DNA of 64,000 bases from Clostridia bacterium (GTDB lineage: Bacteria; Bacillota; Clostridia; Christensenellales; Borkfalkiaceae), in contig JAFYTO010000014.1 of assembly GCA_017558825.1 (NCBI GenBank), positions 186,001 to 250,000 on the forward strand, in the 5' to 3' direction. Every line of letters starts with the position of its first letter. Position 1 is the first letter of the stretch. The notes under the pieces were generated by a model. The model made no database searches, had not been told where the DNA came from, and saw only the letters and a list, made by a program, of their open reading frames with translations. Positions 1-64,000 of the stretch are shown piece by piece. Position numbers and translations under genes: made by a program.

Positions 1-289
1 TATTCAACTCTATTTCACTTAAAAATAATGGAAAATATTGAATTTCATTGTTTTTTTTGCTAAAAAAAGAATTTAATGTTAAAAGAAATTCACTGCTTGC
101 GTATTCTTTATTTAAAAGTGTTTTTAGCTGTTGCTTAGAAAATTTTAATTCGCTTATATAATAGTTGCAAAATATGCATAAATCAGAGTAATATATATAG
201 ATTTGTTCGTGAATTTTACTTCTATTTACCCCAATTTTAGTAAAAATTATGATAGCTAAAACCCCTATAATTAACCTTAATATTTGCAT
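1..289 (-). CDS. spoIIIAB: Stage III sporulation protein AB, partial (runs off the left edge)
   Basis: The ATG at 289 opens a frame that stays open to base 1, giving about 96 residues. It starts with a hydrophobic N-terminal segment (MQILRLIIGVLAIIIFTKIG) followed by a charged helical region. The start overlaps the end of spoIIIAA by 13 bases, the order and coupling usual for the spoIIIA operon, whose products form the mother-cell side of the channel feeding the forespore. The call rests mostly on position after spoIIIAA and on the one-helix N-terminus; the diagnostic C-terminal half lies outside the window. The rest of the spoIIIA operon would lie to the left. Confidence 0.6.
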   Translation of the reverse strand, partial: MQILRLIIGVLAIIIFTKIGVNRSKIHEQIYIYYSDLCIFCNYYISELKFSKQQLKTLLNKEYASSEFLLTLNSFFSKKNNEIQYFPLFLSEIELN

Positions 290-1134
290 ATTTCTTTTCC
301 TTTGCCATCAAATATAGTTAATATCCTATTTGAGCCTGTATTTTCAATTAAAACGTAATAATTAAACAAGTTAATTGCCCCACGCATAAAATCTTTATTT
401 AACGCATCGCTTAAACTTTTTGCGTGGATTGTAGCAGTAACGTTTACACCGCTTAAAATAGCCATTATAACGCCGTTTATATCTTCTACACTCATTAACT
501 CATCTGTAATAATAACGTCAGGATTAAGCGTTCTTATTGCCTGATTAAAACCAAAATTCTTGTTGCAATATGTTAAAACGTCAACGTTAGTTCCAACGTC
601 AAAACTAAAACTATCATTAAACGATGCAATTTCATTACGCTCGTCAATTATTATTGTATTTATGTTCTTTTTTTTGTTTAAGCAACGTGAAAAATCTCTA
701 ATAAAAGTAGTTTTACCCACTCCGCTTTTAGATATTACAAGTACGCTTCCGTCATTATATATTTCATTTACAAATTTGCTGGCAAAATTCATAATTTGAT
801 GAGGAAATCTAATGGAAAGCGATGTAAAGTTTTTTATTGTTTGAACACTGTTATTGTTTATAACAAATTCTCCAGAAAGCCCTACTCTTATACCGTTTTC
901 AGTCGTAACGTAACCGCGTTTAATTTGTTCTTCAAATGAATAGATTGATTTTTTGCAAAGATTATAAACTATTTCTTCAATTTCTTCGTGTGTTACCAAC
1001 GTGTTTATATAGTAAAGTTTTCCGTTTTCATTTATACTAATTGGTTTATTTTGCCTAAGCCTAAGTTCATAAACGTTATTAAAATTAACGTGTTTTAACG
1101 CTTTTAAAATTCGGCTTGGCAAATATCTTAACAT
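277..1134 (-). CDS. spoIIIAA: Stage III sporulation protein AA (secretion-type ATPase)
   Basis: A 285-residue P-loop ATPase of the type II/IV secretion ATPase superfamily. The Walker A-like loop SKSGVGKTTF is near residue 137, an acidic strand IIIDERNEIAS near 165, and a second conserved block (NPDVIITDELMS, then SGVNVTATIHAKS) toward the C-terminus. In endospore formers SpoIIIAA is the putative motor of the SpoIIIA-SpoIIQ complex. Its length is slightly below the usual ~300. I see no clear Shine-Dalgarno before the ATG at 1134. The next gene, spoIIIAB, overlaps its end. A sporulation sigma-factor promoter is expected between 1135 and 1190, but I cannot point to a convincing one. Confidence 0.85.
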   Translation of the reverse strand: MLRYLPSRILKALKHVNFNNVYELRLRQNKPISINENGKLYYINTLVTHEEIEEIVYNLCKKSIYSFEEQIKRGYVTTENGIRVGLSGEFVINNNSVQTIKNFTSLSIRFPHQIMNFASKFVNEIYNDGSVLVISKSGVGKTTFIRDFSRCLNKKKNINTIIIDERNEIASFNDSFSFDVGTNVDVLTYCNKNFGFNQAIRTLNPDVIITDELMSVEDINGVIMAILSGVNVTATIHAKSLSDALNKDFMRGAINLFNYYVLIENTGSNRILTIFDGKGKEICKY

Positions 1135-1192
1135 ACTAAATAATATTAAGAATTGTTAGCGTTTAGAACGTATAAGGACAACTTTTTATCAA

Positions 1193-1220
1193 TAAAAAAA
1201 GGTAGGCTATTTGCCTACCT
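1193..1220 (-). terminator. Rho-independent terminator after dxs
   Basis: On the minus strand AGGTAGGC and GCCTACCT form a perfect 8-bp stem around a 5-base loop, followed by a run of T. It lies 21 bases past the dxs stop, so it separates the nahK-like/dxs transcript from spoIIIAA. Confidence 0.85.
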
Positions 1221-1240
1221 AAAATTCTAATTATTTTATC

Positions 1241-3034
1241 TTAAATTAGTAATTTTTTTATATTTTCAAGTGTAAATCCGTTTGAAATTAGTTGACTATG
1301 AATACTTGCGTGGTTAATAAAATCATCTTTAACGGCTACTATGTTAACGTTTGTATTATGGTTGTTTTCCTTATAAAAATTTAATACCATAGCGCCAAAA
1401 CCACCCTGTTTTACGTTTTCTTCTAACGTGATAACGTTTGTGTTTTTAATTTCAAGTAAAATTTTGGCGTCAAGCGGTTTAATAGTTCTTGCGTTTATAA
1501 CGTTTATGTCCTTAACTTCGTTTAATACTTTTAGCGCAAGTTCGTTCATACGTGGTCCTACGGCTAAAATTGTGTTATTTTTACCCTTATTAACGTATTC
1601 CCAACTAAGTTGCTCGTTAATTGTTTCAGTAGTTTCAAGGGCAATTTTTTCGCCGTTAGGATATCGTATGCAAACTGGAGAGTTTAATTTTATTGCTAGT
1701 TCTAGCATAACCTCAAATTCGCTTATGTTTTTAGGTGCAAAAATTGTTAAATTTGGAAGATGTGATAAAAATGAAACGTCAAATAGTCCTTGATGTGTTT
1801 TTCCGTCACTACCAACAAATCCTGCCCTATCTATACATATTACTACGGGTAAATTTTGCATGCAAATATCGTGTAAAATTTGGTCGTAGCCACGTTGCAA
1901 AAAGGTTGAGTATATAAAAACTATTGGTTTTAAACCGCCCTTAGCCATACCACCGGCAAGCGTAATAGAGCATTCTTCTGCTATGCCAACGTCAACAAAA
2001 GAAGATGCGTGAATTTTTGCAAAGTCAGTTAAACCTACACCATCTTTCATTCCAGCGGTAATTGCCACTAAATTAGGCGTTTTTTCCTTTAATTTACACA
2101 TTATTTGGCTAACGTTGTTTGAAAAATAGTTGTTTGACTTTTCTAAATTGGCTGAAACACCGTGAAATTTAGAAGAGTTTTCTTCAGCTTCGTTATAACC
2201 TTTGCCCTTTTTAGTTTTTATATGTAAAAACGTAGCGTTTTTGCTTTGTTTAACGTTGTTTAGTATTTTAATAAGCGTTTTTATATCGTGCCCGTCAAAA
2301 ACACCAACGTATTTTAAGCCTAAACTATCAATAAACGTATTAAGCGTAAGCGAACGCTTTAAAAAAAGTTTAAAGCGCATAAGCATTTTTCCAATAAAGC
2401 ATTTGCCTATGGTTCTACCTAAAAAATTGTTAAATGAGTTGTATTTTTTAGTAGTGGTAACTTTTGATACTACTTTATAAAATGCATTAGTGTTTTTATC
2501 AATAGACATACCGTTATCATTAAAAATAACAATAAAGTCGTTCGGCTTTTTATCTGAATAAGTTATCGCTTCTAAATTTTCGCCGTTAAAAAACGATGCA
2601 TCGCCAACCATATTAACAACGTAATAATTTTGGTTTAAATAATCTCGTGAAAAGCAGTAGCCTAAACTTGCTGAAATAGACGTGCCTGCGTGCCCAGAGG
2701 AAAACGCATCGTAATTACTTTCAAAACTGTCTGGAAAACCGCTAATGCCACCTTCAGTTCTAAGCGTGGAAAAGTTTTTAAATCTATCCGTCAAAATTTT
2801 ATAGGCGTAGGATTGATGACCAACGTCAAATATGATTTTATCTTTATTAAAATCAAAAACGTAAAATAAAGCAACTATAAGGTCAACTGTACCTAAATTA
2901 GACGCTAAATGACCGCCGTTTAATCGCGTGGTTTCTATAATTAAATCACGAAGCTCGTTAGATAGCGTTTTTAACTCGTTAATATTAAGTTTTTTAATAT
3001 CATTACAGTTGTTTATAGTTTCTAAAATTGACAT
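1241..3034 (-). CDS. dxs: 1-deoxy-D-xylulose-5-phosphate synthase
   Basis: A 597-residue thiamin-diphosphate enzyme that condenses pyruvate with glyceraldehyde 3-phosphate, the first step of the MEP isoprenoid pathway. Visible motifs are the N-terminal GGHLASNLG, KIIFDVGHQSYAYKILTDR, the ThDP-binding GDASFFNGENLEA, and the C-terminal transketolase block CIDRAGFVGSDGKTHQGLFD. It is a little shorter than typical DXS (~620), mainly in the central loop. It starts 1 base after the upstream sugar kinase, so the two are translated from one message. The last enzyme of the same pathway, IspH, is also in the window (22442-24472). Confidence 0.95.
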   Translation of the reverse strand: MSILETINNCNDIKKLNINELKTLSNELRDLIIETTRLNGGHLASNLGTVDLIVALFYVFDFNKDKIIFDVGHQSYAYKILTDRFKNFSTLRTEGGISGFPDSFESNYDAFSSGHAGTSISASLGYCFSRDYLNQNYYVVNMVGDASFFNGENLEAITYSDKKPNDFIVIFNDNGMSIDKNTNAFYKVVSKVTTTKKYNSFNNFLGRTIGKCFIGKMLMRFKLFLKRSLTLNTFIDSLGLKYVGVFDGHDIKTLIKILNNVKQSKNATFLHIKTKKGKGYNEAEENSSKFHGVSANLEKSNNYFSNNVSQIMCKLKEKTPNLVAITAGMKDGVGLTDFAKIHASSFVDVGIAEECSITLAGGMAKGGLKPIVFIYSTFLQRGYDQILHDICMQNLPVVICIDRAGFVGSDGKTHQGLFDVSFLSHLPNLTIFAPKNISEFEVMLELAIKLNSPVCIRYPNGEKIALETTETINEQLSWEYVNKGKNNTILAVGPRMNELALKVLNEVKDINVINARTIKPLDAKILLEIKNTNVITLEENVKQGGFGAMVLNFYKENNHNTNVNIVAVKDDFINHASIHSQLISNGFTLENIKKLLI

Positions 3035-3035
3035 A

Positions 3036-4115
3036 TTATTTTACGTATTTATGTATTATTTTATTTATTTCATCCATTTTATTTAAAACGTCATTTGCTA
3101 GTGCAAGTTGACAACGTGCTCTAACTAAATTGTGAGTTTCGTGCTTAACTTTAAAATAAACGTTACCTTTTAAATGGTCTTCTAAGAACCTAGAAGCAAG
3201 TTCAAGAGTTATAATAAATACGCTTAAACCAAGGGTTTCAATTTCCTTTGGCTCTAAAATAAGACTCATTTTTTTAAGGTAACCTCTTGCAAACGCCTCA
3301 AATTTTTCCAGGTTGAAATATACTTTTGAAATATCTTCTTCGTCATCGGCAGTAGAAGAACAAATCGAGCGTGCACTGTCAGCAAAATCATAGGCTGTAA
3401 TTCCAGGCATAATTGTGTCAAGGTCGATAACTGCAAGAGCTTTAAGAGTTTCTTTATGGAAAACAACGTTATTACTGCGAGTGTCGTTATGGGTAACTCT
3501 AAGCGGAAGTTTGCCTTTTTCAATTAAATCTACGAGAGTTGAAGCTAATTTTTTATGTGAAAGTATATAGTCAATTTCTTTTTTAGTTTCAATTTTTTTA
3601 GATTTTGTTGAAATTGCTATAGTTTTTTCTAAATCTTCTATGCGCTTTTTTGTATTATGGAAATTTGGTATAGTTTCATGTAGAATTGCGGTGTCAAAAT
3701 TGCGTAAAGTATATATAAATTCACCAAAGGCATTACCAGCCTCTTCAATTACAAACAAGTTGTCAGTACTATCAAAGGTTGTGCAATTTATGTATAATGT
3801 TGAACGCCAAAAGTTGCCATTTTCATCAACAACAAACGGAATGCCATCTACAGTCTTATTAAAAACCAAATTGTAAAGTGAATATTTATCTTTGTGTTTT
3901 TCAATATAGTCAGTTACGTTAACTATATTCGCCATAACCTTAAAAGGTTCCTTAAAAACGAATTTGTTAATATTTTGAAGTAAGTATTCATAACGCTTAT
4001 CTCCGTCAACACAGTTAACTTTATACGTTGTGTTAATATTACCACCTTTTAAAACTTCAAAATCAACAAGCTCGCCTTTTAATTGAAGTGCTTTGCAAAT
4101 TGCGCTTAAATCCAT
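3036..4115 (-). CDS. APH-fold sugar kinase, N-acetylhexosamine 1-kinase-like
   Basis: 359 residues with the aminoglycoside-phosphotransferase/choline-kinase fold. The glycine-poor N-lobe loop GGNINTTYKV (about 24-33), the catalytic loop LRVTHNDTRSNNVVF, and the metal-binding VIDLDTIMPG followed by YDFADS are all clear. The block THNDT..NN..., IDLDTIMPG, FLEDHLKGNVYF, HNLVRAR closely recalls bifidobacterial NahK, which phosphorylates GlcNAc/GalNAc at C1. A Shine-Dalgarno AAAGGG precedes the start and a 17-spaced promoter lies upstream. It is co-transcribed with dxs. Substrate is inferred; a homoserine- or choline-type kinase is less likely from these motifs. A class II galT, the usual partner of NahK, lies at 32232-33785. 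Confidence 0.75.
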   Translation of the reverse strand: MDLSAICKALQLKGELVDFEVLKGGNINTTYKVNCVDGDKRYEYLLQNINKFVFKEPFKVMANIVNVTDYIEKHKDKYSLYNLVFNKTVDGIPFVVDENGNFWRSTLYINCTTFDSTDNLFVIEEAGNAFGEFIYTLRNFDTAILHETIPNFHNTKKRIEDLEKTIAISTKSKKIETKKEIDYILSHKKLASTLVDLIEKGKLPLRVTHNDTRSNNVVFHKETLKALAVIDLDTIMPGITAYDFADSARSICSSTADDEEDISKVYFNLEKFEAFARGYLKKMSLILEPKEIETLGLSVFIITLELASRFLEDHLKGNVYFKVKHETHNLVRARCQLALANDVLNKMDEINKIIHKYVK

Positions 4116-4161
4116 AAAACTACCCTTTTGTGTGAATTTGTATTTATATTAATACTTATAT

Positions 4162-4190
4162 ATTATACTTTAATAATTTAATAAAATCAA
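4162..4190 (-). promoter_or_regulatory. Promoter of the sugar-kinase/dxs operon
   Basis: Minus strand: -35 TTGATT (4185-4190), 17-base spacer, -10 TATAAT (4162-4167), about 45 bases before the kinase ATG. Confidence 0.7.
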
Positions 4191-4225
4191 TACAAAATTA
4201 AATTTTTACTTAATAATATAAAAAA

Positions 4226-4262
4226 ACCGCCTTAAAACGACTTGTTTTTCGCTTAAGACGGT
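4226..4262 (-). terminator. Terminator after the amino-acid permease
   Basis: Imperfect stem of ACCG(C/T)CTTAA arms with one mismatch, followed on the minus strand by seven T. It lies 24 bases past the permease stop. Confidence 0.75.
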
Positions 4263-4285
4263 CTATTTTTAATGCAAATATATTA

Positions 4286-5812
4286 TTATTCTTCAGTTTT
4301 TAATGTTTCTACTTTATTCTTCTTTTTTTTAATAATTTTTTTGAAATCTTTAGAGAATAAGAAGCCAACACCCATAATTACTGCGTAAATGATAAGGTAG
4401 AATAATACAGGGAAAGAGAACTTACCTTCTGCTTGTGCTTTTAAGAAAGGAGTAATACCATGTGCATAAACTGCAACGAATACTAAGAATAAGCATGAAA
4501 CAATTGCAAGTATTGGAAGAACAAATCTCTTAAATACGCCAAGGTCTTTTTCTTTAATAATCCACATAACAAGCATAGGAATATACATACCGTAAATTGT
4601 TATAATTGGAAGTTCAGAACTATCAAAACTGAATAAACCAAACCAAGGAGTACCATTATTCATAATTTCATATTTAATTAATTTATCAGTTATTGGGTCA
4701 TAAATAGGTGTCCAGTTTGCAGTATTGAGGTTTGCACCATAGAAATATAAAAGCCAAATTGCACAAACTAATAAGCCAAAGATAGATGAGTTAGTTGGCA
4801 TATTTGTTGAAGCGTCAATTTGTTTAAACATTTCAGGTTTAGGCCCTTCGTTTCTTGTGGCAATAGAATACATACCACGTGTACAACCAACCATTAAGCC
4901 ATTAAGCGTTCCAAGGCAAGAAATAACGACAAATAGTGACAAGATAGCGCCGCCAACTGCACCAAAAATATTTGTAAAAGCAGTTGTAGCGCCTTTACCA
5001 ATTAAAGTGCCAACATCTGCCCCACCAGCAACACCAATATTGTAAAGAATATAAATAGCAACAACGATTATAGAACCTAATAAAAGAGCAAGTGGCAAGT
5101 TTCTTTTAGCGTTTTTAATTTCACTATTGATAGAAGTTGCAATAATCCAACCTTCGTAAGCAAATGCAGTTGCGCAAACGCCTGCAAAAAGTTCAGGACC
5201 ACCGGCAGATTTTGGGTCGACTTTGTCAAGTATAATGTCGACGTTGCCTGCAAAGTTGTCAGTTAACGTTCCAGTAGCAAAGCCTGCTATAACGCCAACA
5301 ATTGCCATTAAAAGAAGTGGAATAAGTTTAATGACAGTTGTTGAAACTTGGAAATAACCAGCAATCTTTGGAGAGAAAGTGTTAAGTACATATGAACCAA
5401 TAAGAAAGAAACCAGCAAGAGCTAAAACTTGAGGACCAGCCAAATTCCAACCAATAAGTTCACCAAAATATCTTGCAGAAACCCATGCTAAAACGGAAGT
5501 CATTGCAGGATAGTAAATAGTAGTTGCAAACCAACCAACGTAATAAGCGTATCTACTACCACAAGTTTCTTCAGCATAGTCAACTACGCCGTTTACTTTT
5601 GAATATTTAGTAGCCATAACAGCAAATTGCGATGCACAAATTACCATTACTATACCACCGATTGCCCAAGCAAGAACACTGAACCAAACGTTACCCTTTG
5701 TTGCTTCAAGTATGTTTTGTGCTTTAAAGAAAATACCAGAGCCAATAACAATACCAACAACCATACATATAGCCGTTATAAGACCATATTTTTTTGTAAG
5801 TTTATTTTCCAT
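4286..5812 (-). CDS. APC-superfamily amino-acid permease
   Basis: 508 residues with about 12 hydrophobic segments. The N-terminus carries the APC signature GIVIGSGIFFKAQNIL in helix 1, and ATAFAYEGWIIATSINSEIKN in helix 6 is the usual substrate-site region. The family carries out amino-acid/H+ symport or exchange in the cytoplasmic membrane; the layout is closest to the L-type/serine-threonine exchanger branch, but substrate cannot be read off. The tail is lysine-rich (KKIIKKKKNK) and cytoplasmic. AGGAGG stands upstream of the ATG. It is monocistronic, with its own promoter (5861-5889) and terminator (4226-4262). Confidence 0.85.
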   Translation of the reverse strand: MENKLTKKYGLITAICMVVGIVIGSGIFFKAQNILEATKGNVWFSVLAWAIGGIVMVICASQFAVMATKYSKVNGVVDYAEETCGSRYAYYVGWFATTIYYPAMTSVLAWVSARYFGELIGWNLAGPQVLALAGFFLIGSYVLNTFSPKIAGYFQVSTTVIKLIPLLLMAIVGVIAGFATGTLTDNFAGNVDIILDKVDPKSAGGPELFAGVCATAFAYEGWIIATSINSEIKNAKRNLPLALLLGSIIVVAIYILYNIGVAGGADVGTLIGKGATTAFTNIFGAVGGAILSLFVVISCLGTLNGLMVGCTRGMYSIATRNEGPKPEMFKQIDASTNMPTNSSIFGLLVCAIWLLYFYGANLNTANWTPIYDPITDKLIKYEIMNNGTPWFGLFSFDSSELPIITIYGMYIPMLVMWIIKEKDLGVFKRFVLPILAIVSCLFLVFVAVYAHGITPFLKAQAEGKFSFPVLFYLIIYAVIMGVGFLFSKDFKKIIKKKKNKVETLKTEE

Positions 5813-5860
5813 AAATTACAATTCCTCCTAATTTGTTTTGCATTTTACAAAACTTTATTT

Positions 5861-5889
5861 ATTATATCATAATAAAATTTATATTGCAA
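5861..5889 (-). promoter_or_regulatory. Promoter of the amino-acid permease gene
   Basis: Minus strand: -35 TTGCAA (5884-5889), 17-base spacer, -10 TATAAT (5861-5866). The leader soon forms a possible GTTTTG/CAAAAC hairpin before the AGGAGG. Confidence 0.75.
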
Positions 5890-5938
5890 TACATAAATAA
5901 AAAAAATATAAATACTACAGTTGTTAAATTTATAATTT

Positions 5939-6631
5939 CTATTTTTGTCGTTTTAACCTACATATTAAATTTTGAAATAAATAGCCTACAATTAAAATGA
6001 GCGTTAAACCGCTAAAATAGATTAATGCGGAAATATATGAATTTTCAACTAAAATATTATTGTATATATTGTGTTTACCGTTTAATGATAAGCCAAAAAA
6101 CGAAGTGTCAAAATAAATATTTAATAAAAGCATTAAAATTGCAACGAATATTATAATTGAACCGCCTATTACAACTTCCCTTTTGTTAAATTCAATTTGC
6201 TTACTTCTTATAAAATAGATGCCTAACAATGAAAGTGTTAGGTGTGATATATGGTCAAATATAAAATGAACGTGAAAAGCGTATTTAATAGATGAAAAAT
6301 AGGTGCAATTAACAATAGTTGCTCCTAGCATGCCAAGCGACAGTAACGAAATTAAAGCAATATAATATTTTTTTATTTTTTTTGGTAAAATAAAAATTAA
6401 CGGCAATGTAAAAAACATGAACGGACTAACGTTGGCTGTTGGCAATGTATTTTGAAAGTTCCAGTCGTAAAAGCCTACGTCAAAGTACACTGTTAACACA
6501 AGTAACAAGTAAAAACCGTAAATTATTAAAAATAATATAAAATTTGTTAGTTTTACGTTTTTCATTTTATTCATATATAATATGACTAAAACGTACGTAA
6601 TTAACATAGGGATTAATGTTAACAAATACAT
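5939..6631 (-). CDS. Polytopic membrane protein, possibly YwaF/TMEM164-like
   Basis: 230 residues with about six predicted transmembrane helices and short basic loops, ending in a KR-rich tail. One loop/helix contains FHVHFIFDHISHLTLS, rich in His, and another LPTANVSPFMFFTLPL. The general plan recalls the YwaF/TIGR02206 family (TMEM164-like), but I do not see that family's LPLHLC hallmark, so the assignment is weak. It starts 30 bases after the TIR-methyltransferase stop and has no promoter of its own that I can see, so the two genes probably form one operon. A membrane protein paired with a TIR gene would fit a defence module, but this is inference. Confidence 0.6.
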   Translation of the reverse strand: MYLLTLIPMLITYVLVILYMNKMKNVKLTNFILFLIIYGFYLLLVLTVYFDVGFYDWNFQNTLPTANVSPFMFFTLPLIFILPKKIKKYYIALISLLSLGMLGATIVNCTYFSSIKYAFHVHFIFDHISHLTLSLLGIYFIRSKQIEFNKREVVIGGSIIIFVAILMLLLNIYFDTSFFGLSLNGKHNIYNNILVENSYISALIYFSGLTLILIVGYLFQNLICRLKRQK

Positions 6632-6661
6632 TCTTCTTACTCTAAATAAACTTATAGCATT

Positions 6662-8044
6662 TTACTTCTTTTTTGCAACTGATACGAGCATTGTTTCTCC
6701 ATACCAAAATGCAGGGCTACCAAAAACTTCTTGCAATTTATCAAGAGCGTAAGTCATCCACTCTAATTCGTTTTTAGCCTCAATACTATAAGGGTCTTTT
6801 TCAAGCGCTTTTTTATAATACATAGTTCTTAATGAAAATCTCATTTTGTATAAGTTTATACGTTCATCGTAATCCATACCCGAAGTAGTTATAAACGTGC
6901 CGAACATTTTAACGTCTTTATACCCTGTAGTTTCAAGAAAGTATGGCATTTTTCTACCAATAAATCTATCATCAATACCGGGTGCCTTTAAATATCTTTC
7001 GCATATTTTTTTAAGTAGGCCATCGTCACCGTAAGTCAAATAAGTTCCTTCATCGGATTGTCTAAAAATAACGTAGCCATCGTCACTTAAACAACAACGT
7101 AAATTTCTCAAAGTTTTTATAGGGTCTTTTACATGTTGAAGAATATATGCACCAAAACAAATATCGAACTTTTTAATACCATATTTATCCATGATAATTT
7201 CAATTTCTTCATCAAAATTTTCAGATAACAGGTCTAAACACTCGTAATGAGCGTTAGGGTCATCGTTAAGTTCGCGTGCTTTATTAATAACAGGCTCTAA
7301 AATATCAACACCTACAATAACCTTGTTAGGAAAATCTTTAAACCTATCTCTACCAACAACGCCGTAACCACAGCCAACGTCTAAAATATAAATTTTATCT
7401 TTATAATTAAGTTGTTCTTTAACGTAGTTAACGCCAGGCATATCGCAAGGGCGCAATGATTCGCCTTGAAGTTTTAAGCGTTTATATTCTCCCGCAAACG
7501 AAGAATCATAATACGAAGCAGTTTTTTTCTTAAATTCAATATTGTTTGAATTATTCAAAGTGTTATTTTGCAGTGTTTGCTCAATTTTTGGCGCTTGCGT
7601 TGCATTTAATTTTTTATTTAATGCATTTATAATAAAATCGCCTATGGTTTCAACGGATGTTGAATTTATATTGAACGATTGATAGTGGCGAATTGCAGTA
7701 GGAACGTCTGAAAGTTGCATTTCTCCTAAGTATGTAATAATAGAACCATCAACGATGTTAGTGAGTATGTTTTGTTGATAAGTATGCCATTCGTATTTAC
7801 ACCATTTTGACGTTAAATATTCTTGCTTACTTGCAATTACTACCATTAAGGTCACTTCATCTAAAGCATCGTCAATAACTTCTTTATACGCAGCCTCGCC
7901 AAATTCAAGCAAGGACATATTACTATAAAAAGTATTAATGCCCTTTTCAGTTAAGTATTTATATAATCTTTCGCTAAGAAATTTATCGTTAGTAAATTCA
8001 TTATTTTCAGTATTTTTAAATGAGATAAATACTTGATAATTCAT
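6662..8044 (-). CDS. TIR domain fused to a class I SAM-dependent methyltransferase
   Basis: 460 residues in two domains. Residues 1-145 are a TIR domain: YQVFISFKNTE (strand A), a helix around 50-62, MVVIASKQEYLTSKWCKYEW with Glu85 at the position of the catalytic glutamate of NAD-cleaving TIRs. Residues 150-175 are an Asn/Lys-rich linker. Residues 176-460 are a Rossmann methyltransferase: motif I ILDVGCGYGVVG (220-231), VGVDILEPVINKARE (244-258), FDICFGAYILQHVKDPI (293-309), DDGYVIFRQSDEG. TIR domains act in NAD+-consuming immunity or in scaffolding; the methyltransferase substrate is unknown. GGAG precedes the ATG, and a promoter is at 8141-8169. The downstream membrane-protein gene is likely co-transcribed. 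It is not a recognised restriction or rRNA methylase. Confidence 0.85.
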   Translation of the reverse strand: MNYQVFISFKNTENNEFTNDKFLSERLYKYLTEKGINTFYSNMSLLEFGEAAYKEVIDDALDEVTLMVVIASKQEYLTSKWCKYEWHTYQQNILTNIVDGSIITYLGEMQLSDVPTAIRHYQSFNINSTSVETIGDFIINALNKKLNATQAPKIEQTLQNNTLNNSNNIEFKKKTASYYDSSFAGEYKRLKLQGESLRPCDMPGVNYVKEQLNYKDKIYILDVGCGYGVVGRDRFKDFPNKVIVGVDILEPVINKARELNDDPNAHYECLDLLSENFDEEIEIIMDKYGIKKFDICFGAYILQHVKDPIKTLRNLRCCLSDDGYVIFRQSDEGTYLTYGDDGLLKKICERYLKAPGIDDRFIGRKMPYFLETTGYKDVKMFGTFITTSGMDYDERINLYKMRFSLRTMYYKKALEKDPYSIEAKNELEWMTYALDKLQEVFGSPAFWYGETMLVSVAKKK

Positions 8045-8140
8045 ATGTACTCCAAAATTAAACGTTTTATTAAATGATATCTTAATTTTTAAAAATTTAT
8101 TGAGATTTAGACTTTAAAATATCTATAGTAATACTTTATA

Positions 8141-8169
8141 ATTATAGCATAAGCAAAATTGTTTAGCAA
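8141..8169 (-). promoter_or_regulatory. Promoter of the TIR-methyltransferase operon
   Basis: Minus strand: -35 TTGCTA (8164-8169), 17-base spacer, -10 TATAAT (8141-8146). The leader to the ATG at 8044 is about 90 bases. The promoter sits less than 30 bases from the end of repeat unit A. Confidence 0.75.
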
Positions 8170-8196
8170 GTGTAAATTTTAATAATCTATTCAAGG

Positions 8197-8393
8197 TGGC
8201 TATGAGCGATAGATTTACTCCGTTTCGCGATACTATATTATAACGCCTAGGTAGCAAACAGTTGGAGAGCGTTGTTTGTTGGCAATCATAATAAAAAACT
8301 TTTTAAGTTGCCAATACCCACTGTTTAAATCTATAAAAATCTCTATAATGCAAAAACACTACCCAAACTTTGTAGTTTAGATAGTGTTTTTGA
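8197..8393. repeat. Structured tandem repeat, unit A (diverged copy)
   Basis: A 197-base unit aligned end to end with unit B. It begins with a decayed version of the tRNA-Ser 3' end (18 of 25 positions match the start of B). Predicted pairings on the plus strand: P1 ATAGATTT/AAATCTAT (8209-8216/8327-8334), P3 GGTA/TACC (8250-8253/8315-8318), P4 CAAACA/TGTTTG (8255-8260/8273-8278), P5 TTGGCAAT/GTTGCCAA (8279-8286/8307-8314), then a terminal hairpin at 8352-8391. Sequence shared with B includes ACGCCT(A/G)GGTAGCAAA and TTTGTTGGCAA. No reading frame. Which strand is functional is unknown. Confidence 0.8.
8352..8391. terminator. Hairpin at the end of unit A (terminator-like, bidirectional)
   Basis: AAAAACACTA pairs with TAGTGTTTTT, then a 3x3 internal loop, then AAACT pairs with AGTTT around TTGT. 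A-run and T-run on the two sides allow termination in either direction. It takes the same place in unit A that 8556-8589 takes in unit B, although the stem sequence differs. Confidence 0.75.
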
Positions 8394-8414
8394 TGGCGGA
8401 GGGCGAGGGATTCG
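8394..8414. repeat. 21-bp direct copy of the tRNA-Ser 3' end (att-like)
   Basis: Perfect 21-base match to 8592-8612. Read on the minus strand it covers the 3' part of the T loop, the T-stem and acceptor 3' strands, the discriminator and CCA, which is the segment integrases commonly use as attachment core at tRNA genes. The two copies bracket unit B exactly. A degenerate third copy starts at 8197. Confidence 0.8.
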
Positions 8415-8555
8415 CTCCGTAAAACAAAGTTTTACTATCACGCCTGGGTAGCAAATAGTGGGTGTCCACTATTTGTTGGCAACCATATTTAAAGTATAAT
8501 CTTTTAGGTTGCCAATTCCTACCCGTTCAAATCCCTCATAAACTCACACAAAACA

Positions 8556-8589
8556 AAAAACCTAAACCAAAAATTTGGTTTAGGTTTTT
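8556..8589. terminator. Terminator of tRNA-Ser / end hairpin of unit B
   Basis: A 16-bp perfect stem (AAAAACCTAAACCAAA and its complement, 2-base loop), with T-runs available in both directions. On the minus strand it follows the tRNA CCA by 2 bases, so it serves as the tRNA terminator; it also closes unit B. Confidence 0.85.
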
Positions 8590-8591
8590 GT

Positions 8592-8680
8592 TGGCGGAGG
8601 GCGAGGGATTCGAACCCCCGTGGGCTTTCACCCAAACGGTTTTCAAGACCGCCTCGTTATGACCGCTTCGATAGCCCTCC
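8592..8680 (-). tRNA. tRNA-Ser (anticodon TGA)
   Basis: Cloverleaf on the minus strand with acceptor stem GGAGGGC/GCCCTCC, D stem TCG/CGA, anticodon stem-loop GCGGT-CTTGAAA-ACCGT (anticodon TGA), a long class II variable arm as expected for tRNA-Ser, T loop TTCGAAT, discriminator G and encoded CCA (8592-8594). Its 3' 21 bases are duplicated at 8394-8414. A spurious plus-strand reading frame across it (8462-8662) is not a gene. Confidence 0.97.
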
Positions 8681-8773
8681 ATACGCGTTAAATTTAATTT
8701 ACTTTGCAATTATACAACAGGTTTTATAAATTTGCAAGTAAAATAACGCTATTTTATAAAAATTTTAAAGAAA

Positions 8774-8794
8774 AAACCGCTTAAATTGCGGTTT
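8774..8794 (-). terminator. Terminator after the coiled-coil gene
   Basis: AAACCGC/GCGGTTT stem with a 7-base loop, followed on the minus strand by six T. Its upstream arm overlaps the stop codon of the coiled-coil gene. Confidence 0.75.
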
Positions 8795-9662
8795 AACTTT
8801 TTAATTTTGACGTATTTTCCAAAACAACAACATCATCAACGCCGTCAACAGATATTAATTCAAGCTTAACTGAAGCATCTTGCACGGTGTTTTCGTTAAT
8901 GCAATCGTTTTCAAACTTAGAAACAACGCTTATATCACCTAAAAATTCATCATCATACGGCATTTCTCGTTTATCAAGTGAAACAGCAAACGCCTCATTT
9001 AATTCTTTAAGTTCAAAATTGAATTGAGAAATAATTTCGCCTATATTTTTCTTAGTTTTTTGCTCTAACCTATCTTTTACGGCGGAAATCTCATCTTTTT
9101 TATTGCTAAAAAGTTGTTTTAATTCGCTTTTTAAGCTATCTATTTCTTCACGTTTTGACTTAAGAACGTTATTAAATTTAACGTTTAGCGTTGAAAGTTC
9201 GTTTAAAGTAACGTTAAACTCGCTTTGCAATTCTTCTTTCTCGTTTTCGTTTGAAGTTTCGTCAATTTTTTGCTTTAAATCTTTTAATTTTTGTTTGCCA
9301 TTCAAATATTCGTCACTCTTTAAAAACTCGTTTCTTTCTTTTTTAATTTGAGTTTCTAATTGAGATAATTCTTTACGTTTAATAAGATATTCTTCGCCTA
9401 AAATTTCTTTTAAACTGTTATCAAACTCTAAACGTGTTTCTTCTATTGAATTAGCAAGTAGTTTGGCATATTTTTGTTTAAGAGTTGCCTTTAATTCGCC
9501 ATAAGAAGATTCAAGTTTCATAGTTAACTCTGCCTTTTTATCAAAATTTGAAAATTTAAACGTACTTGCAGTAACGTTAACGTATCTTACTGCAACAAAC
9601 ATTACCGCACATAATATTACAAATAGTAATATAACTATCGGTTTATAGTATTTATTCTTCAT
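8793..9662 (-). CDS. Membrane-anchored coiled-coil protein of unknown function
   Basis: 289 residues. Residues 8-27 are one hydrophobic segment (IVILLFVILCAVMFVAVRYV), a signal anchor or signal peptide. About residues 45-225 are almost uninterrupted Lys/Glu/Leu heptad-type coiled coil with the LKSELKQL kind of spacing. A short acidic, non-coiled C-terminal part follows (from about 233). I recognise no family. It is the last gene of the ytfI-ytfJ-dac-pseudouridine synthase run, 28 bases after the synthase stop, and ends at a terminator. A role at the envelope, as a spacer or partner of a membrane machine, is possible but not shown. Confidence 0.7.
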   Translation of the reverse strand: MKNKYYKPIVILLFVILCAVMFVAVRYVNVTASTFKFSNFDKKAELTMKLESSYGELKATLKQKYAKLLANSIEETRLEFDNSLKEILGEEYLIKRKELSQLETQIKKERNEFLKSDEYLNGKQKLKDLKQKIDETSNENEKEELQSEFNVTLNELSTLNVKFNNVLKSKREEIDSLKSELKQLFSNKKDEISAVKDRLEQKTKKNIGEIISQFNFELKELNEAFAVSLDKREMPYDDEFLGDISVVSKFENDCINENTVQDASVKLELISVDGVDDVVVLENTSKLKS

Positions 9663-9690
9663 AATTCCACCTATGTAGCGGAATAAATAC

Positions 9691-10395
9691 TTACACTCTC
9701 TTTAAGTAATCAACCTCTTCGCTAGTAAGTTTTCTTACGTCACCACGCTTTAATCCAGACATTCCTAAATCGCCTATTTTTATGCGTTTTAAGAACTTAA
9801 CTTCCTTACCAGCAGATAAAAACAATTTTCTTATTTCCCTATTTCTACCTTCGGTAACAATAACGTGATACTTAGTAAAGCTCTTAGTTTCTTCAACGAC
9901 TCTTATACTACATTTTTTAGTTTTTACACCGTCAATAATAACGCCTTTTTTAAGCCTTTCAATAACGCTATCTTCAATAGAGCCTTCAATTTTTACTAGG
10001 TAAGTTTTAGGAATTTCGTTTGACGGGTGTAAAAGCCTATTGCAAAGGTCGCCGTCATTAGTAAATAAAAGTAAGCCTTCGCTATCATAGTCAAGCCTGC
10101 CAACGGGAAAAACTCTACCTACGCTTGGTGGAAGCAAATCCATAACAGTTTTTCTTTCTTTATCATCTTTTACGGTTGACACATAGCCTTTTGGCTTATT
10201 CATCATATAGTAAGAATATTTTTTAACAAGATTTACTTTTTTACCGTTAACTAAAATGCTATCGTTATGCTCGTCAATTTCTTGACCAAGTTTACATACT
10301 TTTCCGTTTACGGTTACTAAACCGTCTTTTATTAAATTATCGCAATTTCTTCTACTTGCAACGCCACATTCTGCAAGAAATTTGTTAATTCTCAT
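9691..10395 (-). CDS. rluB: RsuA/RluB-family pseudouridine synthase
   Basis: 234 residues. The S4 RNA-binding domain is at 1-60 (MRINKFLAECGVASRRNCD, DGLVTVNGKV). The catalytic domain contains YYMMNKPKGYVST and the active-site motif VGRLDYDSEGLLLFTNDGD with the conserved Asp, then the C-terminal EGRNREIRKLF. Firmicute members usually modify 23S rRNA in the peptidyl-transferase region (RluB) or 16S (RsuA); the choice is by context, since rluB commonly follows dac and ytfJ in Clostridia. It starts 21 bases after dac. Confidence 0.85.
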   Translation of the reverse strand: MRINKFLAECGVASRRNCDNLIKDGLVTVNGKVCKLGQEIDEHNDSILVNGKKVNLVKKYSYYMMNKPKGYVSTVKDDKERKTVMDLLPPSVGRVFPVGRLDYDSEGLLLFTNDGDLCNRLLHPSNEIPKTYLVKIEGSIEDSVIERLKKGVIIDGVKTKKCSIRVVEETKSFTKYHVIVTEGRNREIRKLFLSAGKEVKFLKRIKIGDLGMSGLKRGDVRKLTSEEVDYLKRV

Positions 10396-10416
10396 AACTT
10401 TACCTTCAAATATAAT

Positions 10417-11499
10417 TTATATATACATAGTAAAGATATTTTGAGAAAAAATCAACTCATTTTTATCAAAAATTTTAAATTTACCATTTTCTAACGGGTT
10501 TTTTATAAAATCTTCTAATAAAACATCGTTAATCATATATTTTATGTCACTTTCACAGCCGTTTTTTATTGGATAAACTAAACTGCCGCTACACTCTATT
10601 TTAAATTTTTTGTTGTTTTTATCGGTAAAAATAGTATTGTTTAACGTTTCACTATTAAACACTTCACGCATTGTGTAGTTATTTAATACGTTGTCGTATA
10701 ATTCAGTAGAACGTTCCCACATTTCAGGGCTATTTATTACAACCGCAACAATTTCAAATCCGTTTTTCTTAACAGAAGATACGAGACATCTTCCTGCCTT
10801 TTTAGTATAGCCCGTTTTTACGCCAGTACAACCTTCGTAAAAAGAAAGCATTTTATTCTTATTTATAAGAACTCTATCGTAATCAAAACCGTCATTTGAT
10901 ATGGTTTGCTTCTTTGTAGAAACAATTTTACTAAACGTTTCATTTTTTAACGCGTGTTTTGTAATTAAACATAAATCTTTTGCAGTTGAGTAGTGATTTT
11001 CATCGTGTAATCCGTGAGAATTAACCAAATTTGTGTTAGTTGCACCTAAATTTTTAGCGGTTTTGTTCATTAGTTCAATAAAGTTTTGTTTAGTTGTTAA
11101 CGTTGATGCAAGCGTTTCGGCTGAGTCGTTACCACTTCTAAGCATTAAGCCGTATAAAAGGTCTAAAACGCTTATTTTTTCGCCTGCACGCAAATATATG
11201 CTAGAGCCTTCAATGTTAGCGCAATTAGCTGGAACTGTTACAATTTTATTAAGGTCAAAATTTTCAATTACAGTAATAGCTGTTATAATTTTTGTTGTTG
11301 AAGCTATTGGCAATTTTTCATTTTCATTTACGGCGTTAAACACCTTTCCGCTGTTAACTTCTAAAACGTATTCCGCTTTAGAAGTTTGATAAGCTTCTAC
11401 AGTGTTTACGGTTTTATTGTTAAATATAAAAATTTGTAAAATTACAGCAAATATCGCAAAATATATAACTTTTTTACTTTTGAGCATTAGTGTTACCAT
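10417..11499 (-). CDS. D-alanyl-D-alanine carboxypeptidase (PBP5/DacF type)
   Basis: 360 residues with an N-terminal membrane segment (13-26) and a serine peptidase S11 domain: SxxK at Ser67-Lys70 (IASTTKIITA), SxN at SGNDSAETLAS (122-), and KTG in GCTGVKTGYTKKAGR. The enzyme trims the terminal D-Ala from peptidoglycan stem peptides outside the membrane; with ytfI-ytfJ upstream it is probably the sporulation-linked paralogue (DacB/DacF group). The start overlaps ytfJ by 26 bases. A second ATG at 11487 is an equal candidate, as neither has a strong Shine-Dalgarno and translation is probably coupled. Confidence 0.88.
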   Translation of the reverse strand: MVTLMLKSKKVIYFAIFAVILQIFIFNNKTVNTVEAYQTSKAEYVLEVNSGKVFNAVNENEKLPIASTTKIITAITVIENFDLNKIVTVPANCANIEGSSIYLRAGEKISVLDLLYGLMLRSGNDSAETLASTLTTKQNFIELMNKTAKNLGATNTNLVNSHGLHDENHYSTAKDLCLITKHALKNETFSKIVSTKKQTISNDGFDYDRVLINKNKMLSFYEGCTGVKTGYTKKAGRCLVSSVKKNGFEIVAVVINSPEMWERSTELYDNVLNNYTMREVFNSETLNNTIFTDKNNKKFKIECSGSLVYPIKNGCESDIKYMINDVLLEDFIKNPLENGKFKIFDKNELIFSQNIFTMYI

Positions 11500-11851
11500 T
11501 AATAAAATTTATAGCGCTATCAAGCATTTTTTCTATAGGTTCTATTGGTATTTTTATAAAATTTGCCATACCATTTTTTAATTGTAAAAATCCTACCGGC
11601 TGAAAATTTATTATTGCACCACCACCGCCTAAAAACGGCTTATTTTTATTTACGTCAAACAATTTAACTTCGCCATATTCCCCACCGCCACTTAGATAGC
11701 CTATGACGGTTTTTGATACTGGAATTAATAAAGTGCCGTCATCACAATTTATAGGTTTTCCTATGTTATGATTTTCATTGGTAAGTTTAGATAGTTCATC
11801 AACTAAAGTTAAATTTAAATTTTCAACTTTTTTTCTGCCTAATTTTGCCAC
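11474..11851 (-). CDS. ytfJ: GerW-family sporulation protein YtfJ
   Basis: 125 residues from a GTG start. I chose the GTG at 11851 because AAGGAG lies 6 bases ahead of it, whereas the longer frame up to 11902 runs into the upstream gene without a ribosome site. The core GTLLIPVSKTVIGYLSGGG and the glycine run GGGGAIINFQPVGFLQ are the YtfJ/GerW signature. In Bacillus the protein is made in the forespore and needed for full germination response. It overlaps the ytfI-like gene by 13 bases and dac by 26, so three sporulation/wall genes are translationally linked. Confidence 0.88.
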   Translation of the reverse strand: MAKLGRKKVENLNLTLVDELSKLTNENHNIGKPINCDDGTLLIPVSKTVIGYLSGGGEYGEVKLFDVNKNKPFLGGGGAIINFQPVGFLQLKNGMANFIKIPIEPIEKMLDSAINFINGNTNAQK

Positions 11852-12369
11852 AATTTTCTCCTTTTTATAATAGAGTTTGCAATTAGTAGTCTTAATATGC
11901 AAAAAAGGTTAAAAGAAAAAGTAAAAGAGGCTTTAATTTCTATTTGTTTAGCCGTATTTGTTAAGTTAAAAGAATAATAATTATCAAAATAATACAATTC
12001 GTTATACGAGTAAGCGTTAAAAACGTTAGAAATTGCTTTTACGAGCATTAAAAAAGATAGTGCAAACTCATTTACTGCACTATCAACGTAAATATATAAT
12101 GAAAGTGGCGTAATAAAATTGCCACCGGACCTATTTTTAGTTAAATTTATTAAATTATTAAGCGTTATAACGTATGCCTTGTTTTTTATATGCAAATATA
12201 CGCTATAAGAATTTCTTACCGTTAAATATCCGCTTATTACTAATACGTATTTAAAGGCGTAAATTGCAAAATACAACTTTTGTTCACTTTTATTATAGTA
12301 AACGTAAATACTAACCGTAATTGGCATAAAAATTATTATTACGGTTAATAACAAAAAAAATATCACCAT
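11839..12369 (-). CDS. DUF2953-type membrane protein (YtfI-like)
   Basis: 176 residues. The N-terminal hydrophobic helix (about 2-24) is followed by a beta-rich, Tyr/Ser/Asn-rich region and a C-terminal hydrophobic stretch (FCILRLLIAN) ending in basic residues. Sequence alone is not diagnostic; the position directly before ytfJ, with a 13-base overlap, is that of ytfI (DUF2953). Function is unknown in general; the setting suggests sporulation. Confidence 0.6.
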   Translation of the reverse strand: MVIFFLLLTVIIIFMPITVSIYVYYNKSEQKLYFAIYAFKYVLVISGYLTVRNSYSVYLHIKNKAYVITLNNLINLTKNRSGGNFITPLSLYIYVDSAVNEFALSFLMLVKAISNVFNAYSYNELYYFDNYYSFNLTNTAKQIEIKASFTFSFNLFCILRLLIANSIIKRRKLWQN

Positions 12370-12407
12370 AATAAAAGTTTTGTTCTTTTTTTAATAAAAA
12401 TACTAAA

Positions 12408-12572
12408 CTATTCTTCAATTATTTCAGTTATTTTAATAGCTTTATATTCATTTCCGTCATCTTCAATACATTTACCGCAATTATCGCAAACCTTTAACGG
12501 ATTAAGGTCACACATCATACATTCATTGCAATTAATACATTCTCTATCATATAATACGCATTGCTTAGCCAT
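12408..12572 (-). CDS. Small cysteine-rich protein (probable metal/Fe-S binder)
   Basis: 54 residues from the ATG at 12572, chosen because GGAG lies 8 bases upstream; the longer frame to 12620 would start upstream of the -10. It has Cys at CVLYDRECINCNECMMC and then VCDNCGKC, eight in all, in CxxC spacing, with an acidic tail. The pattern suggests a small zinc or iron-sulfur protein. I recall similar short proteins beside lexA in Clostridia, but know no function. It is divergent from lexA, with the two promoters about 30 bases apart. Confidence 0.7.
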   Translation of the reverse strand: MAKQCVLYDRECINCNECMMCDLNPLKVCDNCGKCIEDDGNEYKAIKITEIIEE

Positions 12573-12591
12573 AATAAACTCCTTTGCATTT

Positions 12592-12620
12592 ATTATATAA
12601 CTATTTGCAAATTTTTGCAA
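12592..12620 (-). promoter_or_regulatory. Promoter of the Cys-rich protein gene
   Basis: Minus strand: -35 TTGCAA (12615-12620), 17-base spacer, -10 TATAAT (12592-12597), giving a very short leader before the ATG at 12572. Confidence 0.75.
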
Positions 12621-12638
12621 CGATTATTTATAAATTTT

Positions 12639-12650
12639 AAACAAATGTTT
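12639..12650. promoter_or_regulatory. Candidate LexA operator
   Basis: AAACAAATGTTT, an AAAC-N4-GTTT dyad of the GAAC-N4-GTTC type used by Firmicute LexA. It overlaps the first bases of the lexA -35, so bound LexA would block its own promoter. It is 19 bases from the divergent -35. Confidence 0.6.
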
Positions 12651-12677
12651 GCATTTTGCATATTTTTATGCTAAAAT
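12649..12677 (+). promoter_or_regulatory. lexA promoter
   Basis: -35 TTGCAT (12649-12654), 17-base spacer, -10 TAAAAT (12672-12677). The leader carries AAAGGCGG before the ATG at 12708. Confidence 0.7.
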
Positions 12678-12707
12678 GTAGTTAATAAATAAAGGCGGAA
12701 TTAAAAA

Positions 12708-13301
12708 ATGTCTAAAATTGATGCTAAATTAGATGAATTATATTTATATATAATAAATTATAAAAAAGAAACTGGAATATCTCCAACCGTGCGTGATATT
12801 TGTAAAGATTTATCAATTAAATCTACGGCAACTGCCAAATATTATATTGACAAATTGATAGAACGTGGATTAATTGACAAGCAAGACGATAAAAAGCGCG
12901 CTCTTACAGTTAAAAATAATTTTTCAAGTGAAAGTTTAACCGTTCCCCTTATTGGAACTATAACGGCTGGCTCGCCTATTTTTGCGGTAGAAAATTTAGA
13001 AGGATATTACCAAATACCAAGTGAATATTCTACAGATAGTGACCTTTTTATGTTACGAGTTAAAGGCGATTCTATGATAAACGTAGGCATTTTAAACGGC
13101 GATAAAATTATTGTTAAAAAAAGCGACACTTGTTTAAATGGAGATATTGTTGTAGCCTTACTTGATGATAGCGCTACGGTTAAACGCTTTGTATTAAAGG
13201 ACGGTGTTCCTACGCTTCATCCTGAAAACGATGCGTATAACGATATTGTTGGTTCATTTAAAATTTTGGGAATTGTTCGCGGTTTAATGCGTAAATTTTA
13301 A
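12708..13301 (+). CDS. lexA: LexA, SOS-response repressor
   Basis: 197 residues. The winged-helix domain covers about 1-70 (ISPTVRDICKDLSIKSTATAKYYIDKL). The S24 self-cleavage domain follows: cleavage bond Ala87-Gly88 in ITAGSPIF, nucleophile Ser122 in KGDSM, general-base Lys159 in SATVKRF. RecA filaments trigger the autocleavage. It is on the plus strand, unlike most neighbours, with a likely autoregulatory operator at 12639-12650. It shares a bidirectional terminator with miaA. recA (44599-45591) and dinB (33847-35070) are elsewhere in the window. Confidence 0.95.
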   Translation: MSKIDAKLDELYLYIINYKKETGISPTVRDICKDLSIKSTATAKYYIDKLIERGLIDKQDDKKRALTVKNNFSSESLTVPLIGTITAGSPIFAVENLEGYYQIPSEYSTDSDLFMLRVKGDSMINVGILNGDKIIVKKSDTCLNGDIVVALLDDSATVKRFVLKDGVPTLHPENDAYNDIVGSFKILGIVRGLMRKF

Positions 13302-13307
13302 TAATAT

Positions 13308-13331
13308 AAAGCGTGCTAAAAAGCACGCTTT
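13308..13331. terminator. Bidirectional terminator between lexA and miaA
   Basis: Perfect 10-bp stem AAAGCGTGCT/AGCACGCTTT with an AAAA loop, followed by T-rich sequence on the plus side and A/T-rich sequence on the other. The two genes converge here. Confidence 0.85.
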
Positions 13332-13375
13332 ATATTTTTGAAATTTCTTTAAAATATTAGATAAAATCAATAAAA

Positions 13376-14290
13376 TTAAGAATTGTAATTATTGTAAAGC
13401 TCAAGAACTTTATCTAATAATTCTTGCCTATTTCCACTAATATTAACTAGGCCTTGCATTCGCTTAAAAAAGGTAATTTGCCTTTTAGCATAATGGCGTG
13501 AATTTAGTTTAATTGTTTCTATAGCATCATCTAAATTACCGCCGTTTAAGCCTTCATATATTTCTTTATAGCCAATACCTTGCATACATTGGTTTTCAAT
13601 GGTAATACCTTTTTTAATTAAGTTTTTTACTTCATCAACTAAGCCTAATTCAACCATTTTATCAACGCGCAAGTTAATGCGTTCGTATAAAACGTTTCGT
13701 GGCATATCTATTGACACCGCAATATAACTAAATCTAGGCGTTAAAGTATCGTTTAAATGCGATTTTTTCTTTCCTGTTGCATAATAAATTTCAAGCGCTC
13801 TAACTACCCTTACTACGTCATTTTTATGCAATTTGCTAGCCGTTTCACTATCAACCTTTTGCAATTCATTATACACAGCGTCAACACCTAAAGAGCTTGC
13901 CATTTCCATGTATTTTTGCCTTACTTCTTCATTTTTGGCAGTGTTACCATAACTCAATTTATATAAAATTGAATTAATATAAAAGCCAGTTCCGCCACAT
14001 ATAACAACTGGTTTATTTTGGCTTAAAATTTCATTTATAGCCGTAAGAGCGTGCATTTCATAGTCTGAAACACTAAATTCGCTTGTAGGAGGCACAAAAT
14101 CAACTAAATAATGTTTTACCTCTTCCATTTCTTGTTTTGTTGGCTTAGCAGTTCCAATATCTAGGTCTTTATAAATGGCTAAAGAGTCAGCATAAACGAT
14201 TGAGGTATTAAGTTTTTTAGCAACGTCTAAAGCAAGCTGTGATTTGCCTGAAGCCGTTGCACCACATATTATAATGAGTTCGGGCTTCAT
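13376..14290 (-). CDS. miaA: tRNA dimethylallyltransferase
   Basis: 304 residues. P-loop CGATASGKSQLAL near the N-terminus, then YADSLAIYKDLDIGTAKP, the dimethylallyl-acceptor region VVICGGTGFYINSIL, and ENQCMQGIGYKEIYE. It adds the isopentenyl group to A37 of UNN-reading tRNAs, which MiaB (18762-20078) then methylthiolates; both ends of this tRNA-modification pair bracket mutS-mutL. The start overlaps the mutL stop by 4 bases (ATGA). The usual next gene, hfq, is absent. Confidence 0.95.
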   Translation of the reverse strand: MKPELIIICGATASGKSQLALDVAKKLNTSIVYADSLAIYKDLDIGTAKPTKQEMEEVKHYLVDFVPPTSEFSVSDYEMHALTAINEILSQNKPVVICGGTGFYINSILYKLSYGNTAKNEEVRQKYMEMASSLGVDAVYNELQKVDSETASKLHKNDVVRVVRALEIYYATGKKKSHLNDTLTPRFSYIAVSIDMPRNVLYERINLRVDKMVELGLVDEVKNLIKKGITIENQCMQGIGYKEIYEGLNGGNLDDAIETIKLNSRHYAKRQITFFKRMQGLVNISGNRQELLDKVLELYNNYNS

Positions 14291-16173
14291 ACTATCCTTT
14301 TAAACCACTTATCTATTTCATAGCGAGTTACTCTTATTGCAATAGGTCTACCGTGCGGGCATTTTAAATTAATATTGCCGTCAAGCAAACGCATTAAGGA
14401 ATCAACTTCACTTTTATCAAGTTGCATTCCTGCTTTAATAGCAGATTTACACGCTTTCATTATTATCTTTTCATTAATAACGTTAGGAACTGTTAGATGT
14501 CTAAACGAATAATCTTCCATAATTTCAGCAAAGAAATCAACCAAATTTATATCTACAAATTCTAAAGGAACGCTATAAACGGTTAAAATCCCGTCTGTTA
14601 TTGTGCAACTAAATCCAATTTCTTCTAAGAAAATAAGCTTATCTTTTAAGAAATTTTCTTCATTGCCGTTAAGCGACATTGTAAATGGAACAAGAAGGTC
14701 TTGAATTGTTACACTCTTTGTTGTTTGAAGCAAAATAAACTTGTTATACAATAATCTTTCGTGTGCGGCGTGTTGGTCAATAATATACATATCTTCGCTA
14801 TTGTCAAAAATGAGATAAGAATTTAAAATTTGACCTCTATATTCAAGTTTATTAGGTTTTGCAAATTCTGCTTGTTCAGCTTCTTGTTTTTTACGTTCAA
14901 GTTCAGCAATATATCTTTTGTTCTCCGCAAAAATATCAACGTCATTTTTTGGAGATGTTTGATTTTGTGCCTCATCTAAAAATAAATCTTTATCTTCAAA
15001 AACCTTTTGGTTATTAAAGTTAAAATTATCGCGTTTATAAGGCGTATTTATAGTTATTTGGCTATTTTTTAGGCTACCGAGAACTACTTTTACCTCATCT
15101 TTTTCAGCCCTAAGAGTTTCTTCTTTAAGTTCTTGTGGGCTTTTATAAACGGTTTCTTGACCGCCTAAAACAATATTTACAGCGCTATCAGTTCCGTCTA
15201 AAACTTTTGAAATTGTTGAGTAAATTGCTCCGTAAACAATAGAATTATCTAAAAAACGCACGTCACTTTTATTTGGAGTAACGTTAACGTCAACAACCTC
15301 TTTAGGCATAGTTACGTACAACACGTAAAATGGATAACGTCTTTTCATTAAATAACTAGAATACGCATTATGTACGGCTGATTGAATAGTTGAATTTACA
15401 ACGTATCTACCGTTTAAAATAGTTGTTTGATAAGTTCTATTAGGTTTAGTATAATTATGTTTGCCAACGTAACCTTCTATTTTTACTCCGTGTAAATAAT
15501 TTGAAATTTTGAACGAATTTTTAACAGCTTCAAGCCCATAAACAGAAATTAAGCTATCTTCAACTCCATCGCCGTAACTTTCAGTTACAATTTCACCGTC
15601 AACGTAGTATTTAAACGATATTTCAGGGTTTGCAAGCACTAACCTAGCCATCATATCGGTCACGTCATTTTCTTCACTTTTATCACTTTTTAAAAATTTA
15701 AGACGTGCTGGAGTATTAAAAAATAAATTTGAAACCGTTATAAAAGTTCCCGTATTACATGGACACTCTTCAACTTCACTTTCATCTCCACCGTTGCTTA
15801 TAATTGTATAACCAATTTCTTGCCCTTCAGGCTTACTACATATTTCAATTTTGGCAACAGATGCAATAGATGGCAAAGCTTCGCCTCTAAAACCTAAAGT
15901 GGTAATATGTTCTAAATCTTCACTATTTAAAATTTTTGACGTTGCGTGTGGCATTAACGCCTTTTTTAAGTTGTTTTTATCAATACCACAGCCATTATCA
16001 CTTACTTCAATTGCTGTTTTACCGCCATTGTATATAGAAACGGTTATTTCCGTTGCTCCAGCGTCAATGCTATTTTCCACAAGTTCTTTAACAACGGAAT
16101 ATGGGCGCTCTACAACCTCACCAGCGGCTATTCTATTGTAAACTTTCTTGTCTAAAACGTTTATGTTTGCCAT
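14287..16173 (-). CDS. mutL: DNA mismatch repair protein MutL
   Basis: 628 residues. GHKL ATPase motifs are at the N-terminus (VVKELVENSIDAGAT, DNGCGI, TLGFRGEALPSIASV). After a low-complexity linker (about 340-440) the C-terminal domain has the endonuclease motif DQHAAHERL and CPHGRPIAIR, so this is a nicking-type MutL, as expected in bacteria without MutH. It ends in TGA overlapping the miaA ATG and begins 3 bases after mutS. Confidence 0.95.
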   Translation of the reverse strand: MANINVLDKKVYNRIAAGEVVERPYSVVKELVENSIDAGATEITVSIYNGGKTAIEVSDNGCGIDKNNLKKALMPHATSKILNSEDLEHITTLGFRGEALPSIASVAKIEICSKPEGQEIGYTIISNGGDESEVEECPCNTGTFITVSNLFFNTPARLKFLKSDKSEENDVTDMMARLVLANPEISFKYYVDGEIVTESYGDGVEDSLISVYGLEAVKNSFKISNYLHGVKIEGYVGKHNYTKPNRTYQTTILNGRYVVNSTIQSAVHNAYSSYLMKRRYPFYVLYVTMPKEVVDVNVTPNKSDVRFLDNSIVYGAIYSTISKVLDGTDSAVNIVLGGQETVYKSPQELKEETLRAEKDEVKVVLGSLKNSQITINTPYKRDNFNFNNQKVFEDKDLFLDEAQNQTSPKNDVDIFAENKRYIAELERKKQEAEQAEFAKPNKLEYRGQILNSYLIFDNSEDMYIIDQHAAHERLLYNKFILLQTTKSVTIQDLLVPFTMSLNGNEENFLKDKLIFLEEIGFSCTITDGILTVYSVPLEFVDINLVDFFAEIMEDYSFRHLTVPNVINEKIIMKACKSAIKAGMQLDKSEVDSLMRLLDGNINLKCPHGRPIAIRVTRYEIDKWFKRIV

Positions 16174-16176
16174 AGT

Positions 16177-18759
16177 TTATTCCTTTGCAATTTCCTTTAA
16201 CTTATATAAAAATTCAAGCGCTTGACGTGGCGAATAATTATCAAAATCTTCAGCTAATATCACGTCTTTTAATTGGTTTTCTACATTATTTACAACCTCT
16301 ACCGTTTCAATTTTAGTAGATTTGCCTATATCGTTTTGCTCAAGCTTCTTTAAAATTGTGCGTGCATTTAAAGTAACTTCTTTAGGAACACCAGCAAGTG
16401 ATGCCACTTCAATACCAAAACTCTTGTTTGCGCTTCCTTCCTTAATTTTTCTAAGGAAAATTATATTGCCGTTATCTTCTTTAACGCAAATTTTATAGTT
16501 TTTAACACCATCTAACTTGCCTTCGAGTTCAGAAAGTTCGTGATAATGCGTAGCAAAAAGCGTTTTTGCTCCAATTTTTTTAACAATATATTCAATAACT
16601 GCCCAGGCAATAGACAAACCGTCAAACGTAGAGGTTCCACGACCAACTTCGTCTAAAATAAGTAAACTGTTTTCAGTTGCCTTGTTTAAAATTACTGCAA
16701 CTTCATTCATTTCTACCATAAAAGTTGATTGGTCTGAAATTAAATTATCACTAGCGCCTACTCTTGTAAATATTTTATCAGTAAGCGGTATTATTGCCGA
16801 TTTACAAGGCACGAACGAACCAATATGTGCAAGTATAGTAATAAGCGCTATTTGGCGCATATACGTTGATTTACCAGCCATATTAGGCCCTGTAATTATT
16901 AGCATATTATCAGTTTTATCATTCATATAACAATCGTTAGGAATAAACTGATTATCTAAAATTTCTTCAACAACAGGGTGCCTACTTTGAATTAAATTAA
17001 GTTCATTTTCATTTGTAATTGTTGGCATGCAGTAGTTATTTGCTTTAGCAACAGTTGCAAAGCTAAGCAATACGTCAAGCGTGGCAACAGCTTTTGAAGA
17101 ACGCTTAATTTTTAAAAGATTATCATCTAAAACGCTCTTGATTTTAGCAAAAATTTCACTTTCAATTTTTAAGCAAGTTTGCTTACTTGTTAAAATTTCC
17201 TCTTCTAAATTTTTTAATTCTTCTGTTATAAAGCGCTCGCCAGTTGTTAAGGTTTGTTTTCTAATGTAGTGATATGGCACTTTGTCTTTAAAAGAATTTG
17301 AAACTTCAATGTAGTAGCCAAAAACTTTATTAAATCTAATTTTAAGCGTTTTTATTCCAGTTTCTTCTTTTTCACGCTCTTCCATTTCAAGTAAAATTTT
17401 ATTAGAATTATCCGAAATTTCACGCAAGCGGTCAAGTTCTTTATCAAAACCCTCAGCAATATAGCCACCATCTTTTAAATTAAGTGGAGCATTGGGAGAA
17501 ATTGCGTGTGAAATAAGATTTGTCAAGTCAGTAAAATCGTATATATTATCTTTAATATCATTTAAAATTTTACTGCTTGTGCCTGCTAGCGTAAATATAA
17601 TTGACGGAAAAACTGACAATGAAGAAGATAATTGCAAACAATCTCTTGGAGTTATGTTATTATTTGAAATTTTACCCGATAGCCTTTCCGTATCTTTTAC
17701 TGATGATAATAAATCTTTAACAGCATTGCGCATTAAAGCATCACAGTATAATTCGTTAACGCCGTTTTGCCTATATTCAATGCTAGAAACGTCTTGTAAA
17801 GGAGATAAAAGCCAATTATTTAAGCGCCTTGAACCCATTGCAGTGCGCGTTTTATCAATTACCCATTGGAGCGAACCGTAACGTTTTCCATCACGCATAT
17901 TTTTAACTAATTCCAAGTTTTTTACTGCACTTTCATTTAAGTACATATACTCGCCACTTTCAACAATTTCAATAGTATTAAGGTTATTTATTGAACGCTT
18001 TTGAGTTTCGTTTAAGTATGAAATTAACGCTCCAGCGCAAGATATTATGCTTTTATTGTCTTCTAAACCAAATCCAGCTAAATTATGTACGCCAAATTGA
18101 GCAGTTAACGCTTTATACGCCCTTGAAACGCTATACTCCCAATCATTATAAGTTGAAAACCTTACAATTTGAGACCTTTTTACAGCCATTGTATTATTTG
18201 CTTTTTGGCAAATAGAATTGTAACTAATTATTTCAACAGGGTTAACGCGTTGAATAGCAGAAATAACTTCAAGTAATGAACCATCATCATTTACGTTCTG
18301 CGCGTAAAAATCGCCTGTTGTAATATCAGCCCAACAAATAGCGTATATTCCGTCAACCTCGCCAACGCTTAAAATATAGTTATTTTGTTTTTCATCAAGC
18401 ATATTGTTTTCAGTAACAGTGCCAGCAGAAATTACCTTAATAACGTCTCTTTGAACTAATTTACCCTTTACGGCATCTTCAAGTTGCTCACAAATTGCAA
18501 CTTTTTCGCCAAAACTAACTAATTTTGCTATATAATTATCTGCTGCGTGATATGGAACGCCGCACATAGGTGCACGCTCTCCATTACCACACTCTTTACC
18601 AGTTAACGTTAAATCAAGTATGCGAGATGCTTTTATGGCATCATCATCAAACATTTCGTAAAAATCGCCTAAACGATAAAACAAAATAGCATCTTGATAT
18701 TTTTGTTTAGTTTTTCTATAATGTTCCATCATTGGTGATGGTCCATCTGTTTTTGCCAT
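16177..18759 (-). CDS. mutS: DNA mismatch recognition protein MutS
   Basis: 860 residues, MutS1 type. The N-terminal mismatch-binding domain has LFYRLGDFYEMFDDDA with the Phe-x-Glu mismatch wedge, the clamp and lever domains follow, and the ATPase domain has TGPNMAGKSTYMRQ, SDQSTFMVEM, LLILDEVGRGTSTFDG and the ATHYHEL switch. The tail about 790-860 is the dimer/tetramer region with PRQALEFLYKLKE. It starts 3 bases after miaB in the same operon. Confidence 0.97.
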   Translation of the reverse strand: MAKTDGPSPMMEHYRKTKQKYQDAILFYRLGDFYEMFDDDAIKASRILDLTLTGKECGNGERAPMCGVPYHAADNYIAKLVSFGEKVAICEQLEDAVKGKLVQRDVIKVISAGTVTENNMLDEKQNNYILSVGEVDGIYAICWADITTGDFYAQNVNDDGSLLEVISAIQRVNPVEIISYNSICQKANNTMAVKRSQIVRFSTYNDWEYSVSRAYKALTAQFGVHNLAGFGLEDNKSIISCAGALISYLNETQKRSINNLNTIEIVESGEYMYLNESAVKNLELVKNMRDGKRYGSLQWVIDKTRTAMGSRRLNNWLLSPLQDVSSIEYRQNGVNELYCDALMRNAVKDLLSSVKDTERLSGKISNNNITPRDCLQLSSSLSVFPSIIFTLAGTSSKILNDIKDNIYDFTDLTNLISHAISPNAPLNLKDGGYIAEGFDKELDRLREISDNSNKILLEMEEREKEETGIKTLKIRFNKVFGYYIEVSNSFKDKVPYHYIRKQTLTTGERFITEELKNLEEEILTSKQTCLKIESEIFAKIKSVLDDNLLKIKRSSKAVATLDVLLSFATVAKANNYCMPTITNENELNLIQSRHPVVEEILDNQFIPNDCYMNDKTDNMLIITGPNMAGKSTYMRQIALITILAHIGSFVPCKSAIIPLTDKIFTRVGASDNLISDQSTFMVEMNEVAVILNKATENSLLILDEVGRGTSTFDGLSIAWAVIEYIVKKIGAKTLFATHYHELSELEGKLDGVKNYKICVKEDNGNIIFLRKIKEGSANKSFGIEVASLAGVPKEVTLNARTILKKLEQNDIGKSTKIETVEVVNNVENQLKDVILAEDFDNYSPRQALEFLYKLKEIAKE

Positions 18760-18761
18760 AG

Positions 18762-20078
18762 TTATTCTCCTATTTCTCCATAAAGCGACATTCCGCCAGC
18801 TTTTGTTATTTTAACCATAACGAACTCGCCTATAAGTGATTTTTCGCTTGAAAAATATATCATTTTTGAAAACTCGTCACGCCCTAAATAAAGACCGCGC
18901 TTTTCATCATAATCTTCACATAAAACTTCAACAGTTTTCCCTACGTATTCTGTTGATTTTTGGGCATTTATAGCGTTTTGCAGTTCTACTAAACGCATAA
19001 TTCTATCTTTTTTAGTTGCATCATCTATTTGCCCGTCCATATCAAACGCTTTAGTCCCATTGCGCCTTGAATATACAAACGTAAACGCACCGTCAAATTT
19101 AATATCGTTTGTAGCGTTATACGTATCTAAAAAATCTTCTTCCGTTTCATTAGGAAATCCAACCATTATATCAGTTGTTATAGCACAGTTTGGAACGGCT
19201 GTTTTAAGCATTTTAACCTTATCATAATAATCTTCAAAGGTATATTTTCTATTCATTAGCCCTAAAATTTTTGTTGAAGCTGACTGCAGAGGAAGATGAA
19301 TGCATTTGCAAGTTTTGTCGTTTTTACTAATAGCGTCAACCACCTTTTTTGTAATATCTTTAGGGTGATTAGACATAAAACGAAGCCTAAATTTACCATC
19401 AATTTTACAAATATCGGTTAATAAATCAGCAAAATCGTAGTCAAAATGCGCGGTTTTACCATATGAGTCAACGTTTTGACCAAGCAATGTAATTTCTTTG
19501 TAGCCACTTTTTACAAGTTCTTTAACCTCGTTTAAAATAACAGCTGGCTCTCTACTAATTTCGCGCCCTCTAACGTAAGGAACAATGCAGTAAGAACAAA
19601 AATTATTACAACCATACATAATATTAACCCAGGCGTTAGGATAGCTTGTTCTATATGGTTTAACCGTTTCGTCAATAGTATAATTGCCGTCTATAACTTC
19701 AACAACCTTTTTACCTGTTTTTAAACGTTTTTGTAAGTACTCTTTGAACATATTAAGGTTAGAAGTTCCAAAAATAACGTCAACAAAAGGAAAAGTATTT
19801 TTTAAATATTCGGCTTTGCCATTTTGTTGCGTCATACAACCGCCAACCGCAATAATAAGGTCTTTTTTCTTCTTTTTCAACGGTTTTAACGCACCTATAT
19901 TGCCAATAGCGTGTTGCTCGGCATTTTCACGAATACAACAAGTGTTAAAAACTATAACGTCAGCTTTATTATCGTCTAACGTTTCTTCATAATTAAGTTG
20001 TTTAAGCATTCCGGCAAGTTTTTCAGACTCGTGCACGTTCATTTGACAGCCGTAAGTGTAAATCTTATAGTAATACAT
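18762..20078 (-). CDS. miaB: tRNA-2-methylthio-N6-dimethylallyladenosine synthase
   Basis: 438 residues from the ATG at 20078. The longer frame to 20096 would start ahead of the predicted -10, so the inner start is preferred. MTTase N-terminal domain with YTYGCQMN, NTCCIRENA and VGGCMTQQ (three cluster-binding Cys), radical-SAM loop GCNNFCSYCIVPYVRGRE, and a C-terminal TRAM domain. It converts i6A37 to ms2i6A37 after MiaA. It heads the miaB-mutS-mutL-miaA operon. The leader appears almost absent (see promoter). Confidence 0.95.
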   Translation of the reverse strand: MYYYKIYTYGCQMNVHESEKLAGMLKQLNYEETLDDNKADVIVFNTCCIRENAEQHAIGNIGALKPLKKKKKDLIIAVGGCMTQQNGKAEYLKNTFPFVDVIFGTSNLNMFKEYLQKRLKTGKKVVEVIDGNYTIDETVKPYRTSYPNAWVNIMYGCNNFCSYCIVPYVRGREISREPAVILNEVKELVKSGYKEITLLGQNVDSYGKTAHFDYDFADLLTDICKIDGKFRLRFMSNHPKDITKKVVDAISKNDKTCKCIHLPLQSASTKILGLMNRKYTFEDYYDKVKMLKTAVPNCAITTDIMVGFPNETEEDFLDTYNATNDIKFDGAFTFVYSRRNGTKAFDMDGQIDDATKKDRIMRLVELQNAINAQKSTEYVGKTVEVLCEDYDEKRGLYLGRDEFSKMIYFSSEKSLIGEFVMVKITKAGGMSLYGEIGE

Positions 20079-20087
20079 AATAAGTAT

Positions 20088-20116
20088 ATTATACATTTAA
20101 TAACGCATTATTTCAA
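20088..20116 (-). promoter_or_regulatory. Promoter of miaB-mutS-mutL-miaA, close to the start codon
   Basis: Minus strand: -35 TTGAAA (20111-20116), 17-base spacer, -10 TATAAT (20088-20093). The ATG at 20078 is 9 bases past the -10, so the transcript should begin within a few bases of the start codon. Confidence 0.65.
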
Positions 20117-20209
20117 GCAAATTTTTTGTTTTAATATTAAAATTTATAAAATTTTAATTAAAAACTACAGTTAATACATAATAAATTGATATTGAATTAA
20201 ACTTTTTGT

Positions 20210-22390
20210 ATGAAAAAAGCTTTAAAAATACTTCTTTTTTGCTCTTTGATAGTGCTAACGTTATCGCTTTGCGCGTTGTTTTACGGTGCAATACTAGTTA
20301 AAAACGCTAATTTAGACTGCTCTAAACTTAAAACTAACACAGTTAAATATACGTTTTACGATAATCAAAACAACAAAATTGATGCGAATTTGTTAAAAAA
20401 TGATAATTATGTGTTGTTAAGCGAACTAAACGAACATACAATAAATGCTTTTATTGCAATTGAAGATAGAAGGTTTTATAAACATAATGGCATTGATTAT
20501 AAAAGAATACTAGGCGCAATGTTAAACAACGTAAAAAGTATGAGTTTGAAGGAAGGAGCTTCAACAATTTCACAACAATTAGTAAAAAACACGCATTTAA
20601 GCAGTGAAAAGACGTTTAAAAGGAAGCTTGCAGAAATTAAAATTACTCGCCAACTTGAAAAAGAATATACAAAAGGCCAAATTTTAGAAATGTACTTAAA
20701 TACTATATATTTTGGTAGTGGTGCATATGGCATAAATAGCGCAAGTTTAACTTATTTTAACAAACCAGCTAAAGAATTAACGTTAAATGAGAGCGCAGTG
20801 CTTGCTGGTATAATAAAAGCACCGAGCAAATACTCCCCTTTGATAAATTACGATAATTGCTTTAATAGAAAAAACGTTGTTTTAAAATGTATGAATGAAT
20901 GCGGATTTATAAGTGACTCTAATTATAAACTTGCAACGATTGAACAAATTACTTTGGCTGAAAAAAATAATAGTGCTGGTTTGCAAAATTATATTGATGC
21001 TTGCAAAAATGAATTTGATGAACTTTTACTAAATCCTTACCAAAATTTAGAAGTAAAAATATATACCGCTTTAGACGTAAAAGCTCAAAAATACCTTACA
21101 GAGCTAACTGTGGAAAACGAGCCAAATTACGATAGAAAACAAATTATAATAAACACTAAAAATAACGAAGTTATCGCATTTTATGGGAATAATTCAAATT
21201 TAAAAAGATGCCCCGCTTCTTGTGTAAAACCGTGGCTTGTTTACGCTCCAATATTAAATGAAAAATTTACAACTTTATCTACTGTTGTAAATGATGCAAA
21301 AAAGAATTTTAGTGGTTATATGCCCTCAAATTATAATGATAAATACTATGGAAACGTAACAGTAAAAACTGCAATTGAGAAAAGTTTAAACGTTCCTGCA
21401 GTTGAATTATTGAACGATTTTGGAATAGAAAAAGCGTGCAACTATGCTAAAAAAATGAACGTTAATATAGAGAATAAAGATTTGTCTATAGCGCTTGGAG
21501 CAATAAATAACGGCATGACGTTAAAAGAAATTTGTGACTGTTACTCGCCTTTTACAAACAACGGTAGTTATACAAAATCACATTTTATTAGAAAAGTTGT
21601 TGTTGGAAATAAAGAAGTTTATTCTTCGAATAATAAAAGCATAAGAGTTTTTGAAAAGGAAACGGCATTTTTAATAAGTGATGCACTAAAAAGCGCTGTT
21701 AAAAACGGAACCTCTAAAAAATTACGTTCATTTGACTTTGACGTTTGCGCAAAAACAGGCACTAACGGTATTAAAGATGGTAATTTAGACGCGTATTCCA
21801 TTGCTTACACTACTAACCACATAATAGGAACTTGGATTGGCAATAACGATAATAGCTTAATGGACAACTCTGTTACAGGGGCTAATTACCCTACCATTTA
21901 TACGGGTGAAACAATTAGTTATTTATATAAAAATTTTAAACCAAGTAATATAGAAATTCCAAACACAATTATAAAAGAATATATTGATGAAAATGCATTA
22001 ATTAACAATGAAGAGCTGTTAATTGTTAAAGGTGGAACGCCTTATTACTATATTAGCGGAACTCAACCAACTAAGGTTAAAAACTTAAACCTAACTATAA
22101 TCAACGATATAAGTTTAACGCTTAACAACAACGTTGTAACAATAAATTTAGACGTAGAAAATGCTACAACCATAAAGATAAATAGAGAATATAAAAACAA
22201 AATTGAAACAATTTATAATAATAGAAATTTAAATAAATTTACAGATAAAATCTACAATTTTGGAAAATATAATTACAATGTTTACGTTTATAATAATACG
22301 CAATTAATTAAGGAAATCAAACTGCCAACGGTTAATTACACAGTAAATAATTTATCAATTATTAAAGGCGACAGCTGGCTTAACGATTAA
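20210..22390 (+). CDS. Class A penicillin-binding protein (PBP1a type)
   Basis: 726 residues. Signal anchor at 8-30. The GT51 glycosyltransferase domain (about 65-240) has catalytic Glu85 in AIEDRRFYKHNG, plus EGASTISQQLVKN and KKxxLE-type YTKGQILEMYLNTIYFG. The transpeptidase domain has Ser337-x-x-Lys340 (PASCVKP), SLN in KSLNVPAVELL, and KTGT near 528 (FDVCAKTGTNG). A C-terminal beta-rich Asn-rich tail of about 100 residues follows. It polymerises and crosslinks peptidoglycan outside the membrane. Plus strand, divergent from miaB. No strong Shine-Dalgarno is visible before the ATG. Confidence 0.93.
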   Translation: MKKALKILLFCSLIVLTLSLCALFYGAILVKNANLDCSKLKTNTVKYTFYDNQNNKIDANLLKNDNYVLLSELNEHTINAFIAIEDRRFYKHNGIDYKRILGAMLNNVKSMSLKEGASTISQQLVKNTHLSSEKTFKRKLAEIKITRQLEKEYTKGQILEMYLNTIYFGSGAYGINSASLTYFNKPAKELTLNESAVLAGIIKAPSKYSPLINYDNCFNRKNVVLKCMNECGFISDSNYKLATIEQITLAEKNNSAGLQNYIDACKNEFDELLLNPYQNLEVKIYTALDVKAQKYLTELTVENEPNYDRKQIIINTKNNEVIAFYGNNSNLKRCPASCVKPWLVYAPILNEKFTTLSTVVNDAKKNFSGYMPSNYNDKYYGNVTVKTAIEKSLNVPAVELLNDFGIEKACNYAKKMNVNIENKDLSIALGAINNGMTLKEICDCYSPFTNNGSYTKSHFIRKVVVGNKEVYSSNNKSIRVFEKETAFLISDALKSAVKNGTSKKLRSFDFDVCAKTGTNGIKDGNLDAYSIAYTTNHIIGTWIGNNDNSLMDNSVTGANYPTIYTGETISYLYKNFKPSNIEIPNTIIKEYIDENALINNEELLIVKGGTPYYYISGTQPTKVKNLNLTIINDISLTLNNNVVTINLDVENATTIKINREYKNKIETIYNNRNLNKFTDKIYNFGKYNYNVYVYNNTQLIKEIKLPTVNYTVNNLSIIKGDSWLND

Positions 22391-22405
22391 ATTTTCACAA
22401 ATAAA

Positions 22406-22430
22406 AAATCCACGGCTTTACCGTGGATTT
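22406..22430. terminator. Bidirectional terminator between PBP1a and ispH-S1
   Basis: 10-bp perfect stem AAATCCACGG/CCGTGGATTT with loop CTTTA, T-rich on both outer sides. It serves the two converging genes. Confidence 0.88.
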
Positions 22431-22441
22431 TAATATTTAAA

Positions 22442-24472
22442 TTATTTATTTAAAAGTTCAGCTATAGAGATGCCTGTTTCTTGAGAATCAGTCCAACCTC
22501 TCATTTCTTCATCTTCTTTTACTTTCTTTTCTTTTTTTGCTTTTTCTTCTTCAACTTTTTCTTCTTTTACAGGTGGAGTAAGTAATGCTTTTATAGATAA
22601 AGTAATCTTTTTCTTTTCAACGTCAATTGCCATAATTTTAGCTTCAACGTCTTGACCAACCTTTAATGCTGTAGCTGGGTTTTCAAGGAAGTCATATGAA
22701 ATTTGAGAAACGTGAACTAAACCGTCAACACCCTTTTCAATTTCTACGAATGCGCCGAAGTTAACAATTCTAACAACTTTACCGTTTATAGTATCGCCAA
22801 CAGCGTACTTTTCTTCAACTAAATCCCAAGGTTTTGGTTGTAATTGTTTATAACCGATAGAAACTTTTTTATTTTCTTTATCAACCTTTAATACAACAAA
22901 GTCATAAGCCTTGTTAAGTTCTAATACTTCTTCTGGAGTTTTAACGTTATTCCAAGAAAGGTCAGAAATGTGAGCTAAGCAGTCAAAACCATTAACAACA
23001 ACGAATGCGCCAAAATTAGAAAATCTTGCAACTGTACCAGTTACGATGTCATTTTCTTGAATGCTTGCAAAGAACTCTTCTTCTTTCTTAAGTCTTTCAG
23101 CGTCTCTTGCTGCCTTTTCTTCTTCTAAAATAACTTTTTGAGAAGCAACAATTTCCTTCTTTCTATTATTGTATTCAACTTTTAAAGCTTTAACTCTTAA
23201 GTTTTTACCAATATATTTGTCAAGTTCTTTAACGAAACCAATTTTAATTTCTCTTGCAGGAACAAAAACGTCAAAATTTTCAAATTTACCAATAAGACCG
23301 CCCTTGTTTGAAGCTGAAATTGCTACGTTAAAGATTTTACCATCTTTAAGTTCTTTAACAAATTCTTGTTCTTTTTTAATAACTAAAATTTGTTTTTGTG
23401 AAATTTTAAGTGGCTTAGTTGCCATAACAACAACTTCAATTTCTTCACCAAGTTTATATTCTTCTTTATTATAAACTTCGCAAGCAAGTTCTTCTTTAGA
23501 AATAGTAATGTCAGTTTTACCATCAAAGTAAACTTTTAAGCCGTCATCTTCTACTTGTGAAATAACAACACTAATAATTTGCCCCTTTTTAAGATTTTGC
23601 TTTTCATCAAGCAAAGCAACTGCTTGTTCCATTGAATTTACTTCATTACTTCCCATACTTAAGAAAACCTCCATTGATTGCTCAAGTGGCGTGGACGCAC
23701 CACTAACAATCCCTACGCTATTGTAGTTTTTAAATTTTTTATAATCTAACCCATCGGGTTTAGAAACAAGATAAGTGGCGTTACAGTTCTTTTTGCATAT
23801 ATCAAAAAGCCTTGCAGTATTTGAGCTGGTAGTTCCGCCAATAACCACCATTGCGTCACATTTTTTTGATAGCATTTCTGCTTCGCTTTGACGCTCCATT
23901 GTAGTATAACAAATTGTTTTAAAAATCTCAACTGTTTTTAACGATAAATTGTTAATTTTTTTTAATATTTCTTCAAATTTTTTTAAAGAATAGGTCGTTT
24001 GGCAAACTACACAAAGTTTTTCAAAGCTGTTAAGATTTTCGGTGAAATCAACACTGTCAATAATTATGGCTGAATTTTCACACCAGCCGTTAATTCCAAT
24101 AACTTCTGGATGATTACTTTTGCCAATAATAACAATTTGATAGCCATTATTGTAATGTTCTTTTACTATATTTTGCGTCTTTTTAACAAACGGACAAGTA
24201 CAGTCAATTACAGTAATATTATTTTTACTAAAATAATCAATTACGTTTTTACCAACGCCGTGCGAGCGTATAATTACAGTTTTGCCATTTTCAACTTGCG
24301 TTTCATTTTCTACTGTAATTAAGCCTTTTTCATTAAGCTCGCTTAAAACGCTTTCATTATGTATTATATTACCAAGTATATACGCGCCCTTGTTTTGAGG
24401 CATAAGTGCAGTATCAACCGCACGCTTAACCCCCATACAAAAGCCGGCGTTTTTTGCTAAATATACTTTCAT
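22442..24472 (-). CDS. ispH: IspH fused to ribosomal-protein-S1-like domains
   Basis: 676 residues. Residues 1 to about 280 are 4-hydroxy-3-methylbut-2-enyl diphosphate reductase: AKNAGFCMGVKRA (first cluster Cys, 12), IRSHGVGK, DCTCPFVKK, VIGGTTSSNTARLF. From about 295 to 640 are four S1 RNA-binding domains, clearest in GTVARFSNFGAFVVVNGFD and GKVVRIVNFGAFVEIEKGVD; the end is Lys/Glu-rich. IspH makes IPP/DMAPP, the last MEP step; the S1 part may bind mRNA or ribosomes. This fusion is known from Clostridia. Start overlaps the plsC stop (ATGA). Confidence 0.93.
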   Translation of the reverse strand: MKVYLAKNAGFCMGVKRAVDTALMPQNKGAYILGNIIHNESVLSELNEKGLITVENETQVENGKTVIIRSHGVGKNVIDYFSKNNITVIDCTCPFVKKTQNIVKEHYNNGYQIVIIGKSNHPEVIGINGWCENSAIIIDSVDFTENLNSFEKLCVVCQTTYSLKKFEEILKKINNLSLKTVEIFKTICYTTMERQSEAEMLSKKCDAMVVIGGTTSSNTARLFDICKKNCNATYLVSKPDGLDYKKFKNYNSVGIVSGASTPLEQSMEVFLSMGSNEVNSMEQAVALLDEKQNLKKGQIISVVISQVEDDGLKVYFDGKTDITISKEELACEVYNKEEYKLGEEIEVVVMATKPLKISQKQILVIKKEQEFVKELKDGKIFNVAISASNKGGLIGKFENFDVFVPAREIKIGFVKELDKYIGKNLRVKALKVEYNNRKKEIVASQKVILEEEKAARDAERLKKEEEFFASIQENDIVTGTVARFSNFGAFVVVNGFDCLAHISDLSWNNVKTPEEVLELNKAYDFVVLKVDKENKKVSIGYKQLQPKPWDLVEEKYAVGDTINGKVVRIVNFGAFVEIEKGVDGLVHVSQISYDFLENPATALKVGQDVEAKIMAIDVEKKKITLSIKALLTPPVKEEKVEEEKAKKEKKVKEDEEMRGWTDSQETGISIAELLNK

Positions 24473-25101
24473 TTTTTACCTTTTTTAGTCTTAATTTGCC
24501 TAACCTTTTCATTTACTTCTTTTTGAAGTTCTAACATCTTATTATATATAATTTGAGTTGCTTCGTTAGCAACCTCCTCAGTATATTTTTGACCATAAAA
24601 TTGTGAAAGGTCTATAGGCTCGCCAACTATGGCATAATTTGTTTTAAAAAGTTTAACCCTATCTTGTAAAACAATAGGAACAATTTTAGCTTGACCTTTT
24701 ATGGCAAACATAGCAACGCCTGATTTAAATGGCTGAATAGTTGTATCTTTTTTATTTCTCGTACCCTCTGGAAATATGCCTAACGTTTTTCCTTCTTTAA
24801 GCACTTTTAATGCTTCTCTTATTGAAGAAATGCTAGGATTATCTCTATCTATAGGAATTACGCCAAACTTTCTTAATACCCAAGCAGGAAATTTATGCTT
24901 AAACCACTCAACTTTAGCTAAATAGTGAACTTCATTTTTATAAAGTTCACTAACAACGCAAACGTCAGCTTTGCCTAAGTGGTTACATATAACTATACTT
25001 TTCTCATTCGTAATTACGCCTTTTCTATTAAAGACCTTTACTCTTAGTAAAAGTTTATAGAAAAACCACATTATTGGCCTTAAAATTTTATACAATAACA
25101 T
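24469..25101 (-). CDS. plsC: 1-acyl-sn-glycerol-3-phosphate acyltransferase
   Basis: 210 residues. N-terminal hydrophobic segment (about 5-22), the NHxxxxD motif as VICNHLGKADVCV, and FPEGTRNKKDT with IVPIVLQD downstream. It acylates lysophosphatidate to phosphatidate at the membrane. It sits between cmk (16-base gap) and ispH-S1 (4-base overlap), a common Clostridia order. The C-terminus is Lys-rich and ends in TGA. Confidence 0.92.
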   Translation of the reverse strand: MLLYKILRPIMWFFYKLLLRVKVFNRKGVITNEKSIVICNHLGKADVCVVSELYKNEVHYLAKVEWFKHKFPAWVLRKFGVIPIDRDNPSISSIREALKVLKEGKTLGIFPEGTRNKKDTTIQPFKSGVAMFAIKGQAKIVPIVLQDRVKLFKTNYAIVGEPIDLSQFYGQKYTEEVANEATQIIYNKMLELQKEVNEKVRQIKTKKGKK

Positions 25102-25117
25102 AATTATTCCTTATTAA

Positions 25118-25774
25118 TTATTTATTTACGTAAGATAATACGGTATTTATAACCTCATCAGGCGTCATAAATGACGTGTCAAGTAAAATTGCATCATCTG
25201 CTTGCCTAAGCGGAGCAATTTCACGATGTGAGTCATTATAGTCACGTTTTTCAATTTCGGCTTTTAAAGTATCATAATCTACCGTTTGACCACGTTCAAT
25301 AAGTTCTTTATAACGTCTATTAGTTCTTTCTTCTACAGATGCAGTAATATAAAACTTAAATTTTGCAAATGGTAAAACAAAAGTTCCTATATCTCTACCA
25401 TCTAAAACACAGTCAGTATTTTGGGCAATTTCACGTTGTAAACTAACTAATTTTTCTCTAATTTTTTTATGAGCTGAAATATCTGACGCTTTCATTGAAA
25501 TTTCATTTTGTCTAATTTCTTTAGAAACGTCATTTCCATCTAAATAAGTATGTTGCGTTCCGTCTTGATATTTAACCTTAATGTCAATTAAGTCAATTAT
25601 TGAATTAACTTGCTCTTCGTTTTTACAGTCAATACCAAGATAGTGCGCTTTTAATGCACATGCGCGATACATTGCGCCTGTATCTAAATATAAAATACCA
25701 AGTTTATTTGAAAGTGCTTTTGCAATAGTTGACTTGCCACTTCCTGAAGGGCCGTCAAGTGCTATGTTTATCAT
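25118..25774 (-). CDS. cmk: Cytidylate kinase
   Basis: 218 residues. P-loop ALDGPSGSGKSTIAKAL at the start, LYLDTGAMYRACALKA, CVLDGRDIGTFVLP for CMP binding, and RRYKELIERG in the lid. It phosphorylates CMP/dCMP. Second gene of the BaiN-like-cmk-plsC-ispH/S1 operon, 57 bases after its predecessor. Confidence 0.95.
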   Translation of the reverse strand: MINIALDGPSGSGKSTIAKALSNKLGILYLDTGAMYRACALKAHYLGIDCKNEEQVNSIIDLIDIKVKYQDGTQHTYLDGNDVSKEIRQNEISMKASDISAHKKIREKLVSLQREIAQNTDCVLDGRDIGTFVLPFAKFKFYITASVEERTNRRYKELIERGQTVDYDTLKAEIEKRDYNDSHREIAPLRQADDAILLDTSFMTPDEVINTVLSYVNK

Positions 25775-25831
25775 ATAGAGTTCTCCTTATATTTTTAGAT
25801 TATATCGTATATTTTATAATTTTTTCTAAAT

Positions 25832-27046
25832 TTAATTATTGCCCGCAACGTAACCGGTAGAAAATGCTATTTGTAAATTAAATCCACCAGTAAAAGCATC
25901 TAAATCTAACACTTCTCCAGCAAAATACAAACCTTTAACAACCTTACTTTCCATTGTTGAAGGGTTAACCTCTTTAACTGAAATGCCGCCGTTAGTAATA
26001 ACCGCCTCGTTAAATCCACGCAAAGTTTCCAACTTAAATTCTAGAGATTTTAAAAGCGAAACTAATACTGCCCTTTCTTTTACAGTAATTTCATTATTCT
26101 TTTTATACTCATTTATACCGCTTCGCTTAATAATTAAAGGAATAAGCGCTTTTGGCAAAAGTAAATCAAGTGAGTTTTTTAGCGCCTTGTTTTTATTAAT
26201 TTCAAAATCACGAAGCAAACGTTTATCAAGTTCTTTAGAGGTTAAAGCTGGCTTTAAGTCAATACTAAGAGTAATATCGTTAAAACTACGCTTAGTAGTT
26301 AATGCTGATGCCGTTAAAACTAACGGACCAGAAACGCCAAAATGAGTAAAAAGCATTTCGCCTTGCTCGCTATAATACTCTTTATTACCATCTTTGACGG
26401 CCAAATTGACGTTTTTTAGCGTTAAACCTTGCAATTCCTTATAATCATCACCCTTTAAATTAAAACCGCATAAAGACGGCGTTAACTTAGTTACCGTATG
26501 GCCAAGATTTTTAGCAAAATGATAACCGTCTCCTGTAGAGCCTGTTGACGGATATGAAATACCACCCGTTGCAATAACAACTTTATTAGCATCATAACTA
26601 TTTAAGTCCGTTTTAACCATAGTAACTTTGCTGTCACTAGCCAAAACGTCTAAAACAGTTTCGTTTAATTTTATATCAACACCAAGGCTCTCAAGTGCGT
26701 TTTTTAGAACCTTAATTACGTCACTAGACTTGTCAGAAAGAGGAAAAACGCGATTCCCGCGTTCTACTTTTGTTTTTAAGCCAATACTTTCAAAGAAATT
26801 TACAGTATCTGTAGGAGTAAACGCATAAATTGAGCTCATCAAAAACTTTGGATTGCTTACAACGTTTGCTAAAAACGTTTGCACGTCACAATCATTTGTT
26901 AAATTGCATCTACCCTTGCCCGTAATATAAAGTTTTTTGCCTAGTTTTTCATTCTTTTCAATTAAAACTACGTCATTTCCATTTAAGCGCTCGTAATAAG
27001 CGCAAATCATGCCTGACGGGCCTCCTCCTATAACTACGGTTTTCAT
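25832..27046 (-). CDS. FAD-dependent oxidoreductase, HI0933/BaiN family
   Basis: 404 residues. Dinucleotide-binding VVIGGGPSGMICAYYERL at the N-terminus, KLYITGKGRCNLTND typical of the HI0933 family, KVVIATGGISYPSTGSTGDG in the middle, and the C-terminal ITNGGISVKEVNPSTMESK and LYFAGEVLDLDAFTGGFNLQ. The family contains BaiN, linked to bile-acid dehydroxylation in one organism, but most members have unproven substrates. It heads the cmk-plsC-ispH/S1 operon. The leader starts with a strong hairpin (27071-27099). Confidence 0.85.
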   Translation of the reverse strand: MKTVVIGGGPSGMICAYYERLNGNDVVLIEKNEKLGKKLYITGKGRCNLTNDCDVQTFLANVVSNPKFLMSSIYAFTPTDTVNFFESIGLKTKVERGNRVFPLSDKSSDVIKVLKNALESLGVDIKLNETVLDVLASDSKVTMVKTDLNSYDANKVVIATGGISYPSTGSTGDGYHFAKNLGHTVTKLTPSLCGFNLKGDDYKELQGLTLKNVNLAVKDGNKEYYSEQGEMLFTHFGVSGPLVLTASALTTKRSFNDITLSIDLKPALTSKELDKRLLRDFEINKNKALKNSLDLLLPKALIPLIIKRSGINEYKKNNEITVKERAVLVSLLKSLEFKLETLRGFNEAVITNGGISVKEVNPSTMESKVVKGLYFAGEVLDLDAFTGGFNLQIAFSTGYVAGNN

Positions 27047-27070
27047 TTTAAACTTCCTTATAATTGATTA

Positions 27071-27099
27071 GCGAGAGCCAACTAAATATTCGCCCTCGC
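27071..27099 (-). promoter_or_regulatory. 5'-end hairpin in the BaiN-like operon leader
   Basis: On the minus strand GCGAGGGC and GCTCTCGC pair over 8 bp (one G-U) around a 13-base loop. The hairpin begins about 7 bases after the -10, so essentially at the transcript 5' end. No T-run follows, so it is not a terminator. Confidence 0.6.
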
Positions 27100-27105
27100 C
27101 AATTT

Positions 27106-27135
27106 ATTATAACATATTAAACTAAATAATGTAAA
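27106..27135 (-). promoter_or_regulatory. Promoter of the BaiN-like/cmk/plsC/ispH operon
   Basis: Minus strand: -35 TTTACA (27130-27135), 18-base spacer, -10 TATAAT (27106-27111). Confidence 0.65.
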
Positions 27136-27159
27136 CGCTATTTTAATAAAAATTTTAAA

Positions 27160-28560
27160 TTATACTGGATATACCGAGTTTTTTACTAAATCAGCGTCAA
27201 TTTTTTTATCTCTTGCAAGCCTATATTTAAAGAAATTAATAGCAACTTGATTAAATAAAGCGTAAGAAAGCACGTCTTCTTCTTGAGTATAATACTCTTT
27301 AATTTCTTCCTTGAACTTATCATATTCAGGTTTTAAATCGTCAGCAGGTCTATGAGTAATGCGTTTTTCATCGCCAAGAACTTTTTTAAGAACTTCCTCG
27401 TTAACCTCGCCCAAAACCTTGCCGTATTCGCCTTTCATAAGCGCTTTAAACTCTTTTGTTACCATCTTATACCTTTCGCCTTGTAACACGTTTAAAACGG
27501 CTTGAGTGCCTACAATTTGAGATGATGGAGTAACAAGTGGAGGATAGCCACAGTCTTTTCTAACGTTAGGAACTTCTTTTAAGCATTCTTCAAAAAGTTC
27601 GAACTTGCCAGCTTGTTTTAATTGCGACATAAGGTTAGAAAGCATACCGCCTGGAACTTGATATAAAAGCGTATTAACGTCAATTTGGCGTACTTTAGGG
27701 TCTAATATACCATCATCTTCTAAACGTTTTGCAACGCCTTTAAAATAGTTGTTAATTGGAACTAGTTGCTCAATATTAATACCAGTATCGTATTCCGTAC
27801 CTTTTAACGTTGCAACAAACGGTTCCGTTGCTGGTTGAGAAGTTCCGTTACCCATTGCTGAAAGTGCGCAGTCTACAATATCACAACCTGCTTCAATGGC
27901 TTTTAAATAAACCATATCACCTGTACCAGTTGTATTGTGAGTGTGTAAATGTATTTTAGTTTCAGGCTTTAACACCTTGCGCATACCGCTAATAATGTCA
28001 TATACAGTATATGGAAGCAAAATATTAGCCATATCTTTTAAGCAAATATTGTCCGCGCCCATATCTTCTAATATTTTTGCTTTCTTAATAAAGGCTTCAT
28101 TATTATGAACAGGGCTAGTTGTATAACAAATAGTTGCCTCGCAAATACCACCGTATTTCTTAATAGCCTTCATAGCAACTTCCATATTTCTTTCATCGTT
28201 AAGCGCATCAAACACTCTTATTACAGTAATGCCGTTTTCTATAGATTTTTGAATAAATTTTTCTACAACGTCATCAGAATAATGCCTATAACCTAAAAGG
28301 TTTTGACCTCTTAAAAGCATTTGGAGCGGAGTTTTTTTAATATGTTTTTTAAGAATGCGTAATCTTTCCCAAGGGTCTTCATTTAAAAATCTTAAACAGC
28401 TATCAAACGTTGCTCCACCCCAAGCTTCAATTGAGTAGTAGCCAACATCATCAAGTTTTTCAAGCATTGGAAGCATTTCGTCAAGCCTCATACGCGTTGC
28501 TGCTTGAGATTGGTGAGCATCTCTTAAAATTGTTTCTGTAATCATTACTTTTTTAGCCAT
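27160..28560 (-). CDS. oadA: Oxaloacetate decarboxylase alpha-type carboxyltransferase (5S-like), no biotin domain
   Basis: 466 residues of the DRE-TIM/PYC carboxyltransferase domain: ITETILRDAHQSQAATRM at the start, LLRGQNLLGYRHYSDDVVE, metal ligands in HLHTHNTTG, SAMGNGTSQPATEP, and the C-terminal HRPADDLKPEYDKFKEE. Classical OadA carries biotin at its C-terminus; here the chain stops before it and biotin is on the separate 118-residue protein. It transfers CO2 between oxaloacetate/pyruvate and biotin. Last gene of a five-gene operon, 14 bases after oadB. Confidence 0.9.
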   Translation of the reverse strand: MAKKVMITETILRDAHQSQAATRMRLDEMLPMLEKLDDVGYYSIEAWGGATFDSCLRFLNEDPWERLRILKKHIKKTPLQMLLRGQNLLGYRHYSDDVVEKFIQKSIENGITVIRVFDALNDERNMEVAMKAIKKYGGICEATICYTTSPVHNNEAFIKKAKILEDMGADNICLKDMANILLPYTVYDIISGMRKVLKPETKIHLHTHNTTGTGDMVYLKAIEAGCDIVDCALSAMGNGTSQPATEPFVATLKGTEYDTGINIEQLVPINNYFKGVAKRLEDDGILDPKVRQIDVNTLLYQVPGGMLSNLMSQLKQAGKFELFEECLKEVPNVRKDCGYPPLVTPSSQIVGTQAVLNVLQGERYKMVTKEFKALMKGEYGKVLGEVNEEVLKKVLGDEKRITHRPADDLKPEYDKFKEEIKEYYTQEEDVLSYALFNQVAINFFKYRLARDKKIDADLVKNSVYPV

Positions 28561-28574
28561 AATTATCTCCTAAA

Positions 28575-29975
28575 TTAACCAAATAATGCAAGTAAAACAC
28601 CTGCTGCTATTGCAGAACCTATAACGCCTGCAACGTTAGGCCCCATTGCATGCATAAGCAAGTGGTTGTTCGGGTCAGCTTCCCTACCAACGTCTTGCGA
28701 AATACGCGCAGCCATAGGCACTGCTGAAACACCAGCCGAACCTATAAGCGGGTTGATTTGACCTTTTGATAATACGCACATAAGTTTAGCAACTAATATA
28801 CCGCAAGACGTGCCTATAATAAACGCTGTTAAACCTAAAACGATAATTTCAAGCGTTTGAAGCGCAAGGAAAGTAGAGCCAACGGCTTTTGAACCAACCA
28901 TTACGCCAAGGAATATTGTTACAGTATTCATTAAACCGTTCTTAGCAGTATCTACAAGCCTATCTGTAACGCCGCTTTCTTTAAGCAAGTTACCAAGCAT
29001 AAGCATACCTAAAAGTGGCATTGCATCTGGCAAAATTAAACCAACAACAAGAGTTACTAAAATTGGAAAAACAACCTTTTCTGCTTTAGTAACACGTCTT
29101 AATTGCTTCATTTTAATTTTACGCTCTTTTTCCGTAGTCAATAAACGCATAATAGGTTTTTGAATAATAGGAATAAGCGCCATATAAGAGTATGCAGCAA
29201 TTGCAATTGCAGGAAGTAAATCTTCTGCTAAAATTTTTGTAACATAAATTGCCGTAGGACCATCTGCACCGCCAATAATAGCTATTGCGCCAGCAGCAGC
29301 ATTATCAAATCCTAATAAAATTGCTCCAAAGAACGTTAAGAATATGCCAATTTGCGCAGCAGCACCAATAAGCATACTTTTTGGGTTAGCAATTAGTGGA
29401 CCAAAGTCTGTCATTGCGCCTATACCAAGGAATATAATTGGTGGGAAAATTACCCAATCTACACCCTTGTAGATATAATAGAATAAGCCATAGTTACCTA
29501 TTATTGTTTGAGATGAAACTTCAACTGCATTAGCATTGCAAACGTAACCGTTTTGATGAACTACCGTAGAAGTTTGAAGCAATTCTTTTATTTCATCTAA
29601 AGAACTTACGCTTATTTGAGCGCCGTTTACAGTTGAACTGTTAAACAAAGCTAAAATTTCATCAAGCGTACCTCTTGCAACTTCAGTGTTTGTTATAACG
29701 TCAGTTAATATATAACCCTTTTCACCAAATAAAATAGCATAAGAGCCTGGAATATTAACAATGAACATACCAAATGCTATTGGTAAAAGTAGTAACGGTT
29801 CAAACTTTTTAACGATAGCCAAATAAAACAATACGAATGAAATTAAAAGCATTACAATATTTTGCCAACCGTCCGGATTGCTTACAAGAGCGTGTAAACC
29901 AGTACTCTTCCACAAGTTAACAAGCGAATTTAATAAATCTTGAAAAAATCCGCATATAGAATAAAGTGAAAACAT
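28575..29975 (-). CDS. oadB: Na+-translocating decarboxylase, beta subunit
   Basis: 466 residues and about ten transmembrane helices. The ion-site motif IIGGADGPTAIYVTKIL with its essential Asp is present, as is GSAGVSAVPMAARISQ and the C-terminal LLMHAMGPNVAGVIGSA. Decarboxylation of carboxybiotin here drives Na+ export. Longer than the usual ~380-430 because of an N-terminal helix pair and a soluble insert at about 85-140 (ALFNSSTVNGAQISVSSLDE). Spaced 14 bases from the biotin carrier. Confidence 0.92.
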   Translation of the reverse strand: MFSLYSICGFFQDLLNSLVNLWKSTGLHALVSNPDGWQNIVMLLISFVLFYLAIVKKFEPLLLLPIAFGMFIVNIPGSYAILFGEKGYILTDVITNTEVARGTLDEILALFNSSTVNGAQISVSSLDEIKELLQTSTVVHQNGYVCNANAVEVSSQTIIGNYGLFYYIYKGVDWVIFPPIIFLGIGAMTDFGPLIANPKSMLIGAAAQIGIFLTFFGAILLGFDNAAAGAIAIIGGADGPTAIYVTKILAEDLLPAIAIAAYSYMALIPIIQKPIMRLLTTEKERKIKMKQLRRVTKAEKVVFPILVTLVVGLILPDAMPLLGMLMLGNLLKESGVTDRLVDTAKNGLMNTVTIFLGVMVGSKAVGSTFLALQTLEIIVLGLTAFIIGTSCGILVAKLMCVLSKGQINPLIGSAGVSAVPMAARISQDVGREADPNNHLLMHAMGPNVAGVIGSAIAAGVLLALFG

Positions 29976-29989
29976 TTAATACCCCTTAG

Positions 29990-30346
29990 TTAAGAAATAA
30001 CAGCCATAATAGCGCCCGTATCAACGTTTGAGCCTACTTGCGCTTTAAAGGAAATAACACCGTCACAAGGTGAAGTAATATCGTTATCCATTTTCATTGC
30101 TTCTAAAACTAAAACAACGTCACCTTTTTTAACGGTAGCACCTTCACTAACCTTGTACGCTTTAATCATACCTGGCATTGGAGCTTCAAGTTTAGTTCCT
30201 TGAACGTTTGCACTTGCTTTTGGCATAGCTGGTGCTTGAGCAGGTGCTATATTAGTAACAACAGGAGTAACGGATTGACCGTTTACAACCTCTTCAACGT
30301 TTACATCATATCTTATACCATCAATTGTAACAATAAAATTACGCAT
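29990..30346 (-). CDS. Biotin carboxyl carrier protein of the decarboxylase complex
   Basis: 118 residues. N-terminal FIVTIDGIRYDVNVEEV, an Ala/Pro-rich hinge (APAQAPAMPKA), then a biotinyl domain with the biotinylation site VLEAMKMDNDI and the hairpin GDVVLVLEAMK. It plays the role of the 1.3S/GcdC/MmdC subunit, shuttling CO2 between the two carboxyltransferases and the membrane pump. Gaps of 14-15 bases to both neighbours. Confidence 0.9.
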   Translation of the reverse strand: MRNFIVTIDGIRYDVNVEEVVNGQSVTPVVTNIAPAQAPAMPKASANVQGTKLEAPMPGMIKAYKVSEGATVKKGDVVLVLEAMKMDNDITSPCDGVISFKAQVGSNVDTGAIMAVIS

Positions 30347-30361
30347 ACATATCTCCTTAAA

Positions 30362-30682
30362 TTATCTTTTAATTTTTTTAACTGTAAAGTCGCATTTTTT
30401 ACTTTCTTCATTATAGTAACAAGCAGTTACAGCAGCAATAATAGCAACTTTAATATTTTCTGGAATAGAACCGTCATCTAAAACAGTTTTTAGAGCTAGA
30501 TTTTCAGGCTCCTTTGACGGTTTACTTGCCTTTTTATTTACAAACTTATCAAATAAAAAACCAAACAACGTAACAAATAATACGATTATTGCCATACCAA
30601 GGAAAACAACCGTTATTCCTAATAATATAGTTTTAAACCCATCACTTAATACGTTACTTGTAACAGCGAGTAGCAAATTCAT
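30362..30682 (-). CDS. Decarboxylase gamma subunit (OadG type)
   Basis: 106 residues with one transmembrane segment at 18-45 (TILLGITVVFLGMAIIVLFVTLFGFLFD), a charged Lys/Pro linker, and a C-terminal part VKVAIIAAVTACYYNEE... resembling the OadG/OadG-like end that packs the complex. OadG holds the alpha and beta subunits together. Placed between the biotin carrier and the MmdA-like gene, as in many Clostridia. Confidence 0.82.
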   Translation of the reverse strand: MNLLLAVTSNVLSDGFKTILLGITVVFLGMAIIVLFVTLFGFLFDKFVNKKASKPSKEPENLALKTVLDDGSIPENIKVAIIAAVTACYYNEESKKCDFTVKKIKR

Positions 30683-30691
30683 AACTTACTC

Positions 30692-32065
30692 CTAAATAAT
30701 AGATTGAAGCGCCATAATGATGTGTTGGCGAACAAATTGAGGCTCAATAATATTGTCAATACAGCCAAGTTTTGCACTGTTGAACGCATCTTGCATATCT
30801 TCATACTTTTGTTCAAGTTCACTAAGTTTATCTTGGTCAATTGTGCCGAACGTAGTGCTTGCACCAAGAGTTTTATCAAAAAGTGAAATTTTAGCATCTG
30901 CAAAAGCAAAAGTATAGCTATTACCAAACTCGCGTGAAGCAAAAGCCGTATAACCAAAACCAATAGCTTTACCGTAAACAACACTTAATCTTGTTAATGC
31001 TGTAAGGTTATATAACATATTAGAAATTTCAGCTAAAATTGGAGAAGTTGCCGTAAGCGCGTCTTGCTTAATTCCAACAGTATTTATTAAAGTTAAAAGT
31101 GGAAAACCGTTGTCATAACAATAATTAGCAAAATTCTTAATTTTTAAAACGTTGTTTAAATCAAGTTCAACACCTTTTTCTTCACCGTTAAACAAAACAA
31201 CAGCAGTAGAAATACCGCCAATTCTACCAACACCCGTAATAACGTCATCAGCAAATTTAGCATTAAGTTCTACAAACGTGTTTTTATCATAAATAGCATC
31301 AATTAAAAGTTTTGCGTTCTTTGTAGTGTTAAGTTTTAATTGAGAACGATTTAATTCATCGTTACACTCACAATTTAAACCAGAATAATTAGGAAGAACG
31401 TTAAAAATTTTAACAATACTATCTTTAACTTCTTCAATAGCTTTAACTGCAAAAGTATTAACTCCGTTTTTACTGTCTTTACCACCTAAAACGTCTTTAG
31501 TAATTGACATATTTGCGCTGGCAATAGCAACCGCTGGGCTTGCGTAGCTAATACAAGAATTATTTACGCAATACACATAGTCACAGTTAGCCGCAAATAA
31601 TGCAAAGGAACCAAAAACGTCACCTAAAGCAAGGGCGAATTGTGGTGCAACTTCCTTTAATTGATTAGAAAGTGCTAATACTTTAGCAATACCTTCAAGA
31701 ACGGCAACACCTTCGCCAACTTGAACGCCTTTAGTATCTAAAAGATATAAAACCGCAGTTTGAGTTTCAATAGCCTTTTTTAAGCAGTTGCAAATTTTAT
31801 CTAAATTAGCTTTGCTTAAACCGCCGTTTAATACTTGACCGTTTTGAGCTACAACGTAAACGGGATAACCATCAATAGTGGCAAAGCCTGTTACAACACC
31901 TAAACCTGTTTCATCTTCATTATAAAATTCATTTTTACCAAAAGAAAAAGCGTTTAATTCAACAAAACTGTCATCATCAATGATTTTTGAAACGTTTTTT
32001 CTAATATCAGCAGACTTTTTAAAAAGTTCTACTTTGCGCTTATTAAGCAAATCAAAAATATCCAT
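30692..32065 (-). CDS. Acyl-CoA carboxyltransferase (MmdA/PccB/12S-like)
   Basis: 457 residues from the ATG at 32065, which has a strong AGGAGG; the longer frame to 32092 runs back across the promoter. Two crotonase-fold halves: FDLLNKRKVELFKKSADIR, ETGLGVVTGFATIDGYPVYV, LDTKGVQVGEGVAVLEGIAKVL in the N-half; TGVGRIGGISTAVVLFNGEE and PLLTLINTVGIKQDALTATS in the C-half. Shorter and more divergent than PccB (~510), with the CoA-binding glycine loops only partly recognisable. Substrate is therefore open: methylmalonyl-, glutaconyl- or malonyl-CoA. First gene of the operon. Confidence 0.75.
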   Translation of the reverse strand: MDIFDLLNKRKVELFKKSADIRKNVSKIIDDDSFVELNAFSFGKNEFYNEDETGLGVVTGFATIDGYPVYVVAQNGQVLNGGLSKANLDKICNCLKKAIETQTAVLYLLDTKGVQVGEGVAVLEGIAKVLALSNQLKEVAPQFALALGDVFGSFALFAANCDYVYCVNNSCISYASPAVAIASANMSITKDVLGGKDSKNGVNTFAVKAIEEVKDSIVKIFNVLPNYSGLNCECNDELNRSQLKLNTTKNAKLLIDAIYDKNTFVELNAKFADDVITGVGRIGGISTAVVLFNGEEKGVELDLNNVLKIKNFANYCYDNGFPLLTLINTVGIKQDALTATSPILAEISNMLYNLTALTRLSVVYGKAIGFGYTAFASREFGNSYTFAFADAKISLFDKTLGASTTFGTIDQDKLSELEQKYEDMQDAFNSAKLGCIDNIIEPQFVRQHIIMALQSII

Positions 32066-32083
32066 TTTGAGCCTCCTGTAATT

Positions 32084-32112
32084 ATTATACAATATCAGCC
32101 CTAAATTTGCAA
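32084..32112 (-). promoter_or_regulatory. Promoter of the decarboxylase/carboxyltransferase operon
   Basis: Minus strand: -35 TTGCAA (32107-32112), 17-base spacer, -10 TATAAT (32084-32089); the leader is only ~15 bases, just holding AGGAGG. Confidence 0.75.
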
Positions 32113-32184
32113 TTATTATTTAAAATTTATAAAATATTTTACTTTTTATAAAATTTTAGGACTATAAATTTTACAAAAATATAA

Positions 32185-32216
32185 AAAAAGCAAGAAAAAT
32201 TTTATTCTTGCTTTTT
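32185..32216 (-). terminator. Terminator after galT
   Basis: 12-bp stem AAAAAGCAAGAA/TTCTTGCTTTTT with an 8-base AT loop and a further T-run on the minus strand, 16 bases past the galT stop. Confidence 0.85.
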
Positions 32217-32231
32217 TGTTTTTTTATTTTT

Positions 32232-33785
32232 TTATTTGCTAAGCGTTAAATTGCAGTAATTTAAAAATTTATTAAACGCAATTACACCTTGCTTATCATC
32301 TTTAAATACAGCGGTATTTCTTAAAATGGAAGCACAAGTTTCGTTAACGTATTCAGTAATAATAACAGTTGCCTTTTTAAAATCTTTTAGATTTTTATGC
32401 TTATTTTTAAGCGTTTCTATCATATTGCGGTGAATATATAAATCGTGGTCCTTTTTAGCAATTTCATCTTTATTATATTTTACTTGACCACATAATATTT
32501 GAGCAATATAGTTAAGTTGGCGGTTAAGCCTTGCAGGCAAAATATATAAGCCCATAGCTTCAATTAGACCAATGCCTTCGCTTTTAATATTGTGATATTC
32601 TTTGTGTGCGTGGAAAATACCGTCTGGATGCTCTTCACTAGTTTTATTATTCCTTAAAATAAGTTCAACACAGTACCTATTATCGTTTAAAAACCTAGCA
32701 ATTGGAGTAACGGTGTTATGCCTACCTTCTTCATCACTTGCAATAATATTAACGGTTTCGTCACTGTAGCCTTTCCATTTTTCAATAATATCGCCGGCAA
32801 GTTCCTCAACAGCGTTGCGGTTGTAACCTGCAATTCTTATGACCGAATTGTAAAAATCTACAACTTGAATAGATACGCCTTGATAACTTTCACTTTCATA
32901 AGTTTTTAAAGCTTTGCACTTATGCAACGGCATTTCGTGCCTACCGCCCTGATAATGCTCGTGGTTAAGTATTGAACCACCAACAATTGGAAGGTCTGAG
33001 TTGGAGCCAATAAAATAATGAGGAAAGAGTTCAATAAAGTCAAATAATTTTTCAATTGTTTTAGCGTTTATAGCCATTGGAGTGTGAGTTTTGTTAAACA
33101 CAATACAATGTTCGTCATAATAAAGATACGGCGAATATTGCATATACCAATTTTCCCCACCTAAATCAATTGAAATTGTTCTTAAATTCGAGCGTGCTGG
33201 TTGAGTAGCGTGTCCGTAATAACCTTCATTGTCAATACAAAGCATACAGTTTGGATACTTAACGTCTTGCTTTTGCGTTAAGAGTTTTGCTATATCTTTG
33301 TTATTTTTTTCCGGCTTACTTAAATTGATAGTAATTTCAAGAGGAATTTTGAGTTTATTAGCCTCCCACTTAACGTTCTTTTCAATATCAGTCTTTCTTA
33401 TATAGTAATTCTTTTGGCTTAAATCATATAAATAATTGCAAGCAGTTTCAGCACCAAAATTTTCTTTAAGCATCGTAAAAGTTTTATTAACTTCCGATGG
33501 CCTTGGCGTAAGCAAACCAAAAACGTAATTTGCAAATAAGTCTGCATCAATTTCGTTTGAAGAAATACCGCTTTCTAACGTATATTCCTTAATTTCTTCA
33601 ATTAAAACGTCAGGAACAGTAAAATCTTTAACTTCTTGAACGCAAACCGCTTCATTTGTAGGATTTGATAAATTAAATTGTTTTAAAAGCATATTCCTTG
33701 TATAAACAACGTCTAAATCGTTAAGCGACAAAAACTCTTGCGCGTACGAAATAAGTTTTTCAACAAGTATTTTAGCGTCTACCAT
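32232..33785 (-). CDS. galT: UDP-glucose--hexose-1-phosphate uridylyltransferase, class II
   Basis: 517 residues, the Firmicute/bifidobacterial GalT2 family, unrelated in length to the ~350-residue class I enzyme. Diagnostic pieces: FGLLTPRPSEVNKTF, MCIDNEGYYGHATQPARSNLRTI, SYQG-type YLYYDEHCIVFNKTHTPM, the active-site histidine block GGSILNHEHYQGGRHEMPLHK, and HNTVTPIARFLND. It exchanges UMP between UDP-glucose and galactose- or N-acetylhexosamine-1-phosphate. Monocistronic, with its own promoter and terminator. No galK or galE is in the window; the NahK-like kinase at 3036-4115 could supply substrate. Confidence 0.93.
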   Translation of the reverse strand: MVDAKILVEKLISYAQEFLSLNDLDVVYTRNMLLKQFNLSNPTNEAVCVQEVKDFTVPDVLIEEIKEYTLESGISSNEIDADLFANYVFGLLTPRPSEVNKTFTMLKENFGAETACNYLYDLSQKNYYIRKTDIEKNVKWEANKLKIPLEITINLSKPEKNNKDIAKLLTQKQDVKYPNCMLCIDNEGYYGHATQPARSNLRTISIDLGGENWYMQYSPYLYYDEHCIVFNKTHTPMAINAKTIEKLFDFIELFPHYFIGSNSDLPIVGGSILNHEHYQGGRHEMPLHKCKALKTYESESYQGVSIQVVDFYNSVIRIAGYNRNAVEELAGDIIEKWKGYSDETVNIIASDEEGRHNTVTPIARFLNDNRYCVELILRNNKTSEEHPDGIFHAHKEYHNIKSEGIGLIEAMGLYILPARLNRQLNYIAQILCGQVKYNKDEIAKKDHDLYIHRNMIETLKNKHKNLKDFKKATVIITEYVNETCASILRNTAVFKDDKQGVIAFNKFLNYCNLTLSK

Positions 33786-33813
33786 ATTCCACCTTTAAAA
33801 TGTAATTTCATAG

Positions 33814-33842
33814 AGTATAGCACAACAAAAAATTAAATGCAA
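33814..33842 (-). promoter_or_regulatory. galT promoter
   Basis: Minus strand: -35 TTGCAT (33837-33842), 17-base spacer, -10 TATACT (33814-33819); AAAGGTGG follows before the ATG. Confidence 0.65.
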
Positions 33843-33846
33843 GCGT

Positions 33847-35070
33847 TTATCTTTTGTCAGGGTGCATAAGAGAGGTTTTTTCACTTTCAGTTTTCATAAG
33901 TTTTTTATCTGCAAGCAAATTACCCTTTATAACGGTTGTTGAGCCGTATTTTTGTCTTAATTTATCTATTTGACTATTCAGTTTTAATTTTTCATCGTAT
34001 TTTTGGTCGTAAAAATTAAGCTGTTCTACAGTTTCAAAGCCCTTAACGGCAATACCAAGTGTTCTATAACTAACGTATTTGTTCCTATTTTTAATAAATA
34101 ATTCTAACGCCTTTTTGTGAAAATCTTCAGGCAAAACGGAGGGGCTATCAAGCGCGCATTGGCGTGTTATTGAAAATAAATTTTCATCACGCATATAAAC
34201 GGTAATACTCGTCGCCCTACCAACGTTATACGAAATTAAACGCTCTGAAACACTTTCTGCTAAAATTGTAAAAATCATACTAGCATCTTCAACAGTTTCT
34301 ATATCTCTATACGAAGTCATTGAATTGCCTACAGACTTTATTTCATCTTCTTCGCCATCGTTTGAAACTTCACTATTATCAAGCCCATTAGCATAGTCGT
34401 GCAAAATTCCGCCCCACTTACCAAAATGGTCAAGCAAATAATTTTTATCAGTTAAAGCAAGCTCGCCAATAGTTTTGATATTAATTTTGTTTAGTTTGGA
34501 AACCATTGACTTGCCAACGTACAACATATCACCAACCGGCAAACTCCAAACTTTTTGCTTAAAGTTATCCGTATCTATAACGGTTGTTCCGTCAGGTTTT
34601 TTAAGGTCAGAGCCAAGTTTTGCAAAAACCTTGTTAAAACTAACGCCAACTGAAACCGTTAAGCCAAGTTCTTCTTTAACCCTACGCCTAATATCATCGG
34701 CAATAAATTTACCGTTTTTAAACATTTTTAGTGAGCTTGTACAGTCAAGCCAGCACTCATCAATGCCAAACGATTCAATTTTATCTGTATAATCTCTATA
34801 AATATTTCTAACGAGTTTTGAATACGCAACAAAACGCTTGTGATTTGCCTCTACAAATACAAGCTCTGGGCATAAACTTTCAGCCTCCCTAATAGTCATG
34901 CCTGTTTTTACACCTAATTGTTTAGCATTTTCACTTTTAGCAAGCACTATACCGTGCCTATTTTCCACACTGCCACAAACGGCAACGTATTTATCCTTTA
35001 GTGACGGATTAAGTAAAATTTCAACGCTGGCGTAAAAATTATTCAAATCTACGTGTAAAATAGTTCTCAT
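33847..35070 (-). CDS. dinB: DNA polymerase IV (Y-family)
   Basis: 407 residues. Palm motifs ILHVDLNNFYASVE and ESFGIDECWLD with the metal-binding Asp/Glu, the little-finger domain after about 240, and VSVGVSFNKVFAKLGSDLKKPDG in between. It is an error-prone translesion polymerase. Start overlaps the TVP38-type gene stop by 4 bases (ATGA), so expression depends on that gene. I see no LexA-type dyad ahead of this two-gene unit. Confidence 0.92.
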   Translation of the reverse strand: MRTILHVDLNNFYASVEILLNPSLKDKYVAVCGSVENRHGIVLAKSENAKQLGVKTGMTIREAESLCPELVFVEANHKRFVAYSKLVRNIYRDYTDKIESFGIDECWLDCTSSLKMFKNGKFIADDIRRRVKEELGLTVSVGVSFNKVFAKLGSDLKKPDGTTVIDTDNFKQKVWSLPVGDMLYVGKSMVSKLNKINIKTIGELALTDKNYLLDHFGKWGGILHDYANGLDNSEVSNDGEEDEIKSVGNSMTSYRDIETVEDASMIFTILAESVSERLISYNVGRATSITVYMRDENLFSITRQCALDSPSVLPEDFHKKALELFIKNRNKYVSYRTLGIAVKGFETVEQLNFYDQKYDEKLKLNSQIDKLRQKYGSTTVIKGNLLADKKLMKTESEKTSLMHPDKR

Positions 35071-35978
35071 TTTTGCTTTTGTTTTTTAAACAACCTTTTA
35101 AACTTTTTTTCTAAAACTTCGCCGTTTTTATAAACGTAGGTGGCAAGTAGGCACACTAGCGCAAAAAATACTATCCAAATTAATATGCCCCACCAAGTAT
35201 TATATGGAATAATACTGCCGTTTATTGAAAACGCCGTTGCAAATGCCGAAATTAAACGGCAACAAAATATCATAATTATAAAATATAGCGTACTCATTGA
35301 TGATAGCCCCGCTACAAAGCAAAGCAAATCATCTGGAAAAAGTGGAAATAAAAACATAAACGTTAAAATAACTTTATCTTTACGTTTTATTGACTTTATT
35401 CCCTTATCTAATTGCTCTTTGCCAACTAGCCAGCTAACAACCTTATAACCAAGCCTTCTACCAATAAAAAACGCAATTAACGAACCTAAAAATACGCCAA
35501 AAAACGAGTATATAGCCGTTTTAAGTGCGCCAAATAAAGCAACGCCAGTTCCTGCTAAAATAAAGCCCGGAATTGGCAATAAAACAACTTGCAAAACATT
35601 AATTAAAACATAAATTATAACGGCCAAATAACCAAAAGACGCCACGTAATTTCTAAGCGATTCCACACTGTCAATCTTGTCTAAAACGCCTGTAATTTTT
35701 AATATATATAACGCCGAAATTAATATGGCAAATATTCCAAGAGTAATAATTGTAAGTTTATAAATAAACTTGTTGCTTAAAAACGAGCAAATTAGTGCAA
35801 CTATTACTAAAACGCATACAGCTGCCGTTACTAGCACTAAAATAACGTTTTTATTGCTTACTAAAAAACCACAATTAAAGGTGTTGACGTATAGCACCGT
35901 AAATACTATACTTGCAACACCTATTAAAAATAACAATATTACGTTTAAAATACTCTTTATTATATTAAGGCGCTTCAT
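35067..35978 (-). CDS. TVP38/TMEM64-family (DedA-like) membrane protein
   Basis: 303 residues with about seven transmembrane segments. The family core is seen in LLPIPGFILAGTGVALFGALKTAIYSFFG, GSLIAFFIGRRLGYKVVSWLVG and LFPLFPDDLLCFVAGLSSMS, with the conserved Gly/Arg pair. C-terminus is Lys-rich. Members move lipids (undecaprenyl phosphate or phospholipids) across membranes; exact cargo unknown here. Translation is coupled to dinB. Confidence 0.88.
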   Translation of the reverse strand: MKRLNIIKSILNVILLFLIGVASIVFTVLYVNTFNCGFLVSNKNVILVLVTAAVCVLVIVALICSFLSNKFIYKLTIITLGIFAILISALYILKITGVLDKIDSVESLRNYVASFGYLAVIIYVLINVLQVVLLPIPGFILAGTGVALFGALKTAIYSFFGVFLGSLIAFFIGRRLGYKVVSWLVGKEQLDKGIKSIKRKDKVILTFMFLFPLFPDDLLCFVAGLSSMSTLYFIIMIFCCRLISAFATAFSINGSIIPYNTWWGILIWIVFFALVCLLATYVYKNGEVLEKKFKRLFKKQKQK

Positions 35979-36017
35979 ATATAATAAAGTATATGAATAA
36001 TTATTAAATTTTAATCA

Positions 36018-36464
36018 TTAATTAGCGCCAAGCTTAGTAATTTCCCCTCTTGCAAGCTCATCACACCTATTATTTTTAACGTTATCGGCATGGCCTTTAA
36101 CTTTTATAAATTCAACAGAGTGAACACTTGTTAAATTGACAAGTTCTTTCCATAAATCTTCATTTTTAACGGGCTTTTTATCCGCCGTGCGCCAACCTGC
36201 CAATATCCAATTGTTAAGCCACCCCTCATTAAAGGCTGAAACTGCATACTGCGAGTCTGAATACACTTTAACAGCGCACCTTTCTTTAAGCATTTTAAGC
36301 CCGTTAATAATAGCCAAAAGTTCCATGCGGTTATTAGTTGTTTCTACTTCCCCTCCGCTAATTTCCTTTTCTACACCTTTGTAGCTTAAAATTGCCGCCC
36401 AACCGCCTACACCAGGGTTACCCGAGCAAGCGCCGTCAGTATAAATTTCAACTTGTTTTAACAT
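36018..36464 (-). CDS. rnhA: Ribonuclease HI
   Basis: 148 residues. Catalytic acidic residues in VEIYTDGACSGNPGVGGW (Asp10), TNNRMELLAIINGL (Glu), KVYSDSQYAVSAF (Asp) and the C-terminal HADNVKNNRCDELAR (His and Asp). Standard length. It degrades RNA in RNA-DNA hybrids. Single gene between the TVP38 unit and tRNA-Trp. Confidence 0.95.
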   Translation of the reverse strand: MLKQVEIYTDGACSGNPGVGGWAAILSYKGVEKEISGGEVETTNNRMELLAIINGLKMLKERCAVKVYSDSQYAVSAFNEGWLNNWILAGWRTADKKPVKNEDLWKELVNLTSVHSVEFIKVKGHADNVKNNRCDELARGEITKLGAN

Positions 36465-36584
36465 AAAAACCCCAAAAATTAAACTATATTTATTATAATG
36501 CTTATAAATAAAATTGTCAATAATAAATTAGTTAGGCAAAAACACCAAAATTTTGCAAATTTTAATATAAGCGCAAGTTTTTTG

Positions 36585-36613
36585 TTGACTAAATTAAAAT
36601 TCTTTTGTATAAT
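36585..36613 (+). promoter_or_regulatory. tRNA-Trp promoter
   Basis: -35 TTGACT (36585-36590), 17-base spacer, -10 TATAAT (36608-36613), 18 bases before the mature tRNA 5' end. Confidence 0.85.
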
Positions 36614-36631
36614 TAGTAAGCAATTAAATTT

Positions 36632-36706
36632 AGGGGAGTGGCTCAACGGTAGAGTAGCGGTCTCCAAAACCGTAGGTTGCGTGTTCGAATCGCGTCTCCC
36701 CTGCCA
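36632..36706 (+). tRNA. tRNA-Trp (anticodon CCA)
   Basis: Acceptor AGGGGAG/CTCCCCT, D arm GCTC...GTAG, anticodon stem-loop CGGTC-TCCAAAA with anticodon CCA, T loop TTCGAAT, discriminator G and encoded CCA (36704-36706). It has its own promoter and terminator. Unlike tRNA-Ser, its 3' end is not duplicated nearby. Confidence 0.97.
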
Positions 36707-36710
36707 ACAA

Positions 36711-36740
36711 AAAAGAACGAAGTTTTTACTTCGTTCTTTT
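36711..36740. terminator. Bidirectional terminator, tRNA-Trp / ManA-ROK operon
   Basis: 12-bp perfect stem AAAAGAACGAAG/CTTCGTTCTTTT, 6-base loop, T-runs on both sides. It ends tRNA-Trp on the plus strand and the carbohydrate operon on the minus strand. Confidence 0.9.
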
Positions 36741-36741
36741 T

Positions 36742-38574
36742 TTAATCTATTAAAAGTGCTGCTGCACCAAGTAAACCTGCGGAATTTCCTAGCGTTGCTG
36801 TCAAAATTTTTACTTGCGGACCTTTTGAGCCAGCGAATATGTTTTTGTTTAAAATGTCTTGTAACGGCTTAACTAAACTTTCGCCTTGGGCACTTACGCC
36901 ACCGCCAAGCATAATAACTTCGGGGCGGAAAACGTTTGCAATATTAGTTAGCCCTACCGCCAATGCGTTAATATAATTATCAACTATTTGTTTTGCAGTT
37001 TCGTCAATTTCCGCAAAATCAAACGCGGTTTTGCCATCAACATTTTCAAGTGAGCCAATTTGCCACATTTTGCTATCTTTATTATTGAACATTGCTCGCT
37101 TTGTATCGCGTATTAAAGCAGTTGCAGATGCATAAGCTTCTAAACAACCTTTTCTACCGCAAGTACACTCTTCGCCACCCGCCATAATAACGCTATGGCC
37201 AAGTTCCGCACCCGCACCGCGCGTACCTTCAAAGAGTTTGCCGTCTATAATAATTCCACCGCCAACACCCGTTCCAAGAGTAACTAAAACGGTATTGTTA
37301 TAGTTTTTACCGCACCCAAATTTCGTTTCGCCAAGAGCGGCAACGTTAGCATCGTTTGCAATTTTTACAGGTAAACCTGTAAGAGCTTCAACTTCGCCTG
37401 CAATTTTAAAGTCGTACCAATCAAGATTATTTGAGTATATTACCAATCCGTTTTGGCTATCTATCATACCCGGTACGCCTATACCAACGCCAACCACGTC
37501 ATTACTTGTTAAATTTGCGCTTTTAAAGAGAGATTTTACAAGATTTGCAATGTTTAAAGCAACGGACTTATCGCCCTTTTGGCTTTCTGTTGGAACTTTG
37601 CTACTACATAAAATATTGCCAAGGTCATCAACAATACCACCTTTAATAAACGTTCCACCAAGGTCTATGCCTACGTAATATTTACGAATTTCAGTTAACA
37701 AAATTTCTACGTTTCCTTTTATTATATATTCTTTTGAATTTGCGGGCACAAAATAACTGTCGCCCTTAGTTAAAACCTGCCCGTCAATTGTGCCACTACC
37801 ACCAATGCAAGTTACGCATTGAAAACTGTTTTTAGGGGCTAAAACAAGGTCATTACCGCAAAGTTTTTTAACTGTAAAGTATTTGCTTGCGCCCACAGTT
37901 TGACCGCTTAAAACGGTGTTTACGTGCTTATTTAAATTAGTTACTTTTAAGGCTTTATCAATATGAAGTTCGCGTTGCTTGCCCGTTTTATCAACTCTGC
38001 CATAGTCGTAAACACGATACGTTAAATTGCTGTTTTGTTGAATTTCACAAATTAAACAACCCTTACCTATTGCGTGCACCGTTCCAGACGGAATAAAGTA
38101 ACATTCCCCAGCTTTTACGGAATAAAAATTTAAAAGCTCAGTTAAGCGATTTTCTTTTATTGCGGTTTCATACTCACGTTTAGTTACATCATTTTTAAAG
38201 CCTAAGTAAATGCCAGCACCCTCTTCAGCTTCAACAATATACCACATTTCCGTTTTGCCAAACGAATTTTCATGTTTTAAAGCGTAATCATCGCTTGGGT
38301 GAACTTGAATAGATAAGTTTTGCTTAGCATCAATAAATTTTATAAGCACTGGAAAAAAAGGAAAACCTTTAACGTTTTCCCCTAATTCATTTTGAGTTAC
38401 GGTTTCTAAAAGCGTTTTTCCGTTTTCAAGTTTTGTTAAACCATCATTGTGAAAAGAAAGTTCCCAACTTTCCGCACAAGGCAATTTGTCTGTTTTTTTG
38501 CCGTAATTTTTTATTAAGTTTTCGCCACCCCAAACATAATCTTTACATTCGGGATACAACTTACTAATTTGCAT
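36742..38574 (-). CDS. Fusion of class I mannose-6-phosphate isomerase and ROK sugar kinase
   Basis: 610 residues from the ATG at 38574 (AAAGGG upstream; the longer frame begins with TTG). Residues 1 to about 295 are ManA: GGENLIKNYG, zinc ligands in LSIQVHPSDDYA, KTEMWYIVEAE, IPSGTVHAIGKG, and EIQQNSNLTYRVYDYGR. Residues about 299-610 are a ROK kinase: YYVGIDLGGTFIKGG, GVGIGVPGMID, catalytic Asp in IANDANVAALGE, GTGVGGGIIIDG, and the zinc motif CTCGRKGCLEAYAS. All key residues of both halves are present. Only a few residues separate the domains. It could phosphorylate mannose (or another hexose) and isomerise to fructose-6-P. Last gene of its operon. Confidence 0.92.
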   Translation of the reverse strand: MQISKLYPECKDYVWGGENLIKNYGKKTDKLPCAESWELSFHNDGLTKLENGKTLLETVTQNELGENVKGFPFFPVLIKFIDAKQNLSIQVHPSDDYALKHENSFGKTEMWYIVEAEEGAGIYLGFKNDVTKREYETAIKENRLTELLNFYSVKAGECYFIPSGTVHAIGKGCLICEIQQNSNLTYRVYDYGRVDKTGKQRELHIDKALKVTNLNKHVNTVLSGQTVGASKYFTVKKLCGNDLVLAPKNSFQCVTCIGGSGTIDGQVLTKGDSYFVPANSKEYIIKGNVEILLTEIRKYYVGIDLGGTFIKGGIVDDLGNILCSSKVPTESQKGDKSVALNIANLVKSLFKSANLTSNDVVGVGIGVPGMIDSQNGLVIYSNNLDWYDFKIAGEVEALTGLPVKIANDANVAALGETKFGCGKNYNNTVLVTLGTGVGGGIIIDGKLFEGTRGAGAELGHSVIMAGGEECTCGRKGCLEAYASATALIRDTKRAMFNNKDSKMWQIGSLENVDGKTAFDFAEIDETAKQIVDNYINALAVGLTNIANVFRPEVIMLGGGVSAQGESLVKPLQDILNKNIFAGSKGPQVKILTATLGNSAGLLGAAALLID

Positions 38575-38607
38575 TTTTCCCTTTAACAATTTACTTAGTA
38601 AATTGAA

Positions 38608-38994
38608 TTAATTAAATTTTAATAAATTTGACGTTATAACATAGTCAGCCGTAGCAATGTTCGTTGCAATAGGAACGTTATAAAGTACGGCAATTCTTAA
38701 AAGCGCCTTAACGTCTGGGTCGTGTGGTTGAGCAGTTAAAGGGTCACATAAGAAAATAATAAAACCTATTTCGCCTTCCGCTACTTTTGCGCCAATTTGT
38801 TGGTCGCCACCGAGTGGGCCAGACATAAAACCTTCAACTGTTAACCCTGTATATTCTTCAATTCTTTTTGCGGTTGTACCCGTACCGCAAAGTTTAAAAT
38901 TCTTTAAAACGTCTTTATTTTTAAGCGCCCACTCAACAATTTCTTGCTTTTTACCATCATGGGCAATAAGCGCTATTTTTTTAAGTTTTTCCAT
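38608..38994 (-). CDS. mgsA: Methylglyoxal synthase
   Basis: 128 residues, about the usual length. [29 protein letters not shown] for phosphate binding, [18 protein letters not shown] with catalytic Asp, and [18 protein letters not shown]. It turns dihydroxyacetone phosphate into methylglyoxal, relieving sugar-phosphate overload. Its ATG overlaps the SGNH stop (TAATG). Fits an operon that feeds hexose phosphate into glycolysis. Confidence 0.93.
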
Positions 38995-40088
38995 TATTTA
39001 ACTACCTTTTTTAATACTTTTAATATGGCTTTTGCAATATAGTAAAAGCCTAAATCGTTAGGGTGCACACCGTCAACAAAAGCGTTTTGTTTTTCACTAA
39101 CGGGAATAATTTTTTGCCCGTCAATAAAGTAAACGTTTTTATCGCCGTTTGCTACTGCTTTCAAGTAAGTTTCTTTTATAATATCACGGCGCTTTAACCT
39201 ATTAACGTAATCGCGCTCGTCAGTAGCGGAAACCAAAATTATAGGCGTTTCTTTATGAGTTGACCTAAACTCGCTATACAAATAGTAGTGAGTATCTTGT
39301 AAGTATTCAACGCTTGGTGCGTTATGGTCATAGTCACATACAAAAACGCTACAATCAACGGTTTTCATATACTCAACCATTTGCTTGCGTGCCTTACCGT
39401 TACCGCTATAACCTAAATTTAAAAAGTCAATATTAGTTTTCTTTTCAATTAAAGATTGATATGCGTTATCAGGCCTTGAAGCGCAACCGCCTTGGGTTAC
39501 TGAACTACCGTAGTAAAGAATTGGTTTTAAATTTTTGTAAGGCTTGCCTTTGCCAAATTTTGAACCTTTATCAAAGGCAATATAAACTTCCGTAATAAAG
39601 TCTTGATAGCAAGGAAAATAAAGCGTAAAATACTTATACTTGCCGTCTTGCTCTTCTTTTACTTTGCGCGTGTCAGTATATGAAACGGAACAGTCTTTTG
39701 CAAAGCTTGGCGTAAACGTACAGTGATATTTTAACTTACCGCCTTTTTCGTGTTCCATTAAAACAAAACCGCAAGAGCCTGTAAGTGGCATGTGGCGCAT
39801 TCTTGTAATTTGCCTATATTTAACAAAAATTGAAACTGTTGTAGAAGTTGTTTTAAACCTTAACCTACCGCCTGCCGTGTTAGTATTCAACACCTCAACG
39901 CCGTATGCAATGCTTTTAGCCACGTTATAAGGCGCGCGTACGAAAGTTTGATTTTCATTATCGTAAGAAACGCCGTAAAGGTCAAATTTAGGGTCTAAAA
40001 CTGAATAAAGTTCTTTATTCGAAAAGTCAACTTCATTATCTTTAAAATTTTCATCTATTTGCGAAATATCAACTTTCTTAAATTCCAT
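38994..40088 (-). CDS. SGNH/GDSL hydrolase, likely carbohydrate esterase
   Basis: 364 residues. The N-terminal beta domain (about 1-170) has carbohydrate-esterase-like features ([19 protein letters not shown]). The SGNH domain has block [13 protein letters not shown] (Ser), the Gly/Asn blocks GYSGNG and CDYDHNAPS, and the catalytic Asp-His in [14 protein letters not shown]. No signal peptide, so it acts in the cytosol, probably deacylating imported sugars. It starts 1 base after the HD gene and overlaps mgsA. Confidence 0.82.
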
Positions 40089-40089
40089 A

Positions 40090-40674
40090 CTATTCCCCTC
40101 TATGCTCGTCTAAATAAGTTGCCTCAAGGTCGCTAACGTGAAGCAAAACAGTAAGTGGAAATTTAGCAAAAGCTTCGCTAATAGACCCGTCTCCACCCTT
40201 AAAGCGTGTATCAAAACCACCCATATGCCAGTTAATTGCAAGGGCTTCCTCACGCGTTAAACGGATAAAACCGTTTACAATGTAAACGGACTTTTCGCCA
40301 TGGCCGTATGGTAAAACCTCATCTTTTACATAATATGGCTTTTGAACCCACACACCGTTTTCTTTAACGTTTTTAACGTCTTGTTTATAAAAATCAATTT
40401 TACATAAGTCGTGAAGCAGTGAAACAATAGCAATAGTTTCGTTAGAAAATACGCTTTCATAACTTGTTCCATACTCGTTTTTAATATTTTTTAAAAGCCT
40501 TTTGTAAACGTTAACACTATGTTCAACCAAACCGCCCTCGTAAGCACAATGATATTTTGTGCTTGCAGGGGTAGTAAAAAAATTGCTGTTTAATAAATAT
40601 TGACGTAACTTATCAGCACCGTCACGCTTAATATTAGCGTCAAAAATTGACAAAAATTCTTCTTTAAAACTCAT
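40090..40674 (-). CDS. HD-domain hydrolase
   Basis: 194 residues from the ATG at 40674, 1 base after the glycosidase stop; the longer frame lies inside that gene. HD signature: YHCAYEGGLVEHSVNVYKRL, then SLLHDLCKIDFY (His-Asp pair), and downstream HGEKSVYIV and INWHMGGFD. HD proteins are metal-dependent phosphohydrolases or nucleases; substrate unknown, YhaM/KptA-like 3'-5' exonuclease accessory or nucleotide hydrolase possible. Tight coupling to sugar genes is notable. Confidence 0.8.
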   Translation of the reverse strand: MSFKEEFLSIFDANIKRDGADKLRQYLLNSNFFTTPASTKYHCAYEGGLVEHSVNVYKRLLKNIKNEYGTSYESVFSNETIAIVSLLHDLCKIDFYKQDVKNVKENGVWVQKPYYVKDEVLPYGHGEKSVYIVNGFIRLTREEALAINWHMGGFDTRFKGGDGSISEAFAKFPLTVLLHVSDLEATYLDEHRGE

Positions 40675-40675
40675 A

Positions 40676-42724
40676 TTATTTAGAATACCTTTCAAAGTAA
40701 TCAAGTTCTACGTTCATCATATAGTCCATTTGCTTAAGCTTCCAATTGACCATATCTACACCACCAACGTAAAGCATAGATGGTTCAAAACCAAGAGTGC
40801 TGTCTTTTTTAAGGTGTTTAATAGCCTTTAAGCAGTTAGCCTTTTCAGCCTCGGCAATAGCTCTAATTTTCTTACATAAATTAGCCATTTTCGCCTTTGT
40901 TTCAGCGTGGCGAAGATAGAATTTAAGGTTTGTAAACTTTTTAACGTTAATCGTAGTTTTAATACAGCAAACAAGGTATTCGCCAAGGTTAATAAGGCGG
41001 TTAAGTTCGCTATTTTTAAGCGCGCGCATTTTCTTAATACCGCTATTATATAAAACAACCATCTTTTCAAGCATTCTTAATTCTGCATGGTGGCGAAGTG
41101 AATATGGCCAACTTTCATCACTAATACCAAAGTTAATGTAGTTGCCAAATTCAGCGTATGTTGGAGCCCAAATGTTAATACCGTTAGCAGCACCTTCAAG
41201 TTTTGGTGGTTGAAGCGGTTTAATTAAGCAGAACGGATATGCAGGACCGTTTCTAAACGGACCGTATTGTTCTTCTACCGTTGGAGGCATAAGCGCAATA
41301 GCTTCGCTCCAATCGTTGAGCGCATCTTTAAGTTCGTCACAGTGGCAACCAAACGCCTCGTCAAGCGCCAAATTGAGATTTGCTTCGTAGTCATCACTCA
41401 TAAAGCAAAGTTGGTTGAGCCTTGAAATAAAGCTTGGGAATAAGCCCATATGATGGCTTTCCATAAGACCTGATAAACCGTATTTTTTGCGTGCATCATT
41501 GATAGCATCACAACGTTTAATCCACGCTTGTGGAGCAGGAACGTAAGGAGCAGTACCATAGTCCCAAGTTCTACCGCAAGTGTTAGTCATAGCGTAAAGT
41601 TTAATACCGCGTTCTTTAGCAATTTCAGCCTCGCTTAAGAAATATTCGCCAGCGTTAGTTCTTGTTAAAGAATAGTCTGAAACGCCCTCTTCAATACCTT
41701 CAATTTCATAGTGTTGGAACATTTCAAAGGTAACCTCAAGCGTAACGTCAGTAGGCATATTTTTAATAAGTTCAATTCTCGCTTCTTTTGGACAATAACC
41801 CCAGTTGTATGTCCAGAAAATAATATCGGCATCTTCTTTAAACTTTCTAATGCTCTTCTTTACCGCTTCAATCCATTGTGGATAGTCACTGCAAGGGAAC
41901 CAACCTGGAGTTGGAACGCCAACAGGAATATTATCTTCCGGCTCAACTTCTACAGGGTGATGAGCAACTCTAGGGTCTTTGCTATCAAATTCAACTGACT
42001 CACCAACTAAAATAATACCCTTAAAACCAGGACAGCTCTTAAATACTAAACCGTAAGTAGAATCCATTCTTTCATCACAGTCAGGAGCGGTAACGTCTAC
42101 AAAGTTATTAAAATATGCAAAGGCATAAACGTCAATACCAAATTTTTCCGCACGTTTAACAAGGTCGTTAAAGTCAGTGTGGTTATTTGCAGAACGTGAC
42201 GCGTCCGCACCGTTAGAATAAACTATAATAGCATCGTAACCGTGATGAGCAATATTAGAAAGGTATGCATCAGGAAAATCGTCCATAGCGTAACCAGAGT
42301 GCACCATTCTTGGTGAGAAAGGCAAGTCGTATTTAATAACGCCCTTTGTTAAAACAGGTGCACGTTTTGCAGTCATTAAAAGTTCTAAATGAAAAATACC
42401 TTGTTGGCAACTTTTATAAGTGTCACCTTTAACAATAATTTCATTATCTTTAATTTCTATTTCAAAAGAGCGTGCTTTTAAAGGCGCTAAAACAGCTTTA
42501 ATAGCAAACCCTACAACGTCACTAGTTATTTCAGCACTAATACCCATAGCCTTTTTAAGATAGGTTTTAAGGTCTTTTAAAGCATTGTCTGCAACAACGT
42601 TGCCAGTTTGAATTAAATAAACGAGGTTTGGAAGTGAAATTTCATTTTCTTTAACCTCACACTCTTTTCTTATATTTTTAGGAAAATAATCTAAAAGTTC
42701 TTTTCTAAAATCAAAATCTGCCAT
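40676..42724 (-). CDS. Putative intracellular glycoside hydrolase (zincin-like N-domain + TIM barrel)
   Basis: 682 residues from the ATG at 42724 (GAGGAT upstream). Residues about 20-115 resemble the GH20b/GH67 N-terminal zincin-like domain (ALKDLKTYLKKAMGISAE). About 130-450 look like a barrel: SPRMVHSGYAMDDFPDAY, GIDVYAFAYFNNF, FWTYNWGYCP, VTFEMFQHYE, MESHHMGLFPSF. The rest is helical. No signal peptide. Closest idea is a GH20/GH84-related hexosaminidase-like enzyme, but I cannot place the catalytic pair. First gene of the glycosidase-HD-SGNH-mgsA-ManA/ROK operon. Confidence 0.6.
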   Translation of the reverse strand: MADFDFRKELLDYFPKNIRKECEVKENEISLPNLVYLIQTGNVVADNALKDLKTYLKKAMGISAEITSDVVGFAIKAVLAPLKARSFEIEIKDNEIIVKGDTYKSCQQGIFHLELLMTAKRAPVLTKGVIKYDLPFSPRMVHSGYAMDDFPDAYLSNIAHHGYDAIIVYSNGADASRSANNHTDFNDLVKRAEKFGIDVYAFAYFNNFVDVTAPDCDERMDSTYGLVFKSCPGFKGIILVGESVEFDSKDPRVAHHPVEVEPEDNIPVGVPTPGWFPCSDYPQWIEAVKKSIRKFKEDADIIFWTYNWGYCPKEARIELIKNMPTDVTLEVTFEMFQHYEIEGIEEGVSDYSLTRTNAGEYFLSEAEIAKERGIKLYAMTNTCGRTWDYGTAPYVPAPQAWIKRCDAINDARKKYGLSGLMESHHMGLFPSFISRLNQLCFMSDDYEANLNLALDEAFGCHCDELKDALNDWSEAIALMPPTVEEQYGPFRNGPAYPFCLIKPLQPPKLEGAANGINIWAPTYAEFGNYINFGISDESWPYSLRHHAELRMLEKMVVLYNSGIKKMRALKNSELNRLINLGEYLVCCIKTTINVKKFTNLKFYLRHAETKAKMANLCKKIRAIAEAEKANCLKAIKHLKKDSTLGFEPSMLYVGGVDMVNWKLKQMDYMMNVELDYFERYSK

Positions 42725-42753
42725 AAATTTATCCTCTTGTTTTTTATTTTTAC

Positions 42754-42785
42754 AAAAACCAACCTGCATAAACAAGTTGGTTTTT
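42754..42785 (-). terminator. Terminator after rny
   Basis: AAAAACCAACCTG pairs with CAAGTTGGTTTTT (one mismatch), loop CATAAA, T-run on the minus strand. It lies just past the rny stop and just before the glycosidase gene. Confidence 0.8.
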
Positions 42786-42789
42786 TATT

Positions 42790-44388
42790 TTATTTTGCGT
42801 ATTCTACACTGCGCGATTCTCTTATAACGTTAACCTTAATTTGACCTGGATATTCCATAGATTCTTCAATCTTTTTAGCAATATCTTTAGCAAGGAACAT
42901 AGCCTTACTATCGTCAATTTGTTCAGGTTTAACTATAACGCGCACTTCTCTACCCGCTTGGATAGCATAAGCTTTTTCAACGCCCTTAAAGTCAGTAGCA
43001 ATGTCTTCAAGTTGTTCAAGACGTTTAACGTAGTTTGTCTCAATTTCTTTTCTTGCACCTGGTCTAACGCCAGAAATAGCGTCTGCCGCTTGAACTAAAA
43101 CAGCTTCAATGCATCTTGGCTCAACGTCACCGTGGTGAGATTCAATACAGTTGATAACAAATCTATTTTCTTTATACTTTTTAGCGAGTTCCACACCCAA
43201 ATGAATATGTGTGCCTTCGTTTTCAAAGTCAACGGCTTTACCAATATCGTGTAATAAACCACCGCGTTTAGCAAGGTTAACGTCAACTCCAAGTTCTTGA
43301 GCAAGCAAACCTGCAATATGCGCAACTTCAAGCGAGTGTTTTAAAACGTTTTGACCGTAACTAGTTCTAAACTTTAACTTACCTAAAATTTTAATAAGTT
43401 CAGGGTGAACGCCGAATAAGCCCATTTCAAACACTGCACTCTCGCCAGATTCTTTGATAATAGTATCTAATTCTTTTTTAACCTTATCAACGGTTTCCTC
43501 AATTCTTGTTGGTTGAATTCTACCGTCACTAATAAGTTTTTCAAGCGCTCTACGAGCAACTTCACGCCTTACAGGGTCGAAGCCAGAAGCTACTACAACT
43601 TCAGGCGTATCGTCAATAATTAAGCGAATACCAGTTGCATTTTCAAGTGCAGTAATGTTACGACCTTCCCTACCAATTAAACGAGCTTTCATATCATCGT
43701 TTGGTATTGAAATTGTTGTAACAGTAAGTTCATTACTTTGGTCAACGGCACAGCGTTGAATTGCAAGGCTTATAATTTCTTTAGCTTTTTTATCAGCCTC
43801 GTCTTTAGCTTGTTGTTCAGCGTTTCTCACATAGATTGACGCTTCTTTTCTAGCATCGTCTTTAACTTCTTCAATAATCATTGACTTTGCTTCTTCAGTA
43901 GTCATTTGCGCAACTTTTTCAAGTTCTTGAACAAATAATTCGTGTTGCGTTTCCAACTTTTCAACAAGCTCGTCAGCTTCACGTTGCTTCTTTTCTAAAG
44001 TTTTTGCAAGTTCTTCTACTTCTTCAGTTCTACGAAGTAACGTAGCGTCTTTTTTGTTTAAAGTTTCGTCTTTTTGATTAAGGCGTTGCTCCATACGTTG
44101 GAGTTCAGCTCTCTTTTCCTTTGATTCGCGTTCAAAGTCAGTTCTAAGTTTAAGTTCCTGTTCCTTTGCTTCAACTATAGCTTCTTTTTTAAGTGCTTTA
44201 CATTCATTTTCGGCATCAGCCTTCATTTTATCAATGAGTTTTTTAGTTTGTGCAATTTTACCGTTGCGAACAACGTGTAATAAAACGTAAACGATTGCAG
44301 CGCCAACTAGTAAACCAATAGCACCTGCAATTATTGTGCCTAAATTCACTTGTGAAGAGAGTAACAGGAAGGTTGAATTTTGTAACAT
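42790..44388 (-). CDS. rny: Ribonuclease Y
   Basis: 532 residues from the ATG at 44388, with GGAGGG ahead; the longer frame to 44403 has no ribosome site. N-terminal membrane helix (about 15-40, [19 protein letters not shown]), long charged coiled coil (45-210), KH domain with [17 protein letters not shown], and HD domain with [15 protein letters not shown]. The membrane-anchored endonuclease starts mRNA decay in Firmicutes. It has its own promoter (44493-44521) and a structured leader. Confidence 0.96.
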
Positions 44389-44492
44389 AAAATTACCCTC
44401 CATTTAATAAAAATAAATTATAGAAATAAGCCAACTTTTAATTGCTGTTTAAAAATATAAGCATAAAAGTCAACATTTTTTCACTATAATAC

Positions 44493-44521
44493 ATTTTATA
44501 TTAAAAAAGCTTGATTGTCAA
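44493..44521 (-). promoter_or_regulatory. rny promoter
   Basis: Minus strand: -35 TTGACA (44516-44521), 17-base spacer, -10 TAAAAT (44493-44498). The ~100-base leader contains ACTTTTA/TAAAAGT arms that can pair, so the leader is probably structured. Confidence 0.75.
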
Positions 44522-44558
44522 TATAATTTTTAAAATAAATATATAAATATATTTAGCA

Positions 44559-44593
44559 AAAAAAATAAGCGTGTCACTTCACGCTTATTTTTT
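44559..44593 (-). terminator. Terminator after recA
   Basis: Stem AAATAAGCGTG/CACGCTTATTT, loop TCACTT, T-run on the minus strand, 6 bases past the recA stop. Confidence 0.88.
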
Positions 44594-44598
44594 ATATC

Positions 44599-45591
44599 CT
44601 AGTTATTTGAATTAAAAGCTACCCTTATTTTTTCTTCTAATTCTTTTTTGAATTCTACGTTTTCAGTAATATAATCTTTAGCCTTTTCTCTGCCTTGAGC
44701 AAATTTATCTCCATTATAACTAAACCAAGCACCAGACTTTTGAATAATATCAAATTCAACACCAAGGTCAAGTAAGCAACCTTCTTGAGAAATACCCTTA
44801 CCGTAAATAATATCAAACTCAGCGGTTTTAAATGGTGGAGCAACTTTATTTTTTACAATTTTTGCTTTTGTTCTATTACCAATTAAACCTTCAGTATCTT
44901 TTAAAGCATCAGCCTTTCTAACGTCAATTCTAATACTTGCATAGAATTTAAGCGCCTTGCCGCCAGGTGTAACTTCAGGATTACCAAACATAATGCCAAC
45001 CTTTTCACGGAGTTGGTTAATGAATATAACACAAGTTTTACTCTTATTTGTAATACCTGTAAGCTTTCTTAAAGCTTGTGACATAAGCCTTGCTTGTAAA
45101 CCAACGTGTTGGTCGCCCATATCGCCCTCAATTTCAGCTTTAGGAGTGAGTGCTGCAACAGAGTCAATAACTAAAATATCTACCGCACCACTTCTAACTA
45201 AACTTTCAGTAATGTCAAGTGCTTGTTCGCCAGTATCTGGCTGAGAAACGTATAAATCTTCTAAATTAACGCCTAATTTTTGCGCATAAGAAGGGTCTAA
45301 CGCATGCTCAGCATCAATAAACGCAGCTATACCGCCAGCCTTTTGAGTTTCAGCAATTATGTGAAGTGCTACCGTTGTTTTACCAGATGATTCAGGACCG
45401 TAAATTTCAACTATACGTCCACGTGGAACACCGCCAACACCAAGGGCAAGGTCAAGCGATAAACAGCCCGTTGGAATAACTTCAACGTTAATGTCTGCCG
45501 CGCCAGAGCCAAGCTTCATAATTGCGCCTTTGCCATATTGCTTTTCAATTTGGTTTAACACCTGTTCAAGTGCCTTTTGTTTTTCATCCAT
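44599..45591 (-). CDS. recA: Recombinase RecA
   Basis: 330 residues, at the short end of the family because the acidic C-terminal tail is reduced. Walker [46 protein letters not shown] (Walker B), loop L2 [21 protein letters not shown]. It drives homologous recombination and LexA cleavage. It follows the short cinA by 24 bases and I see neither a clear promoter nor a LexA-type dyad in that gap, so it seems to be transcribed from ftsK/rimO/cinA. Confidence 0.97.
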
Positions 45592-45615
45592 ATTTATATC
45601 CTCTTAAAATTTTTT

Positions 45616-46338
45616 TTATAAATTATAAATGCCGTATTTTAGCGCTTTTATTGCTAAAAAGATGGCAGTTTCTACACCTTGACGACAAATTTCTTGCCTA
45701 TTTCCTAAAAAATTATACTTGTGAACAACGGTATGTTCTTCAGTTGCAACACCTATATAACACAGCCCAACCGGCAAACCGCTTTTATCACTGTTTGGCC
45801 CAGCAAGGCCTGTTGTTGAAAGCGCTATAGTAGAATTGCCTTGCATAATTAAACCTTTACTCATTTGATATGCAACTTTACTACTAACCGCTCCCAACTC
45901 GTCTATAGATTGCTCGCTTACGCCAAGCCTATTAATTTTTGAGTTTTCATTATAACAAACTATCCCTTCGTAAAAAACGTTACTTGCTCCACTTTGCGAG
46001 GTTATCTCTTTTGAAATTCCACCGCCTGTAAACGATTCGGCTACGCTAATTATTCCTTTTTGCAAGGTTAATATTTTAACTAATTGCTCGCTTAAAGAAA
46101 CGTCGTTTTCCGCATAGATATTAGATTGAAAATTGCTTAAAAATTCTTTTAAAAACCCATCTTTTTGAGTATCGGTAAACGATGACAAGTCTAAATTTAA
46201 GGTAACGTCTTTATAAGTTGTTTTTATTGTGAATTTACAATTCTTAACACTTAAAAATTCGTTCAATTTATTAACGTTAACCGCGTATAATTTAAAGCAA
46301 AATATTCCGTTGTTAAAACATAAACCAGTATTATTCAT
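45616..46338 (-). CDS. CinA-family protein lacking the N-terminal MoCF domain
   Basis: 240 residues. Residues about 15-80 match the middle KH-type region of CinA, and 85-240 are the CinA C-terminal deamidase domain (GIISVAESFTGGGISKEIT, STTGLAGPNSDKSGLPVGLCYIGV, ICRQGVETAIFLA). Full CinA is ~410 residues with an N-terminal MoCF/ADP-ribose pyrophosphatase domain, which is missing; no remnant is visible before the ATG because rimO ends 4 bases earlier. The retained domain is the nicotinamide-mononucleotide deamidase. Linkage to recA is the usual cinA-recA pairing. Confidence 0.85.
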   Translation of the reverse strand: MNNTGLCFNNGIFCFKLYAVNVNKLNEFLSVKNCKFTIKTTYKDVTLNLDLSSFTDTQKDGFLKEFLSNFQSNIYAENDVSLSEQLVKILTLQKGIISVAESFTGGGISKEITSQSGASNVFYEGIVCYNENSKINRLGVSEQSIDELGAVSSKVAYQMSKGLIMQGNSTIALSTTGLAGPNSDKSGLPVGLCYIGVATEEHTVVHKYNFLGNRQEICRQGVETAIFLAIKALKYGIYNL

Positions 46339-46341
46339 TGC

Positions 46342-47664
46342 TTAACCTACAACCGTTCCAAACAAGTCGTAATCGTTTGAATTAGTAATTAAAACTTCGT
46401 AATATTCGCCTTGATTTATACAATCGTTAGACGTTATGTAAACCCTACCGTCAATTTCAGGAGCATTAAAGTATGCCCTACCATAAAACGATTGATTTTC
46501 ATAATCAACGCCGTCACATAAAACTTTTATAGTTTTACCAACAAAACTCTTTAAATTTTTTCTAGATATTTGACGTTGAACATTATATAACTTTTTAACT
46601 CTTTCTTCTTTAACTTTTTCTTCTATTTGACCAGCTAATTTATATGCAGGAGTGCCCTCTTCGCGCGAATAAGCAAAGAATCCACAGTTAAAGAATTTAG
46701 CTTTTTTAACAAACTCAAGTAAATTGTTAAAATCTTCTTCAGTCTCTCTTGGAAATCCTGCTATAAAAGTGCTTCTTAGCGCTATTTGAGGTATTTCACT
46801 TTTAAGTTTATTAACTAATGCTAAGTAACTTTCAAAACTGCCTTTTCTATTCATTAATTTTAATATTGGATTAGAAGCGTGTTGAAGTGGAATATCTAAA
46901 TATTTTAAAACTTTATCGTTATTTTTAATTTCTTCAATAAGTTCATTAGTTATCATATCTGGATAAGCATATAAAATTCTTATTGAATTAACTTCATCAA
47001 GCGCTGAAAGCTCTTTTATAAGTTTAACAATTTGAGGCTCTCCGTATAAGTCAATTCCGTAGCGCGTTACGTCTTGCGCAACTAGAATGAGTTCGTTAAC
47101 TTGACCTAAATTTTTAACTTCGCTTATTAAATCTTCAATTTTTTGAGACCTATACTTACCACGAATTGATGGAATAAGGCAATATGTACACTTATTATTA
47201 CACCCATCTGCTATTTTAAGGTAATAATAATGACAAGGGGTTGTCAAAACTCTATTTTTTTCTAATAAAAATTCATTTTTATTTACAAAATTTACTCTTT
47301 TACCCTCATAGCAAAGTTTAACAGCTTCAAAAAGCAAATCATAATCGTTAATACCTAAAAAAGCATCAACCTCAACAAACTCTTCAAAAATTTCTTGAAT
47401 AAACTTTTGTGGCAAGCAACCGCAAACAATAATTTTCTCTAATTTTCCAGTTTGCTTCAACTCGTTTATTTCAAAAATAGTATCAATAGCCTCTTTGCGT
47501 GCACTTTCTAAAAACGCACAGGTGTTAACAACTATTATTTGTGCATCCGTAACGCTTGAAGTTATTGTAAAATGCTTACTTGCAACAGCTAAAATACGTT
47601 CACTATCTACCCTATTTTTATCACAACCAAGCGAAATTAATCCTAATTTTTTATTTTGCATCAT
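46342..47664 (-). CDS. rimO: Ribosomal protein S12 methylthiotransferase
   Basis: 440 residues. MTTase N-domain GLISLGCDKNRVDSE, NTCAFLESARKEA, VCGCLPQ; radical-SAM ADGCNNKCTYCLIPSIRGKY; C-terminal TRAM domain. The sequence GLISLGCDKN separates RimO from MiaB (both present in the window). It adds a methylthio group to an Asp of S12. It begins 5 bases after the ftsK stop and is followed 3 bases later by the short cinA. Confidence 0.93.
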   Translation of the reverse strand: MMQNKKLGLISLGCDKNRVDSERILAVASKHFTITSSVTDAQIIVVNTCAFLESARKEAIDTIFEINELKQTGKLEKIIVCGCLPQKFIQEIFEEFVEVDAFLGINDYDLLFEAVKLCYEGKRVNFVNKNEFLLEKNRVLTTPCHYYYLKIADGCNNKCTYCLIPSIRGKYRSQKIEDLISEVKNLGQVNELILVAQDVTRYGIDLYGEPQIVKLIKELSALDEVNSIRILYAYPDMITNELIEEIKNNDKVLKYLDIPLQHASNPILKLMNRKGSFESYLALVNKLKSEIPQIALRSTFIAGFPRETEEDFNNLLEFVKKAKFFNCGFFAYSREEGTPAYKLAGQIEEKVKEERVKKLYNVQRQISRKNLKSFVGKTIKVLCDGVDYENQSFYGRAYFNAPEIDGRVYITSNDCINQGEYYEVLITNSNDYDLFGTVVG

Positions 47665-47669
47665 AAGTA

Positions 47670-50447
47670 TTAACTTTCACCACCAAATTTTTCTTCAAAT
47701 TCTTCTAATGGCATTATCATTTGATGTTTTTTATCTATAACGTTTGGCGTAATATAGCCATTATCAGTAAGCCAATCTATAATTTTTGCCGCTCTTGGAT
47801 AGCCTACGCCTAGTTTGCGTTGTAAAAGTGAAACTGAAAGCCCACCATAATCATACCCTGTTTTAATTGCTTTAACATAAAGAGGGTCGTTAGCCAAATT
47901 ATCACCGTTTGGTTGAGCAGAAGACTGTCCTGAATTTTGCCTTTCTTCTTGAGAATTTTCACTTGCAGAAACGCTTGCTTTTATTTTAGCCCAATTGTTA
48001 TGGTCAAAGTATTTTTCGTTATTGTTAGAAACGTAATCAATAACGTCATACATTTCCTCATCAGACACGTACGCACCCATAACACGCTCAACGGCATACA
48101 TACCGTTAGTTTTATATAAACAGTCACCTCTACCCAAAAGCTTTTCTGCGCCAATTTCACCTAAACTTGTCATAGAATCGTATTGAGATGATGCTTTAAA
48201 CACAATTCTTGACGGTAAGTTAGACTTAATAGGACCTTCTATAATATCAACTGACGGCCTTTGCGCAGCCAATACAAGATGGATTCCCGCAGCACGAGCC
48301 TTTTGAGCAATAGCTCACACTTTAACGCCAACACCTTTTTTATCTTGAAGCATAATGTCGGCAAATTCATCGATAATAATTACAATTCTTGGCATAATTT
48401 TAGTGCCGTTAGCTCTTGCCTTAGTATTGTAATCTTTTATGTTTTTAGCACGCATTTTAGCAAGTTCACGATACCTATTTTCCATCTCGTCAACTGCCCA
48501 CGTAAGCATAGCGTTAGTTGTAGGCACGTCTTCAATAATTTCGTCAAACATCATATGAGGAACGTCCTTAAACGGTTCTAAATCAACACGCTTAGGGTCA
48601 ACAATAACAAATCTCAACTCATCTGGACCGTATTTAACCATTAAACTAATAATAAGTGAGTTTAAGCATACGCTCTTACCAGAACCAGTTGTACCTGTAA
48701 CTAGCAAGTGAGGCATATCGGCAATGTCAAGCGATACAGGCTTACCTATAACGTCTTTACCAAGGGCAAAAGTAAGAGAGAACGGTTTAGAATTTATAAA
48801 GTCGTCACTAGAAATTATGTCTTTTATACTAACGCTATCCATAGTGCTATTAGGCACTTCAATGCCCACGTAAGAAGTGTTAGGTATTGGCGCTATCATA
48901 CGAATAGCACTTTTTGCAGCAATTCTTAAATTGAGGTCGTTTTGCTTACTAGTAACCTTGCTTAAAGGTACGTCAGGCGGAATTTCAATATCAAATCTTG
49001 TAACGGCCGGACCACGGTATATACGTGCGATAGTCGTATCTACGCCAAAACGTGAAAGCGTAGACAATATTCGTTCTTTAACCTCTGCTTTAAACACTTC
49101 AATTTCATAATTGTTTTGGGTATTGTCAATAGTTTTAAATAATGAAATTGGTGGAGCGTTATACTTATAGTCTAAAGGCATATTCTCTATAATACGTTTT
49201 TGACTATTGTCTATAGGCTCTAAAATAGCAGTTTCTTCATCTTCTTCAATAGCATCACAAAAATCGTTGTCATCATTTTCAAAATTAGACTGCTCTTCAT
49301 ATTGGTTTTCAAAGTATGAAGAAATGTTTTGAGCTGAATTCAACTCTTCGCTATCAAACTCATCATCAAAAGTATTATCATTTTCAAATAATGACGATGC
49401 TGGAACTTCAGTATTATACGAATTATCAACCTCTGTAAATTCAGGTGGTGTAAAACTTTTTTTAATAGGTTCAGAAACCATATTACCTTCTACACTTGGC
49501 TTAGGAATATTAGTTTGAGGCGGATAATGCGATTGACCGTTTTGGAATGAATTATTATAAGTTTGAGAATAAGTAGGCGGAGTACCATACAAAATGCGCA
49601 TTGCATTTTCACGGTCTATATTATACCTTTCAACGTCAGCCTCATTAACATTTGGCACGTTATAATTGTTGCCGTTATTATAATTATTGCCTACATTATT
49701 ATAACCAAAATTAGTGTTTTGAGGTTGATATGGATTTTGATTAGCATTATTAAAGCCGTAATTATTTAAATTTGGTTGAGCATAATTAGGCGTATCAACT
49801 TGAACGAATTTAGGTTCTTCAGGTTGTTTTGGCTCATTACCGCTATTTTGGTTAAATTGGCCGTTATTTACAGGATAATCACGTACGCCACTAATTTTAA
49901 CGTACAAGCTTGAACGGAATTTAACAGCAAAATATAGTATTAAAATTGTTACAAGTGCAAAAACAATAATTGCACCTAGTTTAGTTAAGTATTTTACAAA
50001 CGGATAAGTTACAAGTGAAATTAAAACGCCGCCGGCGCACACGCCAGATAAACCGTTTTTACCGCTATTATATGCATTTAACAAATACTCACTATAAGTG
50101 GACGCAGTTGTTTTAGTTGTAATAACGTTAAGTAAACTTAAAAAAGAAATTAAAAAGAAAATTACGGTTATAAGCGGTTTAACAGCATTTTTATTTATTG
50201 GCTTTTTGCCAAAAAACGCCATAAAACCAAGGTAATTTATAGTTAATAAGAAAGGATATGAAAAATAGCCGAATACACCAAGTAAAAACGACTGAACTTC
50301 ACCGCCAATTAAATAAATAACGTTATTGCCAAACAATAAACAAACGGCAAGCAAAAAAGATGAAATAATTAGCGTTACGCCAAAAAATTCCATTGTAAAA
50401 AATTTATTATCGTTTGTATTGCCCTTAACACCGTTGTTCAACGCCAT
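47670..50447 (-). pseudogene. ftsK: DNA translocase FtsK/SpoIIIE, interrupted by an in-frame TGA
   Basis: Over 2778 bases the frame is continuous except for TGA at 48315-48317. The first part (50447 down, 710 codons) has about four membrane helices (20-165), an Asn/Pro/Gln-rich linker, and the motor with Walker A GTTGSGKSVCLN (585-) and Walker B VIIIDEFADIM (near 693). Directly past the TGA, in the same frame, come AIAQKARAAGIHLVLAAQRP, SNLPSRIVFKASS, GAEKLLGRGDCLY, and the C-terminal gamma winged helix (GGLSVSLLQRKLGVGYPRAA). No base is gained or lost. As I recall, relatives often have Cys at this column, so one base change would explain it. Error or a real nonsense mutation cannot be told apart here. 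Confidence 0.8.
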
Positions 50448-50467
50448 AAACCTACCTTAATTTAAAT

Positions 50468-50489
50468 AATCTTTAATAAATTAAAGATT
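50468..50489 (-). promoter_or_regulatory. Inverted repeat at the ftsK transcript start
   Basis: AATCTTTAAT and ATTAAAGATT, perfect 10-bp arms with a 2-base centre, beginning about 10 bases after the -10. It could be a 5' hairpin or an operator. Confidence 0.55.
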
Positions 50490-50498
50490 GCTTGTTTT

Positions 50499-50527
50499 AT
50501 TATAACATACGTTTTATGCTTTTGCAA
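50499..50527 (-). promoter_or_regulatory. Promoter of ftsK-rimO-cinA-recA
   Basis: Minus strand: -35 TTGCAA (50522-50527), 17-base spacer, -10 TATAAT (50499-50504). Confidence 0.75.
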
Positions 50528-50627
50528 TGCTTATTTTTAATTATAAGAAATATTTTTTTAATATGAAGTAAAATTGACGTAAAATACTAAATAAATACAT
50601 TATTTTACATTTTTTATAACAAAAAAA

Positions 50628-50663
50628 ATTAGCCTAAAACGGCATAGACCGAATTAGGCTAAT
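50628..50663 (-). terminator. Terminator after acpP
   Basis: ATTAGCCTAA pairs with TTAGGCTAAT, with CGG/CCG inside; a T-run follows on the minus strand. 20 bases past the acpP stop. Confidence 0.8.
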
Positions 50664-50682
50664 AATTTATTATTTAGTTATT

Positions 50683-50910
50683 TTAGTTTTTTTCAATAAT
50701 GTCAACTATATCTTTAACAGTTTTAATATTTTCTGTTTCATCATCAGAAATAGTAATGCCAAAATTTTCCTCCATTGCTAAAAGCATTTCAACAAGGTCA
50801 AGCGAGTCAGCACCAAGATCTTTAATAATTTCACTTTCTAATGTAATCTTTTCTTCTGCCACGCCAAGATTTTCAACGAGTAAATTTTTAACTTTTTCAA
50901 AATTAGACAT
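50683..50910 (-). CDS. acpP: Acyl carrier protein
   Basis: 75 residues, highly acidic. The phosphopantetheine site GADSLDLVEML carries the modified Ser, and the fold ends in VKDIVDIIEKN. It carries growing acyl chains in type II fatty acid synthesis. GGAGG lies before the ATG, and it has a consensus promoter and a terminator of its own. No other fab gene is near. Confidence 0.95.
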   Translation of the reverse strand: MSNFEKVKNLLVENLGVAEEKITLESEIIKDLGADSLDLVEMLLAMEENFGITISDDETENIKTVKDIVDIIEKN

Positions 50911-50939
50911 TTAACATATCCTCCTTAGTTTTCTAGTAG

Positions 50940-50968
50940 ATTATATCAAAATTTTAAAGTGTTGTCAA
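50940..50968 (-). promoter_or_regulatory. acpP promoter (consensus)
   Basis: Minus strand: -35 TTGACA (50963-50968), 17-base spacer, -10 TATAAT (50940-50945), a perfect match to the vegetative consensus; high expression expected. Confidence 0.9.
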
Positions 50969-50998
50969 TTATATAATTAAAATTTATGCCTTTTTGTC

Positions 50999-53170
50999 TT
51001 AATTTATACCTTTAAGCGTTAAAGCAATTCTATTTTTCTTAACGTCAACACCCTTAATTTTAACTTTCAATTGCTGTCCAACCTTTAAAACGTCAGACGG
51101 ATGCTTTATATAAGAATCACTAATTTCAGATATATGAACTAATCCGTCTTGATGTACGCCAAGGTCTATAAAGGCGCCAAAATCAACAACATTTCTAACC
51201 GTGCCGTTAATAATCATACCTTCTTTAAGGTCGTTTATATCCAAAATATCGCTTCTTAATACAGGCTTTGGCAAATCGTCACGCACATCTCTACCCGGCT
51301 TTAAAAGTTCTAAAATAACGTCTTTTAAAGTGTCTTCGCCTAGCCCGCATTTTTTGCTAATAACGTCATAGCCAGCGTCTTTAACTTGAGCTGGAAGATT
51401 TGAAAGTTTAAAGTTTTTAACGTCATCACTAGTATAGCCAAAAATATCTAAAAGCTTATTTACGCCATCATATGACTCTGGGTGCACAGCAGTGTTATCA
51501 AGAATATTTTTACCACCTAAAATTCTTAAGAATCCAGCACACTGTGTATACGCAGATTTTCCAAGTTTGCTTACTTTTAAAAGCTCTTTTCTGTCTTTAA
51601 ACTTACCGTTTACCTCACGATATTCAACTATATTTTTTGCTACGCCCGAATTTAACCCCGCAACGTAAGAAAGTAATGATACGCTTGCAGTATTTAAGTC
51701 AACGCCAACGCTATTTACACAGTCTTCAACAGTTCCGCCTAAAACTTTATCTAGCCTAGATTTTTGCATATCGTGTTGATATTGACCAACGCCTATTGAT
51801 TTCGGGTCTATTTTAATAAGTTCAGCAAGAGGGTCTTGAAGCCTTCTTGCTATAGAAACGGCAGACCTTTCAGAAACGTCATAATCAGGAAATTCTTTTG
51901 CTCCTAATTCTGAGGCCGAGTAAACCGAAGCACCAGCCTCACTAACAACGATATATGAAACGCTTTCATTAATTTCCTTAATAAGGTCGGCAATAAAAAT
52001 TTCACTTTCTTTTGACGCAGTTCCATTTCCAATAGAAATTACGTTAATTTTGTATTTTTTAATTAAATTTTTAACTATTACTTTAGCATTTTCTATTTGT
52101 TTTTCATTTTGTAAAGTTGGATAAATAACAGCTTTATCTAAAACCTTGCCCGTTTCATCTACAACAGCAAGTTTACATCCTGTTCTATAACCCGGGTCAT
52201 AGCCTAAAACAATTTTATTTTTAAGCGGTGGCTGCATTAAAAGTGGCCTTAGATTAGTTTCAAAAGTTTTAATGGCTTTTTCTTGCGCATTTTCAGTAAG
52301 CAACGCACGAACTTCCCTTTCAATAGAAGGCTCAATTAACCTAGTATAAGCATCGCTAGCACTATCTTTTAAAATTTGAGCATATGCACTTTCACATTTA
52401 ATAATAGAATTTTCACAAATGGCAACGCCAAGCGCTTTGTCAATAACAAGTTTAACTTTTAAAGCTTCATCACTCTCACCACGATTAAGAGCTAAAACTC
52501 TATGACCTTTTAAATTTGATATAGGTTCGGAAAAGTTATTGTACATTTCATAAACGCTATACCTCTTATCTTCTTCATTAAGCCCTTTAACAAATACGGA
52601 AGATATAACGCCTATTTTTAAAAACATTTTTCTTAATTTCTTTCTAAGCTCAGCATCATCGCTAATCTTTTCCGCTATAATATCTTTTGCACCGTCAAGC
52701 GCATCTTTAGTAGAATTTACTTCAAGCTCACTATTTATATAAGGCGCGCAAAGCTTATCAAAATCAACTAGTTTTTCTTTTTGTAAAATTATAGTTTCAG
52801 CAAGCGGTAACAAGCCTTTAGAGATAGCAACGGTTGCACGAGTTTTCTTCTTTTGTTTAAAAGGCCTATAAACGTCCTCAACTTCAGTTAAAGTTACTGC
52901 ATTTTGAAGCGCAACTTCTATTTCTTCAGTCAATTTACCTTGCTCTTCTATCGAACGTTTTACGTCATCTTTACGTTTTTCTAAGTTCCTTAAATACTCA
53001 AGCCTGTCGGCAAAAGAACGCAATACTTGGTCATCAATGTGGCCGGTAAGTTCTTTTCTATATCTTGCTATAAAAGGAATAGTATTACCTTCGTCTAATA
53101 AAGAAACTATGTTGTTTAAGTGTTCTAACGTTAAATTAAATTCTTGCTGCAATTGATTAATTAAGTTCAT
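50999..53170 (-). CDS. tex: Tex-family RNA-binding protein
   Basis: 723 residues. N-terminal helical Tex domain (TIPFIARYRKELTGHIDD, VEDVYRPFKQKKKTRAT), YqgF-like RNase H fold (VLGYDPGYRTGCKLAVVD), helix-hairpin-helix region (GVGQYQHDMQKSRLDKVLG, VGVDLNTASVSLLSYVAGL), and a C-terminal S1 domain (GTVRNVVDFGAFIDLGVHQDGLVHISEI). Tex is a nucleic-acid-binding factor linked to transcription and stress. A 20-base palindrome sits at the predicted start of its transcript. Confidence 0.94.
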   Translation of the reverse strand: MNLINQLQQEFNLTLEHLNNIVSLLDEGNTIPFIARYRKELTGHIDDQVLRSFADRLEYLRNLEKRKDDVKRSIEEQGKLTEEIEVALQNAVTLTEVEDVYRPFKQKKKTRATVAISKGLLPLAETIILQKEKLVDFDKLCAPYINSELEVNSTKDALDGAKDIIAEKISDDAELRKKLRKMFLKIGVISSVFVKGLNEEDKRYSVYEMYNNFSEPISNLKGHRVLALNRGESDEALKVKLVIDKALGVAICENSIIKCESAYAQILKDSASDAYTRLIEPSIEREVRALLTENAQEKAIKTFETNLRPLLMQPPLKNKIVLGYDPGYRTGCKLAVVDETGKVLDKAVIYPTLQNEKQIENAKVIVKNLIKKYKINVISIGNGTASKESEIFIADLIKEINESVSYIVVSEAGASVYSASELGAKEFPDYDVSERSAVSIARRLQDPLAELIKIDPKSIGVGQYQHDMQKSRLDKVLGGTVEDCVNSVGVDLNTASVSLLSYVAGLNSGVAKNIVEYREVNGKFKDRKELLKVSKLGKSAYTQCAGFLRILGGKNILDNTAVHPESYDGVNKLLDIFGYTSDDVKNFKLSNLPAQVKDAGYDVISKKCGLGEDTLKDVILELLKPGRDVRDDLPKPVLRSDILDINDLKEGMIINGTVRNVVDFGAFIDLGVHQDGLVHISEISDSYIKHPSDVLKVGQQLKVKIKGVDVKKNRIALTLKGIN

Positions 53171-53200
53171 AAATAAAAAATATAACCGCCTTAAATAATT

Positions 53201-53220
53201 TTTAGTTATTAATAACTAAA
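53201..53220. promoter_or_regulatory. Perfect 20-base palindrome at the tex transcript start
   Basis: TTTAGTTATTAATAACTAAA, identical on both strands, 8 bases past the -10 of the tex promoter. It may be an operator or a 5' hairpin; it lacks the GC core of a usual terminator. Confidence 0.6.
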
Positions 53221-53228
53221 CTAATGAT

Positions 53229-53257
53229 ATTATACACTAAAAATTAAGATAATTCAA
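53229..53257 (-). promoter_or_regulatory. tex promoter
   Basis: Minus strand: -35 TTGAAT (53252-53257), 17-base spacer, -10 TATAAT (53229-53234). Confidence 0.7.
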
Positions 53258-53264
53258 TAGTTTT

Positions 53265-54056
53265 TTAATTAAAATTTTTTCCAAAAAATTCCATCGCATT
53301 TTTATAAAATATACTTTCAATTACATATTTATTATAACCATAACTGTCCAATTTTTTTGCTAATTTAATTAAACTTTTATAGTTTGCAATACCCTTGCAA
53401 AAACTATCACTCCCATAAAAATCTGTACCTAAACAAAGCCTTTTATACCCAAACTTTTGAACAAAATAATCTATATGTTTAACGGCAGTTTCCACCGTAG
53501 GACTTTCACCTAAAAAATAACTTACTAAGGTAAAACCAACAACGCCACCACTATCAATAATTGCACTAATTGTTTGGCTATCAATATTTCTTTTATGATT
53601 ATAAATACTAGTAAAGGCAGTGTGAGTATCTATAACTTTTACACCATTATCAACTAAACTTAATATGCCTCTTTTTGATAGATGAGCAACATCAACGAAA
53701 ACGCCGTTTTCATTAAGAATTTTGCCAACTTTTACACCTTCATCTTTTATAGGAAAATTTAAGTTTACACCATAACCAAATTTATTTTCATCATTATAGG
53801 TTAGCGAACAATATAGAGGTTTTAATGATAATAATTTAGATAAATCCAAGTCAAAATAACCTATATTTTCAAAGGCAACAACTCCGTTTTTGTTAAAATT
53901 TAAATAACTTTTTGCAAGCAAAAAAGCCTCGTTAAAGTTCAAATTTCCACTATACACCACTGCTGGCAAAACAACGTTTTTGCTAAACTTTTTATAGGCT
54001 TTTTTATAGTTTTTTTCACTTGTTAAAAAATCGTTATGCAAATCAAAAATCTTCAT
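53265..54056 (-). CDS. Membrane dipeptidase-like protein (peptidase M19)
   Basis: 263 residues from the ATG at 54056. Metal ligands of the M19 amidohydrolase family are in place: FDLHNDFLT (His-x-Asp), AFENIGYF (Glu), VFVDVAHLSKRG (His), VIDTHTAF (His), CLGTDFYG (Asp). Shorter than typical M19 enzymes (~310-400), without a signal peptide. The family cleaves dipeptides, including D-residue ones. Its start codon lies inside a hairpin that doubles as terminator of the upstream gene. Last gene of a unit with YbaK, DUF554 and an unknown protein. Confidence 0.82.
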   Translation of the reverse strand: MKIFDLHNDFLTSEKNYKKAYKKFSKNVVLPAVVYSGNLNFNEAFLLAKSYLNFNKNGVVAFENIGYFDLDLSKLLSLKPLYCSLTYNDENKFGYGVNLNFPIKDEGVKVGKILNENGVFVDVAHLSKRGILSLVDNGVKVIDTHTAFTSIYNHKRNIDSQTISAIIDSGGVVGFTLVSYFLGESPTVETAVKHIDYFVQKFGYKRLCLGTDFYGSDSFCKGIANYKSLIKLAKKLDSYGYNKYVIESIFYKNAMEFFGKNFN

Positions 54057-54073
54057 ATTTAACAATATGAAGA
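54050..54073 (-). terminator. Hairpin between ybaK and the dipeptidase, covering the start codon
   Basis: TCTTCATATT and AATATGAAGA pair over 10 bp around a 4-base loop, and on the minus strand TTTTT follows. The ATG of the dipeptidase (54054-54056) is in the downstream arm. It could terminate the ybaK message or hide the start codon. Confidence 0.6.
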
Positions 54074-54087
54074 CTTTTATAATTATG

Positions 54088-54561
54088 TTATTCAGTTATA
54101 TCTTTAGTAACATCTATCCAGCCACTAAAATTTTGGCTATACTTTTCAAGTTCTTCCGCAGTTAATTCTATTGCACTATTTGATGAACCGCAAGCAGGAA
54201 AAATTGTTGCGTATTTTTTTAATGAATTATCTAAATATACTAAAACGTTTTCCTTTATAGCAAACGGACAAACACCTCCGGCAGCGTGCCCTACTAAATC
54301 TTCAACGGCGTCATAAGGCACCATTTTAGCCTTTGTGTGAAACTCTGCTTTATATTTTGAATTATCAATTTTAACGTCACCAGTCATTACTATTATCGCA
54401 ACGTTTTCGCCTTGAATAAAAGCCATAGATTTAGCAATTCTACCCTCACTTGTATTAAGGGCTTTTGCAGCAAGCTCAACGGTTGCAGAAGACAGGTCAA
54501 ACTCTAAAATTTTATTTTCAACGCCAAATTTTTTTAAATAATCTCTCACGTTTTCAATCAT
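54088..54561 (-). CDS. YbaK/ProX-family aminoacyl-tRNA deacylase-like protein
   Basis: 157 residues from the ATG at 54561, 8 bases after the DUF554 stop with GGTGG between; the longer frame lies inside DUF554. Core motifs: SATVELAAKALNTSEGRIAKSMAF, GDVKIDNSKYK, VEDLVGHAAGGVCPFAIKENV. The Lys and the GxxPF block are those of the YbaK editing pocket. Members remove wrongly attached amino acids from tRNA. A second, more EbsC-like paralogue is at 61070-61531. Confidence 0.85.
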   Translation of the reverse strand: MIENVRDYLKKFGVENKILEFDLSSATVELAAKALNTSEGRIAKSMAFIQGENVAIIVMTGDVKIDNSKYKAEFHTKAKMVPYDAVEDLVGHAAGGVCPFAIKENVLVYLDNSLKKYATIFPACGSSNSAIELTAEELEKYSQNFSGWIDVTKDITE

Positions 54562-54569
54562 TGTGCCAC

Positions 54570-55286
54570 CTATACAAAAAGATAATAACAAGCACCTAAA
54601 AGTGCTGGCATCATATTTGCAATACTAATTTTTTTAATTTCCAACAAGTTTATACCTATCATCATTACAAAAACACCACCTATAGCGGAAAGTTCTTGTT
54701 TAAATAACAGTTCATCAAGTAAAAAATCGCCAAAGAAACTTGAACCTAGTGCAATAGCGCCTTGTACGATAAATACAGGAATTGCCGCACAAGTTACGCC
54801 AAAACCGTATTTTACGGCTAAAATAAGAGCCAAAGTGCCGTCTAGCACGGCTTTTATGTAAAGAGTTTTATTGTCGCCAAGCCCAGCTTGAATGCTGCCA
54901 TATATTACCATTGCGCCAATACAATAAACCATTGTTGCTTGAACAAAACCTTCGCTAAACTTGCCTTTGTTTTCTTCCTTAACGCCGTTTTTATAAAACA
55001 ATTTGTTAAAGCCTTCTTCAAATTTTTCACCAACGAAAACAAAGCCTCTTTCTATATTTAAAATAGACCCAATTAAAGAACCAATAGACATACTTATAAT
55101 TAAAACTAAAATTCCAGTTGTTCCTTGAACAGGGTTTATAGCATCAATAATACCTACTATTAAAACGCTTACGCCAAGCGCTTGCATTAACACCTTTTCA
55201 ACACGCTCACTTAAAACTTTTTCAAGCGCCATACCAATGAACGAGCATACTACTATTGCCAATGCATTAACTAAAACACCTAACAT
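54570..55286 (-). CDS. DUF554 membrane protein
   Basis: 238 residues and about seven transmembrane segments: GVLVNALAIVVCSFIGMALE at the start, SMSIGSLIGSILNIE, MVYCIGAMVIYGSIQAGLGD, AIGGVFVMMIGINLLEIKKI. This is the DUF554 (YdfK/YqgA) family, of unknown transport function. It starts 3 bases after the upstream unknown gene and leads directly into ybaK. Confidence 0.9.
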   Translation of the reverse strand: MLGVLVNALAIVVCSFIGMALEKVLSERVEKVLMQALGVSVLIVGIIDAINPVQGTTGILVLIISMSIGSLIGSILNIERGFVFVGEKFEEGFNKLFYKNGVKEENKGKFSEGFVQATMVYCIGAMVIYGSIQAGLGDNKTLYIKAVLDGTLALILAVKYGFGVTCAAIPVFIVQGAIALGSSFFGDFLLDELLFKQELSAIGGVFVMMIGINLLEIKKISIANMMPALLGACYYLFV

Positions 55287-55289
55287 AAC

Positions 55290-55793
55290 TCACCTTATCC
55301 TTTTAGTTTTAAATTCGCCGTTTTCGTATATAATTTCAACAACTTCGTTTATAGTGTTGTTAAAATTAACCGCCCTAACGGTAACGCCACTATTTTGTTT
55401 TAAAAATTCTATTAAACCGTTTCGAGCGGTTTCATTATCTAAACAGTAACAATTAAGTATTCCTTCAATACTATTAAAATCTACAGTAGAAGAAAGGCGT
55501 GAACCACCAAACAAGTCCTTAGCCTTTTGAAAAAATTCTACTGAAGCATATTCACTATTTAAATATTTTGAACTATGAACAATAACGGAATTAGTATCAT
55601 CAAGCGCAAAGTGTGCATTTTGATATCCAAAAGTCATAACAATTTCAGTATCACAAACGTAAATAACTAAGTCATTATTATTTATATCGTTAGGAAAGCC
55701 TACAACCCAATCTTTACCATACTCGATAACTGCAGGCGAAAACTCTTTTAAACCTTCTCCAATTAAATTTGCAAGTTGTTCTTTATTTTGCAT
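55290..55793 (-). CDS. Conserved-looking soluble protein of unknown function
   Basis: 167 residues, mixed alpha/beta, acidic, without signal or membrane segment. FNDIN...-like turns and the block LVIYVCDTEIVMTFGYQNAHF suggest a compact domain with a C-terminal GVTVRAVNFNNTINEVVEII strand pair. I do not recognise a family. It is the first gene of the unit unknown-DUF554-ybaK-dipeptidase, with promoter at 55831-55859; a GGAGCGG lies before the ATG. Confidence 0.75.
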   Translation of the reverse strand: MQNKEQLANLIGEGLKEFSPAVIEYGKDWVVGFPNDINNNDLVIYVCDTEIVMTFGYQNAHFALDDTNSVIVHSSKYLNSEYASVEFFQKAKDLFGGSRLSSTVDFNSIEGILNCYCLDNETARNGLIEFLKQNSGVTVRAVNFNNTINEVVEIIYENGEFKTKRIR

Positions 55794-55830
55794 AAAAACC
55801 GCTCCAAAATATAGTGAAATTTACCTTTTT

Positions 55831-55859
55831 AGTTTAACACTTTTAAAAATAAAATACAA
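55831..55859 (-). promoter_or_regulatory. Promoter of the unknown-DUF554-ybaK-dipeptidase unit
   Basis: Minus strand: -35 TTGTAT (55854-55859), 17-base spacer, -10 TAAACT (55831-55836). Confidence 0.5.
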
Positions 55860-55874
55860 GTATTTTAACAAAAA

Positions 55875-55897
55875 AAACCTGCCTAAAAGGCAGGTTT
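55875..55897 (-). terminator. Terminator of the pfl operon
   Basis: 10-bp perfect stem AAACCTGCCT/AGGCAGGTTT with a 3-base loop and a T-run on the minus strand, 19 bases past the glycyl-radical gene. Confidence 0.9.
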
Positions 55898-55916
55898 AAA
55901 AATATATAACTTAAAA

Positions 55917-56150
55917 TTATAATGATTCGTGAATAGTACGAGAAATAACGTCATCTTGTTGTTGTTTAGTAAGCTTATTGAAGTTTACTGCATAACCAGA
56001 TACACGAATTGTGAGTTGTGGATATTTTTCAGGGTGTGCTTGTGCATCAAGTAACGTTTCACGACTAAACACGTTAACGTTAAGGTGGTGGCCACCGTCA
56101 GCACAGTAAGCATCTAACATATTAACTAAATTGTCAACTTTTTGAGACAT
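55917..56150 (-). CDS. Separate glycyl-radical subunit of pyruvate formate-lyase (GrcA-like)
   Basis: 77 residues that correspond to the C-terminal end of a normal [41 protein letters not shown] with the radical Gly52, and [15 protein letters not shown]. It has its own AGGAGG and ATG, 37 bases after the pflB stop. E. coli GrcA is a spare part beside an intact PFL; here the partner PflB lacks this region, so the protein should be required for activity, not a repair part. Terminator follows. Confidence 0.92.
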
Positions 56151-56187
56151 AATTGTTACCTCCTAATATATTATATTTCAACTAAAA

Positions 56188-58221
56188 TTAATCGTCTTTA
56201 CCAAGTGAACTTGGAGTGATTGAGAAAGTATTAGAAATACCGTCTCTTGAATATTCGTAAGGGATTTTAGCAACTGATTCAAGTGAAGCAAGTGCGCCGT
56301 GAGTATCTCTACCGTGCATTGGGTTAGCACCTGGAGCAAGTGGCATACCTGCGCGTCTACCGTCAGGAGTGTTACCAGTTTTTTGACCGTAAACTACGTT
56401 TGAAGTAATTGTTAAAATTGACATTGTAGGCACAGATTCTCTATAAGTGTAGTGTGACCTTATTTTGTTCATAAATGACTTAACAAGGTTAACAGCAAGT
56501 TCGTCAACTCTATCATCGTTGTTACCATATTTAGGGAAATCACCTTCAATTCTAAAGTCAACTACGATACCGTCTTCATTTCTAATTGGGTAAACTTTAG
56601 CATATTTAATAGCAGAAAGTGAGTCAGCAACGCAAGAAAGACCAGCAATACCTGTTGCAAAGAATCTTCTAACTTCTGAATCGTGTAATGCCATTTCAAT
56701 TGCTTCGTAAGCATATTTATCGTGCATGTAGTGGATAAGGTTTAATACGTTAACGTATAAGCCTGCAAGCCAATCCATCATTTGATTGTATTTATCCATA
56801 ACTTCGTTGAAGTCAAGAGCATCGTTAGATAAAATAGCTTCGTATTTTGGTGAAACTTGAAGTGGTTTGTTTGTAACTTTATCTTTTAAGAGTTCATCTT
56901 TACCACCGTTGATTGCGTAGAGTAAGCATTTTGCAAGGTTAGCACGAGCGCCAAAGAATTGCATATCTTTACCAACGCGCATACAAGATACGCAGCAAGC
57001 AATACAGTAGTCGTCACCCATTTCAGGTCTCATAAGGTCGTCACTTTCGTATTGGATAGAAGAAGTTTTAATAGAAATTTCAGCACAGAAACGCTTGAAG
57101 TTTAATGGAAGGTTCTTAGACCATAAAACTGTAAGGTTTGGTTCTGGAGCTGGACCAAGGTTAATAAGAGTGTGAAGAACACGGAAAGAGTTCTTTGTAA
57201 CAAGAGGTCTACCGTCAACACCCATACCTCCGATAACTTCAGTAACCCAAGTAGGGTCGCCAGAGAAAAGTTCGTTGTATGATTGAATTCTCATAAACTT
57301 AACCATACGGCACTTCATAATGAAGTGGTCGATAAGTTCTTGAGCCTCAACTTCGTTAATTACGCCGTTCTTAAGGTCACGTTCAATGTAAATATCAAGG
57401 AAAGTAGAAGTTCTACCAAGTGACATTGCAGCGCCGTTTTGGTCTTTAATAGCGCCTAAGTAACCAAAGTAAAGAGCTTGAATAGCTTCTTGAGCAGTTG
57501 TAGCAGGTTCACTAATGTCAAAACCGTAAGAATTTGCCATGAGTTTAAGTTGCTTTAACGCTTTAATTTGTTCAGAAATTTCTTCCCTATTTCTAATCTT
57601 GTCAGGAGTCATTTCACCGCTAATAATAGCCTTATCTTCTTCCTTCTTTCTAATAAGGTAGTCAACACCGTAAAGCGCAACACGTCTATAGTCGCCAACA
57701 ATTCTACCACGACCATAAGTATCAGGCAAACCTGTTAAAATGTGTGATGAACGAGCAAGACGCATCTCTGGCGTGTAAGCATCAAATACGCCGTCATTGT
57801 GAGTTTTGCGATATTTTGTGAAAATTTCTTTTACTTCAGGGTCAATTTCATAGCCGTACATAGAAAGTGCTTCTGCAGCCATCTTAATACCGCCGAATGG
57901 TTGAAGTGAACGCTTTAAAGGCTTGTCTGTTTGGAAACCAACGATTTTTTCAAGGTCTTTGTTAATATAACCAGGACCGTGGCTTGTTAAAGTTGAAACA
58001 ACTTTAGTGTCAGCGTCAAGAACGCCACCGTTTGCTCTTTCTTCTTCGTAAAGCGCCATAACGTTTTTCCACAATTCTTTAGTAGCTTCAGTAGCAGGTG
58101 CTAAGAAAGATGAATCGCCTTCGTAAACAGTGTAGTTTCTTTGAATAAAGTCTCTAACGTTTACTTCGTCATTACTCCATTTGCCGGGAATAAAACCTTC
58201 CCAACCTTTGTAATTTTTCAT
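56188..58221 (-). CDS. pflB: Pyruvate formate-lyase large subunit without the glycyl-radical domain
   Basis: 677 residues (full PFL is ~740-760). All of the barrel is here: [31 protein letters not shown], the paired catalytic Cys409-Cys410 in [31 protein letters not shown], and [18 protein letters not shown]. It stops at [15 protein letters not shown], exactly where others continue into the linker and radical domain; those residues are on the next gene. TAA is followed by a fresh ribosome site, so this is not a frameshift. It splits pyruvate plus CoA into acetyl-CoA and formate. A 59-base gap with a small ACGGC/GCCGT hairpin separates it from the thioredoxin-like gene. Confidence 0.95.
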
Positions 58222-58280
58222 TGTTAATACTCCTTTAAATTTATGTAAATTTAATTATTAATTATATTACGGCTTAGCCG

Positions 58281-58601
58281 TTATTTACTGCTTAAATGTT
58301 CTTCTACTTTAGCGTCAAGCCAAAGTTCGAAAATTTCTTCTGGTTGATAGCCTATTGCCCTAGCATATTCTATGCCATCGTCTAATAAAAGTACGGTTGG
58401 AACTCTATCAACTTTATAATGTTCTATAATTTTAGTGGTTTGCTCGCTTGCCTCAACGTGAACTAAACTTAAGTTTGGGCGCGCGCTTACAACGTTATAT
58501 AAAAGTGGCATAAGCGTTAAGCAGTTAGCACAAGATTCGCCACTAATTTCCACAACTTGCAAACCTTTAAGTTGTTCTTTAAAATTTTCATTATTTATCA
58601 T
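58281..58601 (-). CDS. Thioredoxin-like protein in the pfl operon
   Basis: 106 residues with a thioredoxin fold: VVEISGESCANCLTLMPLL has a CANC pair at the place of CGPC, then LVHVEASEQTTKIIEHYKV and the cis-Pro loop VDRVPTVLLLDDG. No signal peptide. Placed between pflA (2-base gap) and pflB. It could keep the PFL or activase cysteines reduced; no direct evidence. Confidence 0.85.
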   Translation of the reverse strand: MINNENFKEQLKGLQVVEISGESCANCLTLMPLLYNVVSARPNLSLVHVEASEQTTKIIEHYKVDRVPTVLLLDDGIEYARAIGYQPEEIFELWLDAKVEEHLSSK

Positions 58602-58603
58602 AA

Positions 58604-59329
58604 TTAACCTTTTAATATGTTCTTAACTTCAATAATTCTTTCTTTAGATGGCGGATTTACACCTTCAAGTGCGTATTTTATACCCATTTTTTGATATTTT
58701 ACAGTACCCATTGTGTGATACGGCAAAACCTCAATTTTTTCAACGTTGTTAAGAGTTTTAATAAAGGCTGAAAGTTTTAAAAGCTGCTCGTTATCATCAG
58801 TATAACCGTCAACAACAACGTGCCTTATCCACATTTTTTTACCCAACTTGTCAAGCCATTTAGCAAAATTTAACGTGTTTTTATTGCTAACACCAGTTAA
58901 TTCTTTATGTTTATTGTCATCAATATGCTTAATATCTAGCAAATAAAGGTCAACGTATTTAGAAAGTTCTTCGTGCTTTTTAACACTTTCTTCACTATTT
59001 TCATTAAAAGTAAAACCAGACGTATCTACCGCCGTATTGATACCGTATGATTTAACCGACTTTAAAAGCTCTGTAACAAAATCTATTTGAACTAAAGGCT
59101 CGCCACCACTTACGGTTACTCCGCCTTGAGTTCCAAAATAATTCTTATATTTTATAATTTCTTGAGTTAAGTCTTTTACAGAACGTTCCTCGCCAACACC
59201 AAACTCCCAAGAATCTGGATTATGGCAATATTTACATCTTAACGGACAACCTTGCATAAACACAACGAAACGTATGCCCGGCCCGTCAACCGTACCGCCT
59301 GAAAACACCGAGTGAATATTACCTATCAT
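58604..59329 (-). CDS. pflA: Pyruvate formate-lyase activating enzyme
   Basis: 241 residues, radical SAM. GTVDGPGIRFVVFMQGCPLR with the cluster Cys28, Cys32, Cys35 (CPLRCKYC), then GGVTVSGGEPLVQIDFVTEL, and AVDTSGFTF. It uses SAM to place the glycyl radical on PFL, here on the separate 77-residue subunit. No ferredoxin-type insert. First gene of pflA-trx-pflB-radical subunit, behind a promoter with an internal dyad. Confidence 0.94.
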   Translation of the reverse strand: MIGNIHSVFSGGTVDGPGIRFVVFMQGCPLRCKYCHNPDSWEFGVGEERSVKDLTQEIIKYKNYFGTQGGVTVSGGEPLVQIDFVTELLKSVKSYGINTAVDTSGFTFNENSEESVKKHEELSKYVDLYLLDIKHIDDNKHKELTGVSNKNTLNFAKWLDKLGKKMWIRHVVVDGYTDDNEQLLKLSAFIKTLNNVEKIEVLPYHTMGTVKYQKMGIKYALEGVNPPSKERIIEVKNILKG

Positions 59330-59366
59330 ATAGCCTCAAAATTGAAGTTTTTCTTTCGCACTAATC

Positions 59367-59395
59367 ATTTTAACACAAAATATTGTGCTTGTAAA
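59367..59395 (-). promoter_or_regulatory. pfl operon promoter with an internal dyad
   Basis: Minus strand: -35 TTTACA (59390-59395), 17-base spacer, -10 TAAAAT (59367-59372). The spacer contains CACAA-N4-TTGTG (59374-59387 on the plus strand), an operator-like inverted repeat exactly between the two boxes. Confidence 0.65.
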
Positions 59396-59449
59396 TAGTT
59401 TTTATGGAACATTTAGTAAAATTATTATATTTTATATAATACAATTCTT

Positions 59450-60244
59450 TTACGCTGATATGCGATGTTCATCTCTTTCTTTACTTTTAGACTTTTCATA
59501 ATAAATTACCGCAAGCTCTTTGCCAGCAATGTCTATAAGCGAGGTTGACAATAATGAAGATAAACTACTACCAAGCGCACTACTTACAATATACTTACTC
59601 ATGCCCGCTGGCGAAATAAATTTGCTAAACCATAAAAAGAAATCTAAAATAGAAGCAATTAACAATAAAAACGGTCTATTTTTAATTTTTATTGCTCCAT
59701 CATAAATGTTCCAGCATTCTATAATAAAAGAAATTTTTAACCCTTTAAGCCATATTACTTTTGAAGAGTCTATAATATCAACTAGGCGCAATCTAAACTC
59801 GTCAAGTACGGCAAATATTTCCCTTTCAGTAAAACTTAAATAACCCCTATCAATATTTTCATAATGCGAAAATGGGTCAGACATATTTTTTGCTAGGTCT
59901 ATAAAAATTTGAGATGCACTTAGTTTTAAACTAGGTTCTACTTTTCTTTTAGCCTTTTTAGAAAAAAGCGACAATATTTTATTTTTATTATTAATTTTTT
60001 GACACTTGTTACACTCGTCTAAATACGCTACGTATTCGTTTTGAGCTTGTTTTATAGAAGCCAAACACAAATTTTTACCTTCCATATTTTCTATAGCGTT
60101 AAATCTTGCGTTTGTGTTTTTATTTATGCGCCTAATTACGCTTTTGACGTAAAAATTAACGCCAATAGATATTCCGTAAAAAATACAACCAACTATAAAA
60201 AATATATAAGCAAAGTTAGTAAAAAACGTTAAAAATTCACGCAT
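59450..60244 (-). CDS. Membrane protein of unknown function (1 of 2)
   Basis: 264 residues. N-terminal membrane helix (about 8-28), a basic, Asn/Lys-rich stretch with CNKCQ, a helical soluble region (YLSFTEREIFAVLDEFRLRLVDII), then hydrophobic segments about 195-215 (PFLLLIASILDFFLWF) and a Ser/Leu-rich region to an end rich in Glu/Lys. No known family. It overlaps its upstream neighbour by 8 bases and ends the yhcH-ybaK operon. Confidence 0.7.
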   Translation of the reverse strand: MREFLTFFTNFAYIFFIVGCIFYGISIGVNFYVKSVIRRINKNTNARFNAIENMEGKNLCLASIKQAQNEYVAYLDECNKCQKINNKNKILSLFSKKAKRKVEPSLKLSASQIFIDLAKNMSDPFSHYENIDRGYLSFTEREIFAVLDEFRLRLVDIIDSSKVIWLKGLKISFIIECWNIYDGAIKIKNRPFLLLIASILDFFLWFSKFISPAGMSKYIVSSALGSSLSSLLSTSLIDIAGKELAVIYYEKSKSKERDEHRISA

Positions 60245-61073
60245 TTGTAGCCTCCTTAACGTCTTCTATCGGCACTTCTTCTGGCTTGTAAGCAAATTCT
60301 TTATTTTGCTTAGAAAACACCCTAAAAGCCTCAAAACCAACATACTCTATAATTTCGTTAACCAATGAAGAAATTTTGCCTTTAAGCGCAAATAACGCAA
60401 CCTTACTAGCAACGTTTTTTACACCGCTGTTAATTTTAGAAAATACTGTTTCCGGCTTTTCTTCTTCAATAATTGGCTGCCCTTCTATAATATCTGTCAA
60501 TTTCTTTTCAAGCAAAGATATTGGCTTATCTTGAAGCCTTAATAAACTAAAAATAGCGTCAGCTTTTACTTTTACAACATCAACGGCATTACCAAAAATT
60601 TCCAATGCATCATACAACGTGTAATCTAAATAAACGTATTTTCCGCTATTTCCATAGCCGTTTGCTATCTCTTTAACTACTTGATAAGAAATATTAACTC
60701 CGTCTCTTAAATTTTCATTAACCGACTTTCTTAAATCATAATTAAATTTAAAGTTATTTTCAGTTATAAGTTCCGTCAATAAACTATCACAATTAACCGT
60801 ATTATCTTTTTTACGCTTACTCCTTATAGAATATTTTATTGCAGTTATAGCGTATAAAATGATGTATATAATAAAGAATAATGCAATACCTAAAAACGTG
60901 CAAACAACTAAAATTATAAGCCTTTCGTTAGTTTTAGTTAATCCGTGCAAATAGGCTGATGCAAAATATGAAAAAACAGCTATCAATAAAAATACGGTGT
61001 ATTTAACAACGTTTAATAACCGCTTTTTTCTTGAATATGTATTCACATTTTTAACTTCGCCTAAATTTTTCAT
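60237..61073 (-). CDS. Membrane protein of unknown function (2 of 2)
   Basis: 278 residues. Two N-terminal membrane helices (about 22-42 and 52-76), a basic turn, then a helical domain (NLRDGVNISYQVVKEIANGY, YTLYDALEIFGNAVDVVKV) and a Val/Glu-rich C-terminal part. Its Y-x-L-x-E/D helix recalls the matching region of the downstream protein, so the pair may be distant paralogues or partners. It overlaps ybaK by 4 bases and the next gene by 8. Confidence 0.7.
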   Translation of the reverse strand: MKNLGEVKNVNTYSRKKRLLNVVKYTVFLLIAVFSYFASAYLHGLTKTNERLIILVVCTFLGIALFFIIYIILYAITAIKYSIRSKRKKDNTVNCDSLLTELITENNFKFNYDLRKSVNENLRDGVNISYQVVKEIANGYGNSGKYVYLDYTLYDALEIFGNAVDVVKVKADAIFSLLRLQDKPISLLEKKLTDIIEGQPIIEEEKPETVFSKINSGVKNVASKVALFALKGKISSLVNEIIEYVGFEAFRVFSKQNKEFAYKPEEVPIEDVKEATNA

Positions 61074-61531
61074 ATTATATCCACAAATTTTCCGTTAACG
61101 TAATTTAGCAAATCGTTTGGCTCAATTTCAATTTGAACGCCTTTCCTACCTGCAGAAACACACATAGTGTCAACAAGGCAAGCAGTTTCATCTATAACTG
61201 TTGTAAATTGTTTTTTCATTCCTATTGGAGAACAACCGCCGTGAACGTAACCTGTAAGAGGCAACAAATCCTTTTGCTTTATCATCTCAACAAACTTTTC
61301 GCCTACGCTCTTAGCCGCTTTTTTAAGATTTAAAGTAGCATAAACAGGCACAACAAATACGTAATTAGTATTGCTAGCGCCAACAGTTACCAACGTTTTA
61401 AAAACTTCGTATTCATTTTTATTTACTAATTTTGCAACCTTTTGCCCGTCCGTTTCTTCGCTAGAATACAAATGATATTTATACTCCATATTCGCAACGT
61501 CTAAAAGGCGCATTACGTTAGTTTTATCCAT
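61070..61531 (-). CDS. Cys-tRNA(Pro) deacylase-like protein (EbsC/YbaK)
   Basis: 153 residues. NVMRLLDVANMEYKYHLYSS, EVFKTLVTVGASNTNYVFVV with the conserved Lys, LKKAAKSVGEKFVEM, LPLTGYVHGGCSPIGMKKQF and FTTVIDETACLVDTMCVSAG match the bacterial EbsC/YbaK branch, which clears Cys-tRNA(Pro). It overlaps yhcH by 8 bases. Closer to the classical YbaK than the paralogue at 54088-54561. Confidence 0.9.
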   Translation of the reverse strand: MDKTNVMRLLDVANMEYKYHLYSSEETDGQKVAKLVNKNEYEVFKTLVTVGASNTNYVFVVPVYATLNLKKAAKSVGEKFVEMIKQKDLLPLTGYVHGGCSPIGMKKQFTTVIDETACLVDTMCVSAGRKGVQIEIEPNDLLNYVNGKFVDII

Positions 61532-61979
61532 CTATCCTAAGTTTAAATACGAATTTTTTAACTTTTTGAGTATCTTGAACGGTAAAGCTTCCAGCGTGTA
61601 AATCATTAGGGAAAATAAGAGCAAAGTTAGTGCCGTTTAAAACAACTGTGTTATACCAAGGCGCTGTAAAAAACTCAACGTCTTTAACAGTGTTATACGG
61701 CGTGTGAGGCTCGCCTAAATCAATTGCCTGATAAACAAAGTTTTCTTCTCCACTAACCGTAAGTTGAATATCTAAATATTCTCTATGAGCTTCTAAAACA
61801 ACTTCATCTGGAGTTTCTTTAGTTTCATATTCACTAATATTTACTTTACAACCATCACCAAGGTCGTATTTGCCGTTTTCAACCGTATTTACGTCAATAG
61901 AAGCTAAAAAGTCAACTGCTTTTTGAACGTTAGGAATGTATGCGTACCTAGATAAATTTTTAATGCTGTCAATAATCAT
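61524..61979 (-). CDS. YhcH/YjgK/YiaL-family protein (DUF386)
   Basis: 151 residues from the ATG at 61979 (GAAGGTG upstream; the longer start at 61997 has no ribosome site). Beta-sandwich motifs of the family: LGDGCKVNISEYETKETPD, LEAHREYLDIQLTVSGEENF, NLGEPHTPYN-like DLGEPHTPYN, and NDLHAGSF with the metal-binding His. Members are linked to sialic-acid and other sugar-acid use. First gene of the yhcH-ybaK-two-membrane-protein operon. Confidence 0.88.
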   Translation of the reverse strand: MIIDSIKNLSRYAYIPNVQKAVDFLASIDVNTVENGKYDLGDGCKVNISEYETKETPDEVVLEAHREYLDIQLTVSGEENFVYQAIDLGEPHTPYNTVKDVEFFTAPWYNTVVLNGTNFALIFPNDLHAGSFTVQDTQKVKKFVFKLRIDG

Positions 61980-62002
61980 AATAACACCTTCAAACAAAAA
62001 TT

Positions 62003-62019
62003 CAAATACTTAGTATTTG
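62003..62019. promoter_or_regulatory. Inverted repeat at the yhcH transcript start
   Basis: CAAATACT-T-AGTATTTG, perfect 8-bp arms, starting 7 bases past the -10. Candidate operator or 5' hairpin. Confidence 0.55.
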
Positions 62020-62026
62020 TACTAAT

Positions 62027-62055
62027 ATAATACCACATTATTTATGGCATTTCAA
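62027..62055 (-). promoter_or_regulatory. Promoter of the yhcH operon
   Basis: Minus strand: -35 TTGAAA (62050-62055), 17-base spacer, -10 TATTAT (62027-62032). Confidence 0.65.
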
Positions 62056-62067
62056 TAATAAAATAAA

Positions 62068-62244
62068 TTATTTTAAAATAAATTTATTAAGCTGGTTATC
62101 GTAATGGTAACCTATGCTATTTAAAGCATTTATTATATCGCTAACGGCAACGTTATTCTCATAAGCAAAATCATCTAAACTGCCGTTGTTATTTCTTAAA
62201 TACGTGTTTATTACACTCAATAATATATTTGCGTCTTTAATCAT
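62068..62244 (-). CDS. DUF4250 protein
   Basis: 58 residues from the ATG at 62244: MIKDANILLSVINTYLRNNN, then SLDDFAYENNVAVSDIINAL, NSIGYHYDNQLNKFIL. This matches the short DUF4250 pattern (PxxLLSxVNxxLRD...SLxxLC..., IGYxYDxxxNQF) seen in gut Firmicutes. Longer in-frame starts run into the rubrerythrin gene and lack support. I see no Shine-Dalgarno, and the start lies just past the rubrerythrin terminator, so how it is expressed is unclear. Confidence 0.7.
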   Translation of the reverse strand: MIKDANILLSVINTYLRNNNGSLDDFAYENNVAVSDIINALNSIGYHYDNQLNKFILK

Positions 62245-62256
62245 AATTATAAAAAT

Positions 62257-62284
62257 AAATATCCGACTAAAAAGCCGGATATTT
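62257..62284 (-). terminator. Terminator after rubrerythrin
   Basis: AAATATCCG/CGGATATTT, 9-bp stem, 10-base loop, T-rich on the minus strand; 7 bases past the rubrerythrin stop. Confidence 0.8.
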
Positions 62285-62290
62285 TTAAAA

Positions 62291-62824
62291 TTAGTAATTT
62301 TCTTTTCTAACTTCAAAGTAACTTTCTGGGTGAGCACATACTGGGCAAACCTTAGGTGCTTTTACACCTATGTGAAGGTGACCACAATTTCTGCATTCCC
62401 AAACTACAACGTCCGTCTTTTCAAATACTTTTAAGTCTTGAACGTTCTTTAAAAGAGCTTGATATCTTTCTTCGTGTGTTTTTTCAATATTAGCAACTGC
62501 ACGGAATTGAGCGGCTAAAACAGTAAAGCCTTCTTCTTCAGCATCTTTAGCCATTCTTTGATACATTTCAGTCCACTCTTCATTTTCGCCTGCAGCAGCA
62601 GCGGCAAGGTTTTGTGCAGTATCGCCAAGCCCACCAAGAGCTTTAAACCAAAGTTTTGCGTGCTCTTTTTCGTTTTCAGCAGTCTTTAAGAAGATTTCAG
62701 CAATTTGTTCAAAGCCTTGTTTCTTTGCAACGCTTGCAAAATATGTGTATTTGTTACGCGCTTGGCTTTCACCAGCAAAAGCTTCCCATAAATTTTTTTC
62801 GGTCTTGCTACCTTTAAGTTCCAT
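62291..62824 (-). CDS. rbr: Rubrerythrin
   Basis: 177 residues. Diiron ferritin-like domain ([46 protein letters not shown]) followed by a rubredoxin domain with two CxxC pairs ([13 protein letters not shown] and [11 protein letters not shown]). It reduces peroxide in anaerobes. GGAG precedes the ATG. It follows the Fur/PerR gene by 57 bases, in the usual pairing. Confidence 0.96.
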
Positions 62825-62881
62825 AATTATTCTCCTTATTAAATAAATAATTTATTATATTAATTGCGGTTCTACCGCTTT

Positions 62882-63256
62882 TTAACTATTTTTAGCACAA
62901 CTTAGGCAAACGCCGTTCACCGTTAAATCTATGCCTAAAACGGTATTTACATTACCCTTTGCATTTTCTATTATATCACTAATATTTACATTGTCAATAT
63001 CAAAAACGCAATGACAGTTAACACATTTAAAATGAGCATGGCTGTGAAGCGTTTTATCAAACCTATCTCCGCCTGAAATTGCTAAACGCCTTATTTTATT
63101 TTCAAGTGATAGCGCATTTAAATTCCTATAAACAGTTGCCAAATTTACAGATGGTAATTCAGCCTTACAGCGCATTAGAATAGTTTCCGCCGTTGGATGA
63201 TCACAACTATTTAATACTGCATTTAAAACCACTTGTTTCTGCTTGGTTTCTCTCAT
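62882..63256 (-). CDS. Fur-family regulator, PerR-like
   Basis: 124 residues. The winged-helix part (QVVLNAVLNSCDHPTAETIL, VNLATVYRNLNALSLENKIR), then RFDKTLHSHAHFKCVNCHCVF with His/Asp of the regulatory metal site and the first CxxC, and a second CxxC at VNGVCLSCAKNS. The RFD with Asp and the rubrerythrin neighbour favour PerR over Fur. AAGGAA is ahead of the ATG. Its own promoter has a Fur-type box. Confidence 0.85.
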   Translation of the reverse strand: MRETKQKQVVLNAVLNSCDHPTAETILMRCKAELPSVNLATVYRNLNALSLENKIRRLAISGGDRFDKTLHSHAHFKCVNCHCVFDIDNVNISDIIENAKGNVNTVLGIDLTVNGVCLSCAKNS

Positions 63257-63272
63257 ATTAAAATTCCTTATT

Positions 63273-63291
63273 GATAATGATTATCATTATT
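63273..63291. promoter_or_regulatory. Fur/PerR box of the regulator gene
   Basis: GATAATGATTATCATTATT agrees with the classical Fur box (GATAATGATAATCATTATC) at 17 of 19 bases. It covers the end of the -10 and the transcript start, so the regulator probably controls itself. Confidence 0.8.
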
Positions 63292-63317
63292 ATAAAGTAT
63301 AAAAATTATATTGTCAA
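63289..63317 (-). promoter_or_regulatory. Promoter of the Fur/PerR gene
   Basis: Minus strand: -35 TTGACA (63312-63317), 17-base spacer, -10 TATAAT (63289-63294), consensus in both boxes. Confidence 0.85.
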
Positions 63318-63398
63318 TAGTTTTTTTAAATTTTTTTTAATTTTTTTAACAAAAAATTGGCATAGAAGTAATTAAAAGTTAAAATTAGGTTAAATTAG

Positions 63399-63427
63399 TT
63401 GATATTCTTAAAAAAATAATATAAAAT
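63399..63427 (+). promoter_or_regulatory. Promoter of the DagK-like gene
   Basis: -35 TTGATA (63399-63404), 17-base spacer, -10 TAAAAT (63422-63427), 35 bases before the ATG. Confidence 0.55.
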
Positions 63428-63461
63428 ATATTTATTACAATTACGTAAGAGTAAGTGAGTT

Positions 63462-64000
63462 ATGAAGCATATATTTATTATTAACCCAAACGCGGGCATT
63501 GTTAGTACTTTTGATAAAACGTATAACGCAATCAAAGAGTACGAAAACAAATATGACATTTTAATACATAGAACTACAGGCGAAAGAGAAGCTACACAAT
63601 TTATTAAGGATTACGCTAAACAAAATAAAGGCGAACATTTACGCTTTTATGCTTGCGGTGGTGACGGAACTATAAATGAAGTTGCAAACGGAGTTATGGG
63701 GCTTGAAAATGCAAGCATGTCGGTTTATCCTTGCGGTAGTGGCAACGACTTTGTTAAAGCTATTGGTGGTAGCGAAAAATATTTGGATTTAGAAAAATTA
63801 TTAAACGCTAAAACTAAAAAAATCGACCTTATCCACATCAAAAATCACTGCTATTGCGTAAACGTATGTAATTTTGGTTTTGACGCATTAGTTGCAAAAA
63901 TAGCAAACTCATTAAAAGGCTCTAAAATTAAGCGCCCTTACGAAGTTGGCAAAGTTCTAGCAATTTTTTGCGGTATGAGAAATAAAATTACTTTGGAAGC
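63462..64000 (+). CDS. Diacylglycerol/lipid kinase family protein, partial (runs off the right edge)
   Basis: The ATG at 63462 opens a frame to the window end, about 179 residues. KHIFIINPNAGIVSTFDKTY, FYACGGDGTINEVANGVMG and YPCGSGNDFVKAIGG are the DAGK catalytic-domain motifs (nucleotide-binding GGDGT, GTxND-like GSGND). Members phosphorylate diacylglycerol or related lipids. Whether this is DgkB or a YegS-type kinase cannot be told from the half present. Plus strand, divergent from the Fur/PerR gene. Confidence 0.88.
   Translation, partial: MKHIFIINPNAGIVSTFDKTYNAIKEYENKYDILIHRTTGEREATQFIKDYAKQNKGEHLRFYACGGDGTINEVANGVMGLENASMSVYPCGSGNDFVKAIGGSEKYLDLEKLLNAKTKKIDLIHIKNHCYCVNVCNFGFDALVAKIANSLKGSKIKRPYEVGKVLAIFCGMRNKITLE

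Follow-up and report, generated by a model that had tools for sequence, protein, structure and literature searches.

Two tandem repeats behind a Clostridia tRNA-Ser(UGA) gene belong to a phylum-wide family of tRNA-linked elements with target-matched ends

We analyzed the two adjoining units, A and B, at positions 8197-8591 of a 64,000-nt stretch of Clostridia DNA (the window, by which we mean that whole stretch) and found that they belong to a family of short non-coding repeats, spread across the phylum, that are linked to tRNA and tmRNA genes. The element consists of an outer stem (P1), a conserved core GAACGGG...GGCGTGATAG...CGGAGC containing three hairpins, a copy of the tRNA 3' end and a terminator. 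Its members share this layout, covary in their stems, carry arms that match the target gene, are spread among different tRNAs within genomes, and occur as tandem arrays and as solo left-end stubs. We give about an even chance to the reading that A and B are a tandem pair of mobile tRNA-linked repeats that are templated by their target at the DNA level.

On the minus strand, which is the tRNA sense and the meaningful strand for the units, the order is tRNA-Ser(UGA), a terminator, unit B, a copy of the tRNA 3' end, a second terminator, unit A and a decayed copy of the tRNA 3' end (Table 1). The first-pass annotation had described two adjoining units here with an outer stem P1, and both points held: A and B aligned by BLAST inside the source genome with 71% identity (E 6e-12), and P1 reads GAGGGATT/AATCCCTC in B and ATAGATTT/AAATCTAT in A, the 3' arm in B being the first part of the unit's tail. 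The closing hairpins, which it had counted as part of the conserved fold, proved to be intrinsic terminators, and the units are bounded by tRNA-derived sequence. We also found an extra hairpin, P6 (GTAAAAC/GTTTTAC in B), between GGCGTGATAG and CGGAGC. A covariance model built from relatives scored unit B at 143 bits and unit A at 70 bits. The fold of unit B was much stronger than that of dinucleotide shuffles (z -6.3); unit A alone folded no better than shuffles (z -0.1), so that its case rests on homology. Unit A has retained its P1 pairing through paired changes and has no terminator 3' of its tail. A search of the window with Rfam, at gathering and at E up to 10, matched no family but tRNA and gave no intron match. 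The product of the gene adjoining unit A (6662-8044, minus strand) is a fusion of a TIR and a methyltransferase domain (Pfam PF13676, PF08242).

Table 1. Features of the tRNA-Ser(UGA) locus, in window coordinates.
Feature	Position	Strand	Evidence or remark
Host gene tRNA-Ser(UGA)	8592..8680	-	ARAGORN; Rfam tRNA 50 bits
tRNA T-arm 3' half GTTCGAATCCCTC, source of the direct and inverted copies	8603..8615	-	
Terminator 1, between tRNA and unit B, 16-bp perfect hairpin and T run	8556..8589	-	
Unit B P1 5' arm GAGGGATTTGAAC, inverted T-arm 3' half with one mismatch	8525..8537	-	
Unit B core GAACGGG...GGCGTGATAG...CGGAGC, with P3, P4, P5 and P6	8414..8528	-	covariation; model R1 match to unit B spans 8402-8540, 143 bits
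Unit B tail, 20/20 match to the final 20 nt of tRNA-Ser in direct orientation	8394..8413	-	
Terminator 2, 3' of unit B	8351..8392	-	
Unit A P1 5' arm ATAGATTTAAAC	8323..8334	-	
Unit A, older diverged copy of the element	8205..8338	-	model R1 69.7 bits, E 5e-17
Unit A tail, decayed tRNA-Ser 3' end AAATCTATCGCTCATAGCCA	8197..8216	-	

The source genome contained one more copy at tRNA-Glu and a truncated one at tRNA-Leu, both detected by BLAST, and another at tRNA-Ser(GGA), detected with the covariance model. We aligned 99 copies, all from one family of gut Clostridia; relatives across the phylum were rarer. A search model made from 31 copies identified the element in at least 44 of 301 genomes at the family level, 11 of 391 at the class level and 10 of 398 at the phylum level, the source genome being included and genome and copy counts being lower bounds because the filters were strict; the model E-values are rough. 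The genomes were mostly MAGs, with many copies at contig ends, and the named records that held the element were Clostridia MAGs, mainly from the ruminant gut. Records from Actinobacteria, Proteobacteria and others in the pattern list look like chance matches, since they have no CGGAGC-tRNA end. Distant forms had GAACGGG, GGCGTGATAG and CGGAGC little changed and usually one inner hairpin. In one genus (L030, L108, L189), P6 contains a conserved ~100-nt insert that may be coding, its open frame reading NNETFFELDEKPARARANNLKTRTQLKVNGANP.

About 20 more tRNA-linked units in the same genomes had the same tRNA-end layout with other cores. The tRNA-end copy was present in these units and the inverted arm often was too, indicating that the layout, and not the core, looks like the general feature. 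Examples of their cores are GAGGGATGAGAACCC...TTTCGGTTGTATCCCTC and GGGACTTGAATAGGGAG...GGTCGCACAGGCGAAAGTCCC, and such units (L229, L232, L237, L196, L203, L226, L227 and L048, among others) stood at tRNA-Ser, Leu and Arg loci.

A same-strand tRNA or tmRNA gene lay upstream of 71 of the 99 copies, at 41-60 nt in 48 and at 140-431 nt in 23 more; 10 copies were at contig ends and for 18 none was detected. The usual position was just past the terminator of the tRNA or tmRNA, and many of the 140-431 nt cases were later units of arrays or sites with other inserts. The hosts included tmRNA and the tRNAs for Ser, Leu, Gln, Glu, Arg, Pro, Lys, Ala, Val and Met; in other families tRNA-His was used as well. 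At the tmRNA genes of three genomes (L160, L167, L317) the same element was found with arms matching the tmRNA 3' end.

Both ends of the element followed the adjoining gene. The 3' arm of P1 is copied tRNA sequence, and in the 5' arm the 3' half of the same tRNA's T-arm recurs in inverted orientation. When this rule was tested on 43 loci, the 5' arm agreed with the reverse complement of its own tRNA at 8.42 of 9 positions, as compared to 6.49 for permuted pairs (sd 0.15, maximum 7.23). The GTTC motif is common to nearly all tRNAs, and the match began right after it, covered exactly nine positions (four of the loop and five of the T-stem), dropped to background at the acceptor boundary and on the core side ended at once. 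In some copies from other families of the phylum (L315, L316, L318, L319, L321, L322, L323), where only the inverted arm was compared, the match ran over 12-14 positions. The tail was best or tied for its own tRNA in 39 of 48 cases and agreed at 11 or more of the last 14 nt in 29 of 47 loci. These matches suggest that the target dictates the ends of the element.

The paired changes noted between A and B were found to extend far beyond this pair. In a 31-row alignment 94.6% of cells were paired against a shuffled mean of 77.2%, and 28 of 38 pairs had changes on both sides (shuffled mean 18.9). Double-change cells numbered 205, a value reached in 0 of 500 shuffles (shuffled mean 60.3), and the covariation score was 0.46, as compared to 0.17 for shuffles and at most 0.09 for slid structures. 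The structure was drawn partly from the aligned sequences, which inflates the percentage paired and does not explain the excess of covariation. Chance pairing was ruled out by this test. The first-pass annotation had staked its reading on homologues beyond the locus whose stem changes are compensated; since homologues were found in many genomes and carry paired changes, the reading withstood that test. Its further claim, that paired changes speak for selection on structure, stood only in part: the pairing is real, and RNA structure need not be its sole cause. Nor did P1 vary freely under selection, as had been supposed, for it mostly mirrors the adjoining tRNA. We scored 18 P1 changes compensated independently of the tRNA, part of them arising from misplaced GTTC anchors, and few besides those of unit A were genuine.

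That RNA structure is not the only possible cause follows from the scarcity of G-U pairs, which, like single-sided changes, were rare in the element's stems. G-U made up 1.5% of pairs in P3-P5 of the 99 copies as compared to 7.5% in the acceptor and T stems of 100 tRNAs from the same loci, and the G-U:A-C counts were 29:14 in the element and 90:4 in the tRNA stems (Fisher 2e-5). This is moderate evidence for Watson-Crick pairing of the kind that DNA hairpins or templated correction would give. It is no more than moderate because P4 still prefers G-U over A-C (17:4 in the 99-copy set; P6 had 5:16), and this preference counts against a DNA-level view. Symmetric G-U and A-C counts as proof of DNA structure were likewise weakened on the 99 copies.

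Several comparisons pointed to movement. On a tree, cores clustered by genome (34 changes against a shuffled mean of 44.6, 0 of 300 shuffles) and did not cluster by tRNA amino acid (31 changes against 32.2). Since cores group by genome and not by tRNA, the element appears to move from one tRNA to another, its ends coming to match whichever target it occupies. In genome G071, for instance, closely similar cores stood behind Gln, Ser(CGA) and Ser(GCU) tRNAs with differing arms and tails. At the orthologous tRNA-Ser(UGA) of sister species, G002 had the element and G001, G006 and G005 had other unit types. At tRNA-Glu, the left-end stub was found alone in G004 and G006, neither element nor stub was found in G001, and G005 had a tail and terminator duplicated over 54 bp with no mismatch. 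When compared with G002, G005 and G006, the genomes G001 and G004 also appear to have this tRNA-Glu in inverted orientation to the neighbouring gene (L250, L251). Simple local tandem duplication was rejected as the whole story because copies are dispersed over many tRNAs. The insertion events themselves are deduced from such comparisons, none having been seen to happen.

We propose that a copy would settle just downstream of a tRNA or tmRNA gene, leaving that gene intact, and would start with an inverted copy of the T-arm 3' half and end in a direct copy of the gene's 3' end (T-loop to CCA) followed by a terminator. Direct and inverted copies together imply that both core ends (GAAC... and ...GGAGC) join target sequence from one T-loop position after GTTC. 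The simplest account would be that both 3' ends of the core are extended on one conserved T-loop site of the target, for example by priming on, or switching onto, the conserved GTTC of the new tRNA gene, the arms thus being copied from the target at insertion. The active folded form may be single-stranded DNA, and tandem arrays could gain and lose units by recombination between direct repeats. As the element carries no enzyme, a host replication, recombination or Xer-type function, or another factor, would have to supply the activity. We hold it as a tentative possibility, somewhat short of even, that this is a gene-less mobile element to which each target supplies terminal inverted repeats anew, the T-arm being copied to both ends of a constant folded core, so that it can retarget to any tRNA. 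If this were true, several unrelated cores would share one route, of which the E. coli tRNA-linked repeats (TLRs) would be old products.

The main rival to a DNA-level mechanism is a retained small RNA. Each unit would then be a small RNA gene kept for its function, expressed by read-through of the tRNA terminator, folded through P1 and P3-P6 and cut at the tRNA-like 3' end, as with RrA/RrB/RrF of E. coli. According to the study on these (PMC8144298), three TLRs between two rRNA-operon terminators are transcribed, processed and bind Hfq and CsrA in vitro. The position of our units between two terminators is similar, and the strong covariation, the invariant junction words and the stability of unit B fit a functional RNA. 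GAACGGG, GGCGTGATAG and CGGAGC are strictly kept across the phylum, indicating that something recognises the core, and this could be an RNA function. The persistence of P1 pairing in unit A after divergence fits selection equally as well as templated correction, the sharp stop of the inverted copy at the T-stem boundary in the unit's own family may reflect a required structure rather than copying, and duplicated terminators were still recognisable in only about 8 of 29 pairs, all of which speaks against the DNA-level view. On the other hand, a small RNA kept for function accords poorly with presence in so few genomes of the family, turnover at one tRNA among sister species, the few G-U pairs and low G-U:A-C ratio, the other-core units with the same tRNA-end layout and the shuffle-like fold of unit A. 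On balance we consider a small RNA gene rather unlikely.

Enzymes that other explanations would require were searched for in carrier genomes, where no reverse transcriptase or Y1 transposase tracked with the element and no dedicated integrase was apparent. Classic attB sites include tRNA 3' ends, and integration there typically restores that end. The units might be remnants or minimal forms of integrative elements whose tyrosine recombinase uses the tRNA T-arm as attB and restores the tRNA 3' end; the targeting of tmRNA and the presence of at least one PF00589 protein in every genome tested agree with this. However, 7 of 13 carriers, the source genome included, had a single PF00589 protein, which is probably the housekeeping Xer. 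We found no element that enclosed a recombinase gene, and two scans of viral contigs gave 0 matches to the exact pattern. Neither an inverted arm far from the crossover nor a duplicated local terminator is predicted by such integration, and we regard it as improbable. Reverse transcription of a read-through tRNA-TLR transcript followed by recombination of the copy would explain why the duplicated segment at tRNA-Glu of G005 stops at the terminator, as a transcript would, but no RVT_1 protein was found in 11 of 13 carriers, among them the source genome, and we regard this route as very improbable. The few G-U pairs in the hairpins would also suit a Y1 (HUH) transposase that works on DNA hairpins and mobilises, in trans, an element of the REP or IS200/IS605 kind. 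We found no Y1 transposase in 10 of 13 carriers, and non-carriers had it no less often; to our knowledge IS200/IS605-type elements make no target duplication, leaving this explanation highly unlikely as well. Reverse transcriptase, Y1 transposase and phage vehicles as drivers were thus not supported by the searches of carriers and viral contigs.

The first-pass annotation knew of no element with this layout, but the TLRs of E. coli have it. As described in PMC8144298, these follow a tRNA or rRNA gene as single or tandem copies, and their 18-19 bp 3' end is identical to that of the upstream gene. Like them (rttR; Rfam RF00391, RtT), the present units stand behind a tRNA singly or in tandem and end in a copy of the host 3' end, which is identical in unit B; the core and its conserved words differ. 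The R1 model had no match to the E. coli TLRs, so that a relationship of the cores was not detectable by it. The RtT model recognised the E. coli tyrT/V and lysV copies and had no match in the window at E up to 10, nor at gathering score in eight distant relatives. Judged by sequence layout, the units would be placed in the TLR class and not in the RtT family. The tyrT/V TLRs of E. coli K-12 carry GGGGAAGGgTgaGAACCTTCGA, to be compared with the reverse-complement T-arm GGGGAAGGATTCGAACCTTCGA, and thus have an inverted arm; the lysV TLR has part of the inverted T-arm, with the tRNA end repeated together with the terminator. This inverted copy (L117 and L263, tyrT/V and lysV) is not mentioned in the consulted part of the TLR paper. 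E. coli K-12 has 22 TLR copies at ten loci, whereas the present family occurs in many Bacillota genomes and targets tmRNA also.

Other systems share single traits with the units. MITEs are also short, non-coding and dispersed with inverted terminal arms, but the parent transposase fixes their ends, whereas the present arms vary according to the target, which is the end of a tRNA-type gene. Integron attC sites, like other folded sites of single-strand recombination, are also imperfect palindromes in which stem pairing is kept and sequence is not; unlike attC sites, our units had no integrase partner that we found and no cassette genes, and their arms copy the host tRNA. Integrative islands and satellites that target tRNAs also restore or duplicate the tRNA 3' end, but the present units are about 200 bp long and gene-less, and their left arm is an inverted target copy. 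A text search of the open-access literature, with subscription papers outside its scope, found no description of such elements outside enterobacteria.

Since 1978 TLRs have been a curiosity of the enterobacteria, most of them with no function that we know of. With a family that spans the phylum and offers many comparable copies, solo stubs and empty sites, the origin and movement of TLRs can be tested by comparison, and the inverted arm that matches the target gives a strong, unexpected hint of the way in which such elements are assembled. The arm also carries a warning, as covariation in a closing stem can stem from the target and not from selection on RNA. Elsewhere in the window, three ORFs at 27160-32092 (minus strand), each exactly 466 aa long and not paralogues, match subunits of a sodium-pumping decarboxylase (PYC_OADA/HMGL-like, OAD_beta and Carboxyl_trans).
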